DNA of 64,000 bases from Halorubrum lacusprofundi ATCC 49239. Lineage in GTDB: Archaea; Halobacteriota; Halobacteria; Halobacteriales; Haloferacaceae. The notes under the pieces were generated by a model. That model was not told the origin of the DNA and searched no databases. It saw nothing but the letters and a program-made list of their open reading frames with translations. This document shows positions 1 through 64,000 of this stretch, in pieces. The stretch lies in contig NC_012030.1 of the NCBI RefSeq assembly GCF_000022205.1, forward strand, positions 186,001 to 250,000. The letters are read 5' to 3'. The position numbers were made by a program, and so were the translations under genes. Within the stretch, counting starts at the first letter, position 1, and the number at the start of each line of letters is the position of its first letter.

Positions 1-2671
1 TCTCAAGCTCTGTTATCTTCTCTTCACGTTCGTTTTTGTCCAGTCCACTCAGACCTGGGTAGTGTCTTCGCCAAAACTCGTCACGTTCGATCTTTGCTTG
101 TTCCCAAGGCGGATTTCCAACGATCACATCGAATCCGCTGTCATCACCATCGAAGACTTCTGGAAATGATGCGGGGAAATGGAGAGGATTCGTAGACTCC
201 AGAACGTCCTTTGCTCGTTCATAGCTCTCGTGATCTCTCACGTCGATGCCAGTGTCAGACACTGGGTCGGTATTTATCTCGTCATCTATACGGGACGCAG
301 CTAAGATATCAAATCTCGCTCGAACTTGGCCAAGGTTCTTTTCTATTTCTACACGAGTTTTGCGTGCTTCTTGTACCTGTTCAGCACTGGCATCGGCGAA
401 GCTCCCCAACTGTTCAATATCATCTCGAATATCGTTCATTATGCTCTGACCGCCAGCAAACATCCCTAATGATGACTGCTCGATATCAAGTATATCCGTC
501 ACTTCGTCGAGCGTTCCGATTCCAGCCAGCGAGTCGCCAGTCACGAGATTGTAATCAAGGAACGTTAACGGGAGACCGGGAACAAACGTATGTACCCAAA
601 TCGATAGCCGTGCAAGTTCGGTCGAAAGTGGGTTTATGTCAACTCCGTAGATACAGCGACGGGCAACTTGACGACGCAGGAGCTGTCCACGTTCGACCGG
701 TGGTGCGTACTCTTCGTCTTCGAAGGCATCTAATGCCGCGTCTTCGAGGTTGTCGAGTTCGTCCTCGACGGGCGACAGCGGTTTCTCGGTCAGATACGCA
801 TAGAGTCGAGATTCGATGCGGTCGACAGCCCCGACAAGGAAGTGACCAGATCCCATCGCAATATCCGACACCCGAAGGTCGAAGAACGCATCCGCAGCGG
901 CGTGTTCGCCCTCTTCCTCACGGAGCCAGTCGATACGTTCGAGATGGTCATCCAGTGCGGGTTCCAGTGAGTGATCAAGAAGATGCTCAACGAACCGAGA
1001 TTTCGTATAGTACGTCCCCGTCGCTTTTCGCTCTCCGGACTGACCATGAAGATAGACCTCTCCTTCTTCAACAACTATGTCCTCGTGATCATCACCGAGT
1101 GTCTGTTGACCATCTATATCGACTGGGACATAGTGTCCTTCGTTGTCAATTGTAAGCGGCTGTTCGGCCAGCGACAACTCAGACTCCAGCAGACCCTCGT
1201 ATACGACCCCGAAATCTCGGACACCGATATTCCTGAAGTCGACAGGCCCCTGATAGCCGTCCCCTGTTTCGTCGATCAGGAGGTTCGCCAATACAGGTCC
1301 GAAATCGGCATTATCAAGTCGAATATCCGCCAGCTTCGCACCGGCTTGAGAGATATCCGGATCTTCAGAGAGTAAGGTCCCCTCGTAAGCGGGAAGTCCT
1401 AACTCGTCGTGTCCGCGGTGGACGGCCCGCGAAAGATGCATCACGTCGTCCCAGTGGTCGTAGAATCCGGCGTCGAAGTCACCGTCGTCCTCAATGAAGT
1501 CGTGGAGGTCGTGCGCCTTCTGTTTGAGAGAATTCCGGTCGTACCGCTCGTTACGCCGTCGCGGGAGGAACTCTTCGTCTTCAGCGTAAGCGATGAACAG
1601 CAACCGGTAGAGGAGCACCAACGTCATCTCATAGGTCTCGTCCAACTGTTCCTTCGTCGGATCGTCGATATCACGTGCACGGGCGATCGCTTCCGCCAGA
1701 TCTGGCACAACATCGTCGTAAATCCGTTCACGGAGTCGTTCTCCAAGAGCCGCTGCGTAGTCTTTCGATCGCTCCATAATGTCATGGAGCGTCCCGTCTT
1801 CTCGGAGCGCGTTGGCGGAGAATAGCAGCCAGAGATACGCCGCCTTTTCGTCTGCAAGGAGACTTGTGTTAACCTCAACGTAGGTATCTGTTCGACCGCG
1901 TGAGCCAAACCCTGCATCGGGATTCGTTGTGTACAGTCGTAGCGTATCACCACTACTTCCGATGACGTATTCGAGATTTCGTTTGTCGGCTTCGTTGAGC
2001 GCGTAGGCCACTGGTGACTGACCTACAAACCGTTCTTGCGTGTGGTCAAACGACTCGTCTTCTTGGAGAAACATCGCCACAGCTCGCTCGTGGCCATCGC
2101 TTGTGTCCTTCAGGACAGAGCTCTGATCGGTGAGATGTTCGATATCGTAGTTGAGCCCTTTGATCATCTCACGCGGGTCATCGTCAATTGCTTGTTGGGC
2201 GCGGTTGGTTGCGTCCTCCCAGTCGTCGCGTTCGGGGACACCGACTTTGAGCTCGTGCGTTGAGAGTAGACCTTGATTCCGAAGTCCAGTCAGTTCCTCG
2301 TCGAGCTGGGGAAGCATTTCAGTGAGGAACCGTTGGGCCGCGTGTCGGTTTGATTCGTCAAGAGCGGTATCACAGACACGATCTGCTTGTCCCCGGTCGA
2401 CATCCCGATAGACGGGCGGCTCTTCCCCGCTGGGACCGCATAGCCCGGCATAATTGTCATAAAGCGCAACAACGAGAACGGGGTTTACTCGCCCACCACG
2501 CCGATCTGTGTACGTCTTCTGGAGAAAACCTTTGGTCGGTCGTTCATCGTGATCAACGACGACAACCTCCAATGCACTCGACCCATTTCCTTGGTAAAAT
2601 TCAAAATTGTCTCCGTCCCGATCGTAGTTCCAGGGACGACCAGAGCGAGATTCGAGAAAGTCAGTGATCAT
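1..2671 (-). CDS. Eco57I-like (type IIG / PglX-like) DNA methyltransferase, partial
   Basis: The frame starts at ATG 2671 (MITDFLESRSGRPWNY) and is still open at the left edge, so about 890 residues are visible and the C-terminus is missing. The methyltransferase core shows motif I as MGSGHFLV near residue 607 and motif IV as NPPW near residue 854, the signature of class I SAM-dependent N6-adenine DNA methyltransferases. The long N-terminal half with no separate specificity subunit nearby fits a type IIG restriction-modification protein or a BREX PglX-type methylase. It should modify, and perhaps cut, host or invading DNA. A TATA-like box lies 25-32 bases upstream, suggesting a leaderless transcript. 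The exact subtype cannot be decided without the right-hand neighbours, which lie outside the window. Confidence 0.88.
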   Translation of the reverse strand, partial: MITDFLESRSGRPWNYDRDGDNFEFYQGNGSSALEVVVVDHDERPTKGFLQKTYTDRRGGRVNPVLVVALYDNYAGLCGPSGEEPPVYRDVDRGQADRVCDTALDESNRHAAQRFLTEMLPQLDEELTGLRNQGLLSTHELKVGVPERDDWEDATNRAQQAIDDDPREMIKGLNYDIEHLTDQSSVLKDTSDGHERAVAMFLQEDESFDHTQERFVGQSPVAYALNEADKRNLEYVIGSSGDTLRLYTTNPDAGFGSRGRTDTYVEVNTSLLADEKAAYLWLLFSANALREDGTLHDIMERSKDYAAALGERLRERIYDDVVPDLAEAIARARDIDDPTKEQLDETYEMTLVLLYRLLFIAYAEDEEFLPRRRNERYDRNSLKQKAHDLHDFIEDDGDFDAGFYDHWDDVMHLSRAVHRGHDELGLPAYEGTLLSEDPDISQAGAKLADIRLDNADFGPVLANLLIDETGDGYQGPVDFRNIGVRDFGVVYEGLLESELSLAEQPLTIDNEGHYVPVDIDGQQTLGDDHEDIVVEEGEVYLHGQSGERKATGTYYTKSRFVEHLLDHSLEPALDDHLERIDWLREEEGEHAAADAFFDLRVSDIAMGSGHFLVGAVDRIESRLYAYLTEKPLSPVEDELDNLEDAALDAFEDEEYAPPVERGQLLRRQVARRCIYGVDINPLSTELARLSIWVHTFVPGLPLTFLDYNLVTGDSLAGIGTLDEVTDILDIEQSSLGMFAGGQSIMNDIRDDIEQLGSFADASAEQVQEARKTRVEIEKNLGQVRARFDILAASRIDDEINTDPVSDTGIDVRDHESYERAKDVLESTNPLHFPASFPEVFDGDDSGFDVIVGNPPWEQAKIERDEFWRRHYPGLSGLDKNEREEKITELE

Positions 2672-2693
2672 AGCTGTTTATCATCAGTACGTA

Positions 2694-2704
2694 TGTATAT
2701 AATT
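2694..2704 (-). promoter_or_regulatory. TATA-like box of the methyltransferase gene
   Basis: On the minus strand the sequence AAATTATATAC sits 25-32 bases before the ATG at 2671, the usual spacing for a leaderless haloarchaeal transcript. Confidence 0.5.
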
Positions 2705-3219
2705 TGCTTACAAATCACCAGAGGGAAGAACTCTCCAATCAAGCCGTCGCTTGTGGTGGCACTTCTATCAGATGAATAAATAATGTGCGATATACAGGGT
2801 GCCGATTATGTGTCTGATTTCGTGGACGCCCACCTTTCGATATCGGAGAATTATTAGTTGAGTCTCTGGGTCTGAGTACCTGTCTACGGTATTTCTACCT
2901 TCACGCCCGGAACACTTATAAGAAATTAGAACTAGCCTGCTAGCGTTCCTATCTCGAAAAACAAACAGGGAACAAAGAGGCTACAAATGAGCTCGCTCTC
3001 CACATCCGCGACGGCGCATAGCACTCAGCAAACACTGTATGATGTCACCATTTCTGAGCGGTTGCGCTCCTTTCCAAGTGGCATCATTCTCCGATATGAG
3101 GCAACAGAGATATTTAAAAAATTTCTCATCGGAAACAGCCACGTACGGTACTTCCCAAGCAGCGTAATCAGCTGAATTGAATCGCTAAATTAACCACAAG
3201 AAAGTGTCTGGATCTGGAT
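2705..3219. other. AT-rich intergenic stretch without a convincing gene
   Basis: About 500 bases between the methyltransferase gene and the transposase. It holds a 62-codon frame (2987-3175) with no recognisable features and must contain the left end of the insertion sequence. I could not define a clean terminal inverted repeat. Confidence 0.4.
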
Positions 3220-4392
3220 GTGTTCACCATACCTGATCCAGACGAGTACCTTTCGGCGTCGGATGTCAAAGACGTAGCGGAAGAGGTCATTACGCCACTC
3301 CCGTTGCCGGGTGTCGAGGGGAGCCCCCTCGACCCCGGCGACATCTGGCTCGTCGTCATCCTAGCCTGCACTAACCAGAACTCGATTTGGGACACCTGCA
3401 ACGATACCGAGGGAACGCCGTGTGACGACACTGTCTTGAGGTGGCTCCACACACTCAACCGTCAGTGGCTTGAGGTCGTTGCCAACCTTCTGCTCGCACG
3501 GCTCGCCATGACGATTTTCGACCCTGACCGGTCGAGAACCGTCTCCATCGACTTCATCGACAATCCCTACCACGGCGAGCACCATGCTGAGAAAGGCGAA
3601 CTCTGTTCGATGGCTCCTAAGGACGGGACTACGACCTGCCACCGCTACTGCACGGCGTACGTCGTCTCGAACGGGAAGCCGGTGACGCTGGCGATGACTT
3701 ACGTCCGCAGTGACGAAGATGAGGCTGACGCGGTCGAGCGCGTGCTCGCCCGCGTCGAAAACTATCCCTTCGAGATCGATCTCTTGCTTGCCGACAGCGG
3801 ATTCTACAACGAGCGCGTCATCCGCCGCGCTCGTGATATCGCCCCAACGGTCGTTCACGTGCCCAAGAAGGGCGAGCGCATGAAGGACAAACTCGAAACT
3901 CACAAGTCGTACATGACGACCTATCGCATGTACAAGGACAGCGAGCGGGAACTGCGCTTCCCGCTCGCGGTCGCTGTCTCCTACCAGAACGGAGATCGAG
4001 GCAAGCACGGCGAGGTCGTTCGTGGCTACGTGGCGTGTGGCGTTACTGATCGCTCAGCGAAGCAGGTCGAACACCGCTACAGGAAGCGTTCAGGCATCGA
4101 AACGACCTATCGCTTACTTCGGCAAGCACGCGGGATCACGACGACGCGTGATCCCGTCGTGCGGTTTGCCATCATGTTGGTCGCGGCATTGCTGGAGAAC
4201 CTGTGGCTGGTGCTACGGTGGGCGGTCGTCGCCCGCCCACGGCGGGGCGGGCGCGACCTGCCCGAGGAGTTCACGTTCAAGACGTTCTGTGACTGGATTC
4301 GTCATGAGCTGGAAGAGGAGTTACGCCGCCGGTGGAAGATCAAAGCGAACGGGGTTGGAGTGCCAGCATCACAGGCAACGGCCGCGGGCTGA
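3220..4392 (+). CDS. ISH3-family transposase
   Basis: A 390-residue DDE transposase of the ISH3 group (IS4-like fold), full length for the family. The region TVSIDFIDNPYHGEH carries the first catalytic aspartate, LLLADSGFYNE the second, and RSGIETTYRLLRQARG the glutamate with its Y/R signature. It ends with the arginine-rich PRRGGRDLP segment common to haloarchaeal relatives. It catalyses cut-and-paste movement of its own element. The gene looks intact, so the element could be active. A second, truncated transposase begins 120 bases downstream, so mobile DNA has accumulated here. The transposase at 50.6 kb is related in its C-terminal half. Confidence 0.88.
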   Translation: MFTIPDPDEYLSASDVKDVAEEVITPLPLPGVEGSPLDPGDIWLVVILACTNQNSIWDTCNDTEGTPCDDTVLRWLHTLNRQWLEVVANLLLARLAMTIFDPDRSRTVSIDFIDNPYHGEHHAEKGELCSMAPKDGTTTCHRYCTAYVVSNGKPVTLAMTYVRSDEDEADAVERVLARVENYPFEIDLLLADSGFYNERVIRRARDIAPTVVHVPKKGERMKDKLETHKSYMTTYRMYKDSERELRFPLAVAVSYQNGDRGKHGEVVRGYVACGVTDRSAKQVEHRYRKRSGIETTYRLLRQARGITTTRDPVVRFAIMLVAALLENLWLVLRWAVVARPRRGGRDLPEEFTFKTFCDWIRHELEEELRRRWKIKANGVGVPASQATAAG

Positions 4393-4511
4393 CCGGGGTC
4401 AGCCCACGGCCTGTCAGTTGGCGGTGAGCGACAGCTTTCGGCAGATACCGTCGAAATCCGGGTAACATCGTCTGTCCAAAGCGGTGAATTGGAACTTCCT
4501 CGATCTACTTC

Positions 4512-5447
4512 GTGGGAGCAGCCGAGACTGACCGTCAAATTATACAGAAAGTGACTATTTTGTGGCGTTCAGGCAGCACCCTCTCGACTCGTTCGGGAAG
4601 TAACGATGTTGAGCCTGGTGAAGAACCAGTCACGTACACGAGTAACGGGGCGAAGAAAGAGAAGTACCTGAAAGACGAGTACCCGGATCCGATAAGCGGG
4701 TTGAAGCGGAGTAACGAGCGGGGGTTCCAATTCGCCACCATCTCGATTATTGCTGAAGACACACCAATCGTGCTCGGGGTTGAGCCTGTTCGTGATAAGC
4801 GTCGATGGGAAGACGCAGACGAAATCGAGACCACATCCCGTGGTGACATCGTTGAACGCCTGTTAGAACAGGCTGCGCAACACGTCGATATTCATAAGGC
4901 GTTCCTCGACCGTGGTTTCGATAGCCTGCAGGTTCGAGACGTTCTCGACCGGCGTAACATCCAGTACGTGGTCGGGCTGACGAAAGGCAGCAACGTAGAT
5001 GAAGACAATATTGAAGAGGTGAAAACGAACGAGGTCTACGACGGACGTGTATGTTGGGGGAACGCGACATACGATGGCCGGACACACGATATGAGCTTCG
5101 TGTACGACCCGTCAGATCGGTCGGATGATGACTACATCATCTGGACGATGAACGGACACGTAGATATCGGCCGGGCACGAGCGTTGATCGCACAGTACGA
5201 TCAGCGAATGGAGATTGAGTCGCAGTACGCCACGATCAAACAGCACTTCCTCCCGAAGACCAGCACGATGGAGTATGGAAAGCGGTTCTTGTATTTTCTA
5301 ATCGGCGTTGTGATGTACAACGTCTGGCGGATGGCGAACTTCATCCTGCGTGATGCGGTGTCGGTACATCTCGGTGAGCACCCGCCAATCACTGCAGGTG
5401 AAATCATCGAGTTGGTCGCGTTCTGCTTGTTCGATCCTGGCGGGTGA
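4512..5447 (+). pseudogene. Transposase remnant (IS4-like, N-terminally truncated)
   Basis: A 311-codon frame from GTG 4512 matches the C-terminal two thirds of a haloarchaeal IS4-like transposase. AFLDRGFDSLQVRD carries the second catalytic Asp and MEIESQYATIKQ the Glu and following motif. YFLIGVVMYNVWRMANF is the conserved hydrophobic tail helix. The part that would hold the first catalytic Asp is missing: the segment before FQFATISIIAED has unrelated-looking, low-quality sequence. The copy is therefore probably dead. Its 5' end lies just beyond the intact ISH3-type element, which suggests truncation by that insertion or by an older deletion. Confidence 0.65.
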
Positions 5448-5748
5448 CGCGGAGATCTTCCTGGTAGTCCGACTTTCCGGTGAGCGGTAGCTCTCGTCGA
5501 CGGTCGGTGTTTTCGCTGTTCAAACCGGTCCACCACCCGATAATCAGTCAGTTTTCTTTGAGGAAGTAGGTCAGGGCGGAATCGAGTTTGTTTCATCGGT
5601 GAGAGACATCGCTAACCCCCGTGTTTCGTTTGTAGATTCTCCAAACAGCCAAGTCAGGGTAGTTGTGACGGTACAATCAGTCGTCGCGTTATTTTGATTT
5701 AGCATCGAAAACACCAATAGTGGCTGGCATATTGTAGAGATACCACTG

Positions 5749-6921
5749 ATGGAGCGAGATGACTTCGACGAGACGGCTCCCGGTGAAATCGTGCCCACGA
5801 CGACACCGAAGGGGACGTAATCAGCGTTTCGGCCTGATCCACTCCCTCCTTCAATCAGCACTGAACAGCTCATCACACCACTAGCGGAGGCGACACAGGC
5901 ACTCGGTCGGCTCCACGGGATCGGCCCACGTGTTGGCTCAAGAGAGATCCTGATTGAACCGTTCATCCGAAAGGAAGCACTAGAATCCTCGCAAATCGAA
6001 GGGACACATGCTACCCTTTCAGATATCTACGCTTACGAGGCCGGACAGGAAGCCCTCATCGACGAAGACAGGCAACAGGGAACCCAGGAGGTCGTCAACT
6101 ATCTACACGCGCTGACGCACGGATTAGATGCGATCACAGCTGGAGATTCAATTACTGTCGAGCTGTTGTGCGAAATGCACGACCGATTGCTTTCGGGTGT
6201 TCGTGGGGGTGAGGCAGACCCAGGGGAACTCCGCACGACCCAGAACTTCATCGGCAGTACGCCATACATTCAGGACGCCAGGTACGTGCCGCCACCACCG
6301 AACGAGATTCCGGACCTTCTCGAAGACTTACTTGAATATGCGAACCAGGATACTGACCTCCATCCGCTCCTTCGAATCGGGCTGATTCACTATCAGTTCG
6401 AGACGATTCACCCGTTTCTTGATGGGAATGGACGGCTCGGGCGGCTGTTGATCAGCCTCCTCTTGCAGCGCGACGGTCTCTTGCCCGAACCATATCTCTA
6501 CCTAAGTTCGTATTTCAATGCACGACGGTCAGAATACGTCGATCAGCTCTTGGCAGTCAGCCAGCGCGGGGACTGGGAAGAATGGCTCCTGTTCTTCTTA
6601 CGGGGTGTGCAGTCGCAGGCAGATGAGGCCCATCAGCGTGCGAACTTGGTGGTCGACCTCCGAGAAGACTATCAACAGCGCTACCAGAGCGAGTGGTCGG
6701 AGAATATCCTCGAACTAGTCATGCGACTCTTCGAGGACCCGTATCTCGACGTGAACACAGCAGCCGACTGGTTAGATGTCGAATACAGTACGGCGAATCG
6801 GCTAGTTACGCAACTCGAGGATGATGGGATACTCGAAGAACTCACCGGGAAAGAGCGCAATCGGTTCTATCGGGCGAGCGAAGTCTTCGAGATAATCAAC
6901 AAGCCGATCAACCAACTCTAG
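5749..6921 (+). pseudogene. Fic-family AMP-transferase gene with in-frame TAA at codon 24
   Basis: Translated through one stop, this is a full-length (~390 aa) Fic protein. ATG 5749 starts MERDDFDETAPGEIVPTTTP; the TAA at 5818-5820 falls where relatives usually have Tyr; the same frame then continues SAFRPDPLPPS to 6921. The inhibitory helix motif SSQIEG and the catalytic loop HPFLDGNGRLGR are intact, followed by a C-terminal winged-helix-like region. Fic proteins transfer AMP from ATP to target proteins and here are probably toxin-like or regulatory. After the stop, the next in-frame ATG is at 6166 and would drop the inhibitory motif. So the gene is either inactive or makes an unrestrained short form. 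A sequencing error is possible. Confidence 0.75.
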
Positions 6922-7119
6922 ATCTTGGACCTGATCAGAGCGAGCCATATGCATTGAGAAAGGCGGCCTCAACTACTGGCAGGGAGTTAGAAGTTGAGAC
7001 TAAAGCGGGTTTAGGAGGCCTGTAGTGCTTGGTTTCGACCGAATTTCCTTACGGAATCTGGCTCAGGACGGCTCTGAAGACACCATTCTTATTCACGAAC
7101 CAACTATTTCGGCGATTTT
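6922..7119. other. Intergenic spacer before the MITE-like element
   Basis: About 200 bases with no gene or clear signal; it lies outside the MITE-bounded arsenic/tungstate segment. Confidence 0.4.
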
Positions 7120-7235
7120 CTGATAGTGATTATTACGGTGATTTCGGTAGAGGTGTCGAAAACCAGACTGCTTCAGCCCTAACGGACGGATCCTCTCGTT
7201 ACTCGGCGGTAAAGACTCGCGATAACCACTATCAG
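7120..7235 (+). mobile_element. MITE-like element, copy 1
   Basis: A ~116-bp non-coding unit whose ends are inverted repeats: left CTGATAGTGATTATTACGG, right end on the opposite strand CTGATAGTGGTTATCGCGA. The interior is nearly identical, in reverse orientation, to 17149-17265. Small size, terminal inverted repeats and no coding capacity fit a miniature inverted-repeat transposable element mobilised by a transposase elsewhere. The stop codon of acr3 (7232-7234) lies inside its right end. Confidence 0.75.
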
Positions 7236-8419
7236 TCGTCCTCCGGAACCGGGTCCGAGTCGCGATCGATGTTGCTCTCGGGCTTCGTGCCATCTAGCTG
7301 TCCCGTGGTGTGGCCCCGCCAGTCGATGTTTCGTTGCAGCCACAGTGCGGCGTACACCAGCGCGAGCAACACCGGCACTTCGATCAGCGGCCCGATGACG
7401 GTCGTGAAGGCGACGCCGGATCCAACGCCGAAGACGGCGACCGCAACGGCGATCGCGAGCTCGAAGTTGTTCGAGGCCGCGGTGAAGCCGATCGCCGTCG
7501 TCGTCGAGTAGTCCGCGCCGATCCGGTGACCCATCCCGAAGCTCACGAAGAACATCACCACGAAGTAGATCGTCAACGGGACCGCGACCAGAAGCACGTC
7601 AGTGGGCTCGCCGACGATGCGCTCGCCCTGCATCGCGAACATGACGATCACCGTAAAGAGGAGTGCGATCAGGGTCATCGGATCGATGGTCGGGACGAAC
7701 GTCTCATCGTACCACTCGACGCCCTTGGTACGCGTCCCGACAAACCGGGAGAGGATACCGGCTGCAAAGGGGATTCCGAGGAAGATCGCGATCGCCTCGA
7801 ACACCTGCATGACGGTGATGTTGAACTCGGCGATACCGGCTGTCAGCGTCTCCAGCCCCAGCACCTCGGGAAGGAAGAGGGCGAAGAAGGTGATGTACAC
7901 CCCGTAAGTCACGATCTGGAAGACGCTGTTGAACGCGACCAGGCCAGCGGCGTACTCGCTCGACCCCTCTGCGAGGTCGTTCCAGACCAGGACCATGGCG
8001 ATACACCGCGCCATCCCGATGAACACCAGCCCGAGGAAGAACTCCGGGCGGGCCGGCAGGCCGGGGACGACCCCGCCGAAGAAGATCAGGGCGAGTGTGA
8101 CCATCAACGTCGGGCCGATCAGCCAGTTCTGGAGCAAGCTCAATCCGAGCACGCGCCACTGGGCGAACACCCGCGGCAGCTGGCCGTAGTTGACCTTCGC
8201 CAGCGGCGGGTACATCATCAGGATGAGCCCGATCTCGACGAGGTGAAGGTCCTGGATCGGCTGTGTCACCGACGGGGCGACGTACCCGAGGCCGACGCCG
8301 ATGGCCATCGCGCCAAAGATCCAGACGGTGAGGTACTTGTCCAGGAAGTCCATCGAGCGGGGGTCCCCGCAGTCCGGACAGTCACAGTTCGGGCCGTGTT
8401 CGTGTTCGAGGTCACTCAT
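7232..8419 (-). CDS. acr3: Arsenite efflux permease of the ACR3 family
   Basis: A 395-residue integral membrane protein with about ten hydrophobic segments. The conserved cysteine segment GMARCIAMVLVWNDLA is diagnostic of ACR3 carriers, which export As(III) (and sometimes Sb(III)) using the membrane potential. The N-terminus carries an unusual soluble extension, HEHGPNCDCPDCG, with three closely spaced cysteines and two histidines, which could bind metal or As(III). The gene overlaps arsR upstream by 8 bases, so both are probably on one transcript. The last codons, including the TGA, sit in the terminal repeat of a MITE-like element. Confidence 0.93.
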   Translation of the reverse strand: MSDLEHEHGPNCDCPDCGDPRSMDFLDKYLTVWIFGAMAIGVGLGYVAPSVTQPIQDLHLVEIGLILMMYPPLAKVNYGQLPRVFAQWRVLGLSLLQNWLIGPTLMVTLALIFFGGVVPGLPARPEFFLGLVFIGMARCIAMVLVWNDLAEGSSEYAAGLVAFNSVFQIVTYGVYITFFALFLPEVLGLETLTAGIAEFNITVMQVFEAIAIFLGIPFAAGILSRFVGTRTKGVEWYDETFVPTIDPMTLIALLFTVIVMFAMQGERIVGEPTDVLLVAVPLTIYFVVMFFVSFGMGHRIGADYSTTTAIGFTAASNNFELAIAVAVAVFGVGSGVAFTTVIGPLIEVPVLLALVYAALWLQRNIDWRGHTTGQLDGTKPESNIDRDSDPVPEDD

Positions 8420-8813
8420 CGGTGCTCACACTCCCTTCGAGGACGGTGATGAGTGCCGTCGCGCGGTTAGTCGCTCGGTACTTCTTCCAGCGACCGTCCT
8501 TCCGGCCCTCGACGAGGCCGGCGTTGACGAGCGCCGAGAGCGCGTGGCTGAGCCCGCTCTCAGTCACATCGACGACCGCGTTCAGTTCACACACGCAGAG
8601 CTCTTCTTCGGCGGCGACGAGCACGCGTACGAGCGTGTACCGCGTCTCGCTGGAGAGCGCCGACAGCACGTCGAGTTCGGCCTCGGCCTGTGCCGTCCCG
8701 AGGCCGGCCTCGAGCGTGGAGAGCTCGTCGAGCCGACGGTCGACGTCCTCGCTGCGGCACTCGCCGAGCTCGTCGTCGAGATACCGCTGTAACCGTTCAG
8801 TTGCTTGTGCCAT
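8412..8813 (-). CDS. arsR: ArsR-family transcriptional repressor
   Basis: A 133-residue winged-helix protein. The As(III)-binding motif ELCVCEL lies near residue 71 at the start of the DNA-recognition region, as in classical ArsR metal sensors. The recognition helix reads VTESGLSHALSALVNAGLV, and RKDGRWKKYRAT forms the wing. An N-terminal ~45-residue helical extension precedes the core. In the absence of arsenite it should repress its own operon with acr3, and possibly the divergent arsD-arsA genes. TTGA-N8-TCAA lies just upstream of its start (8824-8839) and is a possible operator. Confidence 0.9.
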   Translation of the reverse strand: MAQATERLQRYLDDELGECRSEDVDRRLDELSTLEAGLGTAQAEAELDVLSALSSETRYTLVRVLVAAEEELCVCELNAVVDVTESGLSHALSALVNAGLVEGRKDGRWKKYRATNRATALITVLEGSVSTDE

Positions 8814-9039
8814 CAGTGGATACTTGACTACTTACTCAATTAACTGTTGCGGAACACTCTCGGGGGAAGAGGAGACCACACGTATGATTATGATAAATGA
8901 GGCGGATCATATTCGATAGGACCAATGCGTTTATTCGTGTGTATGAGTAGAGCTTCAATTGAATCGTGACTAAATTAGCAAGGGTAGTTGATAACCGCAC
9001 CGCTACCGACAGTCGGCACGGTATCCAAGGCATCCACGA
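8814..9039. promoter_or_regulatory. Divergent arsR / arsD control region
   Basis: The 226 bases between arsR (minus) and arsD (plus). It holds TTGA-N8-TCAA at 8824-8839, 10-25 bases from the arsR start, and the perfect palindrome TTCAATTGAA at 8954-8963. Both resemble the TTGA/TCAA-type half-sites bound by ArsR repressors. The assignment is inferred from position and symmetry only. Confidence 0.45.
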
Positions 9040-9369
9040 ATGATGGAACTCACACTGTACGAGGAGGCGATGTGCTGCTCGACGGGCGTCTGTGGTCCCG
9101 ACCCGGATGACGAACTCGTCGAGGTCAGCGCCGCGCTCGACCAACTCGAGGCCGAATTCGACGTCGAGGTATCGAGAGCGAACATGCAACACGACATCGA
9201 CCAGTTCCTCGAAACTCAGCAGATCGCGGATCTGGTCGACGAACGCGGCACGTCGGTGCTCCCGATAATCGTCCTCGACGACGAGGTAATCGCCACGTCG
9301 GAGTATCTCTCCTACGACGAGTTCGCGGCCGAGCTTCGCGAGACACAGAACGAACCACAGGAGGCCTGA
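9040..9369 (+). CDS. arsD: ArsD arsenic metallochaperone
   Basis: A 109-residue thioredoxin-fold protein starting MMELTLYEEAMCCSTGVCGP. The vicinal pair CC plus the following Cys form the trigonal As(III) site of ArsD, which hands arsenite to the ArsA ATPase. The adjacent YLSYDEF region is typical of the family. Unlike E. coli ArsD it has no C-terminal vicinal Cys pairs. Two or three small proteins downstream end in such pairs instead. It lies 3 bases before arsA, so the two are almost certainly co-translated. Confidence 0.93.
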   Translation: MMELTLYEEAMCCSTGVCGPDPDDELVEVSAALDQLEAEFDVEVSRANMQHDIDQFLETQQIADLVDERGTSVLPIIVLDDEVIATSEYLSYDEFAAELRETQNEPQEA

Positions 9370-9372
9370 TCG

Positions 9373-11295
9373 ATGGACACGAATACGATACCTCGAGACC
9401 TCGTCGAACCGAGCGATGACGACACCGAGTTCGTCTTCTTCAGCGGGAAAGGCGGCGTCGGCAAGAGTACCGTCAGCTGCGCGACTGCGACGTGGCTCGC
9501 CGACAACGATTACGAGACGCTGCTCGTGACGACCGACCCCGCACCGAACCTCTCGGATATCTTCGACCAGGTAATCGGCCACGAGGTGACCGAAATCGAG
9601 GGAATCGAGAACCTCTCCGCGATCGAGATCGACCCGGACACGGCCGCCGAGGAGTACCGACAGGAGACCATCGAACCGATGCGCCAACTGCTCGGCGACG
9701 ACGAGATCGAAACCGTCGAAGAGCAGCTTAACAGCCCCTGCGTCGAGGAGATCGCGGCCTTCGACAACTTCGTCGACTTCATGGACAGTCCGGAGTACGA
9801 CGTGGTGGTCTTCGATACCGCCCCGACCGGCCACACCATCCGTCTGATGGAGTTGCCCTCCGACTGGAACGCCGAACTCGAGAAGGGCGGCTCGACGTGC
9901 ATCGGCCCCGCCGCCTCGATGGAGGACAAGAAGGTCCAGTACGAGCGCGCAATCGACACGCTCCAGGACACCGAGCAGACGACGTTTGCGTTCGTCGGCA
10001 AGCCCGAGGACTCCTCGATCGACGAGGTCGAACGGAGCGCGGGCGACCTCGCCGAACTCGGCATCGAATCGCAATTGCTGATACTCAACGGCTACCTGCC
10101 CGAGTCGGTGTGTGAAGACCCCTTCTTCGAGGGGAAACGCGAGGACGAACAGGCCGTCATCGAGCGCGCCCGCGAAGAGTTCGACGCCGATGCGACCGGG
10201 ACGTACCCGCTCCAGCCCGGCGAGATCACCGGGCTCGACCTGCTGTCCGACGTCGCCGGCGTCCTCTACGACGGCGCGGAAGCGACCGTCGACGTCGGCT
10301 CGGCAACGGATATCGAGACCGACCAGTCGGTCGACGTCGAGGCGCTGGCCGATCCGGCATCGGTCGCCGACCGAGTGACGCCGAGCGACGACGAGACGCG
10401 GTATCTGTTCTTCACCGGGAAAGGCGGCGTCGGCAAGAGCACCATCGCCGCGGCCTCGGCGACGAAGCTCGCGGAGGCGGGCTACGAGACGCTCGTCGTG
10501 ACGACGGACCCGGCGGCCCACCTCGAGGACATCTTCGGCGAGCCGGTCGGCCACGACCCGACGTCGGTGAGTCAGGCGAACCTCGACGCGGCCCGGATCG
10601 ACCAGGAAAAGGCTCTCGAGGAGTACCGCACGCAGGTCCTCGATCACGTCACCGAGATGTACGAGGACAAGGAGGACACGGAGATCGACGTCGAGGCCGC
10701 CATCGCGAACGTCGAGGAGGAGTTGGAGTCGCCGTGTGCCGAGGAGATGGCGGCCCTCGAGAAGTTCGTCAGCTACTTCCAGCAAGACGGCTACGACGTG
10801 GTGGTCTTCGACACCGCGCCGACCGGCCACACGCTCCGCTTGCTGGAGCTACCCTCCGACTGGAAGGGATTCATGGACCTGGGCTCGCTGACCAAGGGAG
10901 CGGCTCCCGCGAAAGGCGACCAGTACGACGAGGTCATCGAGACGATGCAGGACCCCGAGCGGAGCTCGTTCGCGTTCGTCATGTATCCGGAGTACACGCC
11001 GATGATGGAAGCGTACCGGGCAGCCGAGGACCTCAACGACCAGGTCGGTATCGAGACGGCGTTCGTCGTCGCGAACTACCTGCTGCCCGAAGAGTACGGC
11101 GACAACGCCTTCTTCGCGAATCGCCGGGCGCAACAGGAGAAATATCTCGGCGAGATCAAGGACCGCTTCGAGACGCCTTTGATGTGCGCGCCCCTGCGCC
11201 GTGACGAACCGATCGGACTCGAAGAGCTGAGCGCCTTCGGCGACGAGATCACGGGTCTGTCCGAGATCAGCAAGGAAGAGGTGACCATCCAATGA
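9373..11295 (+). CDS. arsA: ArsA arsenite-stimulated ATPase, two tandem domains
   Basis: A 640-residue protein with two homologous halves joined near residue 330. Each half has a P-loop, FFSGKGGVGKST near residue 20 and FFTGKGGVGKST near residue 345, and a DTAPTGHT signature. Cysteines in SPCVEE (first half), STCIGP and SPCAEE (second half) correspond in context to the As(III)-binding cysteines of bacterial ArsA. It should accept arsenite from ArsD and, with a membrane carrier, energise export. ArsA usually works with ArsB; here the membrane partner on offer is ACR3, encoded divergently. The stop overlaps the next start (ATGA). Confidence 0.95.
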   Translation: MDTNTIPRDLVEPSDDDTEFVFFSGKGGVGKSTVSCATATWLADNDYETLLVTTDPAPNLSDIFDQVIGHEVTEIEGIENLSAIEIDPDTAAEEYRQETIEPMRQLLGDDEIETVEEQLNSPCVEEIAAFDNFVDFMDSPEYDVVVFDTAPTGHTIRLMELPSDWNAELEKGGSTCIGPAASMEDKKVQYERAIDTLQDTEQTTFAFVGKPEDSSIDEVERSAGDLAELGIESQLLILNGYLPESVCEDPFFEGKREDEQAVIERAREEFDADATGTYPLQPGEITGLDLLSDVAGVLYDGAEATVDVGSATDIETDQSVDVEALADPASVADRVTPSDDETRYLFFTGKGGVGKSTIAAASATKLAEAGYETLVVTTDPAAHLEDIFGEPVGHDPTSVSQANLDAARIDQEKALEEYRTQVLDHVTEMYEDKEDTEIDVEAAIANVEEELESPCAEEMAALEKFVSYFQQDGYDVVVFDTAPTGHTLRLLELPSDWKGFMDLGSLTKGAAPAKGDQYDEVIETMQDPERSSFAFVMYPEYTPMMEAYRAAEDLNDQVGIETAFVVANYLLPEEYGDNAFFANRRAQQEKYLGEIKDRFETPLMCAPLRRDEPIGLEELSAFGDEITGLSEISKEEVTIQ

Positions 11296-11660
11296 GCCAG
11301 GAAGTATCCAACGAGCAGGCGGTCGAGGAACAGCTTCAGACGTTCATCGAGACAGTCAACGACTCCGAGACGTACGAGGAGTTCGTCGCGGCCAACGAGC
11401 GCCTCGAAGCGGACTCGGAGGCGATGGCACTCCTCGAAGAGTACCAACAGAAGAGACGACAGATGCAGCGGGGTGGCTCCGGCGACGCTACGATGAGCGA
11501 ACTCCGGGAACTCCGGGCGGAGATGGACGACAACGAGACGATCCAGGCCCAGCAGGCGGCTCAGGAGGCGTTCGTGTCACTCCTTCAGGAGACAAACGAC
11601 GTCATCAGTGAACAGATCGGCCGCGAGTTCGCCCAGTCACTGGGAGGTGGGTGCTGTTGA
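11292..11660 (+). CDS. YlbF/YmcA-like helical protein with C-terminal GGGCC tail
   Basis: A 122-residue, almost entirely helical protein that overlaps the arsA stop by ATGA. Residues 5-110 resemble the Com_YlbF/YmcA family (patterns ETYEEFVAANERL and LLEEYQQKRRQM). The protein ends FAQSLGGGCC. The vicinal cysteine pair at the very end is not part of the YlbF fold and is shared with the next gene (GGCC) and with 13272-13577 (GCC). By position it is likely an accessory of the arsenic operon. As(III) binding by the tail is inference. Confidence 0.75.
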   Translation: MSQEVSNEQAVEEQLQTFIETVNDSETYEEFVAANERLEADSEAMALLEEYQQKRRQMQRGGSGDATMSELRELRAEMDDNETIQAQQAAQEAFVSLLQETNDVISEQIGREFAQSLGGGCC

Positions 11661-11839
11661 GCGCCTCCGACGAGGACGTGCTGGCGGCGGCCGAGGCCCT
11701 CGGTGAGGAACTCGCCGCGGCGAATTCCGACGCCTCGGAGTTCCAGTTCACCACGATGCTGCGGCAGTGCAACGAGGCGATCACCGAGGAGACCGGCGTC
11801 GAGTACGGCCAGGTCTGCGACGCGGGTGGGTGCTGCTGA
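11651..11839 (+). CDS. Small acidic protein with C-terminal GGCC tail
   Basis: A 62-residue frame from GTG 11651 (or TTG 11657, which would give a TTGA overlap with the upstream stop). It resembles a shortened version of the preceding gene's helical region and ends VCDAGGCC. A third cysteine lies in LRQCNEAI. It overlaps the preceding gene, so it is translationally coupled to the arsA operon. No known family was recognised. The repeated GGCC ending strongly suggests the frame is real. Confidence 0.65.
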   Translation: MLLSASDEDVLAAAEALGEELAAANSDASEFQFTTMLRQCNEAITEETGVEYGQVCDAGGCC

Positions 11840-11905
11840 CACCAGTTGGTGTCAGGTCCACGCGCCCGATTCCGGACACACGGGCGGACGATCGAGTCTA
11901 TATCG

Positions 11906-13165
11906 ATGAACCACACACGGACAGACGTTCAGCGGACCGACGACCGCCGAAATCGGCTCGCCGAGACGACGCTCGAGTTGCTCGCGTTCGACACACAGAA
12001 CCCACCCGGCGAGACCCGACAGGCGTTCGACTGGCTCGAGCGCTCCGTCCCGGAACGTGGTGTCGAGATCGATCGGATAGAAGCCGAACGCGAGAAACCG
12101 AACCTCGTCGTGACCATCCCCGGCGAGCGCGAGTGGACGCTGCTCTACGAGGGCCACCTCGATACCGTCCCCTACGACCGGGACTGCTGGTCGCACGATC
12201 CACTGGGCGATCGCGTCGACGACCGGCTCTACGGCCGCGGTGCGACCGACATGAAGGGTGCGGTCGCAGCGATGCTCGAAACGATGCGGACGTTCGCCGA
12301 CGAGACGCCGCCGGTGACCCTGCAGTTCGCGTTCGTCAGCGACGAGGAGACCGGTGGGGGCGCGGGAATCGACGCCGTGCTGGACGCCGAGGCGATCAGC
12401 GCCGACGCCGCAGTGGTCGGCGAGACGACCTGCGTCGACGAACGCCACTCGATCGCTGTCGCCGACAAGGGTCGAATCTGGCTCACGCTCGAGGCGACCG
12501 GGCGGGCCGCCCACGGCTCCCGGCCGATGAACGGCGAGAACGCGATCGATTACCTCTACTCGATGATCGATTCCTGTCGGGAATCGATTACGTCCCGTCG
12601 GCTGGAGTACGATCCGGCGGTCGAACGGATCCTCGAGGAGTCTCGGGCATACTACGGGTCTTGTCCGTGCGAGGCTGGGACACACCTCGAAGAGCTCTTC
12701 GAGTACCCCACGTTCAACCTCGGGCGTCTGGACGGCGGCAACACCGTCAACAGCGTCCCCCAGACTGCGACCGGCGAACTCGACGTTCGGGTGACGCCGG
12801 GAGCCTCTACCGGGGCGGTTCTGGAGCAGATCCGGACGTGTATCGACGGCCGGGAGCACGTCTCGATTCGGGACGTCTCCTGGGCCGAGGGAACCTACGT
12901 CGAACCGTCCGCTCCGATCGTCGAGGCCGTCACCACGGCGGCCGCGGACGTCCTCACGGATCGGCCGCTTGCCCGCTGTGCGACCGGTGGTGGCGACGTC
13001 AAGAAGCTCCGGGCGGCGGACGTTCCCGCAGTCGAGTGTGCAATCGGGAGCGATACCGCCCACGGTGTCGACGAGTACGTCCCGATCGACGCGCTCGAAC
13101 GCACGGCTAAGTGGTACGTGCGGCTACCGGGCCAGCTCGCCGAGTCGATCGGGTCCAAGCGCTAG
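11906..13165 (+). CDS. M20-family metallopeptidase / deacylase
   Basis: A 419-residue ArgE/DapE/ACY1-type hydrolase. The metal-binding residues appear as EGHLDTVP, RGATDMKG and SDEETGG (catalytic Glu pair). A dimerisation domain follows from about residue 190 (GRAAHGSRP), and the last metal His is in the DTAHGVDEY segment. ATG 11906 is preferred over the upstream start at 11846, whose first 20 residues are low-quality. Family members cleave amide bonds of acylated amino acids or dipeptides using two Zn/Co ions. Its place between arsenic genes is unexplained. Confidence 0.85.
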   Translation: MNHTRTDVQRTDDRRNRLAETTLELLAFDTQNPPGETRQAFDWLERSVPERGVEIDRIEAEREKPNLVVTIPGEREWTLLYEGHLDTVPYDRDCWSHDPLGDRVDDRLYGRGATDMKGAVAAMLETMRTFADETPPVTLQFAFVSDEETGGGAGIDAVLDAEAISADAAVVGETTCVDERHSIAVADKGRIWLTLEATGRAAHGSRPMNGENAIDYLYSMIDSCRESITSRRLEYDPAVERILEESRAYYGSCPCEAGTHLEELFEYPTFNLGRLDGGNTVNSVPQTATGELDVRVTPGASTGAVLEQIRTCIDGREHVSIRDVSWAEGTYVEPSAPIVEAVTTAAADVLTDRPLARCATGGGDVKKLRAADVPAVECAIGSDTAHGVDEYVPIDALERTAKWYVRLPGQLAESIGSKR

Positions 13166-13271
13166 TCGTGAGAGAGTATCCGACGGGTGGTTTCAGCGCT
13201 GAAAGGTGCTCTCTGCGTGGGTACTGGAATCTTATGTCGGCCGTCCTCGTAGTGGTTCCCGTGATACTCCC

Positions 13272-13577
13272 ATGACGAGCGTCGAAGTCGAATACTGTGA
13301 CCCGTGTGGCTTCATCGACCGCGCAACCGAAACGCAGACGCAGATTCTCGAGTCGTGTGGCGAACCAGTAGACGGCGTCGAACTCGTCCCCGGCGAGGAC
13401 GGCGTCTTCGAGGTTCGCGTCGACGACACTGTGATCTTCGACGTCGACGAACTCGAGTACGACCTCACGACGATTATGGAGGGTGTGTGTGGACAGCTCT
13501 CTGCGTGTGACTGTGACCCCAGCGAACTCGGCGGCGAGGACACTGACTCGACTGATTGCAGTCCTGGGTGTTGCTGA
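13272..13577 (+). CDS. SelW/Rdx-type redox protein with C-terminal Cys-rich tail
   Basis: A 101-residue protein starting MTSVEVEYCDPCGF. The N-terminal CxxC in a beta-alpha-beta start, followed by the VELVPGEDGVFEVRVDDTVIF strand region, fits the Rdx (SelW/SelT/SelH-like) thioredoxin-like family. The C-terminus adds SACDCDPSE and ends DCSPGCC, giving eight cysteines in total. ATG 13272 begins directly at the domain; the upstream start at 13206 would add residues without family match. It follows the arsenic operon by about 100 bases and shares the terminal CC pair with two proteins there. Confidence 0.75.
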   Translation: MTSVEVEYCDPCGFIDRATETQTQILESCGEPVDGVELVPGEDGVFEVRVDDTVIFDVDELEYDLTTIMEGVCGQLSACDCDPSELGGEDTDSTDCSPGCC

Positions 13578-13592
13578 GTCACGTCTCTACAG

Positions 13593-13874
13593 ATGAGCAA
13601 GACTCGCGTCGATGATTTCGACCAAGCTATTTGCCGGGGAACCCACTCGGATGTCGAGACACCGTGTCCACACCTCGTGGACGGCCAGGACGAAACGGGT
13701 CGTGCAGTCGTTGATAGACTCGCTCGACTCGAGACGAACGCACTCGAAACTGTGACAGGTGCCGAACAGTTCAAATGTGAACACTGTGGCTGTCCACTCG
13801 CGAATCTGGAGAAGGTGAATCTCGCACCCGATGCGTGTCCCCGCCTACAGACCCACGACAAGCAAGAGCGATAG
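13593..13874 (+). CDS. Cys-rich small protein, possible zinc ribbon
   Basis: A 93-residue protein lying 15 bases after the SelW-like gene. It has two Cys clusters: ICRGTHSDVETPCPHL near residue 14 and KCEHCGCPLANLEKVNLAPDACP near residue 62. The CxxCxC...C pattern is typical of a zinc ribbon or iron-binding knuckle. No family name was recognised. Coupling to a redox protein and closeness to the arsenic genes suggest a thiol or metal role, which is inference. Confidence 0.65.
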   Translation: MSKTRVDDFDQAICRGTHSDVETPCPHLVDGQDETGRAVVDRLARLETNALETVTGAEQFKCEHCGCPLANLEKVNLAPDACPRLQTHDKQER

Positions 13875-13930
13875 CTGGCGGCGGCTATCCCATTGACGAT
13901 ACTTTAGTGTCTTCACGCTCAAGAGCGGGT

Positions 13931-14308
13931 ATGGAGCCGACGGACGTGTCTGACTGGCAGGAGTCGTGGCATCAGCTGCGAGAGATCCTCGGCTCGAAGT
14001 GGGCGTTTCACGTCCTGCGATTGCTTTCGGATCGACAGTACGGCTTCAACGAGATGCAGCGCTCCATCGACGGCGTGACGGCGACGATGCTCTCGCGGCG
14101 ACTGAAAGAGCTACAGTGTCACGGCTTCGTCGAGAAACAAGTCGAACCGACGACGCCACCCTCGACGACGTACGAACTGACCGAAAACGGAGAGGCATTC
14201 GTCGGACTCCTCGAAGAGATGGAAGAGATGATCGGTCTCGCGGAGTGCTCTGACGGGAGCGAGTGTGCGACCACGGGCAAGTCGTCGAAATGCGCGACAG
14301 TCCAGTAG
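13931..14308 (+). CDS. HxlR-family winged-helix regulator with Cys-rich tail
   Basis: A 125-residue protein. Residues 10-100 match HxlR/MarR-like regulators (ILGSKWAFHVLRLLSDRQYGFNEMQRSIDGVTATMLSRRLKELQ, interrupted here only for description; the helix-turn-helix is in the MLSRRLKEL part). The tail reads AECSDGSECATTGKSSKCATVQ, with three cysteines beyond the normal HxlR end. HxlR proteins often sense thiol-reactive or electrophilic compounds through cysteines, so an arsenic or redox response is plausible. ATG 13931 is chosen because a 32-residue upstream extension has no family similarity. Confidence 0.82.
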   Translation: MEPTDVSDWQESWHQLREILGSKWAFHVLRLLSDRQYGFNEMQRSIDGVTATMLSRRLKELQCHGFVEKQVEPTTPPSTTYELTENGEAFVGLLEEMEEMIGLAECSDGSECATTGKSSKCATVQ

Positions 14309-14640
14309 TTCAATATCGACACCAGCCGGTTCCCGATATCGATTTTTCGCTCTGAACCTTCGCCTCGTCGTCGCAATCACCAACTACGGAGGCAAAAATC
14401 AGCGACCTGATTGGGTAGTAGGACACGCCAGCCAGTTTCGGTTCCGAATCACGGTAGGGTGGGAGCACCACTTCGAGAGGTACGCTATGGTCTCTGCCGC
14501 GGTAGTCGTCTGTTCGAACTCGGGGAGGCCAGTTGGCACGGTCGTTTGGGTTTCAGCAGGAGAACCGTCTGAAGGGCGCTACAGGGCGTTCGCTGTCGAA
14601 GAACCGGAAGTAGAATCCGGAACGCGGGTATCGGTGCCGG
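14309..14640. other. Intergenic region between arsenic and tungstate loci
   Basis: About 330 bases between convergent genes. No credible ORF, repeat or strong hairpin was seen; it presumably holds the terminators of both transcripts. Confidence 0.5.
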
Positions 14641-15405
14641 TCAGTAGACGAGTTCGCCGGAGATGAACTGCTTCGTGCGGTCGTCGGATGGGTTCTGGAA
14701 GATGACGTCCGTCGGTGCGACTTCGGTGATGCTGTCCGCGAGGAGGACCGCGACTCGGTCCGCGACGCGTTCGGCCTGATGCATGTCGTGCGTTGCGACG
14801 ACGACGCCGATTCCACGTTCGCGTGCTTCCGCGATGGCGTCCTCGATGACGGCGGTGTTCCGGGGGTCGAGGTCGGACGTCGGTTCGTCGAGCAACAGGA
14901 CGTCCGGGTCGTACGCCAGTGCCCGAGCGAAGGATACGCGTTGGGCTTCGCCGCCCGATAGCGACCCAGCGTGTGCCGCCATCTCGTCGGCCATTCCGAC
15001 GACGTCGAGGGATTCGCGGACGGCGTCGGCGGTACCGTTCGAGCGAACGAGCGAGTGGAGTTCGGACCGGACGCGGTCGCGCCACGACCGACGGATCCGG
15101 AGGCCGTATTCGACGTTGCGGGCGACCGAGGCGTCGAAGAGGCTCGCCGCCTGGAACACCATCCCGATGCGTCGCCGGAGCCCGAGTCGTTCGTCGTCGT
15201 CGACCGCCCACGCGTCCGTCCCGTCGAATTCGACGGTTCCCGCTTCGGGTTCGTCGAAGAGCGCGAGCGTGCGCAGGAGCGTGGTCTTCCCGACGCCCGA
15301 CGGCCCGATGACGGCGACGACCTCGCCGGCGTCGACCGTTACGGACAGTTGTTCGAGCACGTTCTCGTCACCGTACGTCCGTGCGATATCGGTCGCTCGA
15401 AGCAT
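14641..15405 (-). CDS. tupC: Tungstate/molybdate ABC transporter ATPase
   Basis: A 254-residue ABC ATPase: Walker A GPSGVGKTT near residue 35, Q-loop in MVFQAASLF, signature LSGGEAQRV, Walker B VLLLDEPTSDLD and switch His in VVATHDMHQAE. It powers the TupB channel. It overlaps tupB by one base (stop/start ATGA type), and the order tupA-tupB-tupC on the minus strand forms a single operon. Assignment to tungstate rests on the TupA and TupB partners rather than on the ATPase itself. Confidence 0.9.
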   Translation of the reverse strand: MLRATDIARTYGDENVLEQLSVTVDAGEVVAVIGPSGVGKTTLLRTLALFDEPEAGTVEFDGTDAWAVDDDERLGLRRRIGMVFQAASLFDASVARNVEYGLRIRRSWRDRVRSELHSLVRSNGTADAVRESLDVVGMADEMAAHAGSLSGGEAQRVSFARALAYDPDVLLLDEPTSDLDPRNTAVIEDAIAEARERGIGVVVATHDMHQAERVADRVAVLLADSITEVAPTDVIFQNPSDDRTKQFISGELVY

Positions 15406-16148
15406 CAGCGTTGCACCCCCACGTCACCGAAGCGGACGACGATGGCGTTGACGAGCAACACGAGCGCGACGAGTATGCCGCCCAGCACCATCGCGGTCCC
15501 GTACTGTCCCTGGCGCGCTTCGAGCTGGATGGCGGTCGTGAGCGTCCGCGTCTTCGAGATGCCGTCCGCGCCAGTGATGTTCCCGCCGACGATGAGGACG
15601 GACCCGACCTCGCTGATGGCGCGACCGAACCCGGCGAGGATCGCGGTCGCGATCCCGTACCGTGCCTCCTTGAGCACGACGAGTGCGACGTCGAGGCGCG
15701 TGCCCCCGAGGACGCGTGCGGTGTCGCGCACGTTCTGGTTCACGCCCGTTATGGCGGCGAGACTGATGGCGGTGATCGGTGGCGTCGCGAGCACGAACTG
15801 CGACATGATCATCGCTTCCTTCGTGAACACGAGTTCGAGCGGACCGAGCGGCCCCTGGTTGGAGACGGCGAACAGGACGAGCAGGCCGACGGCGACGCTC
15901 GGGAACCCCATCCCGGTGTTCACGACGGACTTCGCGAACTGCTTGCCGGGGAACTCGGAGAAGCCCATTGCGATGGCGACGGGGATACTGAACAGCGTGC
16001 TCAACGTCACCGCGACGACGCTCACGTACAGCGAGACGAAGATGATGCTCGAGACGTAGCCGTCCCTGAACGGGAGGTCGAAGATAGCCAACAGCAGGTC
16101 GGGAAGGTGTTCCAGTGGCACGCTCAGTCGTTGGAGTCGTCGCTCCAC
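15405..16148 (-). CDS. tupB: Tungstate ABC transporter permease
   Basis: A permease of about 240 residues with six hydrophobic segments. The cytoplasmic coupling loop reads [37 protein letters not shown] in the usual EAA-like position. This matches TupB/WtpB-type oxyanion permeases. The GTG at 16148 overlaps the end of tupA by 25 bases; an alternative in-frame GTG at 16121 ([10 protein letters not shown]) would begin two bases after the tupA stop and looks equally good. Confidence 0.88.
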
Positions 16149-17047
16149 CCGTCGGGGACGTACTGCTGGAAGTTGGGGTCTTCGGAAACGGCCTCGGGGA
16201 AGAACAACTGTTCGCCGTTCACCTGGTACCCCGAGATGGCGTCCTGGGCACCGGGGCTGGTTATCCAGCCGATGTACGCCATCGCGAGGTCGTAGTTGGC
16301 GTTCTCGTGTTTCCCTGGATTGACTGCCATGATGCCGTAGGGGTTCGCGAGGATCTCGGGACCACCCTCGATTGGGCCCTGTACCAGGATCGCGAGGTCG
16401 ATCTGGCCGCGCTGGGAGATGAACGTCCCGCGATCGGAGAGCGTGTACGCGCCCTGCTGGGCCGCGACGTTCAGCGCCTGGCCCATCCCGGTCCCGGTCT
16501 CCTGGTACCAGTCCCCGCCCGGTTCGGCGTCCGTGGCGTCCCAGAGGTCGAGCTCTTTCGTGTGGGTTCCCGAGTTGTCGCCCCGGGAGACGAACGTCGC
16601 TTCGGCGTCGGCGATGGCATCGAGCACCTCGGTCGCCGAACTCGAACCCTCGATGCCTGCCGGGTCGCTCTCCGGGCCGACGACGACGAAGTCGTTGAAC
16701 ATGAGGTCGCGGCGGTTGATGCCGTGCCCGTTGCGCATGAACCCGTCCTCGAGGCCGCGGGCGTGGACCATCACGACGTCGGCGTCGCCGTTGCGCGCGG
16801 ACTGGAGGGCGGCACCGGTTCCTTGTGCGACCGCGTCGACGGACACCCCGTACATGTCCTCGAAGTCGGGGTGGATGTCGTCGAGCAGTCCGGTGTCGTA
16901 GGTGCTCGTCGTCGTCGTGAGCGTCAGGGTTTCACCCGCCACCGCCGGCTGGCCGTCGCTCCCGACCACCTGCGAACACCCGGCGAGGCCCGTCGCGACT
17001 CCCCCGGCGCCGATAGCCACGACGAACTGGCGGCGTTGTATCGGCAT
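16124..17047 (-). CDS. tupA: Tungstate-binding lipoprotein
   Basis: A 307-residue substrate-binding protein. The N-terminus has a twin-arginine start ([12 protein letters not shown]) and a lipobox ending LAGC, so it is probably Tat-exported and lipid-anchored. [11 protein letters not shown] near residue 45 is the TupA oxyanion-binding signature. [12 protein letters not shown] and the later DLAILVQG segments belong to the same PBP fold. It captures tungstate outside the cell for TupBC. A TATA-like box 24-33 bases upstream fits a leaderless transcript. Confidence 0.92.
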
Positions 17048-17070
17048 AGATACACCGACGAGACGATACT

Positions 17071-17080
17071 ATAAAATAAT
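17071..17080 (-). promoter_or_regulatory. TATA-like box of tupABC
   Basis: On the minus strand ATTATTTTAT lies 24-33 bases before the tupA ATG at 17047, the position expected for a leaderless haloarchaeal promoter. Confidence 0.55.
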
Positions 17081-17148
17081 TATGTGAAAGTGAGCGGGGT
17101 CTTTCGCTTCGGGAAGCGGAATACCTCCGGAGCGGGCGCTCGCAGGGA

Positions 17149-17265
17149 CTGATAGTGATTATTGCGAGCCTTTACCGCTGAGTAACGAGAGGATCCGTCC
17201 GTTAGGGCTGAAGCAGTCTGGTTTTCGATGCCTCTGCCGAGAATCACCGCAATAATCACTATGAG
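17149..17265 (-). mobile_element. MITE-like element, copy 2 (inverted relative to copy 1)
   Basis: A ~117-bp non-coding unit. Its ends on opposite strands read CTGATAGTGATTATTGCGA and CTCATAGTGATTATTGCGG. Its reverse complement matches 7120-7235 over almost the whole length, including the central GGACGGATCCTCTCGTTACT block. With copy 1 it brackets about 10 kb that hold the arsenic and tungstate genes. Confidence 0.75.
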
Positions 17266-17289
17266 GAGGTCGCTCTGGGTCGCTCCGGG

Positions 17290-17928
17290 TTACTCGCTGG
17301 GCGTCGCGTACCGCTCGAGTTCGAGCGTGCGAGGGTCGAGCGTGTAGTACGAATCCCACGCGGGCGCGAGGCTGACGACGCGGGTGTCGCCGTAGACGCC
17401 CTCGACGTGCTCGTGGTGGTGCCCGAGCAGACAGAGGTCGGGTTCGAGTTCCCGGAGGATGGCGTCGACGTACCGACAGCCGACCTGATAGTCCTCGGTC
17501 ACGTCGACGCCGTGGGGTGATTCGTTGACGAGGAAGACGTCGACGTCTTCGAGGACTTTCGCGCGTTCGACGTCCGCCTCGACGAAGTGTCGACGTCGTT
17601 CGCTCGCCAGCTCAGAGCGGTCCTTCTCGTACTGCGTCGGTGCGTAGTTGCCCGAGAGTCCGGCGATACGGAGCCCGTCTCGCTCCACCACCGTACTCGC
17701 GAGGAGGTTCGCGTTCCTGACCCCGTCCGGGGAGTCGCCCGATCGCAGGGCGTCGATGACGTCGAAGTCCTCGTTGTTCCCGGCGACGAAGTACGTCGGG
17801 ATCGGGAGGTCGTAGTGCATGAGGTCGCCGAGCTGGAGGGCGTACTCCGCGTCGGCCGCGTCGTACGCCGCGTGGAGCGCCCTGCGTTTCGATCGGTCGG
17901 CTGCGTGTGCGTCGCCGAGAACGAGCAT
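17290..17928 (-). CDS. Calcineurin-like metallophosphoesterase
   Basis: A 212-residue protein with the ordered metallophosphoesterase motifs GDAH at the N-terminus, LQLGDLMHY near residue 33, VAGNNED near residue 50 and GHHHEH near residue 166. These provide the two-metal centre. Substrates of this family include phosphodiesters and phosphoproteins and cannot be predicted here. It stands alone between the MITE-like element and a divergent regulator pair. Confidence 0.85.
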   Translation of the reverse strand: MLVLGDAHAADRSKRRALHAAYDAADAEYALQLGDLMHYDLPIPTYFVAGNNEDFDVIDALRSGDSPDGVRNANLLASTVVERDGLRIAGLSGNYAPTQYEKDRSELASERRRHFVEADVERAKVLEDVDVFLVNESPHGVDVTEDYQVGCRYVDAILRELEPDLCLLGHHHEHVEGVYGDTRVVSLAPAWDSYYTLDPRTLELERYATPSE

Positions 17929-18140
17929 CGCCTCGTTCTTGGAGGGTGGGGGTTAACAACGGTCCGGAACCGTCTCGACGCCCTGACCGACTCGGGACCC
18001 TGGAGCAACGACGAAGTAGCACCCTGGTCCACGAAGTCTCGAGGGGTCGGCGACTTAGTCGTCGTTCCTGGTGAACGCTGGCGACTATGGCCGTCGGAAT
18101 GACCAAGACGTCAGTAGTCGGTAACGTAGGTTTATGTTCC

Positions 18141-18563
18141 ATGGCAGACAATAATATCGGTTATATGGGGGAGGAACAGCCCGGTGAAGGCCGCGTCGGT
18201 GCAGAGGAAGAGTCATCTCCGGGGGGAGAGCGGATTCCAGACCGGTTCTATCGGGCGCTCTCCGCCGTCGACAGACGGCGGTGTCTATGGTACTTGCTAG
18301 AGCAGTCCGACGCGTCGGACGTCCGCGAGCTCGCGACCGTGCTCGCTGGCTGGGAGGCGTCGGACACGGGGTCGATGTCGACCGAATCGGACTACGACGC
18401 TGTGCTCCTGGAACTCCATCACCGCCACCTCCCGGTGCTCGACGACGCGGGCATCATCGAGTACGACGCCGATAACGGCGCAGTCACCCTCGAGGACTTC
18501 GACGATTCCGCTCGCTATCAGCTCGCCGACCTCGTCGCTCCGGGCGACGCCCGGGACGGATGA
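18141..18563 (+). CDS. DUF7344-type winged-helix protein
   Basis: A 140-residue haloarchaeal protein. The segment RFYRALSAVDRRRCLWYLLEQSDASDVRELATVLAGWE, described in parts here (RRRCLWYLL and DVRELATVL), and LLELHHRHLPVLDDAGIIEYDADN are typical of DUF7344 winged-helix domains. These are usually transcriptional regulators. ATG 18141 (MADNNIGYMGEEQ) is preferred to the GTG/ATG further upstream. The TGA overlaps the start of the DICT gene (ATGA), so the two are co-translated. Confidence 0.75.
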   Translation: MADNNIGYMGEEQPGEGRVGAEEESSPGGERIPDRFYRALSAVDRRRCLWYLLEQSDASDVRELATVLAGWEASDTGSMSTESDYDAVLLELHHRHLPVLDDAGIIEYDADNGAVTLEDFDDSARYQLADLVAPGDARDG

Positions 18564-19264
18564 CCGAGGTCGACCGGCTGCTGACGGACCGCAGCCGGTC
18601 ACCGTACAGGTTCGTCTGCTACGGGTCAGGTGACGGCGCGGTCGTCGAGCGCTTCGCGGCCCACAGCGTCGGCGTGGACACCCGTTCGTTGCCCGAGGGT
18701 GGCCCCAGACCGTTCGTCGTCGTCGAGGAAGACGGCGAGTTCCGGGGGGCGCTCGCTATCGCGGACCTCGAGACGCTCCTCGAACCACCCATCCATCGCC
18801 TGGAACGCATGGAGGACGTCTCGTCGGGCTACAACGTACTGTTCCAGTTACTCGACGACGCGGTGTTCACCGGGATGACTCGGCGCGAACTGCTCGCGGT
18901 CAGTCGCGAGATCGAGGAGCGCGCGTTCCGCATCGGGACCGGCACGCTCCGCGTCGGCTTCCAGACGCTGTCCAAGCTCGAATCCCAGACGGACGTCTAC
19001 CGGACGCTCGGGGCGGAACCCGACCTGGACGTGCACGTCTACGGCGCACCGGACTGGACGCCACCGACGATCGCCGGCGTAACATACCACGAGTACCCCG
19101 ACGATGCCCTGGAGCGGTACTGGCTCCTGGCGTACGATAGCGAAACGGCGACCGCGGAGACGTGCGCGCTCGTCGCCCGCGAGACGGACGACGCGTACGA
19201 TAGCTTCTGGACGTCCGACCCGGGGACGACTCGGGCAGTTCTCGCCGAACTCGAGCGGCCCTGA
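18560..19264 (+). CDS. DICT sensory domain protein
   Basis: A 234-residue protein. The central region (FVVVEEDGEFRGALAIADL, VLFQLLDDAVFTGMTRRELLAVSREIEERAFRIGTG as separate blocks) and DVHVYGAPDW match the DICT (diguanylate cyclase and two-component associated) sensory domain found in many haloarchaeal stand-alone proteins. It probably senses a ligand or stress and acts through the coupled DUF7344 protein. The ATGA overlap with that gene supports a pair. No ligand can be inferred. Confidence 0.8.
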   Translation: MTEVDRLLTDRSRSPYRFVCYGSGDGAVVERFAAHSVGVDTRSLPEGGPRPFVVVEEDGEFRGALAIADLETLLEPPIHRLERMEDVSSGYNVLFQLLDDAVFTGMTRRELLAVSREIEERAFRIGTGTLRVGFQTLSKLESQTDVYRTLGAEPDLDVHVYGAPDWTPPTIAGVTYHEYPDDALERYWLLAYDSETATAETCALVARETDDAYDSFWTSDPGTTRAVLAELERP

Positions 19265-19270
19265 GTGGCC

Positions 19271-20080
19271 TCAGCGGACGCCGCCTTCGCCGTCGGTGGC
19301 GACGGGGCGTGCACTTCGACCGAGTTGGTCTACGAGTGCGCTCGCGCCGGCGTTAGTGGTGGCGAGGGCGCGTTGTTTCGCGACTTCGGCGGCGATGGCG
19401 TCGGTGAGTCGGTCGTGGGTGCCGAGGGTGTCGGCGTACGCGATGCCGCCGCGGTCGAGTTCGAGTTCCTCGGGGATGCGGGTCTCGGTGGCTTCGGAGG
19501 CGGCGACGAACAGGGGAACGGCGACGGCGTGGCCGGTGTCGACGTCGTACCGTGCGCATTCGACGGTCGGGTTCTGGAGGAGGTAGCACGTCGTCACGGC
19601 GTCGTACTCGGTGCGTTCGCGGATGCGTGCGGCGTGATAGTTCGCGGTCTGTCGGTGGTAGGGCTTGCTGCTGGACCCGAAGCCGGCGAGCACGAGCGTG
19701 CTGTCGGTGACGTCTGCGCTAGCGGGGGCGGTGCTGGGGGCGATGGCGTCGCGCGCTCGGTCGAGGAGCACCTCGGTGACGGCGGGGCTTCGACCGATGG
19801 GTTCCGTGTAGTGAACGGTTCCGGGGATGGCGGCGAGTGCGCCGGGGAGACGTTGGAGGGTGTCGTGGGAGTGAGCGGCGGTCATCGGGATGGCGTAGAC
19901 GTCGTCGGCGTCGATGGTGGCGAGTTCGTCCCTGAGTTCGCGGGAGGGCTCGCTCTCGTAGGTGGCGACGGCTACGTCGTCGACGCTGGTGCGGGCGGCG
20001 AGTCGGTCTGCGTGGGTCTGGTACACTTCGCGGGCGTTGCCAGCGTCGCGGCCGGTGAGGAGGATTGCGTCTGTTGTCAT
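19271..20080 (-). CDS. cbiX: CbiX/SirB-like chelatase domain protein
   Basis: A 269-residue two-domain protein of the chelatase II class. The first half contains YAIPMTAAHSHDTLQR, with His residues at the metal site, and the second half LVLAGFGSSSKPYHRQT. Relatives insert cobalt into sirohydrochlorin. It ends convergent with the DICT gene with only a 6-base gap, at the end of the cobalamin island. It differs from the CbiX at 31411-32637, which has the canonical GHGSR motif. Either could be the early cobaltochelatase; this copy may have a more specialised role. Confidence 0.75.
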   Translation of the reverse strand: MTTDAILLTGRDAGNAREVYQTHADRLAARTSVDDVAVATYESEPSRELRDELATIDADDVYAIPMTAAHSHDTLQRLPGALAAIPGTVHYTEPIGRSPAVTEVLLDRARDAIAPSTAPASADVTDSTLVLAGFGSSSKPYHRQTANYHAARIRERTEYDAVTTCYLLQNPTVECARYDVDTGHAVAVPLFVAASEATETRIPEELELDRGGIAYADTLGTHDRLTDAIAAEVAKQRALATTNAGASALVDQLGRSARPVATDGEGGVR

Positions 20081-20194
20081 GGATTCGAGCCGTAGTTCAA
20101 CTATACTTTATCTAACCCAAACGGGCTTGGCCTAGCTGACTGAGCGAATTGACTAAAACGTTCCGGTGGTTCGGGGATCGAGTACCTCGCCAAG

Positions 20195-20983
20195 TCACCC
20201 GTCGGCGCGCACGACGAGCACGGAGAGGTCCGAGAACGGCGAGTCCTCGGGGGCGTCTCCGCCAGCGTGCATCGCGAGGTCCTCGAGCGTCGTCCGCGTC
20301 ACGGCCTCGTCCGCGTGCGTCAGGCGTTCGAGGACGAGCGCCTCGAGGCCCCCGGTCGCACCCGCATCGAGGAGGTCGGCGGCGACGTCGCCCGGCATCA
20401 GGTCGTACGGTCGCGGGAGTACGAGCAGGTGTCGGTCGCCGACGCCGTCCCGGAGTCGTGCCAGATCGGGTTCGAGGTCACCGCTCCTGTGGAGCGTCAC
20501 GAACTCGCTCGCCTCCATCGGCGTCCGCGCACGACTCGCCGCCACCTGGAGCGACGAGATGCCCGGAACCACCCGCACCGGGGCGTCGACGGCGCGCTGG
20601 ACCTTCCCGACGAACTGGTACCCCGAGTGGTTCGGGTCCCCCATCAGGACCGCCGTTCCCGTCTCGCCGGCATCGACCCGGTCGGCGAACGCCGAGAGCG
20701 CCTCCTCTTCGTCGGCGTACCCGCAGGTGAGGGCGTCGCCGTCGACGGACTCCGAAACGAACTCGACGACCGTCTCGAACCCGATGACGACGTCCGCCTC
20801 GCGGATGGCGCGCTCGCCCCGCGGCGTCAGGAACTCGACGTTCCCGGGGCCGATGCCGACCGCACGGACGACGTTCGACGTCCCACCCGCGCCGGACGTC
20901 CCACTCGCGTCGACGACCTCGGGGCGTGCGGCGGCGAAGTCCGCGGGGTCCGGGCCGGCGTCGAGGTCGTAGTCGTCGCTCAC
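20195..20983 (-). CDS. cbiE: Cobalt-precorrin-7 C5-methyltransferase CbiE
   Basis: A 262-residue tetrapyrrole methylase. After a ~35-residue acidic N-terminal extension comes the SAM-binding start VRAVGIGPGNVEFLTPRG, the GDPNHSGY loop near residue 112, and VVPGISSLQVAASR. This pattern identifies CbiE, which methylates C5; its partner CbiT methylates C15 and decarboxylates. The start overlaps the cbiC stop by ATGA, so cobN-side genes cbiC and cbiE are one unit. Confidence 0.9.
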   Translation of the reverse strand: MSDDYDLDAGPDPADFAAARPEVVDASGTSGAGGTSNVVRAVGIGPGNVEFLTPRGERAIREADVVIGFETVVEFVSESVDGDALTCGYADEEEALSAFADRVDAGETGTAVLMGDPNHSGYQFVGKVQRAVDAPVRVVPGISSLQVAASRARTPMEASEFVTLHRSGDLEPDLARLRDGVGDRHLLVLPRPYDLMPGDVAADLLDAGATGGLEALVLERLTHADEAVTRTTLEDLAMHAGGDAPEDSPFSDLSVLVVRADG

Positions 20984-21696
20984 GAGAGGTCGACCTCGCC
21001 GTTCCTCGCGTCGCTCGCGACGTGGACGAGTTCGTTCGCGAGCCCGGCCGCGAGCCCGCTTCCGCCGCGTCGACCGACGTTCGTGATAGCGGGTACGTCG
21101 TGCTCTCTCGCGACCTCGCGGAGGCGTTCGCGACTCTCGGCGGCCTTCACGAACCCGACCGGCGTCGCAACGACGACGGCGGGGCGGGTGCCTTCGGCGA
21201 TGCAGTCCGCGAGCGCGAGCGCCGCCGTCGGCGCGTTCCCGACCACCGCTATCGCGTCGTCGTAGACGCCATCGCGGTCGAGTTCCAGCACGGACGCGGC
21301 GGTGCGAGTCATCCCCGTCTCAGCGGCGAGTTCCGCACCGTTCCCGATGGCCTTCCCCACCGGACAGTCGTGTCCGCGACCAGTGATTCCCTCCTTGACC
21401 ATCGTGATGTCCGTCACGATCGGTCGTTCCTCGAGGACGGCGCGAGCGCCAGCACGCACCGGCTCGGAGTCGTCCGTGCCCGTGAACCGGACGAGGTGCT
21501 GGAACTCCGGGTCACCGGTCGCGTGCACGCTCTTCTGCCGGACCCGGTCCGCGAGCGTCTCGTCGGGGACGAGTTCGCGGACGCGGTCCATGCTCGTCGT
21601 CGCGATGTCCATGGCGTTCTCCGTGGTCGCACCCAGGTCCGCGTACTCGTCGAACGATTCGTCAGCGTCGTCGGGTCGTGGTTCGTCAGTTGTCAT
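20980..21696 (-). CDS. cbiC: Cobalt-precorrin-8X methylmutase CbiC
   Basis: A 238-residue protein. RQKSVHATGDPEF holds the catalytic His region, followed by PIVTDITMVKEGI and VVVATPVGFVKAAESRE, all hallmarks of CbiC/CobH. It moves the C11 methyl to C12, giving cobyrinic acid. ATG 21696 (MTTDEPRPDD) is chosen over 21723 because the nine extra residues are basic and unlike family starts. It follows cobN by 35 bases on the same strand. Confidence 0.93.
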   Translation of the reverse strand: MTTDEPRPDDADESFDEYADLGATTENAMDIATTSMDRVRELVPDETLADRVRQKSVHATGDPEFQHLVRFTGTDDSEPVRAGARAVLEERPIVTDITMVKEGITGRGHDCPVGKAIGNGAELAAETGMTRTAASVLELDRDGVYDDAIAVVGNAPTAALALADCIAEGTRPAVVVATPVGFVKAAESRERLREVAREHDVPAITNVGRRGGSGLAAGLANELVHVASDARNGEVDLS

Positions 21697-21731
21697 CGGT
21701 CGTCTCCATAGAATCGGTCGCAATGCCGTCT

Positions 21732-24700
21732 TCAGTCGTCATCGCCGGCCACCTCCGTCTTCGGTGCGTCGGTCGCCCTCGCTTCCAGGTCGCCGTCGAC
21801 CTCGAGGTTCAGGTCCCGGAGGCGGTCGGCGGTCTCCTCGGGTGCGTCCCAGAGGTCGCGCTCGATGGCTTCCAGGAGCGTCTCCGTGATGGAGTCGAGC
21901 GCCCACGGGTTGACGTCGCGCATCCACGCCTGCCGTTCGGCGTCGAACGCGTACTTCTCGGCGACGCTCGACCAGAGCGCATCGCTGACGACGCCCGTCG
22001 TCGCGTCCCAGCCGAGGACGACGTCGACCGTGGAGGAGAGGTCGCCAGCGCCCTTGTAGTCGTGCTCGGTCATGCTGTCGAGCCACTCGGGGTTGAGGAC
22101 GCGCGCTCGCATCGCCTTCCGGACCTTCTCCTCGTTCGTGTACACGTCGACGTTGGCGGGGTCGCTGGAGTCACCGACGTAACTCGAGGGTTCCTCGCCC
22201 GCCGTCTCCGCGACGGCCGTGATGAATCCGCCGTGGAACGCGTACCAGTCCGAGGAGTCGAACTCGTCCTGCTCGGCGGTATCCTCGATCTTCACGGTCG
22301 CGTCGACGTTCCCGAGCCGGTGCTCGAACGCGTCGTGGGCCTCGCTCACGTTGCCGCGCGACCCCATCGCGTACCCGCCCCACTGGACGTACACTTCCGC
22401 GAGGTCGCTCCGAGACTCCCAATTCCCCTCGTCCACGGCCTTGTTCGTCCCCGCCCCGTAACCGCCGGGGCGCGTGGTGAACACGCGATGCCGCGCCGCG
22501 GCCTCTGGCTCCTCGACGCCCTGCTCGGCGAACGCGTCCTCGTCCGCCTCGACGTGCTTCTTCACGTAGTTCATCTCGTGCGGTTCGTCGAGGGCGACGA
22601 CCGCGTCCACGGCGTCGTGCACGACGCTCGCTGCCTGCGGGAACGCGTCCCGGAACAGTCCGGAGACTCGAGTCGTCACGTCGATGCGCGGCCGGTCGAG
22701 TTCGTCGAGCGGAATCGGCTCGACGTCGTCGACGCGACCGGCGTCGGTCCACTCGGGTTCGACGCCCATCAGCGCGAGCACTTGCGCGATGGTCTCCCCG
22801 CGCGTCCGCACCGTCGGCGTCCCCCAGGCGACGACACCGACCTCCTCGGGGTACTTGCCTTCGTCTCGCGGGTCGTTCCTCTCCCCGCTCGACCGTTCCG
22901 CGGCGCTTCGCGCCGCGTGCTCCTCCCTGTGACGCTCAGCGACGCCGTCGGCGACTTCCTTGCCGACGTGCCACGCCGAGCGCGCCGGGACCTTCCGCGG
23001 GTCGAGCGTGTAGAAGTTCCGCGCCGTCGGCAGGAGGTCGACGCCGCCGCGCGTTGGCGCGCCGCTCCCGCCCGGCGGGACGTACTCGCCGTCGAGCGCG
23101 TTTGCAGTCCGGGGGACTTCGTCACTCGCACCGTCGACGCGGGGCTGTGCTTCCTCGCAGATGAACCGGAGGACCTCGCGCAGGTCGTCGTGCGCGCCAC
23201 TGCGAGCGCGGCCGTCGCCGACCGGGTCGACGTCGACGACGAGCAGGTTCCAGTTGATGGCGTCGGCGTCGAAGTCGTGCTCGGCGAGGTGCTCGACGAG
23301 TTCCAGGCAGGTGTCGTACACCTCGTCCGCGGCTTCGGCGTACGTCATCCCCAGGTCGTCGACGTACGTCCCGGGTTCGTCGAGCATCCGCTGGTGGTCG
23401 ACGCCGAGGACGCCGGCGACGCTCTGCCGGAGACTGGGCGCACCCGGGTTCTCCAGCCTGGTCAGGGCGACGAGGTACTCGACGAGTCGCTCGCCCGCCG
23501 GCGGTTCGCTGAGAGTATGCAGACCCATCCTGATCTGGGTGGTCTTCACGTCCGTGACGTACTCGTGGACGCGCTCGACGAGTTCCTCGACGTCGACGGA
23601 ATCGCCCGCCACCTCGCCTTCCGCGAGCGTGCTACCAGCGGCGTCGGGCCCGCGGACGTCGGCTTTCTCGGATATCTCGCCCTCGATACCGAGTTCCACG
23701 GCCAGATCGAGTTCGTCGACGAGTTCGCGGAGCCGCTCCGCGAGGGCTTCGCCGTCGTCGCTCCGCGCGTCTTCCATGCCGGCTTCGCGATACCGGCTCG
23801 CGAGTTCCTCGAGTTCGCCGAGTTCCTCGTACGCGCCGGCGTTCCGCATCACTGGCGTGAGGTAGTCGACGATAGCGGCGTACGACCGACGCTTGGCCTG
23901 CGTGCCCTCGCCGGGGTTGTTGACGATGTAGGGGTAGACGTTCGGGAGGTCGTCGACGAGCTGGTCGGGCGCGCTCTCGGCGTTCAAGCCGACGGTCTTC
24001 CCCGGAAGCCATTCGAGGCTCCCGTGCGTCCCGAGGTGGACGACTGCGTCCGCCTCGAAGGCATTCCGGAGCCACGCGTAGAACGCGACGTAGTCGTGTG
24101 GCGGCTGCAGGTCCGAGTCGTGGTACACCTTCGAAGGGTCCATCCCGAAGCCACGCGGCGGCTGCACCGTCACGAGGACGTTCCCGAACTCCACGCCTGG
24201 GATCGCGAACGGACGCTCGGGCGGGTCGCCCCATTCCTCGCGGACTTGCTCCTGGAATCGGTCGTCGAGGTCCGCGAACCAGTCGCCGTACTGCTCGCGG
24301 CTCACGACGTCGACGCTTCGCTCGCGGACGTCCTCGGGCGCGACCCAGCGGTCGTCGAGCGTGAGTTGGCTCGTGAGTTCGGCGACGAGGGACTGGCCGC
24401 TCTCCGGCGTCTTTCCGTCCATGCTGTACCCGCGATCGTCGAGTTCGTCGAGCAGGTTCACGGTGCTCTCGGGGCTGTCGAGACCGAACGCGGTGCCGAT
24501 GCCGTCGTCGCTCGGCGGGTAGTTGTGGAGGACGACCGCGACCTGCTTCTCGTCGTTGTCGAGGTAGCCGAGGCGCGACCAGTTCACGGCGAGTCGAGCG
24601 GCGTGGTCGACGCGGTCGTCGATCGGGAAGTGCTGTTTGGGCGCGGTCCCGATTCCGGCCTCGTCGTCGGTGCGTTCCTTCCCGCTGATCGGGTGCGTGA

Positions 24701-25646
24701 TGACGTTCCCGTCGAACTCCGGGAGTGCGACGGAGAGCGCGAGTTCGAACCCCATCACGCCGGTGTCGCTGGCCTCGTACCGGGAGCGCGAGCGCATCGT
24801 CGTCACCGTCTGGAGTACGGGGACGCCGAGGCGGTCGAGGAACACCTCCTGTGCGCCGTCGCCCTCGTCGTTGGCGCTCCGGCCGCGTTCGTCCATGGAG
24901 AGCGAGAACATGAACGAGGAGAGGACGGCGTCGACGACCGGATTCCCGTCAGCGTCGGTGAGCCACTCGTCGGTCACCCACTCCGCGTCCGCCTGTTCGG
25001 CCGTGTCGGTCGCTGGGTTGCAGAAGACGGGCAAGGCGTTCGCGCCTTCGGCCTCGATGGCGCGCACTTGCGCGTCGACGTAGCGCGTGTTCTCGTGCGT
25101 CCAGTGGGACTCGTAGAACCAGATTGCGACCGTCGGCGCCTCGGGGTCGAAGGTCCCGAGCAGTTCCTCGTAGCTCGCACCGGGGTGGTCGGGGTGGTAG
25201 ACGCCCTCGGTGGGGAGCGTCACGGGGTCGTCGTACTCCCGGCTGTCGTCCCCGGTCCCTTCGTCGACGAGGAAGCGGAGACAGTTCGCGACGTTCGCGG
25301 TCCCGCCCTTCTCGAGGTACTCGTAGACGGTCTCGCGCGTCTGGTCGTCGACGGTGGTGTCGTCGTAGGCGTACGCGTCGCCCGTGGACTTGACGACGAG
25401 TGGGACGTCGGCGTCGGCGAGCGTCTCGACGACGTGGTCGTAGCCGGGCATGCTGTCCTCGGCGCCGTGGAGCCAGAGCACGACGGCGGTCGCGTCCTCG
25501 AGTTCGTCGACGAACGCGGCGACGTCGTCCTGGCCGTCGAGGTCGCTCTCCGAACGGGCGAGTAGGTCGGCGTCGACGCGTTCGGCGGCGCGTGCGACGG
25601 CGCCCAGTTCGTTCTCGGTCGCGGTGTACAGGCCGATGTGTGGCAT
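21732..25646 (-). CDS. cobN: Cobaltochelatase large subunit CobN
   Basis: A 1304-residue protein, the expected size for CobN/ChlH-type chelatase subunits. Conserved blocks include NYPPSDDGIGTAFGLD (approx. residue 370), VVHLGTHGSLEWLPGK (approx. residue 540), VNNPGEGTQAKRR and the C-terminal KYAFDAERQAWMRDVNPWAL. It binds the corrin ring and inserts Co(II) with an AAA+ motor, here the divergently transcribed ChlI-ChlD fusion 35 bases away. In the classic aerobic pathway CobN acts late on a metal-free ring. Confidence 0.95.
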   Translation of the reverse strand: MPHIGLYTATENELGAVARAAERVDADLLARSESDLDGQDDVAAFVDELEDATAVVLWLHGAEDSMPGYDHVVETLADADVPLVVKSTGDAYAYDDTTVDDQTRETVYEYLEKGGTANVANCLRFLVDEGTGDDSREYDDPVTLPTEGVYHPDHPGASYEELLGTFDPEAPTVAIWFYESHWTHENTRYVDAQVRAIEAEGANALPVFCNPATDTAEQADAEWVTDEWLTDADGNPVVDAVLSSFMFSLSMDERGRSANDEGDGAQEVFLDRLGVPVLQTVTTMRSRSRYEASDTGVMGFELALSVALPEFDGNVITHPISGKERTDDEAGIGTAPKQHFPIDDRVDHAARLAVNWSRLGYLDNDEKQVAVVLHNYPPSDDGIGTAFGLDSPESTVNLLDELDDRGYSMDGKTPESGQSLVAELTSQLTLDDRWVAPEDVRERSVDVVSREQYGDWFADLDDRFQEQVREEWGDPPERPFAIPGVEFGNVLVTVQPPRGFGMDPSKVYHDSDLQPPHDYVAFYAWLRNAFEADAVVHLGTHGSLEWLPGKTVGLNAESAPDQLVDDLPNVYPYIVNNPGEGTQAKRRSYAAIVDYLTPVMRNAGAYEELGELEELASRYREAGMEDARSDDGEALAERLRELVDELDLAVELGIEGEISEKADVRGPDAAGSTLAEGEVAGDSVDVEELVERVHEYVTDVKTTQIRMGLHTLSEPPAGERLVEYLVALTRLENPGAPSLRQSVAGVLGVDHQRMLDEPGTYVDDLGMTYAEAADEVYDTCLELVEHLAEHDFDADAINWNLLVVDVDPVGDGRARSGAHDDLREVLRFICEEAQPRVDGASDEVPRTANALDGEYVPPGGSGAPTRGGVDLLPTARNFYTLDPRKVPARSAWHVGKEVADGVAERHREEHAARSAAERSSGERNDPRDEGKYPEEVGVVAWGTPTVRTRGETIAQVLALMGVEPEWTDAGRVDDVEPIPLDELDRPRIDVTTRVSGLFRDAFPQAASVVHDAVDAVVALDEPHEMNYVKKHVEADEDAFAEQGVEEPEAAARHRVFTTRPGGYGAGTNKAVDEGNWESRSDLAEVYVQWGGYAMGSRGNVSEAHDAFEHRLGNVDATVKIEDTAEQDEFDSSDWYAFHGGFITAVAETAGEEPSSYVGDSSDPANVDVYTNEEKVRKAMRARVLNPEWLDSMTEHDYKGAGDLSSTVDVVLGWDATTGVVSDALWSSVAEKYAFDAERQAWMRDVNPWALDSITETLLEAIERDLWDAPEETADRLRDLNLEVDGDLEARATDAPKTEVAGDDD

Positions 25647-25676
25647 AACGTTGTTAAACCTCTATTGTGCTACTAC

Positions 25677-25688
25677 AACCATGGTTGA
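25677..25688. promoter_or_regulatory. Palindrome over the chlID start codon in the cobN/chlID divergent gap
   Basis: CAACCATGGTTG is a perfect 12-base palindrome that includes the ATG of the ChlI-ChlD gene (25681). Only 34 bases separate the divergent starts, so the promoters must overlap both genes. A repressor bound here could block both transcription units. The half-site AACCA/TGGTT also occurs in the cbiT upstream palindrome. Confidence 0.4.
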
Positions 25689-27945
25689 TTTCGGTAGTCA
25701 CAAAAAACCCTCGCACGCCGGCCGCCAGCGGCCGAGGTTCGACGACGTCGTCGGCCAGCACGCCCTCAAGGAGGCGTTGCTGGCGGTCGCGACCGACGAC
25801 GACCTCGACGGCCTCCTCGTGCAGGGCGAGAAGGGAACGGCGAAGTCCACCACCGTCCAGGGGCTCGCCGACCTCCTCCCCGACCAGCGCGTCGTCGCCG
25901 ACTGCGACTTCGGCTGTCACCCGGAGGACGCCTCGCTCCAGTGCGTCGACTGTCGCGACCGTGAGAACCCGCCGACAGCGATGCGACCAGTGCCGCTCGT
26001 CACGCTCCCGCTCGGTGCGACGAGAGAACGGATCGTCGGCACGCTGTCCGTCGCGGACGCACTCGACGGCGACCACGAGTTCGACCCCGGCCTGCTCGCA
26101 CGCGCCCACCGCGGGGTCCTCTACGTCGACGAGGTGAACCTGCTCGACGACCACCTCGTCGACGTCCTGCTCTCCGCCGCCGCCAGCGGCGTCAATCGCG
26201 TCGAGCGCGACGGCATCAGCGTCACGCACCCCGCGGAGTTCACGCTCGTCGGGACGATGAACCCCGAAGAAGGCGACCTCCGGCCCCAGCTCCGCGACCG
26301 GTTCGCGCTCCAGACGACGGTCACGGGCTGTTCGGACCTCGACGACCGCGTCGAGATCATCGACCAGGCGCTGGACGAGGCCACCGAAACCCCGGATTCG
26401 ACGTCCACCGGACGCGACTCCGGCGAGCGCCTGCGCGATGCCAGGGACCGCATCGGCGACGTCGTACTCGAACGCTCCCTCCGCGAGGACATCGCGGAAC
26501 TCTGCCGGGACGCCGGCGTCGACGGTCATCGCGGCGACATCGCGACAGCGCGGACCGCACGAGCGCTCGCCGCACTCGACGGCCGCGACCGCGTCGAGGA
26601 GAACGACGTCGAGACCGCGGCACGCTTCGCGCTCCCGCATCGACTCCGGGCACAACCGTTCGAGGACGCCCCCGACGTAGAGGAGGTCGTCGACGAACAC
26701 TTCGACGACGAAGGTGGCGCAGAGGACGGCGAGAGCGACGCCGAGGACGGCGAGGGTGACGCCGAAGACGGCGAACGCCGGGCCGAGAACGGAGATGACG
26801 AGTCCGGTGACGCCGATGCCGGCGACGCTGGTGGGGACGACGAACGCGACGCCTCCGGCACAGGGGACAGGGAAGGAGGCGCTGGTGATGCCGGCGATGG
26901 GGCTCTCGACGACGAGGGGAAGGCCGGGGACGCGACCGCCGCAGGCGACGACGAATCGGCGGACGATACCGAAGGCGACAGCGACCGCCCCGCCGACGAG
27001 GGTGACGACGAGCCACGCGATGCGAGTCCGCGGCCGAGTCCGGGCCGTGGCGCCCGCAGTGACGACGATTCGAGCGCGAACGAACAGCCCCGAGCGAATC
27101 CCGAAGGTGATGCGGCCGAGGGAGGGACGCCGTTGCTACCCGGCCAGGACCGCGCGGACGTCGGGGAGGCGGCGGCGCCGGAGCTGTCGCCACCGGAGGC
27201 GATAGCCGAACCTGGGTCCGGGACCGGGTCGCGTGCGTCGGCGTCGCCGAGCGTGGACGCGAACGGTTCTCGTGTACGGACGGAGCGGACGGACGCTGGA
27301 ACTGGCGGTGTGAGTGTGGACGCGGCGGCGTCGGTGCGTGCGGCGAGCGCGCGCGGTGCGTCGTCCGTCGAATCGCGGGATCTCCGGCAGTCGGTTCGCG
27401 CCGGTGATTCGTCGGCGCTCGTGTTGTTCGTCGTGGACGCGAGCGCGTCGATGCGGCCGGCGATGCGTGCGGCGAAGGGGACCGTGCTGGAACTGCTGGA
27501 GGACGCCTACCAGCACCGGGACGCGGTCGGGTTCGTGGCGTTCGCGGGCACGGATGCGGAGGTGCTCCTGCCGCCGACTGACAGCGTGACGCTCGCCGCT
27601 CGGCATCTGAAGTCGCTCCCGACTGGGGACCGGACGCCGCTTCCGGCGGGTTTGCGGACCGCGGGGCGCGTGCTTGATCGTGCGGACCCGGCGGCGAGCG
27701 TGGTCGTGGTGGTGACGGACGGACGCGCGAACGTCGCGGACGGCAGTCCGGTCGCGGAGACGCGCGCCGCGGGCCGTGGATTGGCCGAGCGCGACGCGCA
27801 CGTCGTCGTCGTCGCCGCCGGTGAGGACGACGGGCCGACGGTCACGGACGCGCTGGTCGAGGCGAGCGGTGGGGAGCGCGTCCCGCTCGCCGCCCTCAGC
27901 GCGGCGCGCGTCGACGAGTCCGTGCGAGAGGTTCGGGACCAGTAA
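25681..27945 (+). CDS. chlID: Magnesium-chelatase-like ChlI-ChlD fusion (motor for CobN)
   Basis: A 754-residue protein. Residues 1-340 form an AAA+ ChlI module (Walker A GEKGTAKST near residue 49; Walker B GVLYVDEVNLL near residue 145). Residues 340-560 are an extremely acidic, repetitive linker rich in DGE/DAED. Residues 575-754 are a VWA domain with the MIDAS start FVVDASASM. Such fusions replace CobS and CobT as the ATPase partner of CobN in archaea. ATG 25681 directly precedes MVDFGSHKKPSHAGRQ; the upstream in-frame extension overlaps cobN and has no family match. Confidence 0.92.
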   Translation: MVDFGSHKKPSHAGRQRPRFDDVVGQHALKEALLAVATDDDLDGLLVQGEKGTAKSTTVQGLADLLPDQRVVADCDFGCHPEDASLQCVDCRDRENPPTAMRPVPLVTLPLGATRERIVGTLSVADALDGDHEFDPGLLARAHRGVLYVDEVNLLDDHLVDVLLSAAASGVNRVERDGISVTHPAEFTLVGTMNPEEGDLRPQLRDRFALQTTVTGCSDLDDRVEIIDQALDEATETPDSTSTGRDSGERLRDARDRIGDVVLERSLREDIAELCRDAGVDGHRGDIATARTARALAALDGRDRVEENDVETAARFALPHRLRAQPFEDAPDVEEVVDEHFDDEGGAEDGESDAEDGEGDAEDGERRAENGDDESGDADAGDAGGDDERDASGTGDREGGAGDAGDGALDDEGKAGDATAAGDDESADDTEGDSDRPADEGDDEPRDASPRPSPGRGARSDDDSSANEQPRANPEGDAAEGGTPLLPGQDRADVGEAAAPELSPPEAIAEPGSGTGSRASASPSVDANGSRVRTERTDAGTGGVSVDAAASVRAASARGASSVESRDLRQSVRAGDSSALVLFVVDASASMRPAMRAAKGTVLELLEDAYQHRDAVGFVAFAGTDAEVLLPPTDSVTLAARHLKSLPTGDRTPLPAGLRTAGRVLDRADPAASVVVVVTDGRANVADGSPVAETRAAGRGLAERDAHVVVVAAGEDDGPTVTDALVEASGGERVPLAALSAARVDESVREVRDQ

Positions 27946-28034
27946 AATCCGCAACCGGAGGCTGGCGAAGGGGTCGTGGGCGACCACACGAAAGTTTTAC
28001 AAGCTCAGTTGTGTTTGGTAAAGCTGGATTTAGT

Positions 28035-28223
28035 ATGTCGGCCGCGCAGGACACCGTCCACGACAGAATCGACCGTGCAAGCACCGACCTGACCGCGGGA
28101 CAACTCGCGACCGGACTGGGGCTCGTCGCCGCGATCTCGTTCGCGCTCCTCGTCCTCCAGGACCCCGCGGCACACGATTCGCTCCACAACTTCAGGCACG
28201 CCGCCGGCGTCGTCTGCCACTGA
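28035..28223 (+). CDS. cbtB: Cobalt transporter subunit CbtB
   Basis: A 62-residue protein with one transmembrane helix (QLATGLGLVAAISFALLVLQ) and the C-terminal metal-binding pattern HNFRHAAGVVCH typical of CbtB. With CbtA it forms a predicted cobalt importer linked to B12 genes. ATG 28035 is chosen because the 8 upstream residues from 28011 are not conserved. It is followed after one base by cbtA. Confidence 0.9.
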   Translation: MSAAQDTVHDRIDRASTDLTAGQLATGLGLVAAISFALLVLQDPAAHDSLHNFRHAAGVVCH

Positions 28224-28224
28224 G

Positions 28225-28980
28225 ATGCTCGTCGACTACCTCGTTCGGGGCGCGAAAGCCGGCGTCGTCGCCGGGCTCGCGTTCGGACTGTTCGTCGCCG
28301 TCGTCGCGAACCCACTCGTCGGCGTCGCCGAGACGTTCGAACACGACGGGCACACCGCCGGGAACGGCGACCACCACGACGCCGCTGGCGCGACGTCGGC
28401 GGTGACGACCGGCGCCGTGAGCGTCGCCGGCGGCGTGCTATGGGGGCTCCTGCTCGGCGTCGTCGCGTTCGGCGCCGGGTTCTACCTGCTCGAACCCGCA
28501 CTCCCCGGACCCCCGGGGGCGCGGAGTTACGTCCTCGCCGCCGGCGGGTTCGTGACCGTCTCCGGCGCACCGTGGCTCGTCCTCCCGCCGAGTGCGCCGG
28601 GCATCGAAGCCACGCTCGCGACGCCGACGCGGCTCGCGATCTACGCGACGATGATGGTCGTCGGCGCACTCGCGTGCACCCTCGCAGTCGTGGCGTACCG
28701 CCGCGGTCGCGACGCTCGCGGGCGCCGCGGGGGTGGACTCGCCGCGGCCGTCCCGCTCCTCGCGCTCGCGAGCGTCGGCGTGCTCGCACCGGTCCCGGCC
28801 GGAGAGAGCGCAATACCCGACGCGCTCGCGACGAGCATCGTCGGCGTCGTCGCCTTCGGACAGGTCCTCCTCTGGACGACCCTCGCAGCGACGAACACGT
28901 ACCTCGACGCCACCGGCGACCGATCGAACGGTCCGTCCGTCGAGGACGACACGCCGGACCCGCGGGTGACGGCGGACTGA
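28225..28980 (+). CDS. cbtA: Cobalt transporter subunit CbtA
   Basis: A 251-residue membrane protein with about six hydrophobic segments. A histidine-rich loop (EHDGHTAGNGDHHD) follows the first helix and GAPWLVLPP lies before the fourth; both are typical of CbtA. It probably forms the cobalt channel with CbtB. The stop overlaps the next start (TGATG), so cbtB-cbtA-ferredoxin are coupled. Confidence 0.9.
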   Translation: MLVDYLVRGAKAGVVAGLAFGLFVAVVANPLVGVAETFEHDGHTAGNGDHHDAAGATSAVTTGAVSVAGGVLWGLLLGVVAFGAGFYLLEPALPGPPGARSYVLAAGGFVTVSGAPWLVLPPSAPGIEATLATPTRLAIYATMMVVGALACTLAVVAYRRGRDARGRRGGGLAAAVPLLALASVGVLAPVPAGESAIPDALATSIVGVVAFGQVLLWTTLAATNTYLDATGDRSNGPSVEDDTPDPRVTAD

Positions 28981-29330
28981 TGGAGGACCGCACAGCCGAG
29001 GTCGTCGACAGCGGGTTCACCGACCACGTGCTCGTGTGCACGAACGCTCGCGACAGCGAGTACGCGGCGTGCGCGGACGCCCACGGCGACGCAGTCTACG
29101 ACGCCGTCGAAGCGTGGCTCCGCGACCACGGCGTCTTCTGGTCGCCCGTCCAGCTCGCCGAAACCACCTGCCTCGGACTGTGTAGCGCCGACGGCACCGC
29201 CATCGCGATCCAGCCTCGGAATCGATGGTACAGCGACGTCACGCCCGAAGACGTCCCCGAACTCTTGCGCTCGGAGTTCGGCGAGAACGCCGACGACCTC
29301 GGCGTCGACGCCTCCACCGCCGCCGACTGA
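28980..29330 (+). CDS. Thioredoxin-like [2Fe-2S] ferredoxin
   Basis: A 116-residue protein beginning MEDRTAEVVDSGFTDHVLVCTNARDSEYAAC, split here after VLVC. The four cysteines VLVC...YAAC and TTCLGLC give the C-x10-C ... C-x3-C arrangement of the thioredoxin-like [2Fe-2S] family. The C-terminal half of the CbiX at 31411 carries the same domain. It probably supplies or senses electrons in corrin synthesis or cobalt handling. The ATG overlaps the cbtA stop. Confidence 0.85.
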   Translation: MEDRTAEVVDSGFTDHVLVCTNARDSEYAACADAHGDAVYDAVEAWLRDHGVFWSPVQLAETTCLGLCSADGTAIAIQPRNRWYSDVTPEDVPELLRSEFGENADDLGVDASTAAD

Positions 29331-29369
29331 CTCGGGCGTCGTTGCAGGCCAACGGTTCCGGACTCGTTC

Positions 29370-29474
29370 TCAGGTCAACAGGCTGTAGATAGCGTACGCG
29401 ATCACGATCAAGACGACCAGCGGGACCACCACGCGCGCAATCGGGACCAGCAGTCCGACTATCAAGGGAGTCAC
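29370..29474 (-). CDS. Very small single-helix membrane protein
   Basis: A 34-residue frame from GTG 29474 reading VTPLIVGLLVPIARVVVPL and then VVLIVIAYAIYSLLT. It is almost entirely one hydrophobic helix. Longer in-frame starts up to 29564 add polar residues with no obvious role. Haloarchaeal genomes contain many such unnamed helices; the coding status is plausible but unproven. Confidence 0.4.
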   Translation of the reverse strand: MTPLIVGLLVPIARVVVPLVVLIVIAYAIYSLLT

Positions 29475-29709
29475 GCAACCACCTCGACGAACCGACTCGG
29501 TTCCGCGTCCATCTCGCTCGACTCGCATCGATACATCATGAGAACACGCCAGAGCCCGAACCACATCAAGCGCCGACTCGGTTGACGCCGATTCATGACC
29601 GTTCGAAGCGTTCGAGCACCAGTTTAAGCATCAACGAGTTACGCTATCCCTGCAAGAACGGTCGGCACTCCACTCACGCCCGCCCGAGCACGTGCAGTCG
29701 ATACGCCCC
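29475..29709. other. Intergenic gap downstream of the beta-propeller gene
   Basis: About 235 bases with no supported gene; it lies at the end of the minus-strand cob operon. Confidence 0.4.
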
Positions 29710-30987
29710 TCACCCCACACGGACCCAGTGCAGTCGGTACGCGCCGCGCTCGATGCCTTCGTCGTGGTAGACGACCGGTTCCTCGATCGCGGCGACGTCG
29801 CCGTCGGCCGTGGCGACCGCGGTGACGATGCCGTCGGTCGCGCGGTCGCCGACCGGGCCGTCGGCGACGTCGAGCACGCGGAGGCCGTGGTCGTCGGCGT
29901 CTCGGTCGCGGAAGTGCTGGGCGCCGGGGACGACCACGCGGTCCCCGGCGGCGGCGAGCTCGCTCGCGAACCCGCCGACGTCGGCGTGCCACCGCCGATC
30001 GCCATCCGGGGACACGCCGACTGCGGTGTGCTCGTCGGGGTGACGGCCGTCGGTCTCGCGGCCGTCCTCCGGATACGTGTTCCCCGTGACGAAGACGACG
30101 CCGTCGTCGGCCGCGTGAACGTGATTCGGGTACGCGTACAGCGTCTCGTCGTCGACGACGGTGGGCGTGGCGAGGTCGACGCGCCAGCGCACGCCCCCGC
30201 CGTCGGTGAGCCGATACCCGCGTTTGTCGCCGTGGCTCGCGACGACCGCGCCGTCGGCGACCAGGGCGACGTCGCCGATCCGTCGCTGGCCCTCGGTGCC
30301 GGGGTCCCAGTCGAAGCGGCGGCGACCGGACTCCGCGTCGAGCACGACCAGACCGTGCTGGTCGTCACCTGGACAGCGGTTGTGCGCGACCCCCAGGCGG
30401 TCGTCGCGAGCATCGAGCGCGATGACGGAGGCGTCGGTCTCGTACGTCCACGCGCGTGCGCCGTGGGCGTCCAGCGCGAAGACGACACTATGGAAGCTGC
30501 GGTCGTCGCCGTCGCGCTCGTAGCGCCGCGCCGCGACGTACGCGCGCTCGCCGTCGCCGACTATGTCGACGACGAACGGCAGGAAGAACCGCGTCTCGCG
30601 CTGCGGGCCACCGACGTCGTCGCGCGTCTCCATGCGGAAGCGAACCGTGCCGTCCGTCGGGTCGAGGCAGCGAACGCCGCCGCGAGCGGACCGTTCCCCG
30701 GCCAGAATGCCGCCCTGGTACGTCGCGATGGAGACGACCGACGGGGGCGCGTCCGCGTCGACACCGGCGGGCGCAGTCCGCCAGCGTTCGACGAGCGTGT
30801 CGCGGTCGAACGCGACGAGAGCGCCGTCGGCGGTGCCCGCGACCGCGAGGTCGCCGACGACCGCGACTGCCGAGCGCCGACCGGCGTGGCGCGACCGACC
30901 GGGTTGCACGTCGCCGAGCGCAACCGTTCGAGCGTCGAATCCGTCGCGGTTCGGGTTCGGGTGCGGGTCGTCGACCGCGTCGCTCAT
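29710..30987 (-). CDS. PQQ-like beta-propeller repeat protein
   Basis: A 425-residue protein built of repeated blades such as VVGDLAVAGTADGALVAFD, GGVRCLDPTDGTVRF, HGLVVLDAESGRRRFDW and DHGLRVLDVADG. No signal peptide or membrane segment is seen, so it is probably cytoplasmic. The fold matches PQQ-binding-like (WD/BamB-type) propellers, usually scaffolds. It follows DUF3209 by 19 bases on the same strand, so it belongs to the cobalamin operon. Its role is unknown; cofactor binding or chaperoning of a corrinoid intermediate is only a guess. Confidence 0.75.
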   Translation of the reverse strand: MSDAVDDPHPNPNRDGFDARTVALGDVQPGRSRHAGRRSAVAVVGDLAVAGTADGALVAFDRDTLVERWRTAPAGVDADAPPSVVSIATYQGGILAGERSARGGVRCLDPTDGTVRFRMETRDDVGGPQRETRFFLPFVVDIVGDGERAYVAARRYERDGDDRSFHSVVFALDAHGARAWTYETDASVIALDARDDRLGVAHNRCPGDDQHGLVVLDAESGRRRFDWDPGTEGQRRIGDVALVADGAVVASHGDKRGYRLTDGGGVRWRVDLATPTVVDDETLYAYPNHVHAADDGVVFVTGNTYPEDGRETDGRHPDEHTAVGVSPDGDRRWHADVGGFASELAAAGDRVVVPGAQHFRDRDADDHGLRVLDVADGPVGDRATDGIVTAVATADGDVAAIEEPVVYHDEGIERGAYRLHWVRVG

Positions 30988-31006
30988 CGGTATCGGCTCT
31001 CGGCGG

Positions 31007-31378
31007 TCATTCGTCCACCGGGAACGCCTCGTGCAGGACGTCGTGCGCTTCGCCTAACCCGTCGAGGACGCTCTCGCCTTGCGTCGTGATGCGGGCGACG
31101 GCGCGTTCGGCGTCCCGCACGGCGACGAGGCGACCGCGGAGATAGTCGTACTCCGGGTCGTCGTTCGGCGTCGCCGCGATCTCCTCTTCGAGATCGACGA
31201 GTGCGGCGTCGAGGTGGCGTTCGATGCCGGCGAGCGTGTTCGCGTGCGCCAGGGCCTCGATGGGGCCATCGAGGTGTCCGTCCAGTTCTTGCTCGGCGTG
31301 TTCGCGAGCACTGCGGTCTTCGGTGCCGAGGACGTTCATCAGTCCGAGTCGAAGCGCTTCGAGTTCGTAACAGCTCAT
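31007..31378 (-). CDS. DUF3209 family protein
   Basis: A 123-residue helical protein starting MSCYELEALRLGLMNVLG. This N-terminus and the HxxxE-rich helices (REHAEQELDGHLDGPIEAL in the middle) are typical of DUF3209, a family found next to cobalamin genes in archaea and some bacteria. Conserved His/Glu residues could coordinate metal. Position between cbiX and the propeller gene supports a role in cobalt or corrin handling. Biochemical function is not known to me. Confidence 0.8.
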   Translation of the reverse strand: MSCYELEALRLGLMNVLGTEDRSAREHAEQELDGHLDGPIEALAHANTLAGIERHLDAALVDLEEEIAATPNDDPEYDYLRGRLVAVRDAERAVARITTQGESVLDGLGEAHDVLHEAFPVDE

Positions 31379-31410
31379 TGGTGAATCTGGTGTGAGTAGG
31401 TCGGTGTCGG

Positions 31411-32637
31411 TCAGAGCGTCTGGTCGACGAGGTCGGAGACGATGCGGTCGCGGTCGAGGTGCGAGGAGACGATTCGGTCGGCGTCGTCGCCGTCGACGTC
31501 GCCGTACCAGACGCCGTCGGGGTAGACGGCGACCATCGGGCCGTCGCCGCAGCGACCGAGGCACGACGAGCGCGTGATGCGTGCGTCGCATTCCTCGGAG
31601 TCGCGGGCGGCCTGGCGGAGGCCTTCGAGGACGGCGGGTGCCCCGTCGGCGGCGCACGTCTGGTTCGTGCAGACAGCGACGTGTTTCTCGGGCGCGTCGT
31701 GGACGTGCGGGTCGTCGTCGACGTCGTCCCGGTCGGCGTGGGTCTCCTGGTGGGTGAGAGCGCGAAGCATCGCGCGAGCACCACCGACGTCCGCCTCGTA
31801 GCCGTCGAGTTCGACCTTGTACTTGCACGTGTCACAGGACATGTCGACGCTGTCGGTGCGGGCTTCCTGCCAGCGGTCGCCGAGGACGTCCAGGATCCGC
31901 GGGTCGGTGCCAAGGGGGTCGCCGGCGGCGGCGTCGACGTAGGGGTATTCCGCGTGGAACTCGTCGGCGCCGTCGCGGATCCGTCCGGTGAGGACGCCGT
32001 CGCCGAGCATGTACGGCAGGACGACCACGGCGTCCGGGCGCGACTTCGCGACGCCGTGGAGGGCGTCCTCCAGCAAGGGTTCGGTGACGCCGACGAACGC
32101 GGTGTCGACGCGCGCGAACTCGCGGCCTTCATAGAGGAGGCGTGCGAGCTTGTGCGCGTCGCTGTTCGCGTCCGGGTCGCTGGACCCACGCGCGCAGAGG
32201 ACGACGGCGACGTCGTCGTCGTCGCGGTCGACGCCAAGTTCCGTCTCCACGGCTCTCGCGCGGTCGTCGAGCAGGTCGACGAGCGCGGGATGGACGCCGA
32301 GGTGCGCGCCGTTGTGCACCGTCAGGTCGTCGTGTGCGTCCCGAGCCTGCTGGACGGCGAGGGGCACGTCGTTCTTGACGTGACTCGCGGCGAACAGCGA
32401 CAGCTGGACGAGCGTGACCCTGGAGACGCTCGCCGCGAGTCCGCCGATCGCGTCGGCGATGTCGGGTTCGGCGAGTTCGAGGAACCCCGCGTCCACGGGC
32501 ACCCCGAGTCGACCCTCGAGGTCGGCCGCGAGCTCGCGCACTTGCTCGTTGGACTTCTCGCGACGCGAGCCGTGCCCGACGAGCAGAACGGCTTCGTCGT
32601 CGAGCGACACGGGCGTACTCGTCGCGTCGGCGGTCAC
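31411..32637 (-). CDS. cbiX: Sirohydrochlorin cobaltochelatase CbiX fused to a [2Fe-2S] ferredoxin
   Basis: A 408-residue protein. Two CbiX/SirB modules come first (VLLVGHGSRREKSNEQV near residue 18 with the catalytic His, and VVLCARGSSDPDANSDA near residue 145). A C-terminal thioredoxin-like [2Fe-2S] domain follows (VAVCTNQTCAADG ... SSCLGRCGDGP). It inserts Co(II) into sirohydrochlorin, the early step of the anaerobic pathway. GTG 32637 is chosen because it overlaps the upstream stop as GTGA and begins just before the domain. Several His residues (DDPHVHDAPEKH) link the two parts. Confidence 0.92.
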   Translation of the reverse strand: MTADATSTPVSLDDEAVLLVGHGSRREKSNEQVRELAADLEGRLGVPVDAGFLELAEPDIADAIGGLAASVSRVTLVQLSLFAASHVKNDVPLAVQQARDAHDDLTVHNGAHLGVHPALVDLLDDRARAVETELGVDRDDDDVAVVLCARGSSDPDANSDAHKLARLLYEGREFARVDTAFVGVTEPLLEDALHGVAKSRPDAVVVLPYMLGDGVLTGRIRDGADEFHAEYPYVDAAAGDPLGTDPRILDVLGDRWQEARTDSVDMSCDTCKYKVELDGYEADVGGARAMLRALTHQETHADRDDVDDDPHVHDAPEKHVAVCTNQTCAADGAPAVLEGLRQAARDSEECDARITRSSCLGRCGDGPMVAVYPDGVWYGDVDGDDADRIVSSHLDRDRIVSDLVDQTL

Positions 32638-33344
32638 GGCGACAGCCCCCCGACGGGTCGGTCGGTCGCACGTTCGACGCTCCGCTGGAGTTTCTGGCGT
32701 CGGCTCTCGGAGTACAGTCCCGTGTCGTCGCTCCCACCGTACACCCACTCCGCGAACGCGGAGACGTCAGCGTCGTCGGCCAGTCCGAACCAGTGCCCGC
32801 CCGAGGACGTCTCTTCGAGGGACTCGGTCGGGACGTGGGGTTCGGCGTCGCCGAGGAGCGACTGGACGGTCCCCAGCAGCGTCTCGTCGTCGTGCACGAA
32901 CGAGACGCCGACCGAGTTCGTGGATTCCCGGAAGCAGACCGTGCCGGCGGCTTCTAGGAGGCCACGAACGAGCTGTGGGCGGTGGTCCGTCAGCGAATCG
33001 AACCGGTAGCCGCCCGGTTCGCCGTCGAGTGGCAGGCCGAGTGCGGCGCTCGCACGCCGTGCGACGCCGCCGACGACCTGGAGTTCGTACTCGTCCTCGA
33101 ATCGAACGACCGAGGCGTCGTGCGCGGACGTTCGTTCGGTGACGTCGCGCTCCGGGCGGTCAGCGCCGACGGCCGCGGCGAGCGCGTCTGCCGCCTGCGC
33201 GTCCCCGGCACGAACCGTCACGCTCTCCGCCGAGAGGTCGCCGTCTCCCGCGACGCGACCCCAGAAGTACGCCGTCTCAGGCGTCGCCGCGAGCAGATCG
33301 TCCACACGTTCGGGGGTGCCCGGTTCGACGGTGTCCTCAGGCAT
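32634..33344 (-). CDS. Cobalamin-operon protein with degenerate LAGLIDADG-like fold
   Basis: A 236-residue protein between ferredoxin and cbiX, overlapping both (8 and 4 bases). Two half-repeats resemble LAGLIDADG homing-endonuclease modules: ETAYFWGRVAGDGDLS near residue 24 and PQLVRGLLEAAGTVCF near residue 135, each followed by an alpha/beta segment (VGVSFVHDDETLLGTVQSLL). In the second module the acidic residue before the final Gly is Ala, so nuclease activity is doubtful. ATG 33344 is used because the preceding in-frame stretch is the antisense-like shadow of the ferredoxin gene. Its function in B12 synthesis is unknown. Confidence 0.75.
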   Translation of the reverse strand: MPEDTVEPGTPERVDDLLAATPETAYFWGRVAGDGDLSAESVTVRAGDAQAADALAAAVGADRPERDVTERTSAHDASVVRFEDEYELQVVGGVARRASAALGLPLDGEPGGYRFDSLTDHRPQLVRGLLEAAGTVCFRESTNSVGVSFVHDDETLLGTVQSLLGDAEPHVPTESLEETSSGGHWFGLADDADVSAFAEWVYGGSDDTGLYSESRRQKLQRSVERATDRPVGGLSP

Positions 33345-33612
33345 CGTCGCCCTCCGTGGTGACCGCGATGGCGTCCAGTGGGCACGCGCGAGCGGCCTGC
33401 CGGGCGTCCTCGATGCGGTCGTCGTCGAACGCGACGACGACGTCGCCATCGACGGGAGTCTGGCGGTCGCCCGCCGCGTGCGTTCCGTCGCTGGCACCGT
33501 CGATGGTCGCGAGTCCGTCCTCGCTCTCGACGAACCGGTCGTCGCGGACGAGGCACGCGAACACGCCGTCGCAGGCGTCGCGGTCGAGGCTGATGGCGTA
33601 CTCAGTAGTCAT
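33337..33612 (-). CDS. Small ferredoxin with three cluster cysteines
   Basis: A 91-residue protein. CDGVFACLVRD near residue 14 and ARACPLDAI near residue 75 are a single-cluster bacterial-type ferredoxin, but only three cysteines are present (C-x5-C ... CP). This is the pattern of [3Fe-4S] ferredoxins or of labile [4Fe-4S] ones. The insert between the two motifs (SDGTHAAGDRQTPVDGD) is acidic, as in halophiles. Overlaps with both neighbours place it within the cob operon, probably as electron donor for a reductive step. Confidence 0.82.
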   Translation of the reverse strand: MTTEYAISLDRDACDGVFACLVRDDRFVESEDGLATIDGASDGTHAAGDRQTPVDGDVVVAFDDDRIEDARQAARACPLDAIAVTTEGDDA

Positions 33613-34597
33613 ACTTGGACTCGTAGCCTCGGGGGGTGACCATGCGGTCGTCCCAGACGTACGTCTCCTCGTTCCCGACGATGAGCGTCGTCGTCATGTC
33701 CACGAGGTCGCTCTCGCCGAGGTCCGGGAGGTCCCGCAACTCGACGATCTCGACTGCCTCGTCGTCTCGGCCGGCCCCGTGCACGATACCGACCGGCGTT
33801 TCGGGGTCGCGGTGCTCCAGCAGGATTTCGCAGCACTTCTGGTAGTTCTCGCGACGCTTGCGACTCCAGGGGTTGTAGATGGAGATGGTGAACCCCTCCT
33901 TCGCGGCGGCGTGCAGGCGCGATTCGATGGTGGGCATGTCCGTCAGGTGGTCGGACAGCGAGATGCTGACGGTGTCGTTCACGAGCGGTGCACCGAGGCG
34001 TGCACCGCAGGACTGGGCGGCGGGAACGCCAGGGACGACCTCGAAGTCGACCATGCTCGCCGTCGCACCCTTCGATTCGAGGATCTCGAGTGCGAGGCCG
34101 GCGAGCGCGTACACGTTCGGGTCGCCGCTCCCGATGATCGCGACGTCGTTCCCGGCGAGCGCCCGGTCGATCGCCTCCTCGGTACGGGACACCTCGCCGC
34201 ACATCGGCGTGTCGTACAGTTCCTCGGCGCTCTCCGTGACCTCGTCGGGGAGCAGTTCGACGTACGTCGTGTACCCGACGATGTGCTCTGCGTCCATGAG
34301 CGTCCCGCGAGCGCGCTCGGTCATGCCCTCCGGCTGGCCTGGGCCGAGGCCGACCGCCAGCAGACTCCCGGGGTCGCCCTCGAAGTCCTCGACGGTGGCT
34401 TTCACCTTCTCGTCGGTCTTTTCGGACTTCGACGCCCCGCAACTCGACGAACTCGACGAGTCCGGGCCGCTCGACGCCCCACACTGCGACCCCGTGTCTG
34501 CATCGTCGGTCGCTCCGCCGTCGTCGGGCGAGGAGGCGCCGCACTTCGATTCCGTGTCTGTACTCGCGTCGACTGAATCGGTGTTGTCCGTACTCAT
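33602..34597 (-). CDS. cbiH: Cobalt-precorrin-3 C17-methyltransferase (CbiH/CobJ), paralogue A
   Basis: A 331-residue tetrapyrrole methylase with LLAVGLGPGQPEGMTERA near residue 80, IIGSGDPNVYALAGLA near residue 155 and EVVPGVPAAQSCGARLGAP near residue 190. It methylates C17 and, in this branch, drives ring contraction. The first 65 residues are an acidic Ser/Asp-rich extension carrying three CGAS motifs (KCGASS, QCGASS, SCGASK). The stop overlaps the ferredoxin start; 2 bases separate it from paralogue B upstream. Confidence 0.92.
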   Translation of the reverse strand: MSTDNTDSVDASTDTESKCGASSPDDGGATDDADTGSQCGASSGPDSSSSSSCGASKSEKTDEKVKATVEDFEGDPGSLLAVGLGPGQPEGMTERARGTLMDAEHIVGYTTYVELLPDEVTESAEELYDTPMCGEVSRTEEAIDRALAGNDVAIIGSGDPNVYALAGLALEILESKGATASMVDFEVVPGVPAAQSCGARLGAPLVNDTVSISLSDHLTDMPTIESRLHAAAKEGFTISIYNPWSRKRRENYQKCCEILLEHRDPETPVGIVHGAGRDDEAVEIVELRDLPDLGESDLVDMTTTLIVGNEETYVWDDRMVTPRGYESKYDY

Positions 34598-34599
34598 TG

Positions 34600-35454
34600 T
34601 TAGAAGTCGTCGACGTCACGCCCGCCGCGGGGCGTGACGAGGTGTTTCCCGTGGTCGTTCTCCCAGACGTTCGTCTCGTGCGTGCCGACGAGGATGGACG
34701 TCCCCATGCCGCCGACCTCGTCGTCGTGCTCGGTCGCCGCACCGAGGGTGGTGATGGTGTGGGTCTCGTCGTCGAGGTTCCGGCCGGCGGCGCCGCGACC
34801 GGCGTCGTTGAAGATACCGACGGGGACGTCGTCGGCGCGCTCCTCGCGGATGACGTCGATGGCGCGCTCGTAGTCCCGCCAGCAGTTGTAGAGGACGATG
34901 ACGAACCCGCTGATGGCGGCGGCGCGCAGTTTCTCCTCGATCTCGTCCCAGCCTCGCCACTTGTCCGACAGCGAGACGGTGCAGAAGTCGTTGGAGAGCG
35001 GTGCGCCGAGGTTCGCCGCACCGCCGAGTGCGGCGGTGACGCCTGGGACGATCTCGATGGGGACGTCGTCGGCGTCCTCGGCTTCGGCCATCGTGTACAC
35101 GAGGTCGCTCTTCCCGTAGACGTTCGGGTCGCCACCGGAGACGTGCGCGACGGTCTGACCGTCGCGAACGCGCTCGAAGGCCTCCTTCGCGAGTTCGACC
35201 TGCTGGCCCATCGTCGAGCGCACGATCTCTTGCGTGGAGCCGTCGGCTTTCGCGGCGACGCCACCGTCCGCGACGGCGTCCTCGGGCGGGAGGGTGCCGT
35301 CGCGCCGGAGGAACTCCTGGTAGAGGTTCGACGCGATGACGCAGTCGGCGGTCGCCACGACCTCCTTGGCGCGCTGGGTCATCGCGTGCGGGAGCCCCGG
35401 GCCGATGCCGACGACGTACAGCGTGCCGTAGTCGTCGGGATCGTACTCGGGCAT
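34600..35454 (-). CDS. cbiH: Cobalt-precorrin-3 C17-methyltransferase-like (CbiH/CobJ), paralogue B
   Basis: A 284-residue tetrapyrrole methylase. GTLYVVGIGPGLPHAMTQRA at the start, VSGGDPNVYGKSDLVY near residue 112 and EIVPGVTAALGGAANLGAP near residue 138 place it with CbiH/CobJ. It lacks the CGAS extension of paralogue A. Two neighbouring CbiH genes occur in haloarchaeal B12 clusters; one may do C17 methylation and the other a related step. The gene lies 1 base after cbiG. Confidence 0.9.
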   Translation of the reverse strand: MPEYDPDDYGTLYVVGIGPGLPHAMTQRAKEVVATADCVIASNLYQEFLRRDGTLPPEDAVADGGVAAKADGSTQEIVRSTMGQQVELAKEAFERVRDGQTVAHVSGGDPNVYGKSDLVYTMAEAEDADDVPIEIVPGVTAALGGAANLGAPLSNDFCTVSLSDKWRGWDEIEEKLRAAAISGFVIVLYNCWRDYERAIDVIREERADDVPVGIFNDAGRGAAGRNLDDETHTITTLGAATEHDDEVGGMGTSILVGTHETNVWENDHGKHLVTPRGGRDVDDF

Positions 35455-35455
35455 C

Positions 35456-36463
35456 TTACCGCCCCACCGCGACGGTGACGGCCTCGTCGTACCGTTCCTT
35501 CTCCGCGAGCAGTTCGTGGTCGCGACCGCCGGCGATGGCGCTCGCCTCCGCGATACCCGGCCAGCCGATGAGTTCCTTCGAGCGCGACGGCGTCGGCCCT
35601 TCGAACTCCTCGAGGTCCTCCTTCTCGAAGAGGACGACGCCGAGGTCGAGTTCCTGGGCGGCCTCGTACAGGCCGTCTTCGCCCGCTTTGCGCGTGCCGG
35701 TGGCGACGAAGTCGACGTCGTCGAAGTCCAGTCCTTCCGCGGTCAGCGCGCGGTCCCAGGCGTCGACGACCTGCTCCGTGTCGACGCCCGAGACGGTCCC
35801 GGTGCCGAGGACGACGCCGTCGTCGCCGTTGCGCTTGAGGACGGTGACGTCGTCGCCGACGAGCACCGCTTTCGGGCCGTCGAGGCGCGCAACCGGTCCG
35901 AGTCCGTCGTCGAGGACCGCCAGGTTCGTCGCGACGGTCGAATCGCCGTTCACGACGTGCGAGTCGAGCGCTTTCGCTTTGCTCTCCACGCCCTGTTTGC
36001 CCGCGGCTTCGCTCGCGGTCGTCATCGCCGGCACAGCCCCCATCGACGCGAGGTCGTCCGCGACCTGGTTCGCGCCGTGATGCCCGCCAGTGATCGGGAT
36101 CGCCCACGTCAACGCTTCGTCGACGACCACGACCGCCGGATCCTCCCACTTGTCGTCGAGCAACCCGGCGGTCTTCCGCATCACGATACCGCTCGCCATC
36201 AGGGCGAGGAAGCAGTCGTACTCGCCCCAGTGTTGCTCGAACACGTCGCTCTCGTACTCGATGAGGTCGATGCTCGAATACCGGTCGGCGAGCTCGGCCT
36301 CGACGTCCTCCGCGGTCTCCCACTTGCGTTCGAAGCTGATTATCGCGATCTCCTCGGCGACCTCGCCGTCGGAGTCCGGGGTCGAGCAGTGGCCCCCCGA
36401 GTCGTCGTTCGAACTGGTCGAATCGCTCGATGCGTCCGTCGTGGTGTCGTCGTCCGTGCTCAT
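35456..36463 (-). CDS. cbiG: Cobalt-precorrin-5A hydrolase CbiG
   Basis: A 335-residue protein. Three regions follow family order: EIAIISFERKWETAEDVEAEL (N), LALMASGIVMRKTAGLLDDK with VVVDEALTWAIPITGGHHGAN (middle), and GTGTVSGVDTEQVVDAWDRAL (C-terminal). CbiG opens the delta-lactone formed during ring contraction and releases acetaldehyde. The first 35 residues are an acidic low-complexity leader. It starts 6 bases after cbiF ends. Confidence 0.93.
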   Translation of the reverse strand: MSTDDDTTTDASSDSTSSNDDSGGHCSTPDSDGEVAEEIAIISFERKWETAEDVEAELADRYSSIDLIEYESDVFEQHWGEYDCFLALMASGIVMRKTAGLLDDKWEDPAVVVVDEALTWAIPITGGHHGANQVADDLASMGAVPAMTTASEAAGKQGVESKAKALDSHVVNGDSTVATNLAVLDDGLGPVARLDGPKAVLVGDDVTVLKRNGDDGVVLGTGTVSGVDTEQVVDAWDRALTAEGLDFDDVDFVATGTRKAGEDGLYEAAQELDLGVVLFEKEDLEEFEGPTPSRSKELIGWPGIAEASAIAGGRDHELLAEKERYDEAVTVAVGR

Positions 36464-36469
36464 GAGTAC

Positions 36470-37342
36470 TCAGTCGTCGGCCTCGCTCGCGCTGTCCGTA
36501 TCCGAACCGTTCGCCCAGTCGCCGTAGAGGTACGAGCGCTCGTAGCCCGCCTTCCGCGCCGCCGGCCCGATGACGACCATCGCCGAGGCGCGATACCCGG
36601 CATCGTCGAGGCGGTCGCCGATGGTGTCAACGGTGCCTTCGATGACGTCCTCGTCCGGCCAGGACGCGTGGTAGACGACCGCGACGGGCGTGTCCGGGTC
36701 CGCGCCGTCTTCGACGAGGCGGTCCATCGTCTCCGCGACCGCGTGCGTGCCGAGGTAGATGCAGACGGTGACGTCGCCCTTCTCGACGAAGTCGGAGATG
36801 TGGTCGTTTTCGGAGTCGAGCGTCTTCCCCTGCGGGCGCGTGAACGCGACGTGGTTCGCGACGCCGTTCAGCGTCAACTGCGTCCGCAGGGTCGCACTCG
36901 CGGCGAACGCGGACGTGACCCCGGGGACGATGTAGGTGGGGACGTCCTCGTGTTCGAGCGCGTCCATCTGCTCTACGGCGGCACCGTAGATGGCGGGATC
37001 GCCGCTGTGCAATCGCACGACGTCCCGACCGTCCTCGTAGGCGTCGCGCATCAGCGGGACGAGTTCCTCGAGGTCCTTCCCGACGCTGTTGACCTGTTCG
37101 GCGTCGTCGCAGTACGCGTCCAGCAGTTCGCTGTTGACGAGCGACCCGGCGTGCACGACGAGGTCGGCCGTCTCGACGAGTTCCTTGCCGGTGACGGTGA
37201 GGAGGCCGGGGTCGCCGGGGCCAGCGCCGATGAAGGGAATGCCATCCTGGATTTCGCCGGCGGTCTGTTCGGCGATCCGAGGGTCGCGTTCCTCGGCACG
37301 TGCGTCCGCCGCGGCGTCGATGGCATCCTGTGGGTCCGTCAT
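36470..37342 (-). CDS. cbiF: Cobalt-precorrin-4 C11-methyltransferase CbiF
   Basis: A 290-residue tetrapyrrole methylase: IPFIGAGPGDPGLLTVTGK near residue 36, VVRLHSGDPAIYGAAVEQ near residue 110, YIVPGVTSAFAASATL near residue 135 and the CbiF/CobM signature TRPQGKT. ATG 37342 overlaps the cbiL stop as ATGA, which is why it is preferred over 37375. It adds the C11 methyl. Confidence 0.93.
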   Translation of the reverse strand: MTDPQDAIDAAADARAEERDPRIAEQTAGEIQDGIPFIGAGPGDPGLLTVTGKELVETADLVVHAGSLVNSELLDAYCDDAEQVNSVGKDLEELVPLMRDAYEDGRDVVRLHSGDPAIYGAAVEQMDALEHEDVPTYIVPGVTSAFAASATLRTQLTLNGVANHVAFTRPQGKTLDSENDHISDFVEKGDVTVCIYLGTHAVAETMDRLVEDGADPDTPVAVVYHASWPDEDVIEGTVDTIGDRLDDAGYRASAMVVIGPAARKAGYERSYLYGDWANGSDTDSASEADD

Positions 37343-38208
37343 TCGACCGAACCCTCCACGGGGTCGTCCCCGCACGATTCGGCGACGGCTCGTTCGGTTC
37401 GCTCAGCCGCGGATGGCCCAGCTTCGGCTGGGTCCGCGCTCGACTCCCCGTCCCGGGACTCGGGGCGGTCGTCCCCGGTCGAGTCCGGTTCGCCCCTCGC
37501 GCGCTCTGTGTCCTCGCCGGCCGTCTCCGCGAACGTCGCGGTCGCGGGCTCGTCGTCGAGCCCTCGCTTCTCGGCGTACGCGAGCGTGTAGTAGTCGCGG
37601 TCGACGACCTCGCTCGGGTCGCTTGTGACGACCGTCTCGCCGTGCTCCATGTAGAGTCGACGACCGTACGTGACGTCGTAGCCGGCGTCGACGAGGCCCT
37701 CGTGGGTCGCGGGGACGTCCGTGACCTTGAACAGGATCATGCGGTCGGGGCCAGTGGGTGCGTGGCCGCGGGCGGCCTCGTGGAGTGCGAGGCTCGCACC
37801 GGCCGCGACCTCGACGCCGAGAGCGGTCGTGAACGCGGTGACGGCACTCACGCCCGGGACGACCTCGAGGTCGACCTCGGGATGGAAGGCGTCGAACGTC
37901 CGTCTGAGGTGCCCGAACGTGGAGTAGACGTTCGGGTCGCCGAGGGTGACGAACGCGACGTCGCCGTCACAGGCTCGCGGTGCGATCTCGCTCGCCGCGG
38001 CCTTCCAGGCGCGACGGAGTTCGTCCGCGTCCCGCGTCATCGGGAAGTCGAGGTCGCCGATCCGGGATTCGGGGACGTGCTCGGTCGCGACGGTCCGGGA
38101 GAGCCGCCCGGGCGAGTACACGACGTCCGCGGTCTCGAGGACTCGCTGACCGCGGACGGTGACGAGGTCGGCGTCGCCGGGGCCAAGGCCGACGCCGTAC
38201 AGCGTCAT
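37339..38208 (-). CDS. cbiL: Cobalt-factor II C20-methyltransferase CbiL
   Basis: A 289-residue protein. LYGVGLGPGDADLVTVRGQR at the N-terminus, FVTLGDPNVYSTFGHL near residue 90 and EVVPGVSAVTAFTTALG near residue 117 identify CbiL. A C-terminal ~70-residue acidic tail without family similarity is probably a halophilic extension. It methylates C20, the first methylation after cobalt insertion. Overlaps cbiT upstream and cbiF downstream by 4 bases each. Confidence 0.93.
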   Translation of the reverse strand: MTLYGVGLGPGDADLVTVRGQRVLETADVVYSPGRLSRTVATEHVPESRIGDLDFPMTRDADELRRAWKAAASEIAPRACDGDVAFVTLGDPNVYSTFGHLRRTFDAFHPEVDLEVVPGVSAVTAFTTALGVEVAAGASLALHEAARGHAPTGPDRMILFKVTDVPATHEGLVDAGYDVTYGRRLYMEHGETVVTSDPSEVVDRDYYTLAYAEKRGLDDEPATATFAETAGEDTERARGEPDSTGDDRPESRDGESSADPAEAGPSAAERTERAVAESCGDDPVEGSVE

Positions 38209-38840
38209 CGGTCGTCACCTCCGGCATCGAGTCTCGACGCGTTCGCGCGACCGCCGTCGGTCGCGACGTCGTCGTCGACGTGGAGGTCGTTCGCGGTGGC
38301 CTCGGTGCCGCCGACGAGCATGTAGACGGGGTTCTGGGAGTCGAAGCTGGTGGCGCCCGCGAGTTCGTAGCCGTGACTCACCTGGAACTGGACGACCTCG
38401 TCGAGGAGGTCGCGTTCGCGGAACGCTTCGGTTGCGGCGCCGGCGACCTCGAGTCGCGAGACGTTCATGACGACGCGGTCGACGTCGTGAGCCCCAACGT
38501 GGTCGAGGATCGCTTCGTAGTTCCGACTTCCGCCGAGGAAGAGGGCGTCGGCGTCCTCGGGGAGCCCGGCTGGTGCTTCGGTCTCCCGGAGGGTGACGTC
38601 GGCGCTGGTGTCGTTCGCGGCGAGGTTCTTCCGCGTGACTGCGAGGCGTTCGGGTTTTCGTTCGAGTGCTGTGACGCGGCCGGCACGGCGTGCGGCGTCG
38701 ATGGTGACGGCGCCGGTGCAGGAGCCGACCTCGACGAAGTGGTCGTCGGGCGCGAGGTCGAGTTTGCCCTGGAGGACGGCCCTGACTTCGGATTTGGTGG
38801 GGCCGGCTTTCGCGTCGTGTGGGAGCGAGACGTTCGACAT
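38205..38840 (-). CDS. cbiT: Cobalt-precorrin-6B C15-methyltransferase (decarboxylating) CbiT
   Basis: A 211-residue class I SAM methyltransferase. PHDAKAGPTKSEVRAVLQGKL (split for length after SEV) is the CbiT start; HFVEVGSCTGAVTIDAAR holds the SAM-binding glycine-rich loop. VFLGGSRN-like text appears as LFLGGSRNYEAIL. It methylates C15 and decarboxylates the C12 acetate. ATG 38840 (MSNVSLPHDAK) fits family starts better than 38873. It is the first gene of the minus-strand cob operon and carries an upstream palindrome. Confidence 0.92.
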   Translation of the reverse strand: MSNVSLPHDAKAGPTKSEVRAVLQGKLDLAPDDHFVEVGSCTGAVTIDAARRAGRVTALERKPERLAVTRKNLAANDTSADVTLRETEAPAGLPEDADALFLGGSRNYEAILDHVGAHDVDRVVMNVSRLEVAGAATEAFRERDLLDEVVQFQVSHGYELAGATSFDSQNPVYMLVGGTEATANDLHVDDDVATDGGRANASRLDAGGDDR

Positions 38841-38874
38841 CGACGGAGACAAGCCACTTAGGACACAAAACAAT

Positions 38875-38893
38875 TTTGGTTGAGCTAACCAAA
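38875..38893. promoter_or_regulatory. Palindrome upstream of the cbiT operon
   Basis: TTTGGTT GAGCT AACCAAA is a perfect 7-base inverted repeat 35-53 bases before the cbiT ATG (38840). The position suits an operator or activator site for the cob operon. A partial match (TTTGGTAAAGCT) lies before cbtB at 28015-28026. No cobalamin riboswitch-like structure was recognised here. Confidence 0.5.
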
Positions 38894-38996
38894 GTATGGT
38901 TGGGTAGTGGACGCACGGGCGTCAGAAGTGAAAGTACAGGAAACTTTTGACGTACGTTTAAGCCCTCCAACACCAAGTTCTAGGTGTATTCACGCC

Positions 38997-39146
38997 ATGC
39001 CCCGAACGATCGTCCTGGACGACGACCTCGCGGAACGCCTCGAAACCCACCTCGAAGAGAGCCAGACGATACCGGAATTCGTCGAGGAACTGGTGTCGAT
39101 GTACGAGGCCGACGGCACGTTCCTCCAGGAAGGCTACTCCGAGTAA
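38997..39146 (+). CDS. Small RHH/antitoxin-like protein (DUF7557-like)
   Basis: A 49-residue protein: MPRTIVLDDDLAERLETHLE then ESQTIPEFVEELVSMYEADG. A short beta strand followed by two helices is the CopG/ribbon-helix-helix pattern of many haloarchaeal small antitoxin-like proteins. A TATA-like GTTTAAG lies near 38957. No toxin gene follows, so it may be a stand-alone regulator. Confidence 0.7.
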   Translation: MPRTIVLDDDLAERLETHLEESQTIPEFVEELVSMYEADGTFLQEGYSE

Positions 39147-39245
39147 GTCGAGTCCGCGGGACCGTCCCACAGAGTACCAGGTCCCGGCGAGAGCGACTGC
39201 CAGACGACCGGACGGTACGAACGACGAGTAGCGTCAGCGCCGACC

Positions 39246-39341
39246 CTCGAGAGTACACGAGCGTACTCGCTGGACTTCTTCGGGCGTTTCGATCTTCGCG
39301 AAGGTCTTGCTCTCGAGAGTACACGAGCGTACTCGCTGGAC
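39246..39341 (+). repeat. Two 30-bp direct repeats with internal hairpin
   Basis: The same 30 bases occur at 39246-39275 and 39312-39341. Each contains GAGTAC-ACGAGC-GTACTC, a perfect 6-base stem. They lie in the gap between the RHH-like gene and uspA. They may be protein-binding sites or transcription-termination hairpins. Confidence 0.65.
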
Positions 39342-39376
39342 GATCACAATCCGCGTAGTGGACGACGGTCGCGTTC

Positions 39377-39844
39377 TCACCGCACGACCGTCACCGGACA
39401 CGACGCCATCTCCACGAGGTCCTTCGCGACGCTCCCGAGCAACCGTTCGACGCGCTCGGACTTCCCGCGATGCCCGACGAACACGCCGTCGAAGTCGTCC
39501 GTCGCCGCGAACGAAGCGATCTCCGTCGCCGGCGACCCGTACAGCAACTCCGACTCCACTGTAACTCCCAGTTCCGTCGCCAGCGACCGCGCGCTCTCCA
39601 GTACTCGCTCGCCACGTTTCTCCGCGTCCTCGACGGTGGCGACGATGCGGTCGCTCACGTCCCCGATCCCCGAGACCGGGTCGCTACTGGGCTCCTCGAA
39701 CACGTCCGGGTTGACGACGTGCACGAGCGTCACCGCGCCCGAGTCGTCCGCGAGCCGCGCGGCGTGTTCCAGCGCGTGCTCGCTCTCCGCGGACCCATCG
39801 ACGGCGACGACGAACCGGAGGCCGTCCGTTCTCGAATCGGTCAT
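39377..39844 (-). CDS. Universal stress protein UspA
   Basis: A 155-residue Usp-fold protein. FVVAVDGSAESEHALEHA at the start and GHRGKSERVERLLGSVAKDLVEMASCPVTVVR at the end (GHRG...GS...PVTVV) form the ATP-binding signature of UspA-like proteins. These proteins bind nucleotides and act in stress adaptation. Its ATG overlaps the stop of an upstream 36-residue Cys-rich frame, so expression of the two is coupled. Confidence 0.9.
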   Translation of the reverse strand: MTDSRTDGLRFVVAVDGSAESEHALEHAARLADDSGAVTLVHVVNPDVFEEPSSDPVSGIGDVSDRIVATVEDAEKRGERVLESARSLATELGVTVESELLYGSPATEIASFAATDDFDGVFVGHRGKSERVERLLGSVAKDLVEMASCPVTVVR

Positions 39845-39951
39845 AGGCGCTCACGACACCTCCGTTCCAGACACCGGTAACCGCACACCTCCGGGGACTC
39901 GATACACCGGAAGCGCTGGCACTCGGTCCGTTCAGGGTGCTCTCCAGGCAT
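39841..39951 (-). CDS. 36-residue Cys-rich micro-protein coupled to uspA
   Basis: From ATG 39951 the frame reads MPGEHPERTECQRFRCIES and PEVCGYRCLERRCRERL. Five cysteines are spaced C-x4-C, C-x3-C and C. The TGA overlaps the uspA ATG (ATGA), the same coupling used throughout this window by real gene pairs. A small zinc-binding or redox-active protein is likely. No named family was recognised. Confidence 0.6.
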   Translation of the reverse strand: MPGEHPERTECQRFRCIESPEVCGYRCLERRCRERL

Positions 39952-40075
39952 ACCTTCGGGATTGGTCGCGCAGCGGCTTAGTGGTACAGTATCGTCGAAG
40001 GAACACGACCGGAATCCCCCCGTTCCCTCGGTCGCGTCGATTGCGTCCCCTCCGTCGGTCGCGTCGTTCTCGCCG

Positions 40076-40414
40076 TCAGTCGACGAGGGCCTGGACGGAC
40101 CCATGACAGGACCGGATCGTGTTCGTCGGCGGGTCGTAGTCCACGAGGCCGGCCTCGTCGAGTATCGGGAGGTGTCGGTGGTGGAGCGCAACGGAGCACG
40201 CGTCCACGCAGGCGACGTCCGCCTCCGGATCGGACTCGATACCGTAGGCGAGCGTTTCGAGCGAGGTGGGCGTCGATGTGTCATCGAGCACGGCCAGCGC
40301 CGTTCGCCGTACCGGATCGGCGAACACTCGATAGAGCTGGTCGTCGGTGATACCGGACGACGAGCCGTCTTCGAGTGCCGATTCGGCGATCGATTTCGAC
40401 GTTTTACCGTTCAT
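40076..40414 (-). CDS. DUF7344-type winged-helix regulator
   Basis: A 112-residue protein. LYRVFADPVRRTALAVLDD and CSVALHHRHLPILDEAGLVDYDPPTN match the DUF7344 winged-helix pattern seen elsewhere in this window. Two cysteines (VACVDAC) precede the HHRHLP motif. Probably a small transcription factor; it is encoded divergently from the large sensor gene 225 bases away. Confidence 0.75.
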   Translation of the reverse strand: MNGKTSKSIAESALEDGSSSGITDDQLYRVFADPVRRTALAVLDDTSTPTSLETLAYGIESDPEADVACVDACSVALHHRHLPILDEAGLVDYDPPTNTIRSCHGSVQALVD

Positions 40415-40639
40415 GATGATGGGTTCGAGCTGACCTGCCCGTACCTACCATGGGAGGCTGTACCAGGTAAGTTCGGTCTAGAAGTCGTTAGGGTGGTCTT
40501 GGACGAGGTAGGGCCGCTCGAACGGCGTTCTGGTGCCATTACGGGCCCGTATGCCGTCCATGTGGTTGTCAGCTCCCCGCCCCGATTGGCTCCGCCGGCG
40601 GAGTCTTCATATCTCTGGACGCGTTACGGAGTCGTCTAG

Positions 40640-43624
40640 ATGGGGGACTTGACGGCTGCACTCCGCGAGACGCTCGACACGTTCGCGCCCGACGGGACGC
40701 CGCTGACGACGAGCGAGGTGGCTGAGGCACTCGACCTCGGTCGACGGAGCACGTACGACAGACTGGACCGACTCGTGGACGCCGATGAACTACGCACGAA
40801 GAAGGTCGGCGCGAGCGCGCGCGTCTGGTGGCGGAACGACACAGGTGACGCCGCTCTACCTGACGCTAAAATCGCTGACGCCTCGACGAACGGAGCCAGT
40901 ACCGATGCGGGAGCGGGTGCGGTCGAGAATCCCCCGCTCGTGGACGTGCTCGAGTCCTCGCCGACCGGCGTGGCGGCGTTCGCGGACGACGGCACGTGCG
41001 CGACCGCCAACGAGCAGTTCCGGACGCTGTTCGGGCTCGACGGCGACGTCTCGCTCGAGGCTCTCGAAGCGGTGCCGTTGACCGACCACGACGGTGACGT
41101 GATCGGCGCCGCCGACCGACCGGTTCGTCGAGTTCGTAGGACGAACCGTCCGGTCGTCGACGAGCACGTACGCGTCGACACCGACGACGGGCATCGATGG
41201 GTGTCGATGACTGTACAGGAGTCCGACGACGGAGTCGTCGTCACGGCGTCGGACGTGACGGGCGTCGTCGAACGGTCGCGTCGACTGCGACGGGAGCGTG
41301 ACGCTGTCGCGGCCGAGCTATCGGAGTTCGCGTCCCACGCGGTCGACAGCCGACTGAAGCTGGACGAAGACGGGACGGTGCTGTCCGTCGACGACCGTGC
41401 CGCGGCACTCCTCGAACCGGACGTGGTAGAACTCGTCGGTGCGTCGACGAGCGAGGCGTTCGATGCACTCAGGGGCGCAAGCGCGATCGTCGACGCGGCG
41501 CTCGAGTCGGAGTCGAAGCAGACGGGCGACTGTCGGCACGGCGACCGCGACGCGTGGTTCGAGGTCGAGGCCGTCCCGACGACCTCGGGCGCGTCCGTGT
41601 TGCTCCGGGAGGTCACCGAACAGGTGGAGCACGAACGCGAACTCCAGCGGTACGTCGGCGTGGTCGACGCACTCGGCGAACCGGTGTACGAGCTCGATAG
41701 CGAAGGCCGGTTCGCGTTCGTCAACGACGCCATCACGGAGCTCTCGGGGTACTCGCGCGAGGAACTGCTCGGCGAGCACGTGTCGCTCGTGATACCGGAC
41801 GATGCCGTGGACCGCATCGAGCCGCAGATCAGCGAACTCTTGACGGAGGACGCCCCGGACCGAGTGCGCTCGGAGTACCACGTGACCACGAAGCGCGGGC
41901 ACGCAGTGCCCGTCGAGAACCGGTTGACGGTGCTCACGGACGAAGCGGGGAACGTCCGCGGGAACGCCGGCTTCGTCAGCGACATCACTGAACGCAAGGA
42001 ACGAGAGCGGGAACTGGAGCGCTACGAGCGCATCGTCGAGACGGTCGAGGACGGCATCTACGTGCTCGACCAGGAGGACCGTTTCGTCGTCGTGAACGAC
42101 GCGTTCGCGTCGATGGCTGGCGTCGACGGCGAGGATATCATCGGCCAGAAGGCGTCCATCGTCTTCGACGAGACGTTCGCGGAGCGAGTGAACGACAGGA
42201 ATGCGGCGCTGTCAGCGGACACGCTCGAGAGCGCGAAGTTCGAAGAGACGTTCGCGCCGGTCGACGGCGACCCGCTCGTGGTGGAGACGCGGTTCACGAC
42301 GTTCGCGTCCAAGGACGGGAACACCGGACGCGTCGGTGTGGTGCGGGACGTCGGGGAGCGCGTCGAGCGGGAACGACGCATCGAACGCCAGCGGGCGCGT
42401 CTCGAGGCGCTCAACGAGGTGAACGCGGTGGTTCGCGACGTCGCGACGGGAGCCATCGACGGGTCAACTCGCGAGGAGATCGAGACGATGGTCTGCAAGC
42501 GTCTCGCCGCGTCGAACGCCTACGAGTTCGCGTGGATCGGGGAGATGACTGGCGTCGACGGGTCGCTCGCCGTCCGAACCGCGGCGGGTCTCGACGACCC
42601 GGACCGCGCTTCGCTGTCGGGGATGCTCGAGGGAGTCCGTGGTCGCGGTGCGGTATCTCGTGCGGTCCGCGACCGGACGGCACAGACGGTCCAGGACGCG
42701 TCGTTGTTGCCGACGTCGGACCCATGGCGGGCGCTCGCCGCCAGGTTCGGGTTCCGGTCGGCGATGGCGATCCCGATAACGCACGACGGCCGGATGTTCG
42801 GCGTCCTGAACGTGCATACCGACCGGGAGTCCGCGTTCGCTGACGAGGAACGACGCCTCGTGGAGCACATCGGTGAGGTCGTCGGGCACGCGATCGCGGC
42901 CGTGGAGCGCAAGCGTGCGCTCGCGAGCGAAGCCGTCCTGGAACTGGACTATCGGGTGCCGAGGGCGTTCTCGTCGCTCGACGTCTCCGAGTCGCTGTCG
43001 GGCACGCTCACGTTCGACGAGACGGTGTCGACGAAGGGCGATGAGGTGCTCGTGTACGGAACGGCGTCGCCGACGGCGATGGAGTCGCTGGCGTCCCTCG
43101 TCGACGAGGTACCGTACTGGGAGTCGGTGTCGGTCGTCGACACCGACGAGGCCGGTAACTCGAAGTTCGAGTTGCACGCGAAGGAACCACCCGTGTTCTC
43201 GATGGTGACGGCACGCGGCGGGTACGTGGACGAGGTCGTGACCGTGGACGGCAACTCCAGGTTCGTGTTGCACGTGCCGCCCGGACAGGACGTCCGTGCG
43301 ATCACTGAGGGGGTGTCGGCGGCGTATCCGTCGGCGGAACTCGTCGCTCAGCGGCAGATATCTCCATCGCAGCCGTCGATGGCGAGACTCCAGGACCGTA
43401 TCGCGGAGGATCTCACGGACCGTCAGCGTGCCGCTCTGTATGCGGCGTACCACTCGGGGTTCTTCGAGTGGCCGCGAGCGGCGACCGGCGAGGACGTCGC
43501 AGAGTCGCTCGGGGTGGCACCGCCAACGTTCAACCAACACATCAGGAAGGCGGAGCGGAAGGTGTTCGAGGCGCTACTGGGGGAGGGGGGCGAGGAGTCC
43601 TCGGGTTGGACTGACACCGAGTAG
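40640..43624 (+). CDS. Multi-domain PAS/GAF sensor with HTH10 (bacterio-opsin-activator type)
   Basis: A 994-residue regulator. Order: an N-terminal HTH (LTTSEVAEALDLGRRSTYDRL, residues 20-60); PAS-like domains near 90-190 and 215-330; clear PAS domains at 335-455 (VYELDSEGRFAFVNDAI) and 460-580 (IYVLDQEDRFVVVNDAFA); a GAF domain at ~600-755 (AIPITHDGRMFGVLNVHTD); the bacterio-opsin-activator region at ~760-915; and a C-terminal HTH10 (GEDVAESLGVAPPTFNQHIRKAE). It lacks kinase or receiver domains, so the signal goes directly to DNA. The extra N-terminal HTH is less usual. Likely senses redox or light. Confidence 0.88.
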   Translation: MGDLTAALRETLDTFAPDGTPLTTSEVAEALDLGRRSTYDRLDRLVDADELRTKKVGASARVWWRNDTGDAALPDAKIADASTNGASTDAGAGAVENPPLVDVLESSPTGVAAFADDGTCATANEQFRTLFGLDGDVSLEALEAVPLTDHDGDVIGAADRPVRRVRRTNRPVVDEHVRVDTDDGHRWVSMTVQESDDGVVVTASDVTGVVERSRRLRRERDAVAAELSEFASHAVDSRLKLDEDGTVLSVDDRAAALLEPDVVELVGASTSEAFDALRGASAIVDAALESESKQTGDCRHGDRDAWFEVEAVPTTSGASVLLREVTEQVEHERELQRYVGVVDALGEPVYELDSEGRFAFVNDAITELSGYSREELLGEHVSLVIPDDAVDRIEPQISELLTEDAPDRVRSEYHVTTKRGHAVPVENRLTVLTDEAGNVRGNAGFVSDITERKERERELERYERIVETVEDGIYVLDQEDRFVVVNDAFASMAGVDGEDIIGQKASIVFDETFAERVNDRNAALSADTLESAKFEETFAPVDGDPLVVETRFTTFASKDGNTGRVGVVRDVGERVERERRIERQRARLEALNEVNAVVRDVATGAIDGSTREEIETMVCKRLAASNAYEFAWIGEMTGVDGSLAVRTAAGLDDPDRASLSGMLEGVRGRGAVSRAVRDRTAQTVQDASLLPTSDPWRALAARFGFRSAMAIPITHDGRMFGVLNVHTDRESAFADEERRLVEHIGEVVGHAIAAVERKRALASEAVLELDYRVPRAFSSLDVSESLSGTLTFDETVSTKGDEVLVYGTASPTAMESLASLVDEVPYWESVSVVDTDEAGNSKFELHAKEPPVFSMVTARGGYVDEVVTVDGNSRFVLHVPPGQDVRAITEGVSAAYPSAELVAQRQISPSQPSMARLQDRIAEDLTDRQRAALYAAYHSGFFEWPRAATGEDVAESLGVAPPTFNQHIRKAERKVFEALLGEGGEESSGWTDTE

Positions 43625-43701
43625 CCGTCGAGTTCGTCGACGGCCTTTCGCCCCGTCAGTCCGTCGTGGACTGGAGTTGGGGCGGGGCGATCCCGAGTCC
43701 G

Positions 43702-44151
43702 TCAGGGTGCGTAGGTCCCTTCGAGTCGGGCGTCGTCGAGCACGTGGCCTTCGGCGGCGTCGCGGACGTCGGTCGCCGTCGCCGAACTGGCGAGGTCGAG
43801 GTCGTCGTCGAGCGCGTACAGTTCGAACCGGTAGGTGTGTTCTCGGTCCGGCGGGTTCGGGCCGCCGTATCCGGTCTCCCCGAAGTCGTTCCGGCCTTCC
43901 TCGGCCGTCGTCGGCTCCCAGCCTTCCGGGATGTGGTCGCGGTCCGGGTCGATGTTCCAGACCACCCAGTGATCCCAGATCTTCCCGGCTGGTTCGACGG
44001 CGTCCGGGTCGTCGACGATGAGCGCCAGCGACGTTGCATCCGCTGGGCTGCCGGAGATGCGTAGTTCCGGGTTGACGTTCCGTTCCGTGTAACCGTAATC
44101 GCGCGGAATGCGCGCGCCGTGGTCGAACGCGGGACTGGTGAATTCGAGCAT
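43702..44151 (-). CDS. PEBP family (YbhB/YbcL, Raf kinase inhibitor-like) protein
   Basis: A 149-residue protein. The PEBP signature LALIVDDPDAVEPAGKIWDHWVVWNI (described in parts: DDPDAV and HWVVWNI) and GETGYGGPNPP are present. ATG 44151 (MLEFTSPAFDHGARIP) matches family starts; the GTG at 44196 would add a non-conserved leader. Prokaryotic PEBPs are small cytoplasmic proteins of unclear ligand. Confidence 0.9.
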   Translation of the reverse strand: MLEFTSPAFDHGARIPRDYGYTERNVNPELRISGSPADATSLALIVDDPDAVEPAGKIWDHWVVWNIDPDRDHIPEGWEPTTAEEGRNDFGETGYGGPNPPDREHTYRFELYALDDDLDLASSATATDVRDAAEGHVLDDARLEGTYAP

Positions 44152-44535
44152 GGGTCTGCTGGTCGGTGGGTCGTCCAGGAGCGACGGCGCACGCATCGTT
44201 GTCCGACCCGGTTCGGCCGGTGACGGTGTCGGATAGCGACGCCGTACTCGCTGGGCCGGTGCCCGTTCGAACTATCGACGCGGACGCTCTAAAACGTAGG
44301 TCCCGCGTTCGCGCGAGTTCGGTCATTCGACCTGGGGGGAGCGAAGACCCGTCTCTCGGTCGGCTATCGGGCGCCGCAACCCGGCCCATCGTGCGAGTTG
44401 ACAACGATTACCACGAATCGGTGTATCCTTACGTCGTTACAAATTCCATTCACGTTACCGGTAGGCAGTCACCACCTGTGACCCCGTAGCCGTATGGTGA
44501 GAATTACTAACATAGTAGTGGCGCATTTGAGTGGT
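44152..44535. other. Intergenic region
   Basis: About 380 bases between divergent genes with no supported ORF or RNA; TATA-like sequence (ATTACTAACATAG) near 44507 could serve the next gene. Confidence 0.4.
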
Positions 44536-44727
44536 ATGGTAGAACGACTGACTGAAGACGAGTGGGACCGCATCGAGGCCTTCGCGAAGACGCCAGCGTA
44601 CGCTCGACAACCCGAACTCCTCCTGCCAGAGGACGCCCACATAGACGACGAGATCGACAACAAGGTCGACGACGAAGACGCTACGGAACGCGCTCGCCCG
44701 GCGAGCCCAGTTCCTGGCGAGCGCTAA
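44536..44727 (+). CDS. Small acidic hypothetical protein
   Basis: A 63-residue frame from ATG 44536: MVERLTEDEWDRIEAFAKTP then AYARQPELLLPEDAHIDDEID. Composition is strongly acidic, as expected for a halophile protein. No family was recognised. ATG 44536 is preferred because the 14 residues from 44494 are hydrophobic and unlike the rest. Confidence 0.55.
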   Translation: MVERLTEDEWDRIEAFAKTPAYARQPELLLPEDAHIDDEIDNKVDDEDATERARPASPVPGER

Positions 44728-44822
44728 CGCAGGCGATCGCTAGGGGAGAACAGACGGTCTTTCTCGGTACGACTACGACAGGTCGGAGACGGGCGTCGCG
44801 CAGTGATCGACGACGACGGCAG

Positions 44823-45101
44823 TTACTCGGCGAGGTTCTGGGACTGCATCTCCTCCCAGATCCGTTCGCCCTTCTCGGTGATACCGTAGACGCGCCCCTT
44901 CCGGCGGTTCTCTGGGACCAGTAGCTCGACGAGGTCTCGCTCCCCGAGCTCCCGGAGCGCGCGCGAGACGTGGGTGATGGCGATGTCCTCGTCGCCCGCG
45001 ATCTGCGACGGCGTCGCCGGCCCTTCGTTGAGCCGCCTGAGAACGGTCACGCGATAGTTTGAACTGATGACGAACCCGATCGCGTTCCACTCGTCGCTCA
45101 T
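44823..45101 (-). CDS. Winged-helix (ArsR/MarR-like) regulator
   Basis: A 92-residue protein. NAIGFVISSNYRVTVLRRLNE then TPSQIAGDEDIAITHVSRALRELGERDLVELL forms a typical winged helix, with the wing at RKGRVYGITEKGERIW. ATG 45101 (MSDEWNAIG) is used since upstream residues from 45182 read into the neighbouring promoter. It is divergent from the zinc-ribbon gene, 61 bases apart. No ligand-binding residues are evident. Confidence 0.82.
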   Translation of the reverse strand: MSDEWNAIGFVISSNYRVTVLRRLNEGPATPSQIAGDEDIAITHVSRALRELGERDLVELLVPENRRKGRVYGITEKGERIWEEMQSQNLAE

Positions 45102-45162
45102 CGCTCCCACCCCGTAGCACTCGAATAACAAAGCCCGGTAGCTGAGTCCGTCATAACGTACC

Positions 45163-45342
45163 ATGGACGAACTTCGGTCCAACGGAACGACCCAGCACTG
45201 TGCGTGTGAGAACTGTGGGCGTCACGTCTCCTCGAGTTACGTGCGCGTCTTCGGCGACAACACCGGGACGCTACATCGATGCTCGACGTGCGCGACGGTG
45301 AGCGACGTGATGGATGGCTCCGGAAGCGGTCTCGATACCTGA
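45163..45342 (+). CDS. DUF7563-type zinc-ribbon protein
   Basis: A 59-residue protein from ATG 45163. The motif HCACENCGRHVS, then YVRVFGDNTGTLHRCSTC, carries two CxxC-type knuckles for one zinc. This CENCG-HVS-YxRVFGDN-HRC arrangement is a common haloarchaeal micro-protein family (DUF7563). The function is unknown; nucleic-acid or protein binding is likely. Confidence 0.8.
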   Translation: MDELRSNGTTQHCACENCGRHVSSSYVRVFGDNTGTLHRCSTCATVSDVMDGSGSGLDT

Positions 45343-45381
45343 CGAATCTGTGATTTTCTTGATTTGATGAGTCGAATGCAG

Positions 45382-45933
45382 TCATGATCTGTCCTCCACT
45401 GGCATCTCCTCGACGATGCTGGCCTTTTTGTCCCGCTTGAAGTAGTGATACCCCGAAAGGACCGCGAACGCCACGACCACGACGACGCCCGCACCAGCCG
45501 TGGTCAGTTGCTCCAGGACCGGAACGCCGAGAGCGACAGCACCGTAGAACACCGCCGAGGCTATCGCAAGGCCGACGTAGTATCGATGCCACGGTCGTTC
45601 CGACTCCTCGTCGGGCATGTACCGATCGATCTCGCTCGCCCGCTCCGACAGCTCGATGAGCCCGGAGTCGGAGTCGTAATCGATGAGTCCGGTTGCTTCC
45701 AGCTTCGGGACGTGCGTCTGGTAGACCGACACGTAGACGCGCTTGGACTGTTTGTCCGTGAGCTCGTCCACGGTCGTTTCGTTCTCCCAGGCCGCGATCT
45801 CGTTCGCGAGTTCCATGAGGTCCACGGGGCCGTCGTGCTCGTTGAGGTACGAGAGCATGAATCGGCGCCGTGAGTTGCTGAGGATTTCGAAGACTGTGTC
45901 CTGCGTCAACTCACCTCCCTCGGTTTCTGACAT
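45382..45933 (-). CDS. DUF7344-type winged helix with C-terminal membrane helices
   Basis: A 183-residue protein. FEILSNSRRRFMLSYLNEHD and QTHVPKLEATGLIDYDSDSGLIEL give the DUF7344 winged helix. Two hydrophobic helices follow (YYVGLAIASAVFYGAVALGV and AGAGVVVVVAFAVLSGYHYF). So it is a membrane-tethered DNA-binding protein. ATG 45933 (MSETEGGELTQD) is preferred. The broken gene at 46678-47289 has the same architecture. Confidence 0.82.
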   Translation of the reverse strand: MSETEGGELTQDTVFEILSNSRRRFMLSYLNEHDGPVDLMELANEIAAWENETTVDELTDKQSKRVYVSVYQTHVPKLEATGLIDYDSDSGLIELSERASEIDRYMPDEESERPWHRYYVGLAIASAVFYGAVALGVPVLEQLTTAGAGVVVVVAFAVLSGYHYFKRDKKASIVEEMPVEDRS

Positions 45934-46677
45934 CGATCTTGGATTCACCGCGACAGTCTCTGGTTGCTGATATAGCCTACCACGAGCGTGGTGTCCTTTG
46001 TTACGCTCCAGTTAGCGCGAGTAATGCTGACGTACCTCCCCGATAGAGGCCCTGAAGGCCCCGAGTCGGCGCCTTCGCGGCCGAAACGACCGGAATCGAG
46101 ACCGGCGACGGCTGTACTTGACCGGCGACGCCGTACTGGATCGGGTCGGTGGACCCGGGCGTCCCCAGCTCTGCGCGTCGCCCTGGCTCGACGTCGCGCC
46201 CGAGCGCTCGACGACGACGGTCGGTCGTCACGGCGTCGTCGCGACGGCCTGGTCGTCGTACACGAAGGGGTTGTGCCTTCGTCCGGATGCACGGACCGAA
46301 TCCCGTGCGAGCGGACTCGTGCGGCAAGCACGTCGGTTCGTGGTGTGGCTGGATGGTGCATCGATCTGGCTCTCGTTCACGCAGCTTCTATCGTGCGTTA
46401 CGATACCGAAACGTCTCCGAGTGTACGGATAGTTATGAGTCAGTTTGCGTGACACAGATACGGATTATTCCAAGTAGATGACCGGTACCGGTGCCCTGAA
46501 GTAGTTCCTGAGGCGACGAAACCGTTGGACAGGAGGACGGTTCGGGTCAGCCTAGCGGTCCCGTCGCATTCCATAAAGGTGGGTGTCGAGTGCGGCTCCA
46601 CGGTCGGGAGTCTGGGTACCTCCGGGAACGAGACGTGTCCGATCGGTACGGGGAGATGTGTCCGATCCGAAACGAGG
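45934..46677. other. Long intergenic stretch with no supported gene
   Basis: About 740 bases between two DUF7344-type genes. Several short frames exist but none has haloarchaeal protein character (they are Arg/Ser-rich shadows). No repeat or RNA-like structure was recognised. Confidence 0.45.
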
Positions 46678-47289
46678 TCAGTTCGCGCGTGCGCGCGAGG
46701 CCATCAGGGCGAACGTCGCGAACCCCATCGCGAGGACCGCGCCGCCGGCCAGGCTCCCGCTCGGAGTCATCAGCGCTGCGAGGAGGTAGGCGACCACGCC
46801 CGATGCGGCCAGGACGAGGTAGTGGACGGGGACGCTCGTGGGTTCGTCGCCGCCTGGGACGTCGAGGTACGGTTCGAGCTGGTCGATGTTCGGACCGCTC
46901 TCGATGGTGCCCCTGCTCTTTTCGAACTCGATGACGTTCGCGTCCGCCATCTTCGGGAGGTGGCACTGTTAGAGGGCGACGTAGACGCGCTTGCGTTCTT
47001 GCGAGTCGAGCGCCTTGATCGGTTTGTCGTTCTCGATGGCCGCGATGTGTTCGGCGAGATGGCCGAGTTGCACCGGTTCGTCGTCGGTGATCAGGAGGTA
47101 GGAGAGGACGTGCTGGCGGCGTTCGTTCCTGAGTATCCCGAACACGTCCTCGAGGGAGAGTGGTGCGTTCTCGTGCTGACTGGCGACTGGATTCTCGATG
47201 CGACTCGGGTCCGGTCCGGCCGGTCCATCCGTCGACGTCGATAGTTCACGTCGGTCTGAATCCACTCTCGTATCAGGTGTCTCTGTCAT
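46678..47289 (-). pseudogene. DUF7344-type membrane-tethered winged helix, broken by an in-frame TAA
   Basis: Read through one stop this is a 203-residue protein. MTETPDTRVDSDRRELST leads to the winged helix (VFGILRNERRQHVLSYLLIT, ERKRVYVAL). A TAA at 46969-46971 then sits exactly where relatives read Y-QCHLPKM, and the frame continues ADANVIEFEKSRGTIESGPN and two membrane helices. So a TAC-to-TAA change splits the gene. The downstream half has its own ATG but lacks DNA-binding parts. Confidence 0.75.
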
Positions 47290-47501
47290 GCTCCCCCAGG
47301 GTCCGTCTCGGTCAGCAGCGCGTTTCCCCTCCGACAGTCTGTCGTGGCGGCCGAGAAACGCTGGCGGTTATTGGCAGTGGTAGCTTCACAAGTATAAGCG
47401 TTGGGACGGATAGGAGAAGAATTGTGAAGCGAATACGGTTATTACCATTGGTAAACGATGCGTGGCGTCGTCGTGGTTTCAGAAGACCGGGGTTGAAGGA
47501 G
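47290..47501. other. Intergenic gap with a TTACCATTGGTAA palindrome
   Basis: About 210 bases. TTACCATTGGTAA near 47443-47455 has perfect 6-base arms; possible operator of unknown use. Confidence 0.35.
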
Positions 47502-47816
47502 TCAGACCCCGAACTCGTTCGAACCGGACGTCACGACGATCCGACCGATGGAGGAGAGGAACACCTGGTACTCCTCGAACTCGAAGGAGACCGAGAGCTC
47601 GGTCTCCGAATCGTGCGAGTCGAACAGTTGCTCGATGGCGTCGCAGTCGACCCACTCACCGATCGGCGGGAGTTCCGTCACCTCCCGGCCGCTCGCGGTC
47701 GCGAGCGCGGACGCGAGTTGCGTGGTGACGCTTCCCCCGTTCACCGGATCGAACTCGACGATGTGCTTACCCGAACGCTCGACGGCTCGGACGTCCTCGA
47801 CCGCGCCCTCATTCAT
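47502..47816 (-). CDS. HalOD1 output domain protein
   Basis: A 104-residue protein. VTTQLASALATASGREVTELPPIGEWVDCDAIEQLF (in two parts) and LSVSFEFEEYQVFLSSIGRIVV match the HalOD1 domain, which occurs alone or as an output module of haloarchaeal two-component proteins. It likely takes part in signalling. ATG 47816 starts immediately before the domain. Confidence 0.82.
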   Translation of the reverse strand: MNEGAVEDVRAVERSGKHIVEFDPVNGGSVTTQLASALATASGREVTELPPIGEWVDCDAIEQLFDSHDSETELSVSFEFEEYQVFLSSIGRIVVTSGSNEFGV

Positions 47817-48330
47817 GAACCTGACTCACCTTGCTACTGCTCCGCCCCGAAGGCCCCCGTCGGCGGTCCGCATCGCTTGCCTCTGACTGCACCAACAGTA
47901 TTCCCATAGTTCTTCGAACGGAGTGGCTGATAGATAATAAAGTAATCGGAGCCAGTTTTGCGGAACAGAAAGCGAGTTTCGGATTGTTTTCGAAGACTAC
48001 GCCGGCGTATCGGCAATCAGGTAGCGACAGGAATACGACTGGTAAGTACGTCCGAGTCCAGGGGACAGTAGACGTCGGTCGACCGGATCAGAGTCACGAC
48101 GGTCGTCGGTCGAAGGGGGTCCGGGGTGGGAGCCCGGAACCGAGTTCGAAACGCCGTCCGTTCGTGGGGTGGTAGACGGGGGGGTGAACGACTGACTGGC
48201 GGTCGGGTGGCGGGTAGACGCTGGGTGGGAATTGCCATGGAGCGACGTTTCGTCGCCACCCGGGCGTTACTATTGCGGAAACCCGCTTTGTTATGAGGCG
48301 ATTTCACGACGGCCGCTCCGATCGGGGGCG
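47817..48330. other. Intergenic region
   Basis: About 510 bases between a divergent promoter and the end of the epimerase gene. No supported gene, repeat or RNA was seen. Confidence 0.4.
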
Positions 48331-49278
48331 TCACGCTGGCCCGATCGCGCGCTCGACGAGCGCGTGGACGCCGTCTTCTACCGTCGTCCGGGCTTCGAAC
48401 TCGAGGTCGCGTCGTGCCTTGGTCGTGTCCGCCTGGCTCTCGGGTACGTCCGCTGGGCGTGGGTCGTCGTGGACGACGTCGACGGTTACTGGTGCGGCGT
48501 CGCGGACGACGGTCGCGAGCTCGTGGATGCTCGTCACGTCCCCGGTTCCGACGTTGAACGACTCGCCGGTGGCGTCGGTGCGCGCGGCGGCGACCATCGC
48601 GCGGACGACGTCGTCGACGTGAACGAAATCCCGGGTCTGCGTCCCGTCGCCGTGGACGACGAGGGGTTCGCCGCGCTGGACTTGCTCGAGGAACGATGGA
48701 ACGACGCCGCCCGTCTGTCCGGGACCGTAGACGTTGAACAGTCTGAGTGCGACGGTGTCGAGGTCCTTCCAGTCCGCGTAGCCGCGAACGAGGTGGTCGC
48801 CAGCGAGTTTGGAGACGCCGTATGGTTCCCGCGGGTCTTTCGCGTCCGTCTCGCCGATGGGGACGGACGAGGGGTCGCCGTACACGGCCGCGCTGGACGC
48901 GAAGACGACGCGCGCGCCGGCGTCCGTTGCGAGGTCGAGGAGGTCGGCGGTCGCACTGACGTTGACGTCGAGCGCGCGCGGTGGGTCAGCCATGGCGCCC
49001 GGGACGCTCGAGATCGCGGCGAGGTGGAAGACGTAGTCGGTTCCGGCGACGGCGTCGGCGAGGGTTTCGTGGTCGGTAATGTCGCCTACCGTGAGGGTGG
49101 CGTCGCCGTGGACGGCGGTCTGGCGTCCTGTCGAACAGTCGTCGAGTACGTGGACGTCGGCCACGGGCGCGAGCGCGTCGACCAGGTGACTGCCAATGAA
49201 GCCAGCACCGCCGGTGACGAGTACTTGGCTGTCCAGGAGCGGTCCGGGGTCGGCGCCGCGTGCCAGCGTGGGGTCCAT
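48331..49278 (-). CDS. NAD-dependent epimerase/dehydratase (GalE-like SDR)
   Basis: A 315-residue extended short-chain dehydrogenase. VLVTGGAGFIGSHLVDAL near residue 19 is the NAD-binding GxxGxxG; the catalytic triad appears as Ser in VVFASSAAVYGD and Tyr/Lys in REPYGVSKLAGD. RLFNVYGPGQ completes the family pattern. It probably converts UDP-glucose or a related sugar nucleotide for surface glycan synthesis. It stands alone here. Confidence 0.9.
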   Translation of the reverse strand: MDPTLARGADPGPLLDSQVLVTGGAGFIGSHLVDALAPVADVHVLDDCSTGRQTAVHGDATLTVGDITDHETLADAVAGTDYVFHLAAISSVPGAMADPPRALDVNVSATADLLDLATDAGARVVFASSAAVYGDPSSVPIGETDAKDPREPYGVSKLAGDHLVRGYADWKDLDTVALRLFNVYGPGQTGGVVPSFLEQVQRGEPLVVHGDGTQTRDFVHVDDVVRAMVAAARTDATGESFNVGTGDVTSIHELATVVRDAAPVTVDVVHDDPRPADVPESQADTTKARRDLEFEARTTVEDGVHALVERAIGPA

Positions 49279-49646
49279 CGGTCGAAGGAACGGGTAGTCG
49301 AGGGTTTGTTATGGTGCGACTTCCCGACCCGACACTGGTCTGTGGCGCGCGCCGACGGTTCCGGACGGCTCGGTCGGTGTCGAGTCGACGATCGTGGATT
49401 CGCGGGACTGGAGTACGCTCGATCCAGAGAGACGTGGGTAAGACCGTCGTAATAGTCCGTGTTATCGGCGAGTTGTTACAGGACGTAGACACTCACGAGA
49501 GGGATTTTACACGGTACCGAGTACCAAACCCCGAGAACGATACGGCGACAACTAGTACCAAACCCGTCCCTATCGATGACTGACCTATATCATCTGGTCA
49601 CTAACTCGGCAATACCATTAATGCCGGTAGGAAGGTGTTTCTCAGT
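49279..49646. other. Intergenic region
   Basis: About 370 bases upstream of the next small genes. The block GTACCAAACCC occurs twice (near 49520 and 49556). An ATTAATG TATA-like sequence near 49616 is about 30 bases before ATG 49647. Confidence 0.4.
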
Positions 49647-49754
49647 ATGGCAGGTAACTGGGTGGATGCGGATCGAGCGCTCAACGTGATTTCCAACGGG
49701 ACCGAGACCGTATATGGACCTTACTCACGTGGGAACGAGGGTGGTCGCACGTGA
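49647..49754 (+). CDS. Possible 35-residue micro-protein
   Basis: MAGNWVDADRALNVISNGTE then TVYGPYSRGNEGGRT. The frame is preceded by a TATA-like box at leaderless distance and its TGA overlaps the GTG of the next frame (GTGA). It could be a real coupled gene or the first half of one gene split by a frameshift. No family recognised. Confidence 0.35.
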   Translation: MAGNWVDADRALNVISNGTETVYGPYSRGNEGGRT

Positions 49755-49966
49755 GCGAGGCAACGGGTGAGGTGTGGGACGCCGTTGCCTCCAATCCGAA
49801 GCCGAACGAGGACCTCGGGTACGACCTCCAGCCGCTCAACGTCATCACCGTGGGTGAAGCGAACGAGCAATGCATGGTGTTACCAAGCAACTCGAATCAC
49901 CTGGAGAACGACGAGTTCATGGTCGCCGACCCGTCGTCGATCTGTGACTTACACGAGCACAGGTAA
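49751..49966 (+). CDS. Small acidic hypothetical protein
   Basis: A 71-residue frame from GTG 49751: SEATGEVWDAVASNPKPNED then LGYDLQPLNVITVGEANEQC. Acidic composition and good codon use suggest a real protein. I did not recognise a named family with certainty. It overlaps the preceding short frame by four bases. Confidence 0.55.
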   Translation: MSEATGEVWDAVASNPKPNEDLGYDLQPLNVITVGEANEQCMVLPSNSNHLENDEFMVADPSSICDLHEHR

Positions 49967-50407
49967 GGGGAGAACGGCCACGGTAGAGTATCATTATCAG
50001 AGTCGGAATCGGGTGACTTCGATCGATTCTAGCCGGAACGACAACGAGAAGACCGTTCAGGACAGTTCACGGTTTTTTCCGACAATAAGATACCGTTTCC
50101 TGCGGTTAAGAGGAGTCTAACAAAGATGGTTGCTAAGATACCTGATTACCGTCGCGGACCCGCCGTCCGACCGTCCGTCGACTATACAGGAGAATAGGCG
50201 ACGTAAATGATGTCGTCGTGTCGTATCCCGTCGCTACAACCACGCCGAATCCGACGATGCAAACCAGGGGACGCCACCGTCGACGGAAAGGAGGACTTAC
50301 GACCCACGATGACCTCGCGTCCGTGGGCGTTGGCACTCCGTACCGGACTTCGACGGCGTCCGCAATGGGGGGGAGCATCGTGCACCCAGCGAACGAGCAC
50401 ACAATGA
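49967..50407. other. Intergenic region flanking the insertion sequence
   Basis: About 440 bases without a supported gene; a frame at 50218-50436 runs into the insertion sequence and may be a fragment. Confidence 0.35.
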
Positions 50408-50525
50408 TCAGTACCTCACAAAGCATCCTCGGCTAGCTGTTTCTGCGGCCTGAGTTCTGTGTCGAAGCGGTTGTACTGACGGTCTCGACGAGAGAATTAC
50501 GGACGGATCGACGGAGAGCTGTCGC

Positions 50526-50552
50526 TGTCGGCGGCGGTCAGCCGCCGACGCG
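50526..50552. repeat. GC-rich hairpin inside the IS left end
   Basis: GTCGGCGGC-GGTCA-GCCGCCGAC-like stem just inside the terminal repeat, past the transposase stop; may terminate transcription. A matching hairpin lies near 51624-51657. Confidence 0.5.
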
Positions 50553-50593
50553 ACAGCGTCGCCACTCACTCCGCTGGCTTGCTCGGTCGGTGG

Positions 50594-51460
50594 TTAGCGG
50601 TGGAATCGGTCGTCAGGTGGCCGATTCGCGGGGACGGCCCGACGCACCGCGAGGGCCGTCCACGCAGCTCGTCGAATCATATTGACGAACTCCTTGTACG
50701 GCCACCACCAGAGGCGACGCCCGCCTCGGCGGGGCGTCGCCACATACTCGTAGTGAAGGTACCGCCAGACGTTCTGTAAGAGGAGACTCACCACCACGTA
50801 CAGCAGCCGTACCGTTGGATCTCGTGTTGTCGTTGTCGCTATCGCTTGCTCAAACAAGCGATAGCTTGACTCGATACCGAAGCGTTTCGAGTAGTGGTAT
50901 CGAGCGTCCCGTGGTGAGTCGATGAACGGCGCGTCAGCGGCGTAGCCGTGACGCGCCACACCGTTCTCGTCATACTTCCCATTTAGGTACGTACAGTCGA
51001 TGTAGACGGGAAAATCGACGGTCCAGCTGTGACCGTCGAGTTTCCCCGTCAGATCATGCTGAATGACGCGACTCCATCCTTCCGAGAGCTCTTGCTGAAT
51101 CGCCTCACCCCACCGGATGATCGGGATCACGTACGCGTAATTGTGCGCCTGAAGCAGCGTGAGACACTTACTGTCGTAGAATCCGCGATCAAGGTAGACG
51201 GCCTTGACCCCGGCGTCAAGGCCGTCGAGGACACCGAAGAACTCAGCGAGGACACTACTTGCGGTATCGCCGTCTTTGAGACGGCGTACCGCCAGCGTGT
51301 AGCGTTTGTTCTTCACACGCGCGTAGAGTGTGGCATAGGCGTGGAACGCAGTGGTTCCACGCTTCGCTACCGAGTGATAGAGGCCGTCTGTGTCGTCTTC
51401 GTCACCGTAGTAGGGCCGCAGGTGGAGGTCTGCGCAGACCTCCACCTGTTCGGGGAGCAA
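50594..51460 (-). CDS. IS4-like (ISH3-related) transposase
   Basis: A 288-residue frame with a TTG start at 51460, but the same frame stays open upstream to a TGA inside the right terminal repeat (about 51700). Upstream codons read TVLYHLRTKFEPERLERVA, which looks like genuine transposase sequence. No ATG or GTG begins it. Catalytic residues: DLHLRPYYGDED (first Asp), AVYLDRGFYDSK (second Asp), FGIESSYRLFEQA (Glu). ATPRRGGRRLW at the end matches the transposase at 3220. The real start may be a rare codon within the terminal repeat. Confidence 0.75.
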   Translation of the reverse strand: MLPEQVEVCADLHLRPYYGDEDDTDGLYHSVAKRGTTAFHAYATLYARVKNKRYTLAVRRLKDGDTASSVLAEFFGVLDGLDAGVKAVYLDRGFYDSKCLTLLQAHNYAYVIPIIRWGEAIQQELSEGWSRVIQHDLTGKLDGHSWTVDFPVYIDCTYLNGKYDENGVARHGYAADAPFIDSPRDARYHYSKRFGIESSYRLFEQAIATTTTRDPTVRLLYVVVSLLLQNVWRYLHYEYVATPRRGGRRLWWWPYKEFVNMIRRAAWTALAVRRAVPANRPPDDRFHR

Positions 51461-51775
51461 TTCATCGAGATACTTTCGCAGGAGCGTGTTAGCGACTCGT
51501 TCGAGCCGTTCCGGCTCGAACTTCGTCCGAAGATGGTAGAGGACCGTGTTCCCAGCGGGTGAGTTCTGGCTCGACGCACAGAGCGTAGAGACAGAGGTCC
51601 TCGTCGGCGCTTGCGCCGACGGGACCTCTGTCGCGTCGGCGGCGGTCAGCCGCCGACGCGACAGCTCTCCGTCGATCCGTCCGTAATTCTCTCGTCGAGA
51701 CCGTCAGTACAACCGCTTCGACACAGAACTCAGGCCGCAGAAACAGCTAGCCGAGGATGCTTTGTGAGGTACTGA

Positions 51776-52097
51776 GACTTGCTCACGGGTATTGTGTATC
51801 TTAACTCCATCTCCCATTTCTGGCACTGATCGGATTGGCTATGTTGACTAAGAGCTAACTGCAGCGGGGCCACACGCAGTCACTGGAAGCGGAGCCAGTG
51901 GCTGATTTGATGCTAGCACCGAAACGATTTATTTTCCTATTAGACGTCTGGCTATGTTCGAGACATGATGCCTCCGGCAAAACACCCAACAACCACTGGA
52001 TCCAGTGGCCCCATCCAATCCAGTGACTCCATATTGACCGACAATTCGGAGTAAGCGCGCAACCACTAAACACGGAACGGCCTCGGCTCTATTTGCA
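51776..52097. other. Intergenic region at the start of the lower-GC segment
   Basis: About 320 bases. It contains two AGTCACTG/CAGTGACT octamers (51878 and 52021) and no supported gene. Confidence 0.45.
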
Positions 52098-52394
52098 ATG
52101 GGTAACATTTCGGAGAAAGCAGCTAATTGGGAAGATGAAATTGACTATCGCTGCCCAAAGTGCGGATCCAAGAATTTCTGGCACGAATGGTTAAAATTTG
52201 AAACTGTGAGGTTTCCGAACAAGAGCCATAAGAATGTGAGCTACGTCCCCAGGGATTCAAGACCGCCTGCAGCGACCCACGTGGGATGCAACCGCTGTGA
52301 TGCACAGATCGTCAAAGATGGCGAATTCGTTGCTGGTAAGTCACGCCCAGTCGAGGAAGTCCGTGAAGAGCACCGCTGTCTCGACGAACACTGA
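52098..52394 (+). CDS. Zinc-ribbon protein of unknown function
   Basis: A 98-residue protein. DYRCPKCGSKNFWHEW near residue 17 and THVGCNRCDAQIVKDGEFV near residue 60 form two CxxC knuckles of a zinc ribbon. Between them is a basic stretch (RFPNKSHKNVSYVPRD). It may bind nucleic acid. No family name recognised; it opens the plasmid-like segment. Confidence 0.65.
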   Translation: MGNISEKAANWEDEIDYRCPKCGSKNFWHEWLKFETVRFPNKSHKNVSYVPRDSRPPAATHVGCNRCDAQIVKDGEFVAGKSRPVEEVREEHRCLDEH

Positions 52395-52440
52395 ATCTCA
52401 TCGATTATTTCTCTGCGTCGGCAGGTATCGTCGCTGCTAC

Positions 52441-52450
52441 GGTTTATAAG
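52441..52450 (+). promoter_or_regulatory. TATA-like box for 52473-52973
   Basis: GGTTTATAAG lies 23-32 bases before the GTG at 52473. This spacing supports the GTG as the leaderless start. Confidence 0.55.
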
Positions 52451-52472
52451 GGAGTGTGCAGTTTGATTAGTT

Positions 52473-52973
52473 GTGATTATCAACATCATTGACCGAATTA
52501 AAGTAGAACTCTCACAAGAAACCACTCAGCGGCTTCAGAAGTGTCACAACGATCAGGATTCGGTTGATGATCTGATCACTGATCTCCTTGACGACACTCG
52601 CAATTCCGTCACGCTAACGGAATTCACCGACCTGCTCGTTGATGCAGTAGATCCCGATCAGATCGCCCTCTATGAAGACTTTTCCAGTCTTCTGTTCGTC
52701 GTGAACACCACGTCAACGGAAGAAAAATTGGAGGCTGCTGTAGAAGAAATTGATGCGGTAGAGATTGATGATGCCCAGTTCAGCTTCGATGTGATAGTCG
52801 ATCCTGACGGTCCGCAGGATCTTGGGCGAATTTCCCTCTACACCACAGTTGAACTGACGGAAGTGAGTGGGAAAGGTATTGAAGATAGTGTCAAGCAACC
52901 TGTTTCACGTGAGGAGGGTGTCAAGAAGGTTGAAGAATGGGTTCGGAGTAGCGCAGAGCTGAAGTCGCTGTGA
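52473..52973 (+). CDS. Hypothetical protein with RHH-like N-terminus
   Basis: A 166-residue acidic protein, start GTG 52473 supported by a TATA-like box 27 bases upstream. The N-terminal RIKVELSQETTQRLQKCHND then SVDDLITDLLDD looks like a ribbon-helix-helix or short coiled region. The middle is alpha/beta (SSLLFVVNTTSTEEKLEAAV). No family recognised. It belongs to the lower-GC segment. Confidence 0.6.
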   Translation: MIINIIDRIKVELSQETTQRLQKCHNDQDSVDDLITDLLDDTRNSVTLTEFTDLLVDAVDPDQIALYEDFSSLLFVVNTTSTEEKLEAAVEEIDAVEIDDAQFSFDVIVDPDGPQDLGRISLYTTVELTEVSGKGIEDSVKQPVSREEGVKKVEEWVRSSAELKSL

Positions 52974-53034
52974 ATTGCCTGAGTCATTGAAACGGTAGTA
53001 GCCAGTCGTTTTCTGGTAGCAGTCTCGCAAAACC

Positions 53035-53370
53035 TCATTCGGCCTTTCTGCTGTTCTCACAGATATCGAGACACGAGAGTAACTCTCGGAGTGCAGACTC
53101 TGGCTCAATTTCTCCCAAGTCAACCATTAGCGGGGTGCCCTCTATCGGCACAGTGTACATCGCTTCCATCGTTTGCTCTTGGAACCCGAAATCTTGGAGA
53201 TCGAGCACGCACTCGACTCGGTAGTCCGGATCGATCTCTAAGACCGCGAGACGTTTTCCGTGGGGTCCTTTGTCTCGTTCGGCGATGTACAGGCTTGCAG
53301 CGTATCCTGCAGTGACTGCGTCCTTGATCTGTACGAGTGGTGGGATTTGGGCTTCAATTTGTGATGTCAT
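53035..53370 (-). CDS. Hypothetical protein
   Basis: A 111-residue protein starting MTSQIEAQIPPLVQIKDAVT. Methionines at 53385, 53373 and 53370 are all possible starts; 53370 (ATGACATCACAA) begins the part with regular structure. KRLAVLEIDPDYRVECVLDL and PLMVDLGEIEPESALRELLS suggest an alpha/beta protein. No family recognised and no coupled neighbour. Confidence 0.55.
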   Translation of the reverse strand: MTSQIEAQIPPLVQIKDAVTAGYAASLYIAERDKGPHGKRLAVLEIDPDYRVECVLDLQDFGFQEQTMEAMYTVPIEGTPLMVDLGEIEPESALRELLSCLDICENSRKAE

Positions 53371-53476
53371 CATATATTGATCCACGATCTTGTAACTTAA
53401 ATCCTCGATAGAAAATAACTAACATGGGACCATGGCTCTATTCAGTTTCAACAGCGCAGTAATCGGGTTTCTTCCC

Positions 53477-53597
53477 CAGGTTTAAGATCAGCAGTTGACC
53501 TCAATAACACGGGGTGGTAGATCCCTGGTTGGGGTTCTGTAGCCCCGGATAAGTGGCACGAGCATCTTTCAAGACCGCTCATATCCATCTGAGAAGA
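53477..53597 (+). ncRNA. Candidate noncoding element, copy 1
   Basis: About 120 bases similar to 62012-62129. Shared blocks in order: GGTTTAAGA (TATA-like), GGTAGATC, CTGGTTGGGGTTCTG versus CTGATTGAGTTTCTG, CGAGCATCTT and ATCCATCTGAGAA. The intervening bases vary and the conserved part has no common reading frame, which points to an RNA or protein-binding element rather than a gene. Confidence 0.4.
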
Positions 53598-53735
53598 TTC
53601 TATACGAATCCTGTTGAAATTCAGTTTCGTCAGCATTTGCAGCCAGTGACGGGGGGGATTACACACGGCAAGTCTAATCTATCTATAATTGACTTGCCTG
53701 ATCTAACCCGGCAACTTTCACCCACACTGTCCACG

Positions 53736-54470
53736 CTAGCCGTCTTCGCGTTCCAAAATCACGGTATCGACTGATGGGTAGAATAATCGCCGCTTGAGTC
53801 GATCATACCGACTCCGATCGACGATTTCCTCATACGTCTCGCTTCGGCGTCGAAACTCATCCTCGCCGAGTTGGTTGAGTGCATATCGTTCCGCACGGAG
53901 TTCCTCTTTGAATTTCACCCGACAGAACAACCACGAAAAGACGGTTGACAAACACAGCGAGAGAACCAGCAGTCCAATCACTTGTGGTATGGGGTTCGTT
54001 GCCGCAAACAAGCCGAACACAACTACGAATCCAACACTCACCCCAGCAGCTAAGAAGGTCAACGTTGTCCCGAGAAGGAACCACACCAGATTTATTCGAC
54101 TCCGAGCTGCGTGTCCCCGCTCATGGAGAAAGATGTACTCTACAACGTCTTGTGGGTATCGCTCAGTAAGATTCTCGTTTAATCTGATGGTGTTGAACAC
54201 TGTGGCTTTCGCCGGAGCACGCATGATGTCGGCTGGTATCCAGTATACATGCTCCGAGACTCCTGCGGCTTCAATTTCCGACTGCCTACCGATGTATGCA
54301 GATGGGAGTACTGAAATCTGGAGTAGACGCAATATGTCTTTTCTCACTCTACTCGATAGAACGCTCGTGGTATATGAAAATTCTTTGTGAGATTGGAAGT
54401 GACTGTTCACTACAGGCGCTCTGTATTCAGCATAGCCCGCTAAACCATCAGTTACTGAGGATTCCAACAA
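53736..54470 (-). CDS. M48-like membrane metalloprotease
   Basis: A 244-residue protein. VVEYIFLHERGHAARSR near residue 110 holds the HExxH zinc motif, and KEELRAERYALNQLGEDEF near residue 190 holds the third-ligand Glu of M48-type peptidases. Two hydrophobic hairpin helices lie between. The only start available is a TTG doublet at 54470, and another frame without a start precedes it, so the 5' end may be altered. It likely degrades membrane proteins or peptides. Confidence 0.68.
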   Translation of the reverse strand: MLESSVTDGLAGYAEYRAPVVNSHFQSHKEFSYTTSVLSSRVRKDILRLLQISVLPSAYIGRQSEIEAAGVSEHVYWIPADIMRAPAKATVFNTIRLNENLTERYPQDVVEYIFLHERGHAARSRINLVWFLLGTTLTFLAAGVSVGFVVVFGLFAATNPIPQVIGLLVLSLCLSTVFSWLFCRVKFKEELRAERYALNQLGEDEFRRRSETYEEIVDRSRYDRLKRRLFYPSVDTVILEREDG

Positions 54471-54676
54471 AGCCTGATCTTCTTTTTTGCGATTGCGTCT
54501 GCCACCAATTCGCGTCTGTACCTCAGTAGCGACTTCTCCCGTTCGATGGCGTCTGGGATCTCGTCGGTGATGTCGCGGCGTAGCTGCTCAAGTTCCTCGT
54601 GGGTGTGTTCTTCGGCGAGCCTTCGGACTTCTTCGCGGCGGCTCCACTCCTCGTCGGTTATGACGTGTGTATGCGT
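54452..54676 (-). pseudogene. Gene remnant without a start codon
   Basis: An open frame ending TAA 54452 reads ITDEEWSRREEVRRLAEEHT and then EELEQLRRDITDEIPDAIER and ends KKKIRLCWNPQ. It looks like the helical end of a haloarchaeal protein, but no ATG, GTG or TTG opens it. It overlaps the first codons of the M48-like gene in another frame. It may be a truncated gene or a frameshifted 5' extension. Confidence 0.35.
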
Positions 54677-55212
54677 GTGCGCCGAATAACACCCTGCGTC
54701 AGTGACTCGGAACAGGCGACGTCAACGTAGCGCGTGTCTTGTGTCTCTCAGGAGGGCGCTTCCTACGGTTTCGCATAACAGCGATACGGCAATTTCAGCC
54801 CAGCATCTTTAGGAGATTCAATTCCCGTCCTCATTATCCCCATCCACTATCCGAATTCATCATCCGCATCGCCCATCTCCACACCTTATCCGGGTTCATC
54901 ATTCGACTTCATTATCTCCCAATTCCACCTATTCTTCCTTCTTCACCGAGTCCACCTGTTTCGCCTACTCCATTTATACGACTATTTTGACAATCACACC
55001 GATTCCAGTGACTCTCCACCATGAGCAGCTCGCAGGGCACAAATCATTGGACACCACCCGGTCATACGTCAGTGACGACCGGGACGCCACCCTCAAACAC
55101 GCCGACCAATTCAACTAACCCTCCCAGAGTCACTGGCCAGTGACTCACGAATCAACACCGCACCTGAAAACAGAACGCTGTCGACGCTCCCAGAGTCACT
55201 GACCGCCTCGGT
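54677..55212. other. Intergenic region with a G-poor low-complexity tract
   Basis: About 540 bases without a gene. Bases 54814-54995 of the plus strand are G-poor and quasi-repetitive (ATTATCCCCATCCACTATCC, TTCATCATCCGCATCG), resembling a degenerate form of the 60021 tandem repeat. Five AGTCACTG/CAGTGACT octamers occur here (54702, 55006, 55128, 55138, 55194). Confidence 0.5.
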
Positions 55213-57582
55213 CTACTCCGCAGACACCGACTCCGATTCCGACTCGTCCGGAAGACGCGACTCCCAATCAGTTTCATCCGACCAGTAACGCTGATCCAGA
55301 CTCTCATCAAACTCGGTGTACTCACGCATATCCACGCGCAGCACACCGGGAACCGGATCACGTTGTGATTTCTTCGTCTCCTCAACGATAACCCACTCCC
55401 CATCTTCGTCATTCACTGCCGACTCATACTCATACACCGCCCTCGCAACCCTCTCACGAATCGACTCAGCATCATCAACTAAATCACTGTGAGAACACAT
55501 CCAGTTCACATTACCAGCACTATACTTCGAATACCGACTAATTGCCTGCTCTAACGCTGCCTTATAGATGGTGCCCCCATCCTGGTAATAATCAGGCACC
55601 ACATCCAGAGACATCTCAGACACCGCAGCGTAGGCTTCATCGCGGTCCTCAATCTCATCCAGATCCAGTCGCTCAACAATCTCAACTATCGACATAGAGT
55701 ACTTAGCCCTCTTTACGGCTGTACTCACACCGCTTGCCGTTGGCAGATCTTTCCGTCGAGAGTGGAACTCGCTAACGGGTAGCGAAATATCGCTCGCTTC
55801 CTCCTTCACCGCATCTGGAAGATCAGAGACGAATTCCTTATAATCATCAACAATCGCGTTGACGCTGTCCCGATACATCGGAGAGTCATCCATCTCAGCG
55901 ACCTCCAAAACGCGCATCGTTCGCTGTGCCCACGTTTCCTCCTTCTCTTCAGCGATCGGCACCTCGCGCTCGACAGCTACCTCTAATGCTTCACTGTGCC
56001 GTTCTTCAGCCGTGGATACCGCATCATCAATCCCGGCCATGACCTCGCGGACATCCGTGTCATACGTCGTGTTCTCCTCTACGAGACGCCGTGCGGTTTC
56101 TCCAAGCTCCTCAATCTGATCGAGAACATCCTCGTTCTCCGCCACAGACTTTTGCCCATTGAACGCGGTGTTCATCTCCCGCATCTCCGCAGTCACTGCC
56201 TCACCCGCAGTCACTGCCGCGTCCGACACCGCCGCATCAATCTCAGACATGACATCGCCAACATCTACGTCAGCCATGTCATCTACATACGAATCAACCA
56301 TCTTCTTCGCTTTCTCCCCACCATCCACAATCTCGGACAGGGACTCCTCAACACCCTCTACATCATCTGCGTCGCCGACAACCGATGTCATCACCCGTAA
56401 CTCATCAGCCGCTGCCTCGCCCGCAACTACCCCGGCCTCAGACACAACTACATCGATCTCAGACAGGATGTCGCTGACATCCGTGTCTTCCAGCGTGTTC
56501 TCAGCCAGATCATCCCGAACATCATCCGCCGTGTCCGAGATCCGATTCATAACCTTACGGATCTCGTGCAACCCATCCACATCATCAAACTCGCTGAACA
56601 TCCGCCGCAGCTCATCCACGCGAAGCCTCGCAGACTCCACCGTCGACTCCGACACCTCCTGCTCCCGTTTCTGCTTCAGATTAGCAAGATACGGAGAGAA
56701 ATCCCCATCCATCTCTGAGAATCTGTCACCGATATAATCTATACTGCCATTCTCATCCAGATAATATGCATAACCGACAGCATCCGTATAAGCAGAATCA
56801 ATCGTAGAGAGCGAACTCGCGGACTCAATCGTGTCTATTTTTGAGTTAATCCTCGTGCCGACCGCCGTAAAAGCGTCCATTGCCGTGTCTCTGTCCCCGA
56901 TGTACTTCGAATCGTCAAACGGATGCTGTACCACAGCCTCCTCAATTTCGGTGGAGAATCCATTAGATTCCATGTAGTTGCGCGTCCAACCGAGATCATC
57001 AGCCACCACATCCACCAGCTGACTACCCTTTACTGCACCCATCTCCCGATACGCCAGTACACCCCTCGTGAGCGCAACCGCGTGTGTCATCCCTTGTGGG
57101 CGATGATCCGAGTCAACGTGATCCGGGTTTAGTTTCGGCACGAAACGGGCGCTGTGGTCGGCCCACTCCGCCCACTGCTTCAGCGCCTCGCGGGACAGTA
57201 CATCATCGCGGCCATCAGGCGTCATTGCGTCCGGTAGTTCGTCTGCATCCGCATCGTAATTCGATGAAATCATAGCCATCTCATCAGTCACGCCCTCCGT
57301 GACTGCACTGAACTCCGATTCGTCGCTGGACGTGGAGCCGCCGTGATTATGAGACCGGGTACTGCCGGAATTTTGGATCGCAACCAGCAGGTCGTGGTTA
57401 GTCACACCGGATTCTCCCGACTCATCTGGGCCAGATACGTCGACCTCGGTGATCAGCTTGCCGTGAGCCACAGACGCCTCCATACAGTTACGGAGCGCCC
57501 CAGAGCGCGACGAGTCGATGATCGAATCAAAGTTGTTGACCAGTTCTTCATCAGCTTCAAACCTGACTTGTTTATCCGTCAT
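55213..57582 (-). CDS. Large acidic coiled-coil protein next to candidate origin
   Basis: A 789-residue protein from ATG 57582, supported by a TATATAA box 24-32 bases upstream; no family recognised. The first ~45 residues (MTDKQVRFEADEELVNNFDS) look like a ribbon-helix-helix. Residues ~365, ~436 and ~506 begin three diverged ~71-residue repeats: DVSDILSEIDVVVSEAG, DVGDVMSEIDAAVSDAA and DVREVMAGIDDAVSTAE. The rest is helical. The repeat-rich, AT-rich DNA lies directly upstream, as in haloarchaeal RepH-type replicons, so a replication or partition role is a reasonable guess but not shown. Confidence 0.6.
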   Translation of the reverse strand: MTDKQVRFEADEELVNNFDSIIDSSRSGALRNCMEASVAHGKLITEVDVSGPDESGESGVTNHDLLVAIQNSGSTRSHNHGGSTSSDESEFSAVTEGVTDEMAMISSNYDADADELPDAMTPDGRDDVLSREALKQWAEWADHSARFVPKLNPDHVDSDHRPQGMTHAVALTRGVLAYREMGAVKGSQLVDVVADDLGWTRNYMESNGFSTEIEEAVVQHPFDDSKYIGDRDTAMDAFTAVGTRINSKIDTIESASSLSTIDSAYTDAVGYAYYLDENGSIDYIGDRFSEMDGDFSPYLANLKQKREQEVSESTVESARLRVDELRRMFSEFDDVDGLHEIRKVMNRISDTADDVRDDLAENTLEDTDVSDILSEIDVVVSEAGVVAGEAAADELRVMTSVVGDADDVEGVEESLSEIVDGGEKAKKMVDSYVDDMADVDVGDVMSEIDAAVSDAAVTAGEAVTAEMREMNTAFNGQKSVAENEDVLDQIEELGETARRLVEENTTYDTDVREVMAGIDDAVSTAEERHSEALEVAVEREVPIAEEKEETWAQRTMRVLEVAEMDDSPMYRDSVNAIVDDYKEFVSDLPDAVKEEASDISLPVSEFHSRRKDLPTASGVSTAVKRAKYSMSIVEIVERLDLDEIEDRDEAYAAVSEMSLDVVPDYYQDGGTIYKAALEQAISRYSKYSAGNVNWMCSHSDLVDDAESIRERVARAVYEYESAVNDEDGEWVIVEETKKSQRDPVPGVLRVDMREYTEFDESLDQRYWSDETDWESRLPDESESESVSAE

Positions 57583-57604
57583 ATTCGTGTTTATTTCATA
57601 TCCA

Positions 57605-57614
57605 CTTATATACC
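57605..57614 (-). promoter_or_regulatory. TATA box of the 789-aa gene
   Basis: On the minus strand GGTATATAAG ends about 24 bases before ATG 57582, an almost ideal haloarchaeal leaderless promoter. Confidence 0.65.
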
Positions 57615-57716
57615 TTTCATAGAATGATACCAAAATTGTACCAAACTCAGAAAGATCAAACAAAAACCAAGAGCGAACTGATCAACCATCCCACACAACT
57701 GAATCCCCACCACCAC

Positions 57717-57890
57717 CCAGTGACTCGCCCCAGACACACAGCATTGTACAACACCAATACACCGTCTGAATGAAGGTTCACGCCCCCTATCTCGATTGAG
57801 TCGCTCCTGAAACCCGGAATTGTACAACCCCACCTTCGTTTGTTGACGGCTGTGAGAGTAGGCGAGGCTGACGCCCCCACCCCACCACAC
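57717..57890 (+). repeat. TTGTACAA-pair repeat, unit 1
   Basis: Begins CAGTGACTCGCCCCAGACAC. It has TTGTACAA palindromes at 57744 and 57820 (76 bases apart), and CCCCACCTTCGTTTGTTGAC after the second. Homologous to units 2 and 3. Confidence 0.75.
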
Positions 57891-58023
57891 TCTCACTGAC
57901 CTCTCCCGAAACATAACCTCACACGCACCCACCCAGTTCTCGCGCGCACCCCTACACCCCCAAACCCGTCGTCAATCCTACAGGCGGAATCGTGAGATCA
58001 CGACGGGAAGTCGCTCCCCGACT

Positions 58024-58192
58024 CCAGTGACTCGCCCCAGACACACAGCATTGTACAACCTCAATACGCAGATTGAGAGGACGCTCACGCCCTCTACCCC
58101 GATCTGGTCGCTCCCGAAACCCAGAATTGTACAACCCCACCTTTGTTTGTTGAGTCGTGTGAGAGTAGGCGGGAGTGACGCTCCCCCACAAC
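58024..58192 (+). repeat. TTGTACAA-pair repeat, unit 2
   Basis: Same orientation and layout as unit 1. TTGTACAA at 58051 and 58127, again 76 bases apart, followed by CCCCACCTTTGTTTGTTGAG. Confidence 0.75.
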
Positions 58193-58201
58193 TATACTCC
58201 C

Positions 58202-58246
58202 TTTGTAATAAGAATAAATAATACTTATTACAAAAAGGTTTATATA
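58202..58246. promoter_or_regulatory. AT-rich palindrome and TATA-like tract between the repeat units
   Basis: TTTGTAATAAG (58202-58212) and CTTATTACAAA (58224-58234) are perfect 11-base arms around an 11-base AT-only spacer. TTTATATA follows at 58239-58246. The strong AT-richness between direct and inverted repeat units suits a DNA-unwinding element, or an operator/promoter. Confidence 0.55.
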
Positions 58247-58341
58247 TCCATGTGCCTTAATATTCCGTAAGCCGCCTTTTCTGCAAAGTAGGTGGACGGC
58301 ACGGCCCGTCCACCGACGCCGACCGCGCCACCACCGCCCAG

Positions 58342-58480
58342 CCTCACAGCCGTCAACAAACAAAGGTGGGGTTGTACAAATCGCCACCGTCAAAAAGTGA
58401 AACACGAGAAAGAGGGCGTGTAGACCGACATAACAAGCAGAACGGAGTTGTACAAACCGAGGTACAACCGCGTTACCGTC
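58342..58480 (-). repeat. TTGTACAA-pair repeat, unit 3 (inverted)
   Basis: The reverse complement has the same layout as units 1 and 2: TTGTACAA at 58448 then 58372 (76 bases apart), CACGCCCTCT between them and CCCCACCTTTGTTTGTTGAC after the second. Confidence 0.72.
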
Positions 58481-58808
58481 ACCGAGTTGAGAACCGACAT
58501 TTCCCACCGACAGATGCCACCCGTCAGAACCGAAAACCAAGAGATTGAGGGCGTGCAACCCGTGAAAACACGGGAATCGAGGAGTTATCCGGGGTGTGTT
58601 CCGCGAGTCACTGAACTTCAGTGACGCGATCGTCTCTCGGAGCGCGCGCGAGAGCAGTGACTCGTTCACTGATGCGACACTCACACAGTCACTGACGTGT
58701 GGGGTATGTGGATTTTGGTGGCGTGACTGGGTCTGTATTCCGTGTTTCCGTTAGCGTCTCTCGGATTTGGATGGAAGTCTTATACCACGTGATCCGGTAA
58801 CAGTAGAC
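58481..58808. other. Intergenic region to the right of the candidate origin
   Basis: About 330 bases, no supported gene. Contains three AGTCACTG/CAGTGACT octamers (58606, 58655, 58687) and, at 58780-58785, the TATA-like CTTATA of the next gene. Confidence 0.45.
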
Positions 58809-59279
58809 ATGATAAGTGAGTCTGGATTTTACCAGTTACCGAGTGATTGTATCGTGTATCCCGGGTCGATCGACCCGCGTGAGGGAGTGTACAAGCAGTG
58901 GTTCTGTGTGATGCGAGAGAATGGGGACTTCGAGATTCGAACGGGGAAAAGCACGCCCCGGCTCAAGCCTCATCCTCTGGATGATCATATCCGCCCGGGC
59001 GACATCTCTGCTCACGTCCGTCAAGAGGTGATTTATGATTCGGATCCCGTGGACTTCGCAGCAGTGGCTGATGACTGCCACCTCTCGGAGGACTCGTGTG
59101 TGCCACGTGTCTGGGGTGGGCTGCCCGTCGAGATAGCGGAGATGCATTTCGAGACTCCGCACGCGGCTGCGTCGGTGTCCACGCGATTGACTGGGTCGAT
59201 GCGGGAGGATCTGGGTCGGGGTCGTGCGGCACCGCATTTTGATGATATGGAGATCATGCAGTCGTATCTCCCTGAATAG
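58809..59279 (+). CDS. Hypothetical protein
   Basis: A 156-residue protein from ATG 58809 (MISESGFYQLPSDCIVYPGS). CTTATACC sits about 25 bases upstream, so a leaderless transcript is likely and the earlier TTG at 58767 is not used. KQWFCVMRENGDFEIRTGK and HVRQEVIYDSDPVDFAAVAD suggest a compact alpha/beta domain; DRHLS-like HLSEDSCVPRVWGGLPVEI follows. No family recognised. Confidence 0.6.
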   Translation: MISESGFYQLPSDCIVYPGSIDPREGVYKQWFCVMRENGDFEIRTGKSTPRLKPHPLDDHIRPGDISAHVRQEVIYDSDPVDFAAVADDCHLSEDSCVPRVWGGLPVEIAEMHFETPHAAASVSTRLTGSMREDLGRGRAAPHFDDMEIMQSYLPE

Positions 59280-60020
59280 GTCTTGGTGGAGCTGTCTTTC
59301 TGTTCACGAGGTGTTGCTGGTGAGTCTGATTAGGATGCTGTGAGTGGTGTCTGCGGTGCGGTGTGGGGCGACGTGAGTCACTGGCCGTCCTCACGTGTGC
59401 GTGCCCGTGTTCAATAACATGGACAGTGACTCTCAGTCAAAAGCAAGATCCAGATCCCGGGTGAGACGTTTGAATCCGGGAGAATCGGAGGCCTCAGATC
59501 ACGTGGCCAGTTGTTCACTGAGCGGCCAGCAACCCCGATTTCTCTTGGGACTCCACCTATTACGATCAATGACCTTTCTTTCTGCGCGGTGCGCTTGTTC
59601 ATGTATTTGATTAATATAAAATCTGCCGGATTATTGTATGGATGCGTTCAAAACCCGGTTATAATAGACGTAATAGGTAGAACAGGTGGAGTAGGCGTAA
59701 TAGGTAGAACGGGTAGAATAGATGTTGGGCGGCGCACACGGGTGCAGTGACTTTTCCTCCCACCCGTCGTCGACGTTCCAGGGTCACTGAACCAGCTGCA
59801 CCACCGTGGAGAACACGATTGATTGCATGACCGTGCTTGGGGTGTCTAGGTGCCGCGCACACAACGGGGTTCGACGCCGTCCGTGCCAATGTCCACGGGA
59901 CTCGGACGCTCCCCACGGTCGCTACGGCAATATAGCATTCAGCAATGACAGCTACAGCACCTGCTTTTCCGATTCCTGCTCGAAGTCACTGGCAGTGATT
60001 CATCTCCCTGATTTATCTCC
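59280..60020. other. Noncoding stretch with several repeats
   Basis: About 740 bases without a convincing gene. CGTAATAGGTAGAAC occurs at 59669-59683 and 59696-59710 in a C-poor tract (59655-59730). Octamers AGTCACTG/CAGTGACT occur at 59376, 59424, 59745 and 59984. Confidence 0.5.
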
Positions 60021-60280
60021 ATGAATCATCCGAATCGATTATCTCCATGAATCATCCGAATCGATTATCTCCATGAATCATCCGAATCGATTATCTCCAT
60101 GAATCATCCGAATCGATTATCTCCATGAATCATCCGAATCGATTATCTCCATGAATCATCCGAATCGATTATCTCCATGAATCATCCGAATCGATTATCT
60201 CCATGAATCATCCGAATCGATTATCTCCATGAATCATCCGAATCGATTATCTCCATGAATCATCCGAATCGATTATCTCC
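60021..60280 (+). repeat. Ten perfect tandem copies of a 26-bp unit
   Basis: Units start every 26 bases from 60021 to 60255 with no mismatch seen. Each carries ATGAATCATCCG, the palindrome AATCGATT, then ATCTCC. No spacers, so it is not a CRISPR. The array fades into degenerate copies up to about 60430. Perfect identity implies recent expansion or selection. Confidence 0.95.
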
Positions 60281-60662
60281 GTGGATTATCCCGATGGATC
60301 GTCTGATGGTATCATGTCTCTAATTCATCTGAACCCATTATGTCTCTGAACTTCCTCATTCCAAATCACCTCCTCAGTTCCCTGCTCCAAATCCGTATTC
60401 TCTTCCTCATCCTTTACTCTCGCAATAAATCTTCTCTCATCGCCACCTTACTGTCATAACCCGCCTTAGTATGCGAGCGATTCTGACTCGTTACGATCGT
60501 TGACTCATGACCTGTAGGGTATGGGTTGCACGCCGTGATCTACGGCTGAATCGTAGCGCGTTACCGTTGCGCGTTGCTTTGGTGAGCGAGTATTCGCAGC
60601 TCGGTGTGAGTGACTCCCCCGCGCAACTGTTATAAATAATACGTCCGCGCCACAGCTGTAAC
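60281..60662. other. Degenerate repeat edge and promoter region
   Basis: About 380 bases. The first 150 are G-poor, degenerate derivatives of the 26-bp unit (ATTATCCCGATGGATCGTCT, ATTCATCTGAACCCATTATG). The last part holds the promoter of the next gene. Confidence 0.5.
60628..60638 (+). promoter_or_regulatory. TATA box of the wHTH gene at 60663
   Basis: TGTTATAAATA lies 25-35 bases before ATG 60663, a strong leaderless promoter match. Confidence 0.65.
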
Positions 60663-61166
60663 ATGGATTACAATGGCGTAACTCTGGACGGCGATTCCCT
60701 GCGAGCAATAGATGCACTGCATCGACAGGATGATCACCGACTCAACACTTCGGAACTCCGTACACTCCTCGGTATCGAGAGTAACGATCGTGCGCGTCGC
60801 CGAATCGTGAAACTCGGCGACGCCGGACTCGCCGACATCGACGTCGACGATCGAGCGGATACACCCATTCCACCGAAGCGCGCGACACTGACCGACGACG
60901 GCGTGCAGAAAGCGAAGGAATGGGATCTCGACCCTGATTCAACGAACATCCGTTCTCCAGAAGATCGGCTTCAGCGCGTGGAGCGCCGACTGACCGACAT
61001 CAACGAACGTCTTGATGAAATCGAAGCAGCTGCCAACAAGAATACAGAACGAATTCCGGGACTGCTCGAAACTCGGCGCTTGGTCGCGACGCTGAACGAT
61101 TACACCGTTAAGGAATTCGATGCAGATCTTGGAGCGTATTATCCGACAGAATCGCCTTCGGAGTAG
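60663..61166 (+). CDS. Winged-helix protein with C-terminal coiled coil
   Basis: A 167-residue protein. Residues 10-75 form a winged helix (LRAIDALHRQDDHRLNTSEL, RARRRIVKLGDAGLADIDVD). Residues 100-130 are a heptad-like coiled coil (RLQRVERRLTDINERLDEIE). Such proteins are common on haloarchaeal plasmids and viruses. Being next to the 26-bp array makes it a candidate binder of that array, which is inference. Confidence 0.72.
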   Translation: MDYNGVTLDGDSLRAIDALHRQDDHRLNTSELRTLLGIESNDRARRRIVKLGDAGLADIDVDDRADTPIPPKRATLTDDGVQKAKEWDLDPDSTNIRSPEDRLQRVERRLTDINERLDEIEAAANKNTERIPGLLETRRLVATLNDYTVKEFDADLGAYYPTESPSE

Positions 61167-61310
61167 TTCGTCGGCCTTCCATGAGTCACTGTTTTTGTCG
61201 TAGTCACTCCCCGGTTCAGAAGCGTGTGCTGTCTAAAAAAGACAGTCACTGATCGGTGCCAACTCGCAGCAGCTCAGACTCAGTTTTCCCGGGTAGTAGA
61301 GGTCCCACCA

Positions 61311-61454
61311 CAGTCACTGGGACGTATCGTTCAAGTCACGGTTTAAGTAGCAATATGCCATATTTTGGGATGCGCAGGGCGACTCAGTCTGCGGGTTTTG
61401 AGGTTTGCTACCCCGACTGAGTTTAAAACCCGTTACCTGCCAATCCAGATTGCG
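61311..61454 (+). repeat. Duplicated promoter region, copy A
   Basis: Shares long blocks with the reverse complement of 63815-63957: GGGACGTATCGTTCAAGTCA, CGGTTTAAGTAGCAAT, GGCGACTCAGTCT and TTACCTGCCA/TTGCCTGCCA. It includes an AGTCACTG octamer at its outer end. Confidence 0.75.
61419..61427 (+). promoter_or_regulatory. TATA box of 61455-61964
   Basis: AGTTTAAAA lies 28-36 bases before ATG 61455; the equivalent ATTTAAACA stands at the same place in copy B. Confidence 0.55.
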
Positions 61455-61964
61455 ATGAACAAATCAAAATCTAAGCATGTTGACGACGGAATCGTGTGGA
61501 ATAGCGACATCACTATGAGCGACGTCTCTCCTGGTGATGAGATTAATCCCGATCTTGTATCCCGAGGTGCGTTTCCGTTGAGAGATTGCCAGCTGCACGC
61601 TGTCAGCGATCGAAATCGCCTTGATGACACTCACACTCAGATTCTGTGCGATCTCTCAACTGAAACCTACATCTACGCAAACTGTGTCGATCGGCAGAGT
61701 GCTTGGAGCAGGTCTGAAGCAAACTGGACTGTCCGTGATGTGGGATCGCAATTTGAATTGTCTGATGTTGACATCGAAGAGCATCGTGACTACGATCTTA
61801 TCGATGATGACCAAGAGTTCGCAGTTGATGTCCTTCAGCGCGCAATTGATGAGAGCCTATGTGGAAGGGGAGTTCATTCCCTTAGCATTGAGAACGGTAG
61901 GGTCGAAATCAGGAATAACAGACACAACACAGTCATTACGGCAGAATTCAGTCTGACTAACTGA
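61455..61964 (+). CDS. Hypothetical protein with duplicated N-terminal leader
   Basis: A 169-residue protein from ATG 61455. Its first ~35 residues (MNKSKSKHVDDGIVWNSDIT then MSDVSPGDEI) nearly match those of the protein at 63563-63814, at both protein and DNA level, while the bodies differ. The remainder (FPLRDCQLHAVSDRNRLDD, ETYIYANCVDRQSAW) matches no family I know. The TATA box 30 bases upstream supports this start over 61365. Confidence 0.65.
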   Translation: MNKSKSKHVDDGIVWNSDITMSDVSPGDEINPDLVSRGAFPLRDCQLHAVSDRNRLDDTHTQILCDLSTETYIYANCVDRQSAWSRSEANWTVRDVGSQFELSDVDIEEHRDYDLIDDDQEFAVDVLQRAIDESLCGRGVHSLSIENGRVEIRNNRHNTVITAEFSLTN

Positions 61965-62011
61965 TTCTGATTGCAGACTTTCGCGAACTCATTCCCAGTT
62001 AGTTTCTACTT

Positions 62012-62129
62012 GGATTTAAGACCAATAATCGATGTTGGTATCATGGGGCAGGTAGATCTCTGATTGAGTTTCTGTGTCCAGATTAGTGCCCCGAGCATCT
62101 TCCCACGAGCCAGATCCATCTAAGAAAAC
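62012..62129 (+). ncRNA. Candidate noncoding element, copy 2
   Basis: About 118 bases homologous to 53477-53597, with the same TATA-like GATTTAAGA, GGTAGATC, CGAGCATCTT and ATCCATCTAAGAA blocks in order and spacing. It precedes the wHTH gene. Confidence 0.4.
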
Positions 62130-62134
62130 AGAGG

Positions 62135-62163
62135 ATCACGAATCGCTCAGTACAGGGATTTGA
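62135..62163 (+). repeat. 28-bp direct repeat, copy 1
   Basis: TCACGAATCGCTCAGTACAG and following bases recur with few changes at 62565-62593. Each copy precedes a gene by 25-45 bases. Confidence 0.55.
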
Positions 62164-62186
62164 TAGACCACACGATCACTGATCAG

Positions 62187-62498
62187 ATGGTAGAATACAC
62201 GATAGGAACCGTATTACCCAGAGAGAGCGGAGAGAGCAGCAGAATGTATCGTGAGATTTCGTGGGCTGTTCCCGCTGACCCCTATATTCTAGAGGAGTTG
62301 TCTTCGTACGACGGGTGGCAGACCGCGAAAAATCTTTCAATCAATACGGGCTTCAGCCACCAGTGGACCGGTCAGCGTTGTAAAGTGTTTGTTGAACACG
62401 GATTGGCTAAGCGCCACGAAACTGAACCTGCGTATCGAATTACTGAACGCGGAAAGAAGGTAGTTGCTGGCGAAATTGCGTCGGACTCTCTTGATTAA
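62187..62498 (+). CDS. Virus/plasmid-type winged-helix protein
   Basis: A 103-residue frame from ATG 62187; ATG 62244 (MYREISWAVP) is an alternative that begins at the conserved part, and TTG 62160 is possible. YILEELSSYDGWQTAKNLSI then GFSHQWTGQRCKVFVEHGLA is the winged helix common in haloarchaeal phage and plasmid proteins; YRITERGKKVVAGE is the wing. Probably a small repressor. Confidence 0.72.
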   Translation: MVEYTIGTVLPRESGESSRMYREISWAVPADPYILEELSSYDGWQTAKNLSINTGFSHQWTGQRCKVFVEHGLAKRHETEPAYRITERGKKVVAGEIASDSLD

Positions 62499-62564
62499 TT
62501 CATAGGGAGTTATAGAACGGTTAGCACACCTGTCTTCTAACTCACTGATTTGGTCAAGAGAGGT

Positions 62565-62593
62565 CTCACAAATCGCTCAGTATAGGCATCTGA
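62565..62593 (+). repeat. 28-bp direct repeat, copy 2
   Basis: TCACAAATCGCTCAGTATAG and following bases match 62135-62163; it lies upstream of the lipoprotein promoter. Confidence 0.55.
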
Positions 62594-62606
62594 CATCAAG
62601 AGAATG

Positions 62607-62614
62607 TATTTATC
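62607..62614 (+). promoter_or_regulatory. TATA-like box of the lipoprotein gene
   Basis: GTATTTAT is 23-30 bases before ATG 62637. Confidence 0.45.
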
Positions 62615-62636
62615 AGTCCAAGAGTAACGCTGTAAC

Positions 62637-63122
62637 ATGCGTCGAAGAGCCCTCCTCTCGCTACTCGGGACCGTAGGTATTGGTAGCTTGGCAGGCTGTT
62701 TAGCTGATTTCTCGACGATGACCACGCCTGAAATTGTATCGAGCAGTATTGAGGCCCAAAATCGGAGCTGTAGTGATACCCCGAATGAATCAGCAACGAT
62801 AGCAAGTAATTCAGATGACGGGACACGAATAGAGGTCGAGGGGAGCATCGCAGTCCCACGGATCGCTGATAGATTATACGTACAAACTCAGAATGGCGTC
62901 GGAGAAAGCGATCGAGACAACGCAGATATGACGGTTCACATCGATTTTGGCCCTTCCGATTCGCACGAGAACACAGATGTTCCTGAGTGCGAGGGGCAAA
63001 TAGCGTACAACGCGGAAGTCGAGTTTACACACCCTCCGAAGGACGTAATTGTTCGACACACTGTTGAGGGGGGAGGGAAGTATAGGCTGAAAACGATGAC
63101 CACTCAAACTATTACTCAATAA
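62637..63122 (+). CDS. Secreted lipoprotein of unknown function
   Basis: A 161-residue protein. MRRRALLSLLGTVGIGSLAG followed by Cys is a twin-arginine signal with lipobox (LAGC), so it should be Tat-exported and lipid-anchored. The mature part is acidic, with CSDTPNESATIASNSDDGTR and four cysteines in all after the lipid Cys region. The fold appears beta-rich. No family recognised. Confidence 0.72.
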   Translation: MRRRALLSLLGTVGIGSLAGCLADFSTMTTPEIVSSSIEAQNRSCSDTPNESATIASNSDDGTRIEVEGSIAVPRIADRLYVQTQNGVGESDRDNADMTVHIDFGPSDSHENTDVPECEGQIAYNAEVEFTHPPKDVIVRHTVEGGGKYRLKTMTTQTITQ

Positions 63123-63188
63123 GCAGGCCTCATCGACCAGCCGCTTCAGGCGATATATGTCTGAAGAATAGAATTTCAGCAGAGCCCG

Positions 63189-63566
63189 TTATTTCTCAAG
63201 TACCTCCCTCGCCTCATGGACAGGGTCGGACACATCTTTTCGCCACTTACCATCTTCCTGAATCTTCTTGACACTCCGAGCCCCGTTGTCGGCCAGCGTC
63301 GCCAAAGCTGTGCGATCGACTCTAACTGTTGACTCTTCCGTTCGCTCTATCCCGGTCTGTTCACTCATACGGTCCAGCGCAAGTTCGAGGAGCGTGTCGG
63401 CCTCAGCTCGCATGCCGACAACCTCACGGTAGTACTCAGGCTCAAGCTTGACACACAGGCCATGACGACGACCGTACCATCCAGTCCCGACCATGACTCC
63501 ATTGTACTTGTTGAAGACATCGGTCGGGATGCCGTCAACCCAAACTCGCTCAGAGCCGCCCATCAT
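63189..63566 (-). CDS. Hypothetical protein, second gene of an inverted-duplication operon
   Basis: A 125-residue protein overlapping the previous gene's stop (ATGA). MMGGSERVWVDGIPTDVFNK and VKLEPEYYREVVGMRAEADT lead into a helical C-terminus (VHEAREVLEK). No family recognised. Its coupling to 63563-63814 suggests that the two products work together. Confidence 0.6.
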   Translation of the reverse strand: MMGGSERVWVDGIPTDVFNKYNGVMVGTGWYGRRHGLCVKLEPEYYREVVGMRAEADTLLELALDRMSEQTGIERTEESTVRVDRTALATLADNGARSVKKIQEDGKWRKDVSDPVHEAREVLEK

Positions 63567-63814
63567 AGCGTCATCTCACCAGCGGTGGCTCCCGGTGCTG
63601 GGTTGAGTTCCTCGGTGAACACCCAGCGGTCCACGCCAAAATTTTGGACCACCTTCATCGTCTTTTGGTGGTGCGACTCTTCCTCTTCTTCAACGTCAAC
63701 AACAATTTCGTCAAGAGCATCTTCAATTTCTTCACCAGTGGAGATGTCGCTCATAGTGATGTCGCTATTCCACACCGTTTTGTCGTCAGAATCGTTAGAT
63801 TTGGACTGAGTCAT
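63563..63814 (-). CDS. Small acidic protein with duplicated N-terminal leader
   Basis: An 83-residue protein. MTQSKSNDSDDKTVWNSDIT then MSDISTGEEIEDALDEIVVD. The N-terminal third matches the protein at 61455-61964 and a stretch of about 30 bases (GTGTGGAATAGCGACATCAC and the following ten) is identical in both. The rest is different and very acidic (DVEEEEESHHQ). Overlaps the next gene by ATGA. Confidence 0.65.
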   Translation of the reverse strand: MTQSKSNDSDDKTVWNSDITMSDISTGEEIEDALDEIVVDVEEEEESHHQKTMKVVQNFGVDRWVFTEELNPAPGATAGEMTL

Positions 63815-63958
63815 CTACTTTGAGTGGCAGGCAACGGTGTTTAAATCGTTCCGAGGGTTGAGTCTCGAAACCACTAGACTGAGTCGCCACGTACATCCTA
63901 ACATGTGGCACATTGCTACTTAAACCGTGACTTGAACGATACGTCCCACCAGTGACTA
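63815..63958 (-). repeat. Duplicated promoter region, copy B (inverted)
   Basis: Reverse complement matches 61311-61454, including GGGACGTATCGTTCAAGTCA, CGGTTTAAGTAGCAAT and the TATA element ATTTAAACA (about 63839-63847) at the same distance from the ATG. An octamer CAGTGACT (63950) ends it. Confidence 0.72.
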
Positions 63959-64000
63959 CGGCAGGGAACTCGTCAGTCAGTGGCTATTCTGCAGTAGAAA

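Follow-up and report, generated by a model that had tools for sequence, protein, structure and literature searches.

In bacterial iteron plasmids (RepA/RepE types), the sites for the initiator are repeated and adjoin an AT-rich region and the rep gene. In the RepH replicons of phiH1, phiCh1 and pHH1/pNRC100, proposed for haloarchaeal plasmids and viruses, the initiator gene is large. Orc1/Cdc6 origins have inverted ORB sites and an AT-rich core, and lie directly upstream of the initiator gene (PMC3528665, PMC3936714). The Rep-Arvir rolling-circle replicons of betapleolipoviruses are replication modules of tRNA-integrating pleolipovirus-like elements, for which a hairpin has been reported (PMC13107129). 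Several pR1SE-like plasmids have no identifiable replication protein (PMC10818511), as is also the case for part of the 'Epsilonpleolipovirus' genomes (PMC10599561). No published description was found of a replicon in which a ribbon-helix-helix (RHH) initiator is accompanied by a mirrored origin of its own.

Halorubrum lacusprofundi has one chromosome, a secondary chromosome and the megaplasmid pHLAC01, which its laboratory strain ACAM34_UNSW has lost (PMC10544981). The window analysed here is a stretch of 64,000 nucleotides, positions 186,001 to 250,000 of NC_012030.1, hereafter called C3 (431,338 bp, one of three replicons) and taken to be pHLAC01. A block of repeats at window positions 57636-58467 is probably the origin of a mobile-element replicon with the adjacent 789-aa protein as its cognate initiator. 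The features of the block and of related elements are collected in Table 1.

An earlier note on this DNA had described six TTGTACAA sites as three pairs, the first two direct and the third inverted, around an 11-base inverted repeat in AT-only DNA, immediately upstream of the gene for the 789-aa protein. All six sites were present with a start-to-start spacing of 76 bp within each pair, and C3 contains only one further copy (seven in total), at C3:392526. The stated orientation also holds: units 1 and 2 form a 176-bp direct repeat with 81 % identity, and unit 3 is inverted relative to unit 2 (arms 58124-58181 and 58325-58382, 81 %) and to unit 1 (arms 57817-57874 and 58325-58382, 84 %). Units 2 and 3 are separated by an inverted repeat, TTTGTAATAAG (58202-58212) and CTTATTACAAA (58224-58234), which is perfect over 11 bp but AT-rich and not AT-only, with two G/C bases per arm. 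The minus-strand ORF starts at 57582, which places the block directly upstream of the gene, as the note had it. Degenerate sites, TTGTACCA and GGTACAA, are found at the block edges. Every pair also has an accessory box, TCAACAAACAAAGGTGGGG or a close variant of it, beside its inner palindrome on the side facing the core. Going outward from the core, either side begins with the accessory box, followed by a palindrome and, 76 bp further, by a second one.

The total inverted-repeat score of the block was 83, compared with at most 24 in 60 Markov shuffles. Of all 60-bp loci in the 431-kb replicon, the AT-rich core is among the five that melt most easily, and it has the lowest stability within 20 kb. 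Downstream of the TATA-like TTTATATATCC there is a hairpin with 12-bp arms (58288-58299 and 58306-58317), suggesting the possibility of an outward promoter or a short transcript (58239-58317) reading away from the gene. Rfam gave no match in the window, and comparison of the block DNA with plasmids gave only four short matches in Streptomyces/Embleya, judged to be chance.

Table 1 Features of the repeat block, the flanking insertion sequences and the elements carrying related genes (window coordinates unless a contig is named)
Feature	Position	Strand	Basis or remark
789-aa gene, candidate initiator	55213..57582	-	ORF
TATA-like TATATAAG, putative promoter of the 789-aa gene	57605..57612	-	sequence
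Degenerate TTGTACCA, possible autoregulatory site	57636..57643	+	~24 bp beyond the TATA box of the gene
Unit 1: TTGTACAA at 57744 and 57820; accessory box CCCCACCTTCGTTTGTTGA at 57828-57846	57717..57892	+	
Unit 2: TTGTACAA at 58051 and 58127; accessory box CCCCACCTTTGTTTGTTGA at 58135-58153	58024..58199	+	
AT-rich core with 11-bp inverted repeat, candidate unwinding element	58189..58248	.	low duplex stability
TATA-like TTTATATATCC at core edge	58239..58249	+	sequence
Unit 3 (inverted): accessory box TCAACAAACAAAGGTGGGG at 58353-58371; TTGTACAA at 58372 and 58448; GGTACAA at 58461	58325..58467	-	
Insertion-sequence copies	50407-51628; C3 251611-252832 (just past window)		many more on C3
G038 element, 39.2 kb	C25 9730-48980		tRNA-Arg; RHH gene-tRNA proximity at C25 48390-49037
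G362 element, 18.3 kb			tRNA-Val; RHH gene-tRNA proximity at C1 994448-994871
G034 element, 24.0 kb			tRNA-Gln; RHH gene-tRNA proximity at C13 147896-149175
G273 element, 22.9 kb			tRNA-Pro
G111 element, 24.2 kb			tRNA-Pro

A sliding arm-score scan for mirrored repeats over all 431 kb of C3 gave scores of at least 19 only for this block, which was the longest with a score of 34, and for four loci upstream of orc1/cdc6 genes. The latter agree with the four Orc origins predicted for pHLAC01 (PMC3528665). The two kinds of locus are thus the strongest mirrored-repeat loci on C3, and they share inverted sites, an AT-rich core, a position directly upstream of an initiator gene (here a candidate) and G-runs pointing away from the core. 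Unlike the ORB origins, the block adjoins a gene that does not encode an AAA+ Orc1/Cdc6 protein, and its sites are short palindromes in pairs of ~76-84 bp with a sequence that varies by element. The earlier note had likened the layout to iterons. Repeated sites, an AT-rich region and an adjacent candidate rep gene are indeed common to both, but the sites here are palindromes that come in pairs and lie mirrored to either side of the core, and the protein has an apparent RHH start; mirrored palindrome pairs around a core are closer to an ORB origin than to one-sided tandem iterons. GC skew was uninformative for C3, a multi-origin plasmid.

The likeness to ORB origins may extend to a box of the form AAACAAA-n-GGGG, a possible half-ORB which resembles the 3' part of the ORB. 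It occurs three times in C3, twice in the block, and six times in contig C25 of Hrr. saccharovorum DSM 1137 (G038), always in the block of that genome; 25 kb of G326 contain two copies, and these too lie in the block. The boxes are mirrored around the core, and the G-run of the accessory box points away from it, with the same polarity as the matching local oriC1 ORB pair. These boxes in three members would fit an Orc1/Cdc6-dependent origin lying by chance beside an unrelated DNA-binding gene, the host Orc1 being the real initiator. Such an arrangement is very improbable: the block has no full ORB dyad, the AAAC-GGGG gap is longer than in most local ORBs, the boxes are absent from G362, G273, G099, G111, G034 and G334, and no orc gene lies within 30 kb of any relative examined. 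On C3 itself no orc gene directly adjoins the block; the nearest, at 253.0 and 255.6 kb, are separated from it by ~9-11 kb.

The 789-aa protein has an RHH-like N-terminus, a conserved middle region (residues ~110-260) and a long acidic C-terminus. No family in Pfam, NCBIfam or PHROG matched it significantly. The family profile built here matched NikR (RHH; PDB 1q5v) with an E value of 0.0035 at profile positions 4-52, and an AlphaFold model that covered residues 1-264 and was built on an alignment of two sequences placed helices at 12-21 and 24-39, with a mean pLDDT of 35 that is too poor to use. The N-terminus of the family is called an apparent RHH domain here. The middle region, of NPDHV type (EYDPD...LS.dAL...NPdHV...P......lRy), is common to the family and may contain a winged helix. 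Single-sequence searches with the 789-aa protein gave no homologs in genome contigs, PLSDB, phages or viral contigs. One relative, of 480 aa, was obtained from 97 related whole genomes, in G038, and a scan of genome contigs with a three-member alignment likewise found Hrr. saccharovorum only. Profile searches of whole genomes added relatives in G326, G362, G273 and G307 and then ~10 more. Searches of PLSDB by tblastn placed no relative on an extrachromosomal plasmid, and the family profile detected no member in five pR1SE-related plasmids.

The protein and its DNA were also compared with other described replicons. The earlier note had suggested a resemblance to the RepH type, which has in common with the present locus a large initiator gene and a proposed role as replicon of haloarchaeal plasmids or viruses. 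When ORF53 and ORF54 of phiCh1 were compared with the family profile and the 789-aa protein (hmmsearch and phmmer), scores were near 0 bits and the best E value was 0.008, in a one-sequence database; phiCh1 RepH thus has no significant similarity to the family. The region before phiCh1 repH contains no comparable mirrored array, and membership of the RepH type was rejected. A Rep-Arvir replicon was rejected as well, since DUF7845 (PF25227) is absent from the Hrr. lacusprofundi genome and all elements studied and has no similarity to the family profile; a mirrored palindrome array is present here, as opposed to the hairpin reported for those replicons (PMC13107129).

Mirrored repeats were found directly upstream of nine of the 14 family members with upstream DNA, the 789-aa gene included, with best-arm scores of 15-39 and all repeats within 1.2 kb of the start codon. 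None of 15 control genes, which match just the RHH part of the family profile, had a mirrored array (scores 0-13). Random windows of the same regions reached a score of 15 in 5 of 244 cases and a score of 20 in none, and the scores of G273 and G334, only 15 and 17, are near this background. The repeats were absent upstream of the genes of G307, G144, G406, G233 and G129. Given their greater distance, these five members may have lost the repeats or be something else. In the five delimited elements of Table 1, in G326 and in the local C3 tract, the strongest of the mirrored repeats precedes the family gene.

The arrays are 500-1500 bp long and have an AT-rich core in the middle, flanked on each side by up to several units. 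Upstream of the G038 relative, ATCCCATGGGAT palindromes form pairs ~80-84 bp apart, each unit having the box AAACAAAATGTGGGGG. Several units lie beyond the AT-rich core as seen from the gene, and the units between core and gene are inverted. The repeats of G326 are of the TTTGGCCCAA and CATGAGAGTC types, and G362 has an inverted repeat of 48 bp. The arrays of G099 and G111 set three TTACTCAA units against three, their T-runs turned towards the core. The repeat sequences vary between members and the layout is constant, as expected for initiator-specific sites. The features proposed to define a mirrored-array RHH replicon, i.e. a family protein, mirrored repeats directly upstream and an AT-rich core, were all found at the locus studied here.

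RHH proteins also act in partition and regulation, and the sites might form nothing more than a large operator, an autoregulatory or divergent-promoter control region for the protein with the RHH start. The outermost repeat does adjoin the TATA box of the gene in several members, and the G034 array has TATA-like boxes at both ends. The size of the arrays, their several units per side and the AT-rich core in the middle argue against an operator, as do the 15 other genes with RHH-like starts that have no such array and the fact that the comparable loci on C3 are all orc-adjacent; this explanation is quite unlikely. An origin, with the 789-aa protein as initiator, is the reading kept here.

The family genes are linked to mobile elements. 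A tyrosine integrase gene was found within 10 kb in six of eight relatives, for which the binomial probability is ~4e-7 if a chance of 5 % is assumed for each (~10 such genes per genome). Five relatives lie in elements of 18-39 kb that contain an integrase and are bounded by 17-25-nt direct repeats derived from tRNA genes. The G038 element is pR1SE-like, having homologs of both pR1SE gene clusters in conserved order, and the elements of G362 and G111 are pleolipovirus-like, with homologs of the spike, VP1 and NTPase. The RHH gene is ~0.3-1.3 kb from the integration tRNA gene in the G038, G362 and G034 elements, and excision could therefore place it beside the integrase end. The five delimited elements contain no orc gene, and queries with RepH, an MCM, the pR1SE replication candidates and the pR1SE ParA found nothing in the elements. 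The family, its shared layout and its linkage to elements are supported by these computations, and as gene and array recur together in elements without a known replication gene, they are probably the means by which these elements start copying their DNA.

The main rival to the origin reading is a partition site, in which the palindromes would be a centromere and the protein with the RHH start a centromere binder that segregates the element without a role in replication. RHH proteins such as ParG and SegB are typical centromere binders, plasmid centromeres such as R1 parC have mirrored iterons flanking a promoter, and excised elements need stable inheritance. The RHH-like N-terminus and the arrayed sites adjoining the gene are shared with ParG and SegB. 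Those proteins, however, are far shorter and lack the second conserved region, and no adjacent ParA/SegA NTPase was found here. A P-loop scan of the neighbourhoods of the relatives, in the stretches searched, and a query of the elements with the pR1SE ParA gave no ParA-type match, whereas an RHH/ParA partition system has an adjacent ParA/SegA-type ATPase; the sole P-loop ParA-type gene at the present locus is ~15 kb away in the orc module. A partition site would moreover leave the easily melted core unexplained and the delimited elements without a visible replication gene, and it is considered unlikely. The suggestion of the earlier note that the block is an origin beside its initiator gene remains the best-supported reading, strengthened by the relatives, although its comparison with the RepH type fails.

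On C3, the tract at 238-250 kb (window ~52000-64000) has genes in common with the G038 element: a wHTH protein (56 %), a resolvase (74 %) and a 102-aa protein (66 %). The tract is bracketed by two direct insertion-sequence copies, 99.6 % identical over 1.2 kb, and thereby resembles a composite transposon. A dispersed octamer, CAGTGACT, was observed 69 times in the 39-kb G038 element, on both strands, where 2.6 copies would be expected, and the other 43 kb of contig C25 has a single copy. The octamer behaves like an element-wide tag. Its 7-mer AGTGACT is evenly divided between the strands in the G038 element, and in C3 it occurs 2.1 times per kb at 238-250 kb and 0.13 times per kb elsewhere (~16-fold). 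The octamer was not enriched in pR1SE. A weaker similar case is GGCTAGC(C) in G326:C1:1300900-1321600, with ~14 sites limited to the element region. The shared genes and octamer, together with the insertion-sequence flanks, make the tract look like the remnant of a related element that was joined to the megaplasmid.

No integrase was found within 10 kb of the block on C3, and since the orc genes are only ~10 kb away, the module may be idle here; the block may be a secondary or dormant origin in an element remnant beside Orc1/Cdc6 origins. Two further repeats were noted in the surroundings. A 3.5-kb segment that includes the resolvase gene and an insertion sequence is duplicated in inverted orientation (C3 249531-253012 and 310906-314387, 99.97 %), and a tandem repeat of ~26 bp with ~10 units, deduced from self-alignment offsets, lies between the 170-aa and wHTH genes at window 60013-60291 (C3 246013-246291).

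From the sequences we infer the following roles for the protein and the block in binding, melting and initiation. RHH dimers would bind the palindromes, and the arrays on both sides of the core would assemble into a nucleoprotein complex that melts the AT-rich core. Host replisome proteins would then be loaded at the core, MCM and possibly Orc1/Cdc6, the latter via the ORB-like AAACAAA-n-GGGG boxes. The site beside the TATA box of the gene could couple the level of the initiator to copy number.

It is an even question whether these modules represent an undescribed class of archaeal replicon distributed across haloarchaeal families, with an RHH-start initiator of fast-changing specificity that acts on mirrored palindromes to melt a core. 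Such a module would be swapped among plasmids like pR1SE, pleolipovirus-like proviruses and further elements integrated at tRNA genes, and in those without a known replication protein it would supply the initiator that has been missing. The module, present in one pR1SE-like element and in two pleolipovirus-like proviruses, provides a candidate initiator. If the reading is true, it would be another independently evolved archaeal replication start, built like an Orc1/Cdc6 origin with a different initiator. Motif changes between elements could then set incompatibility, and the modules would offer new vector replicons for haloarchaea.
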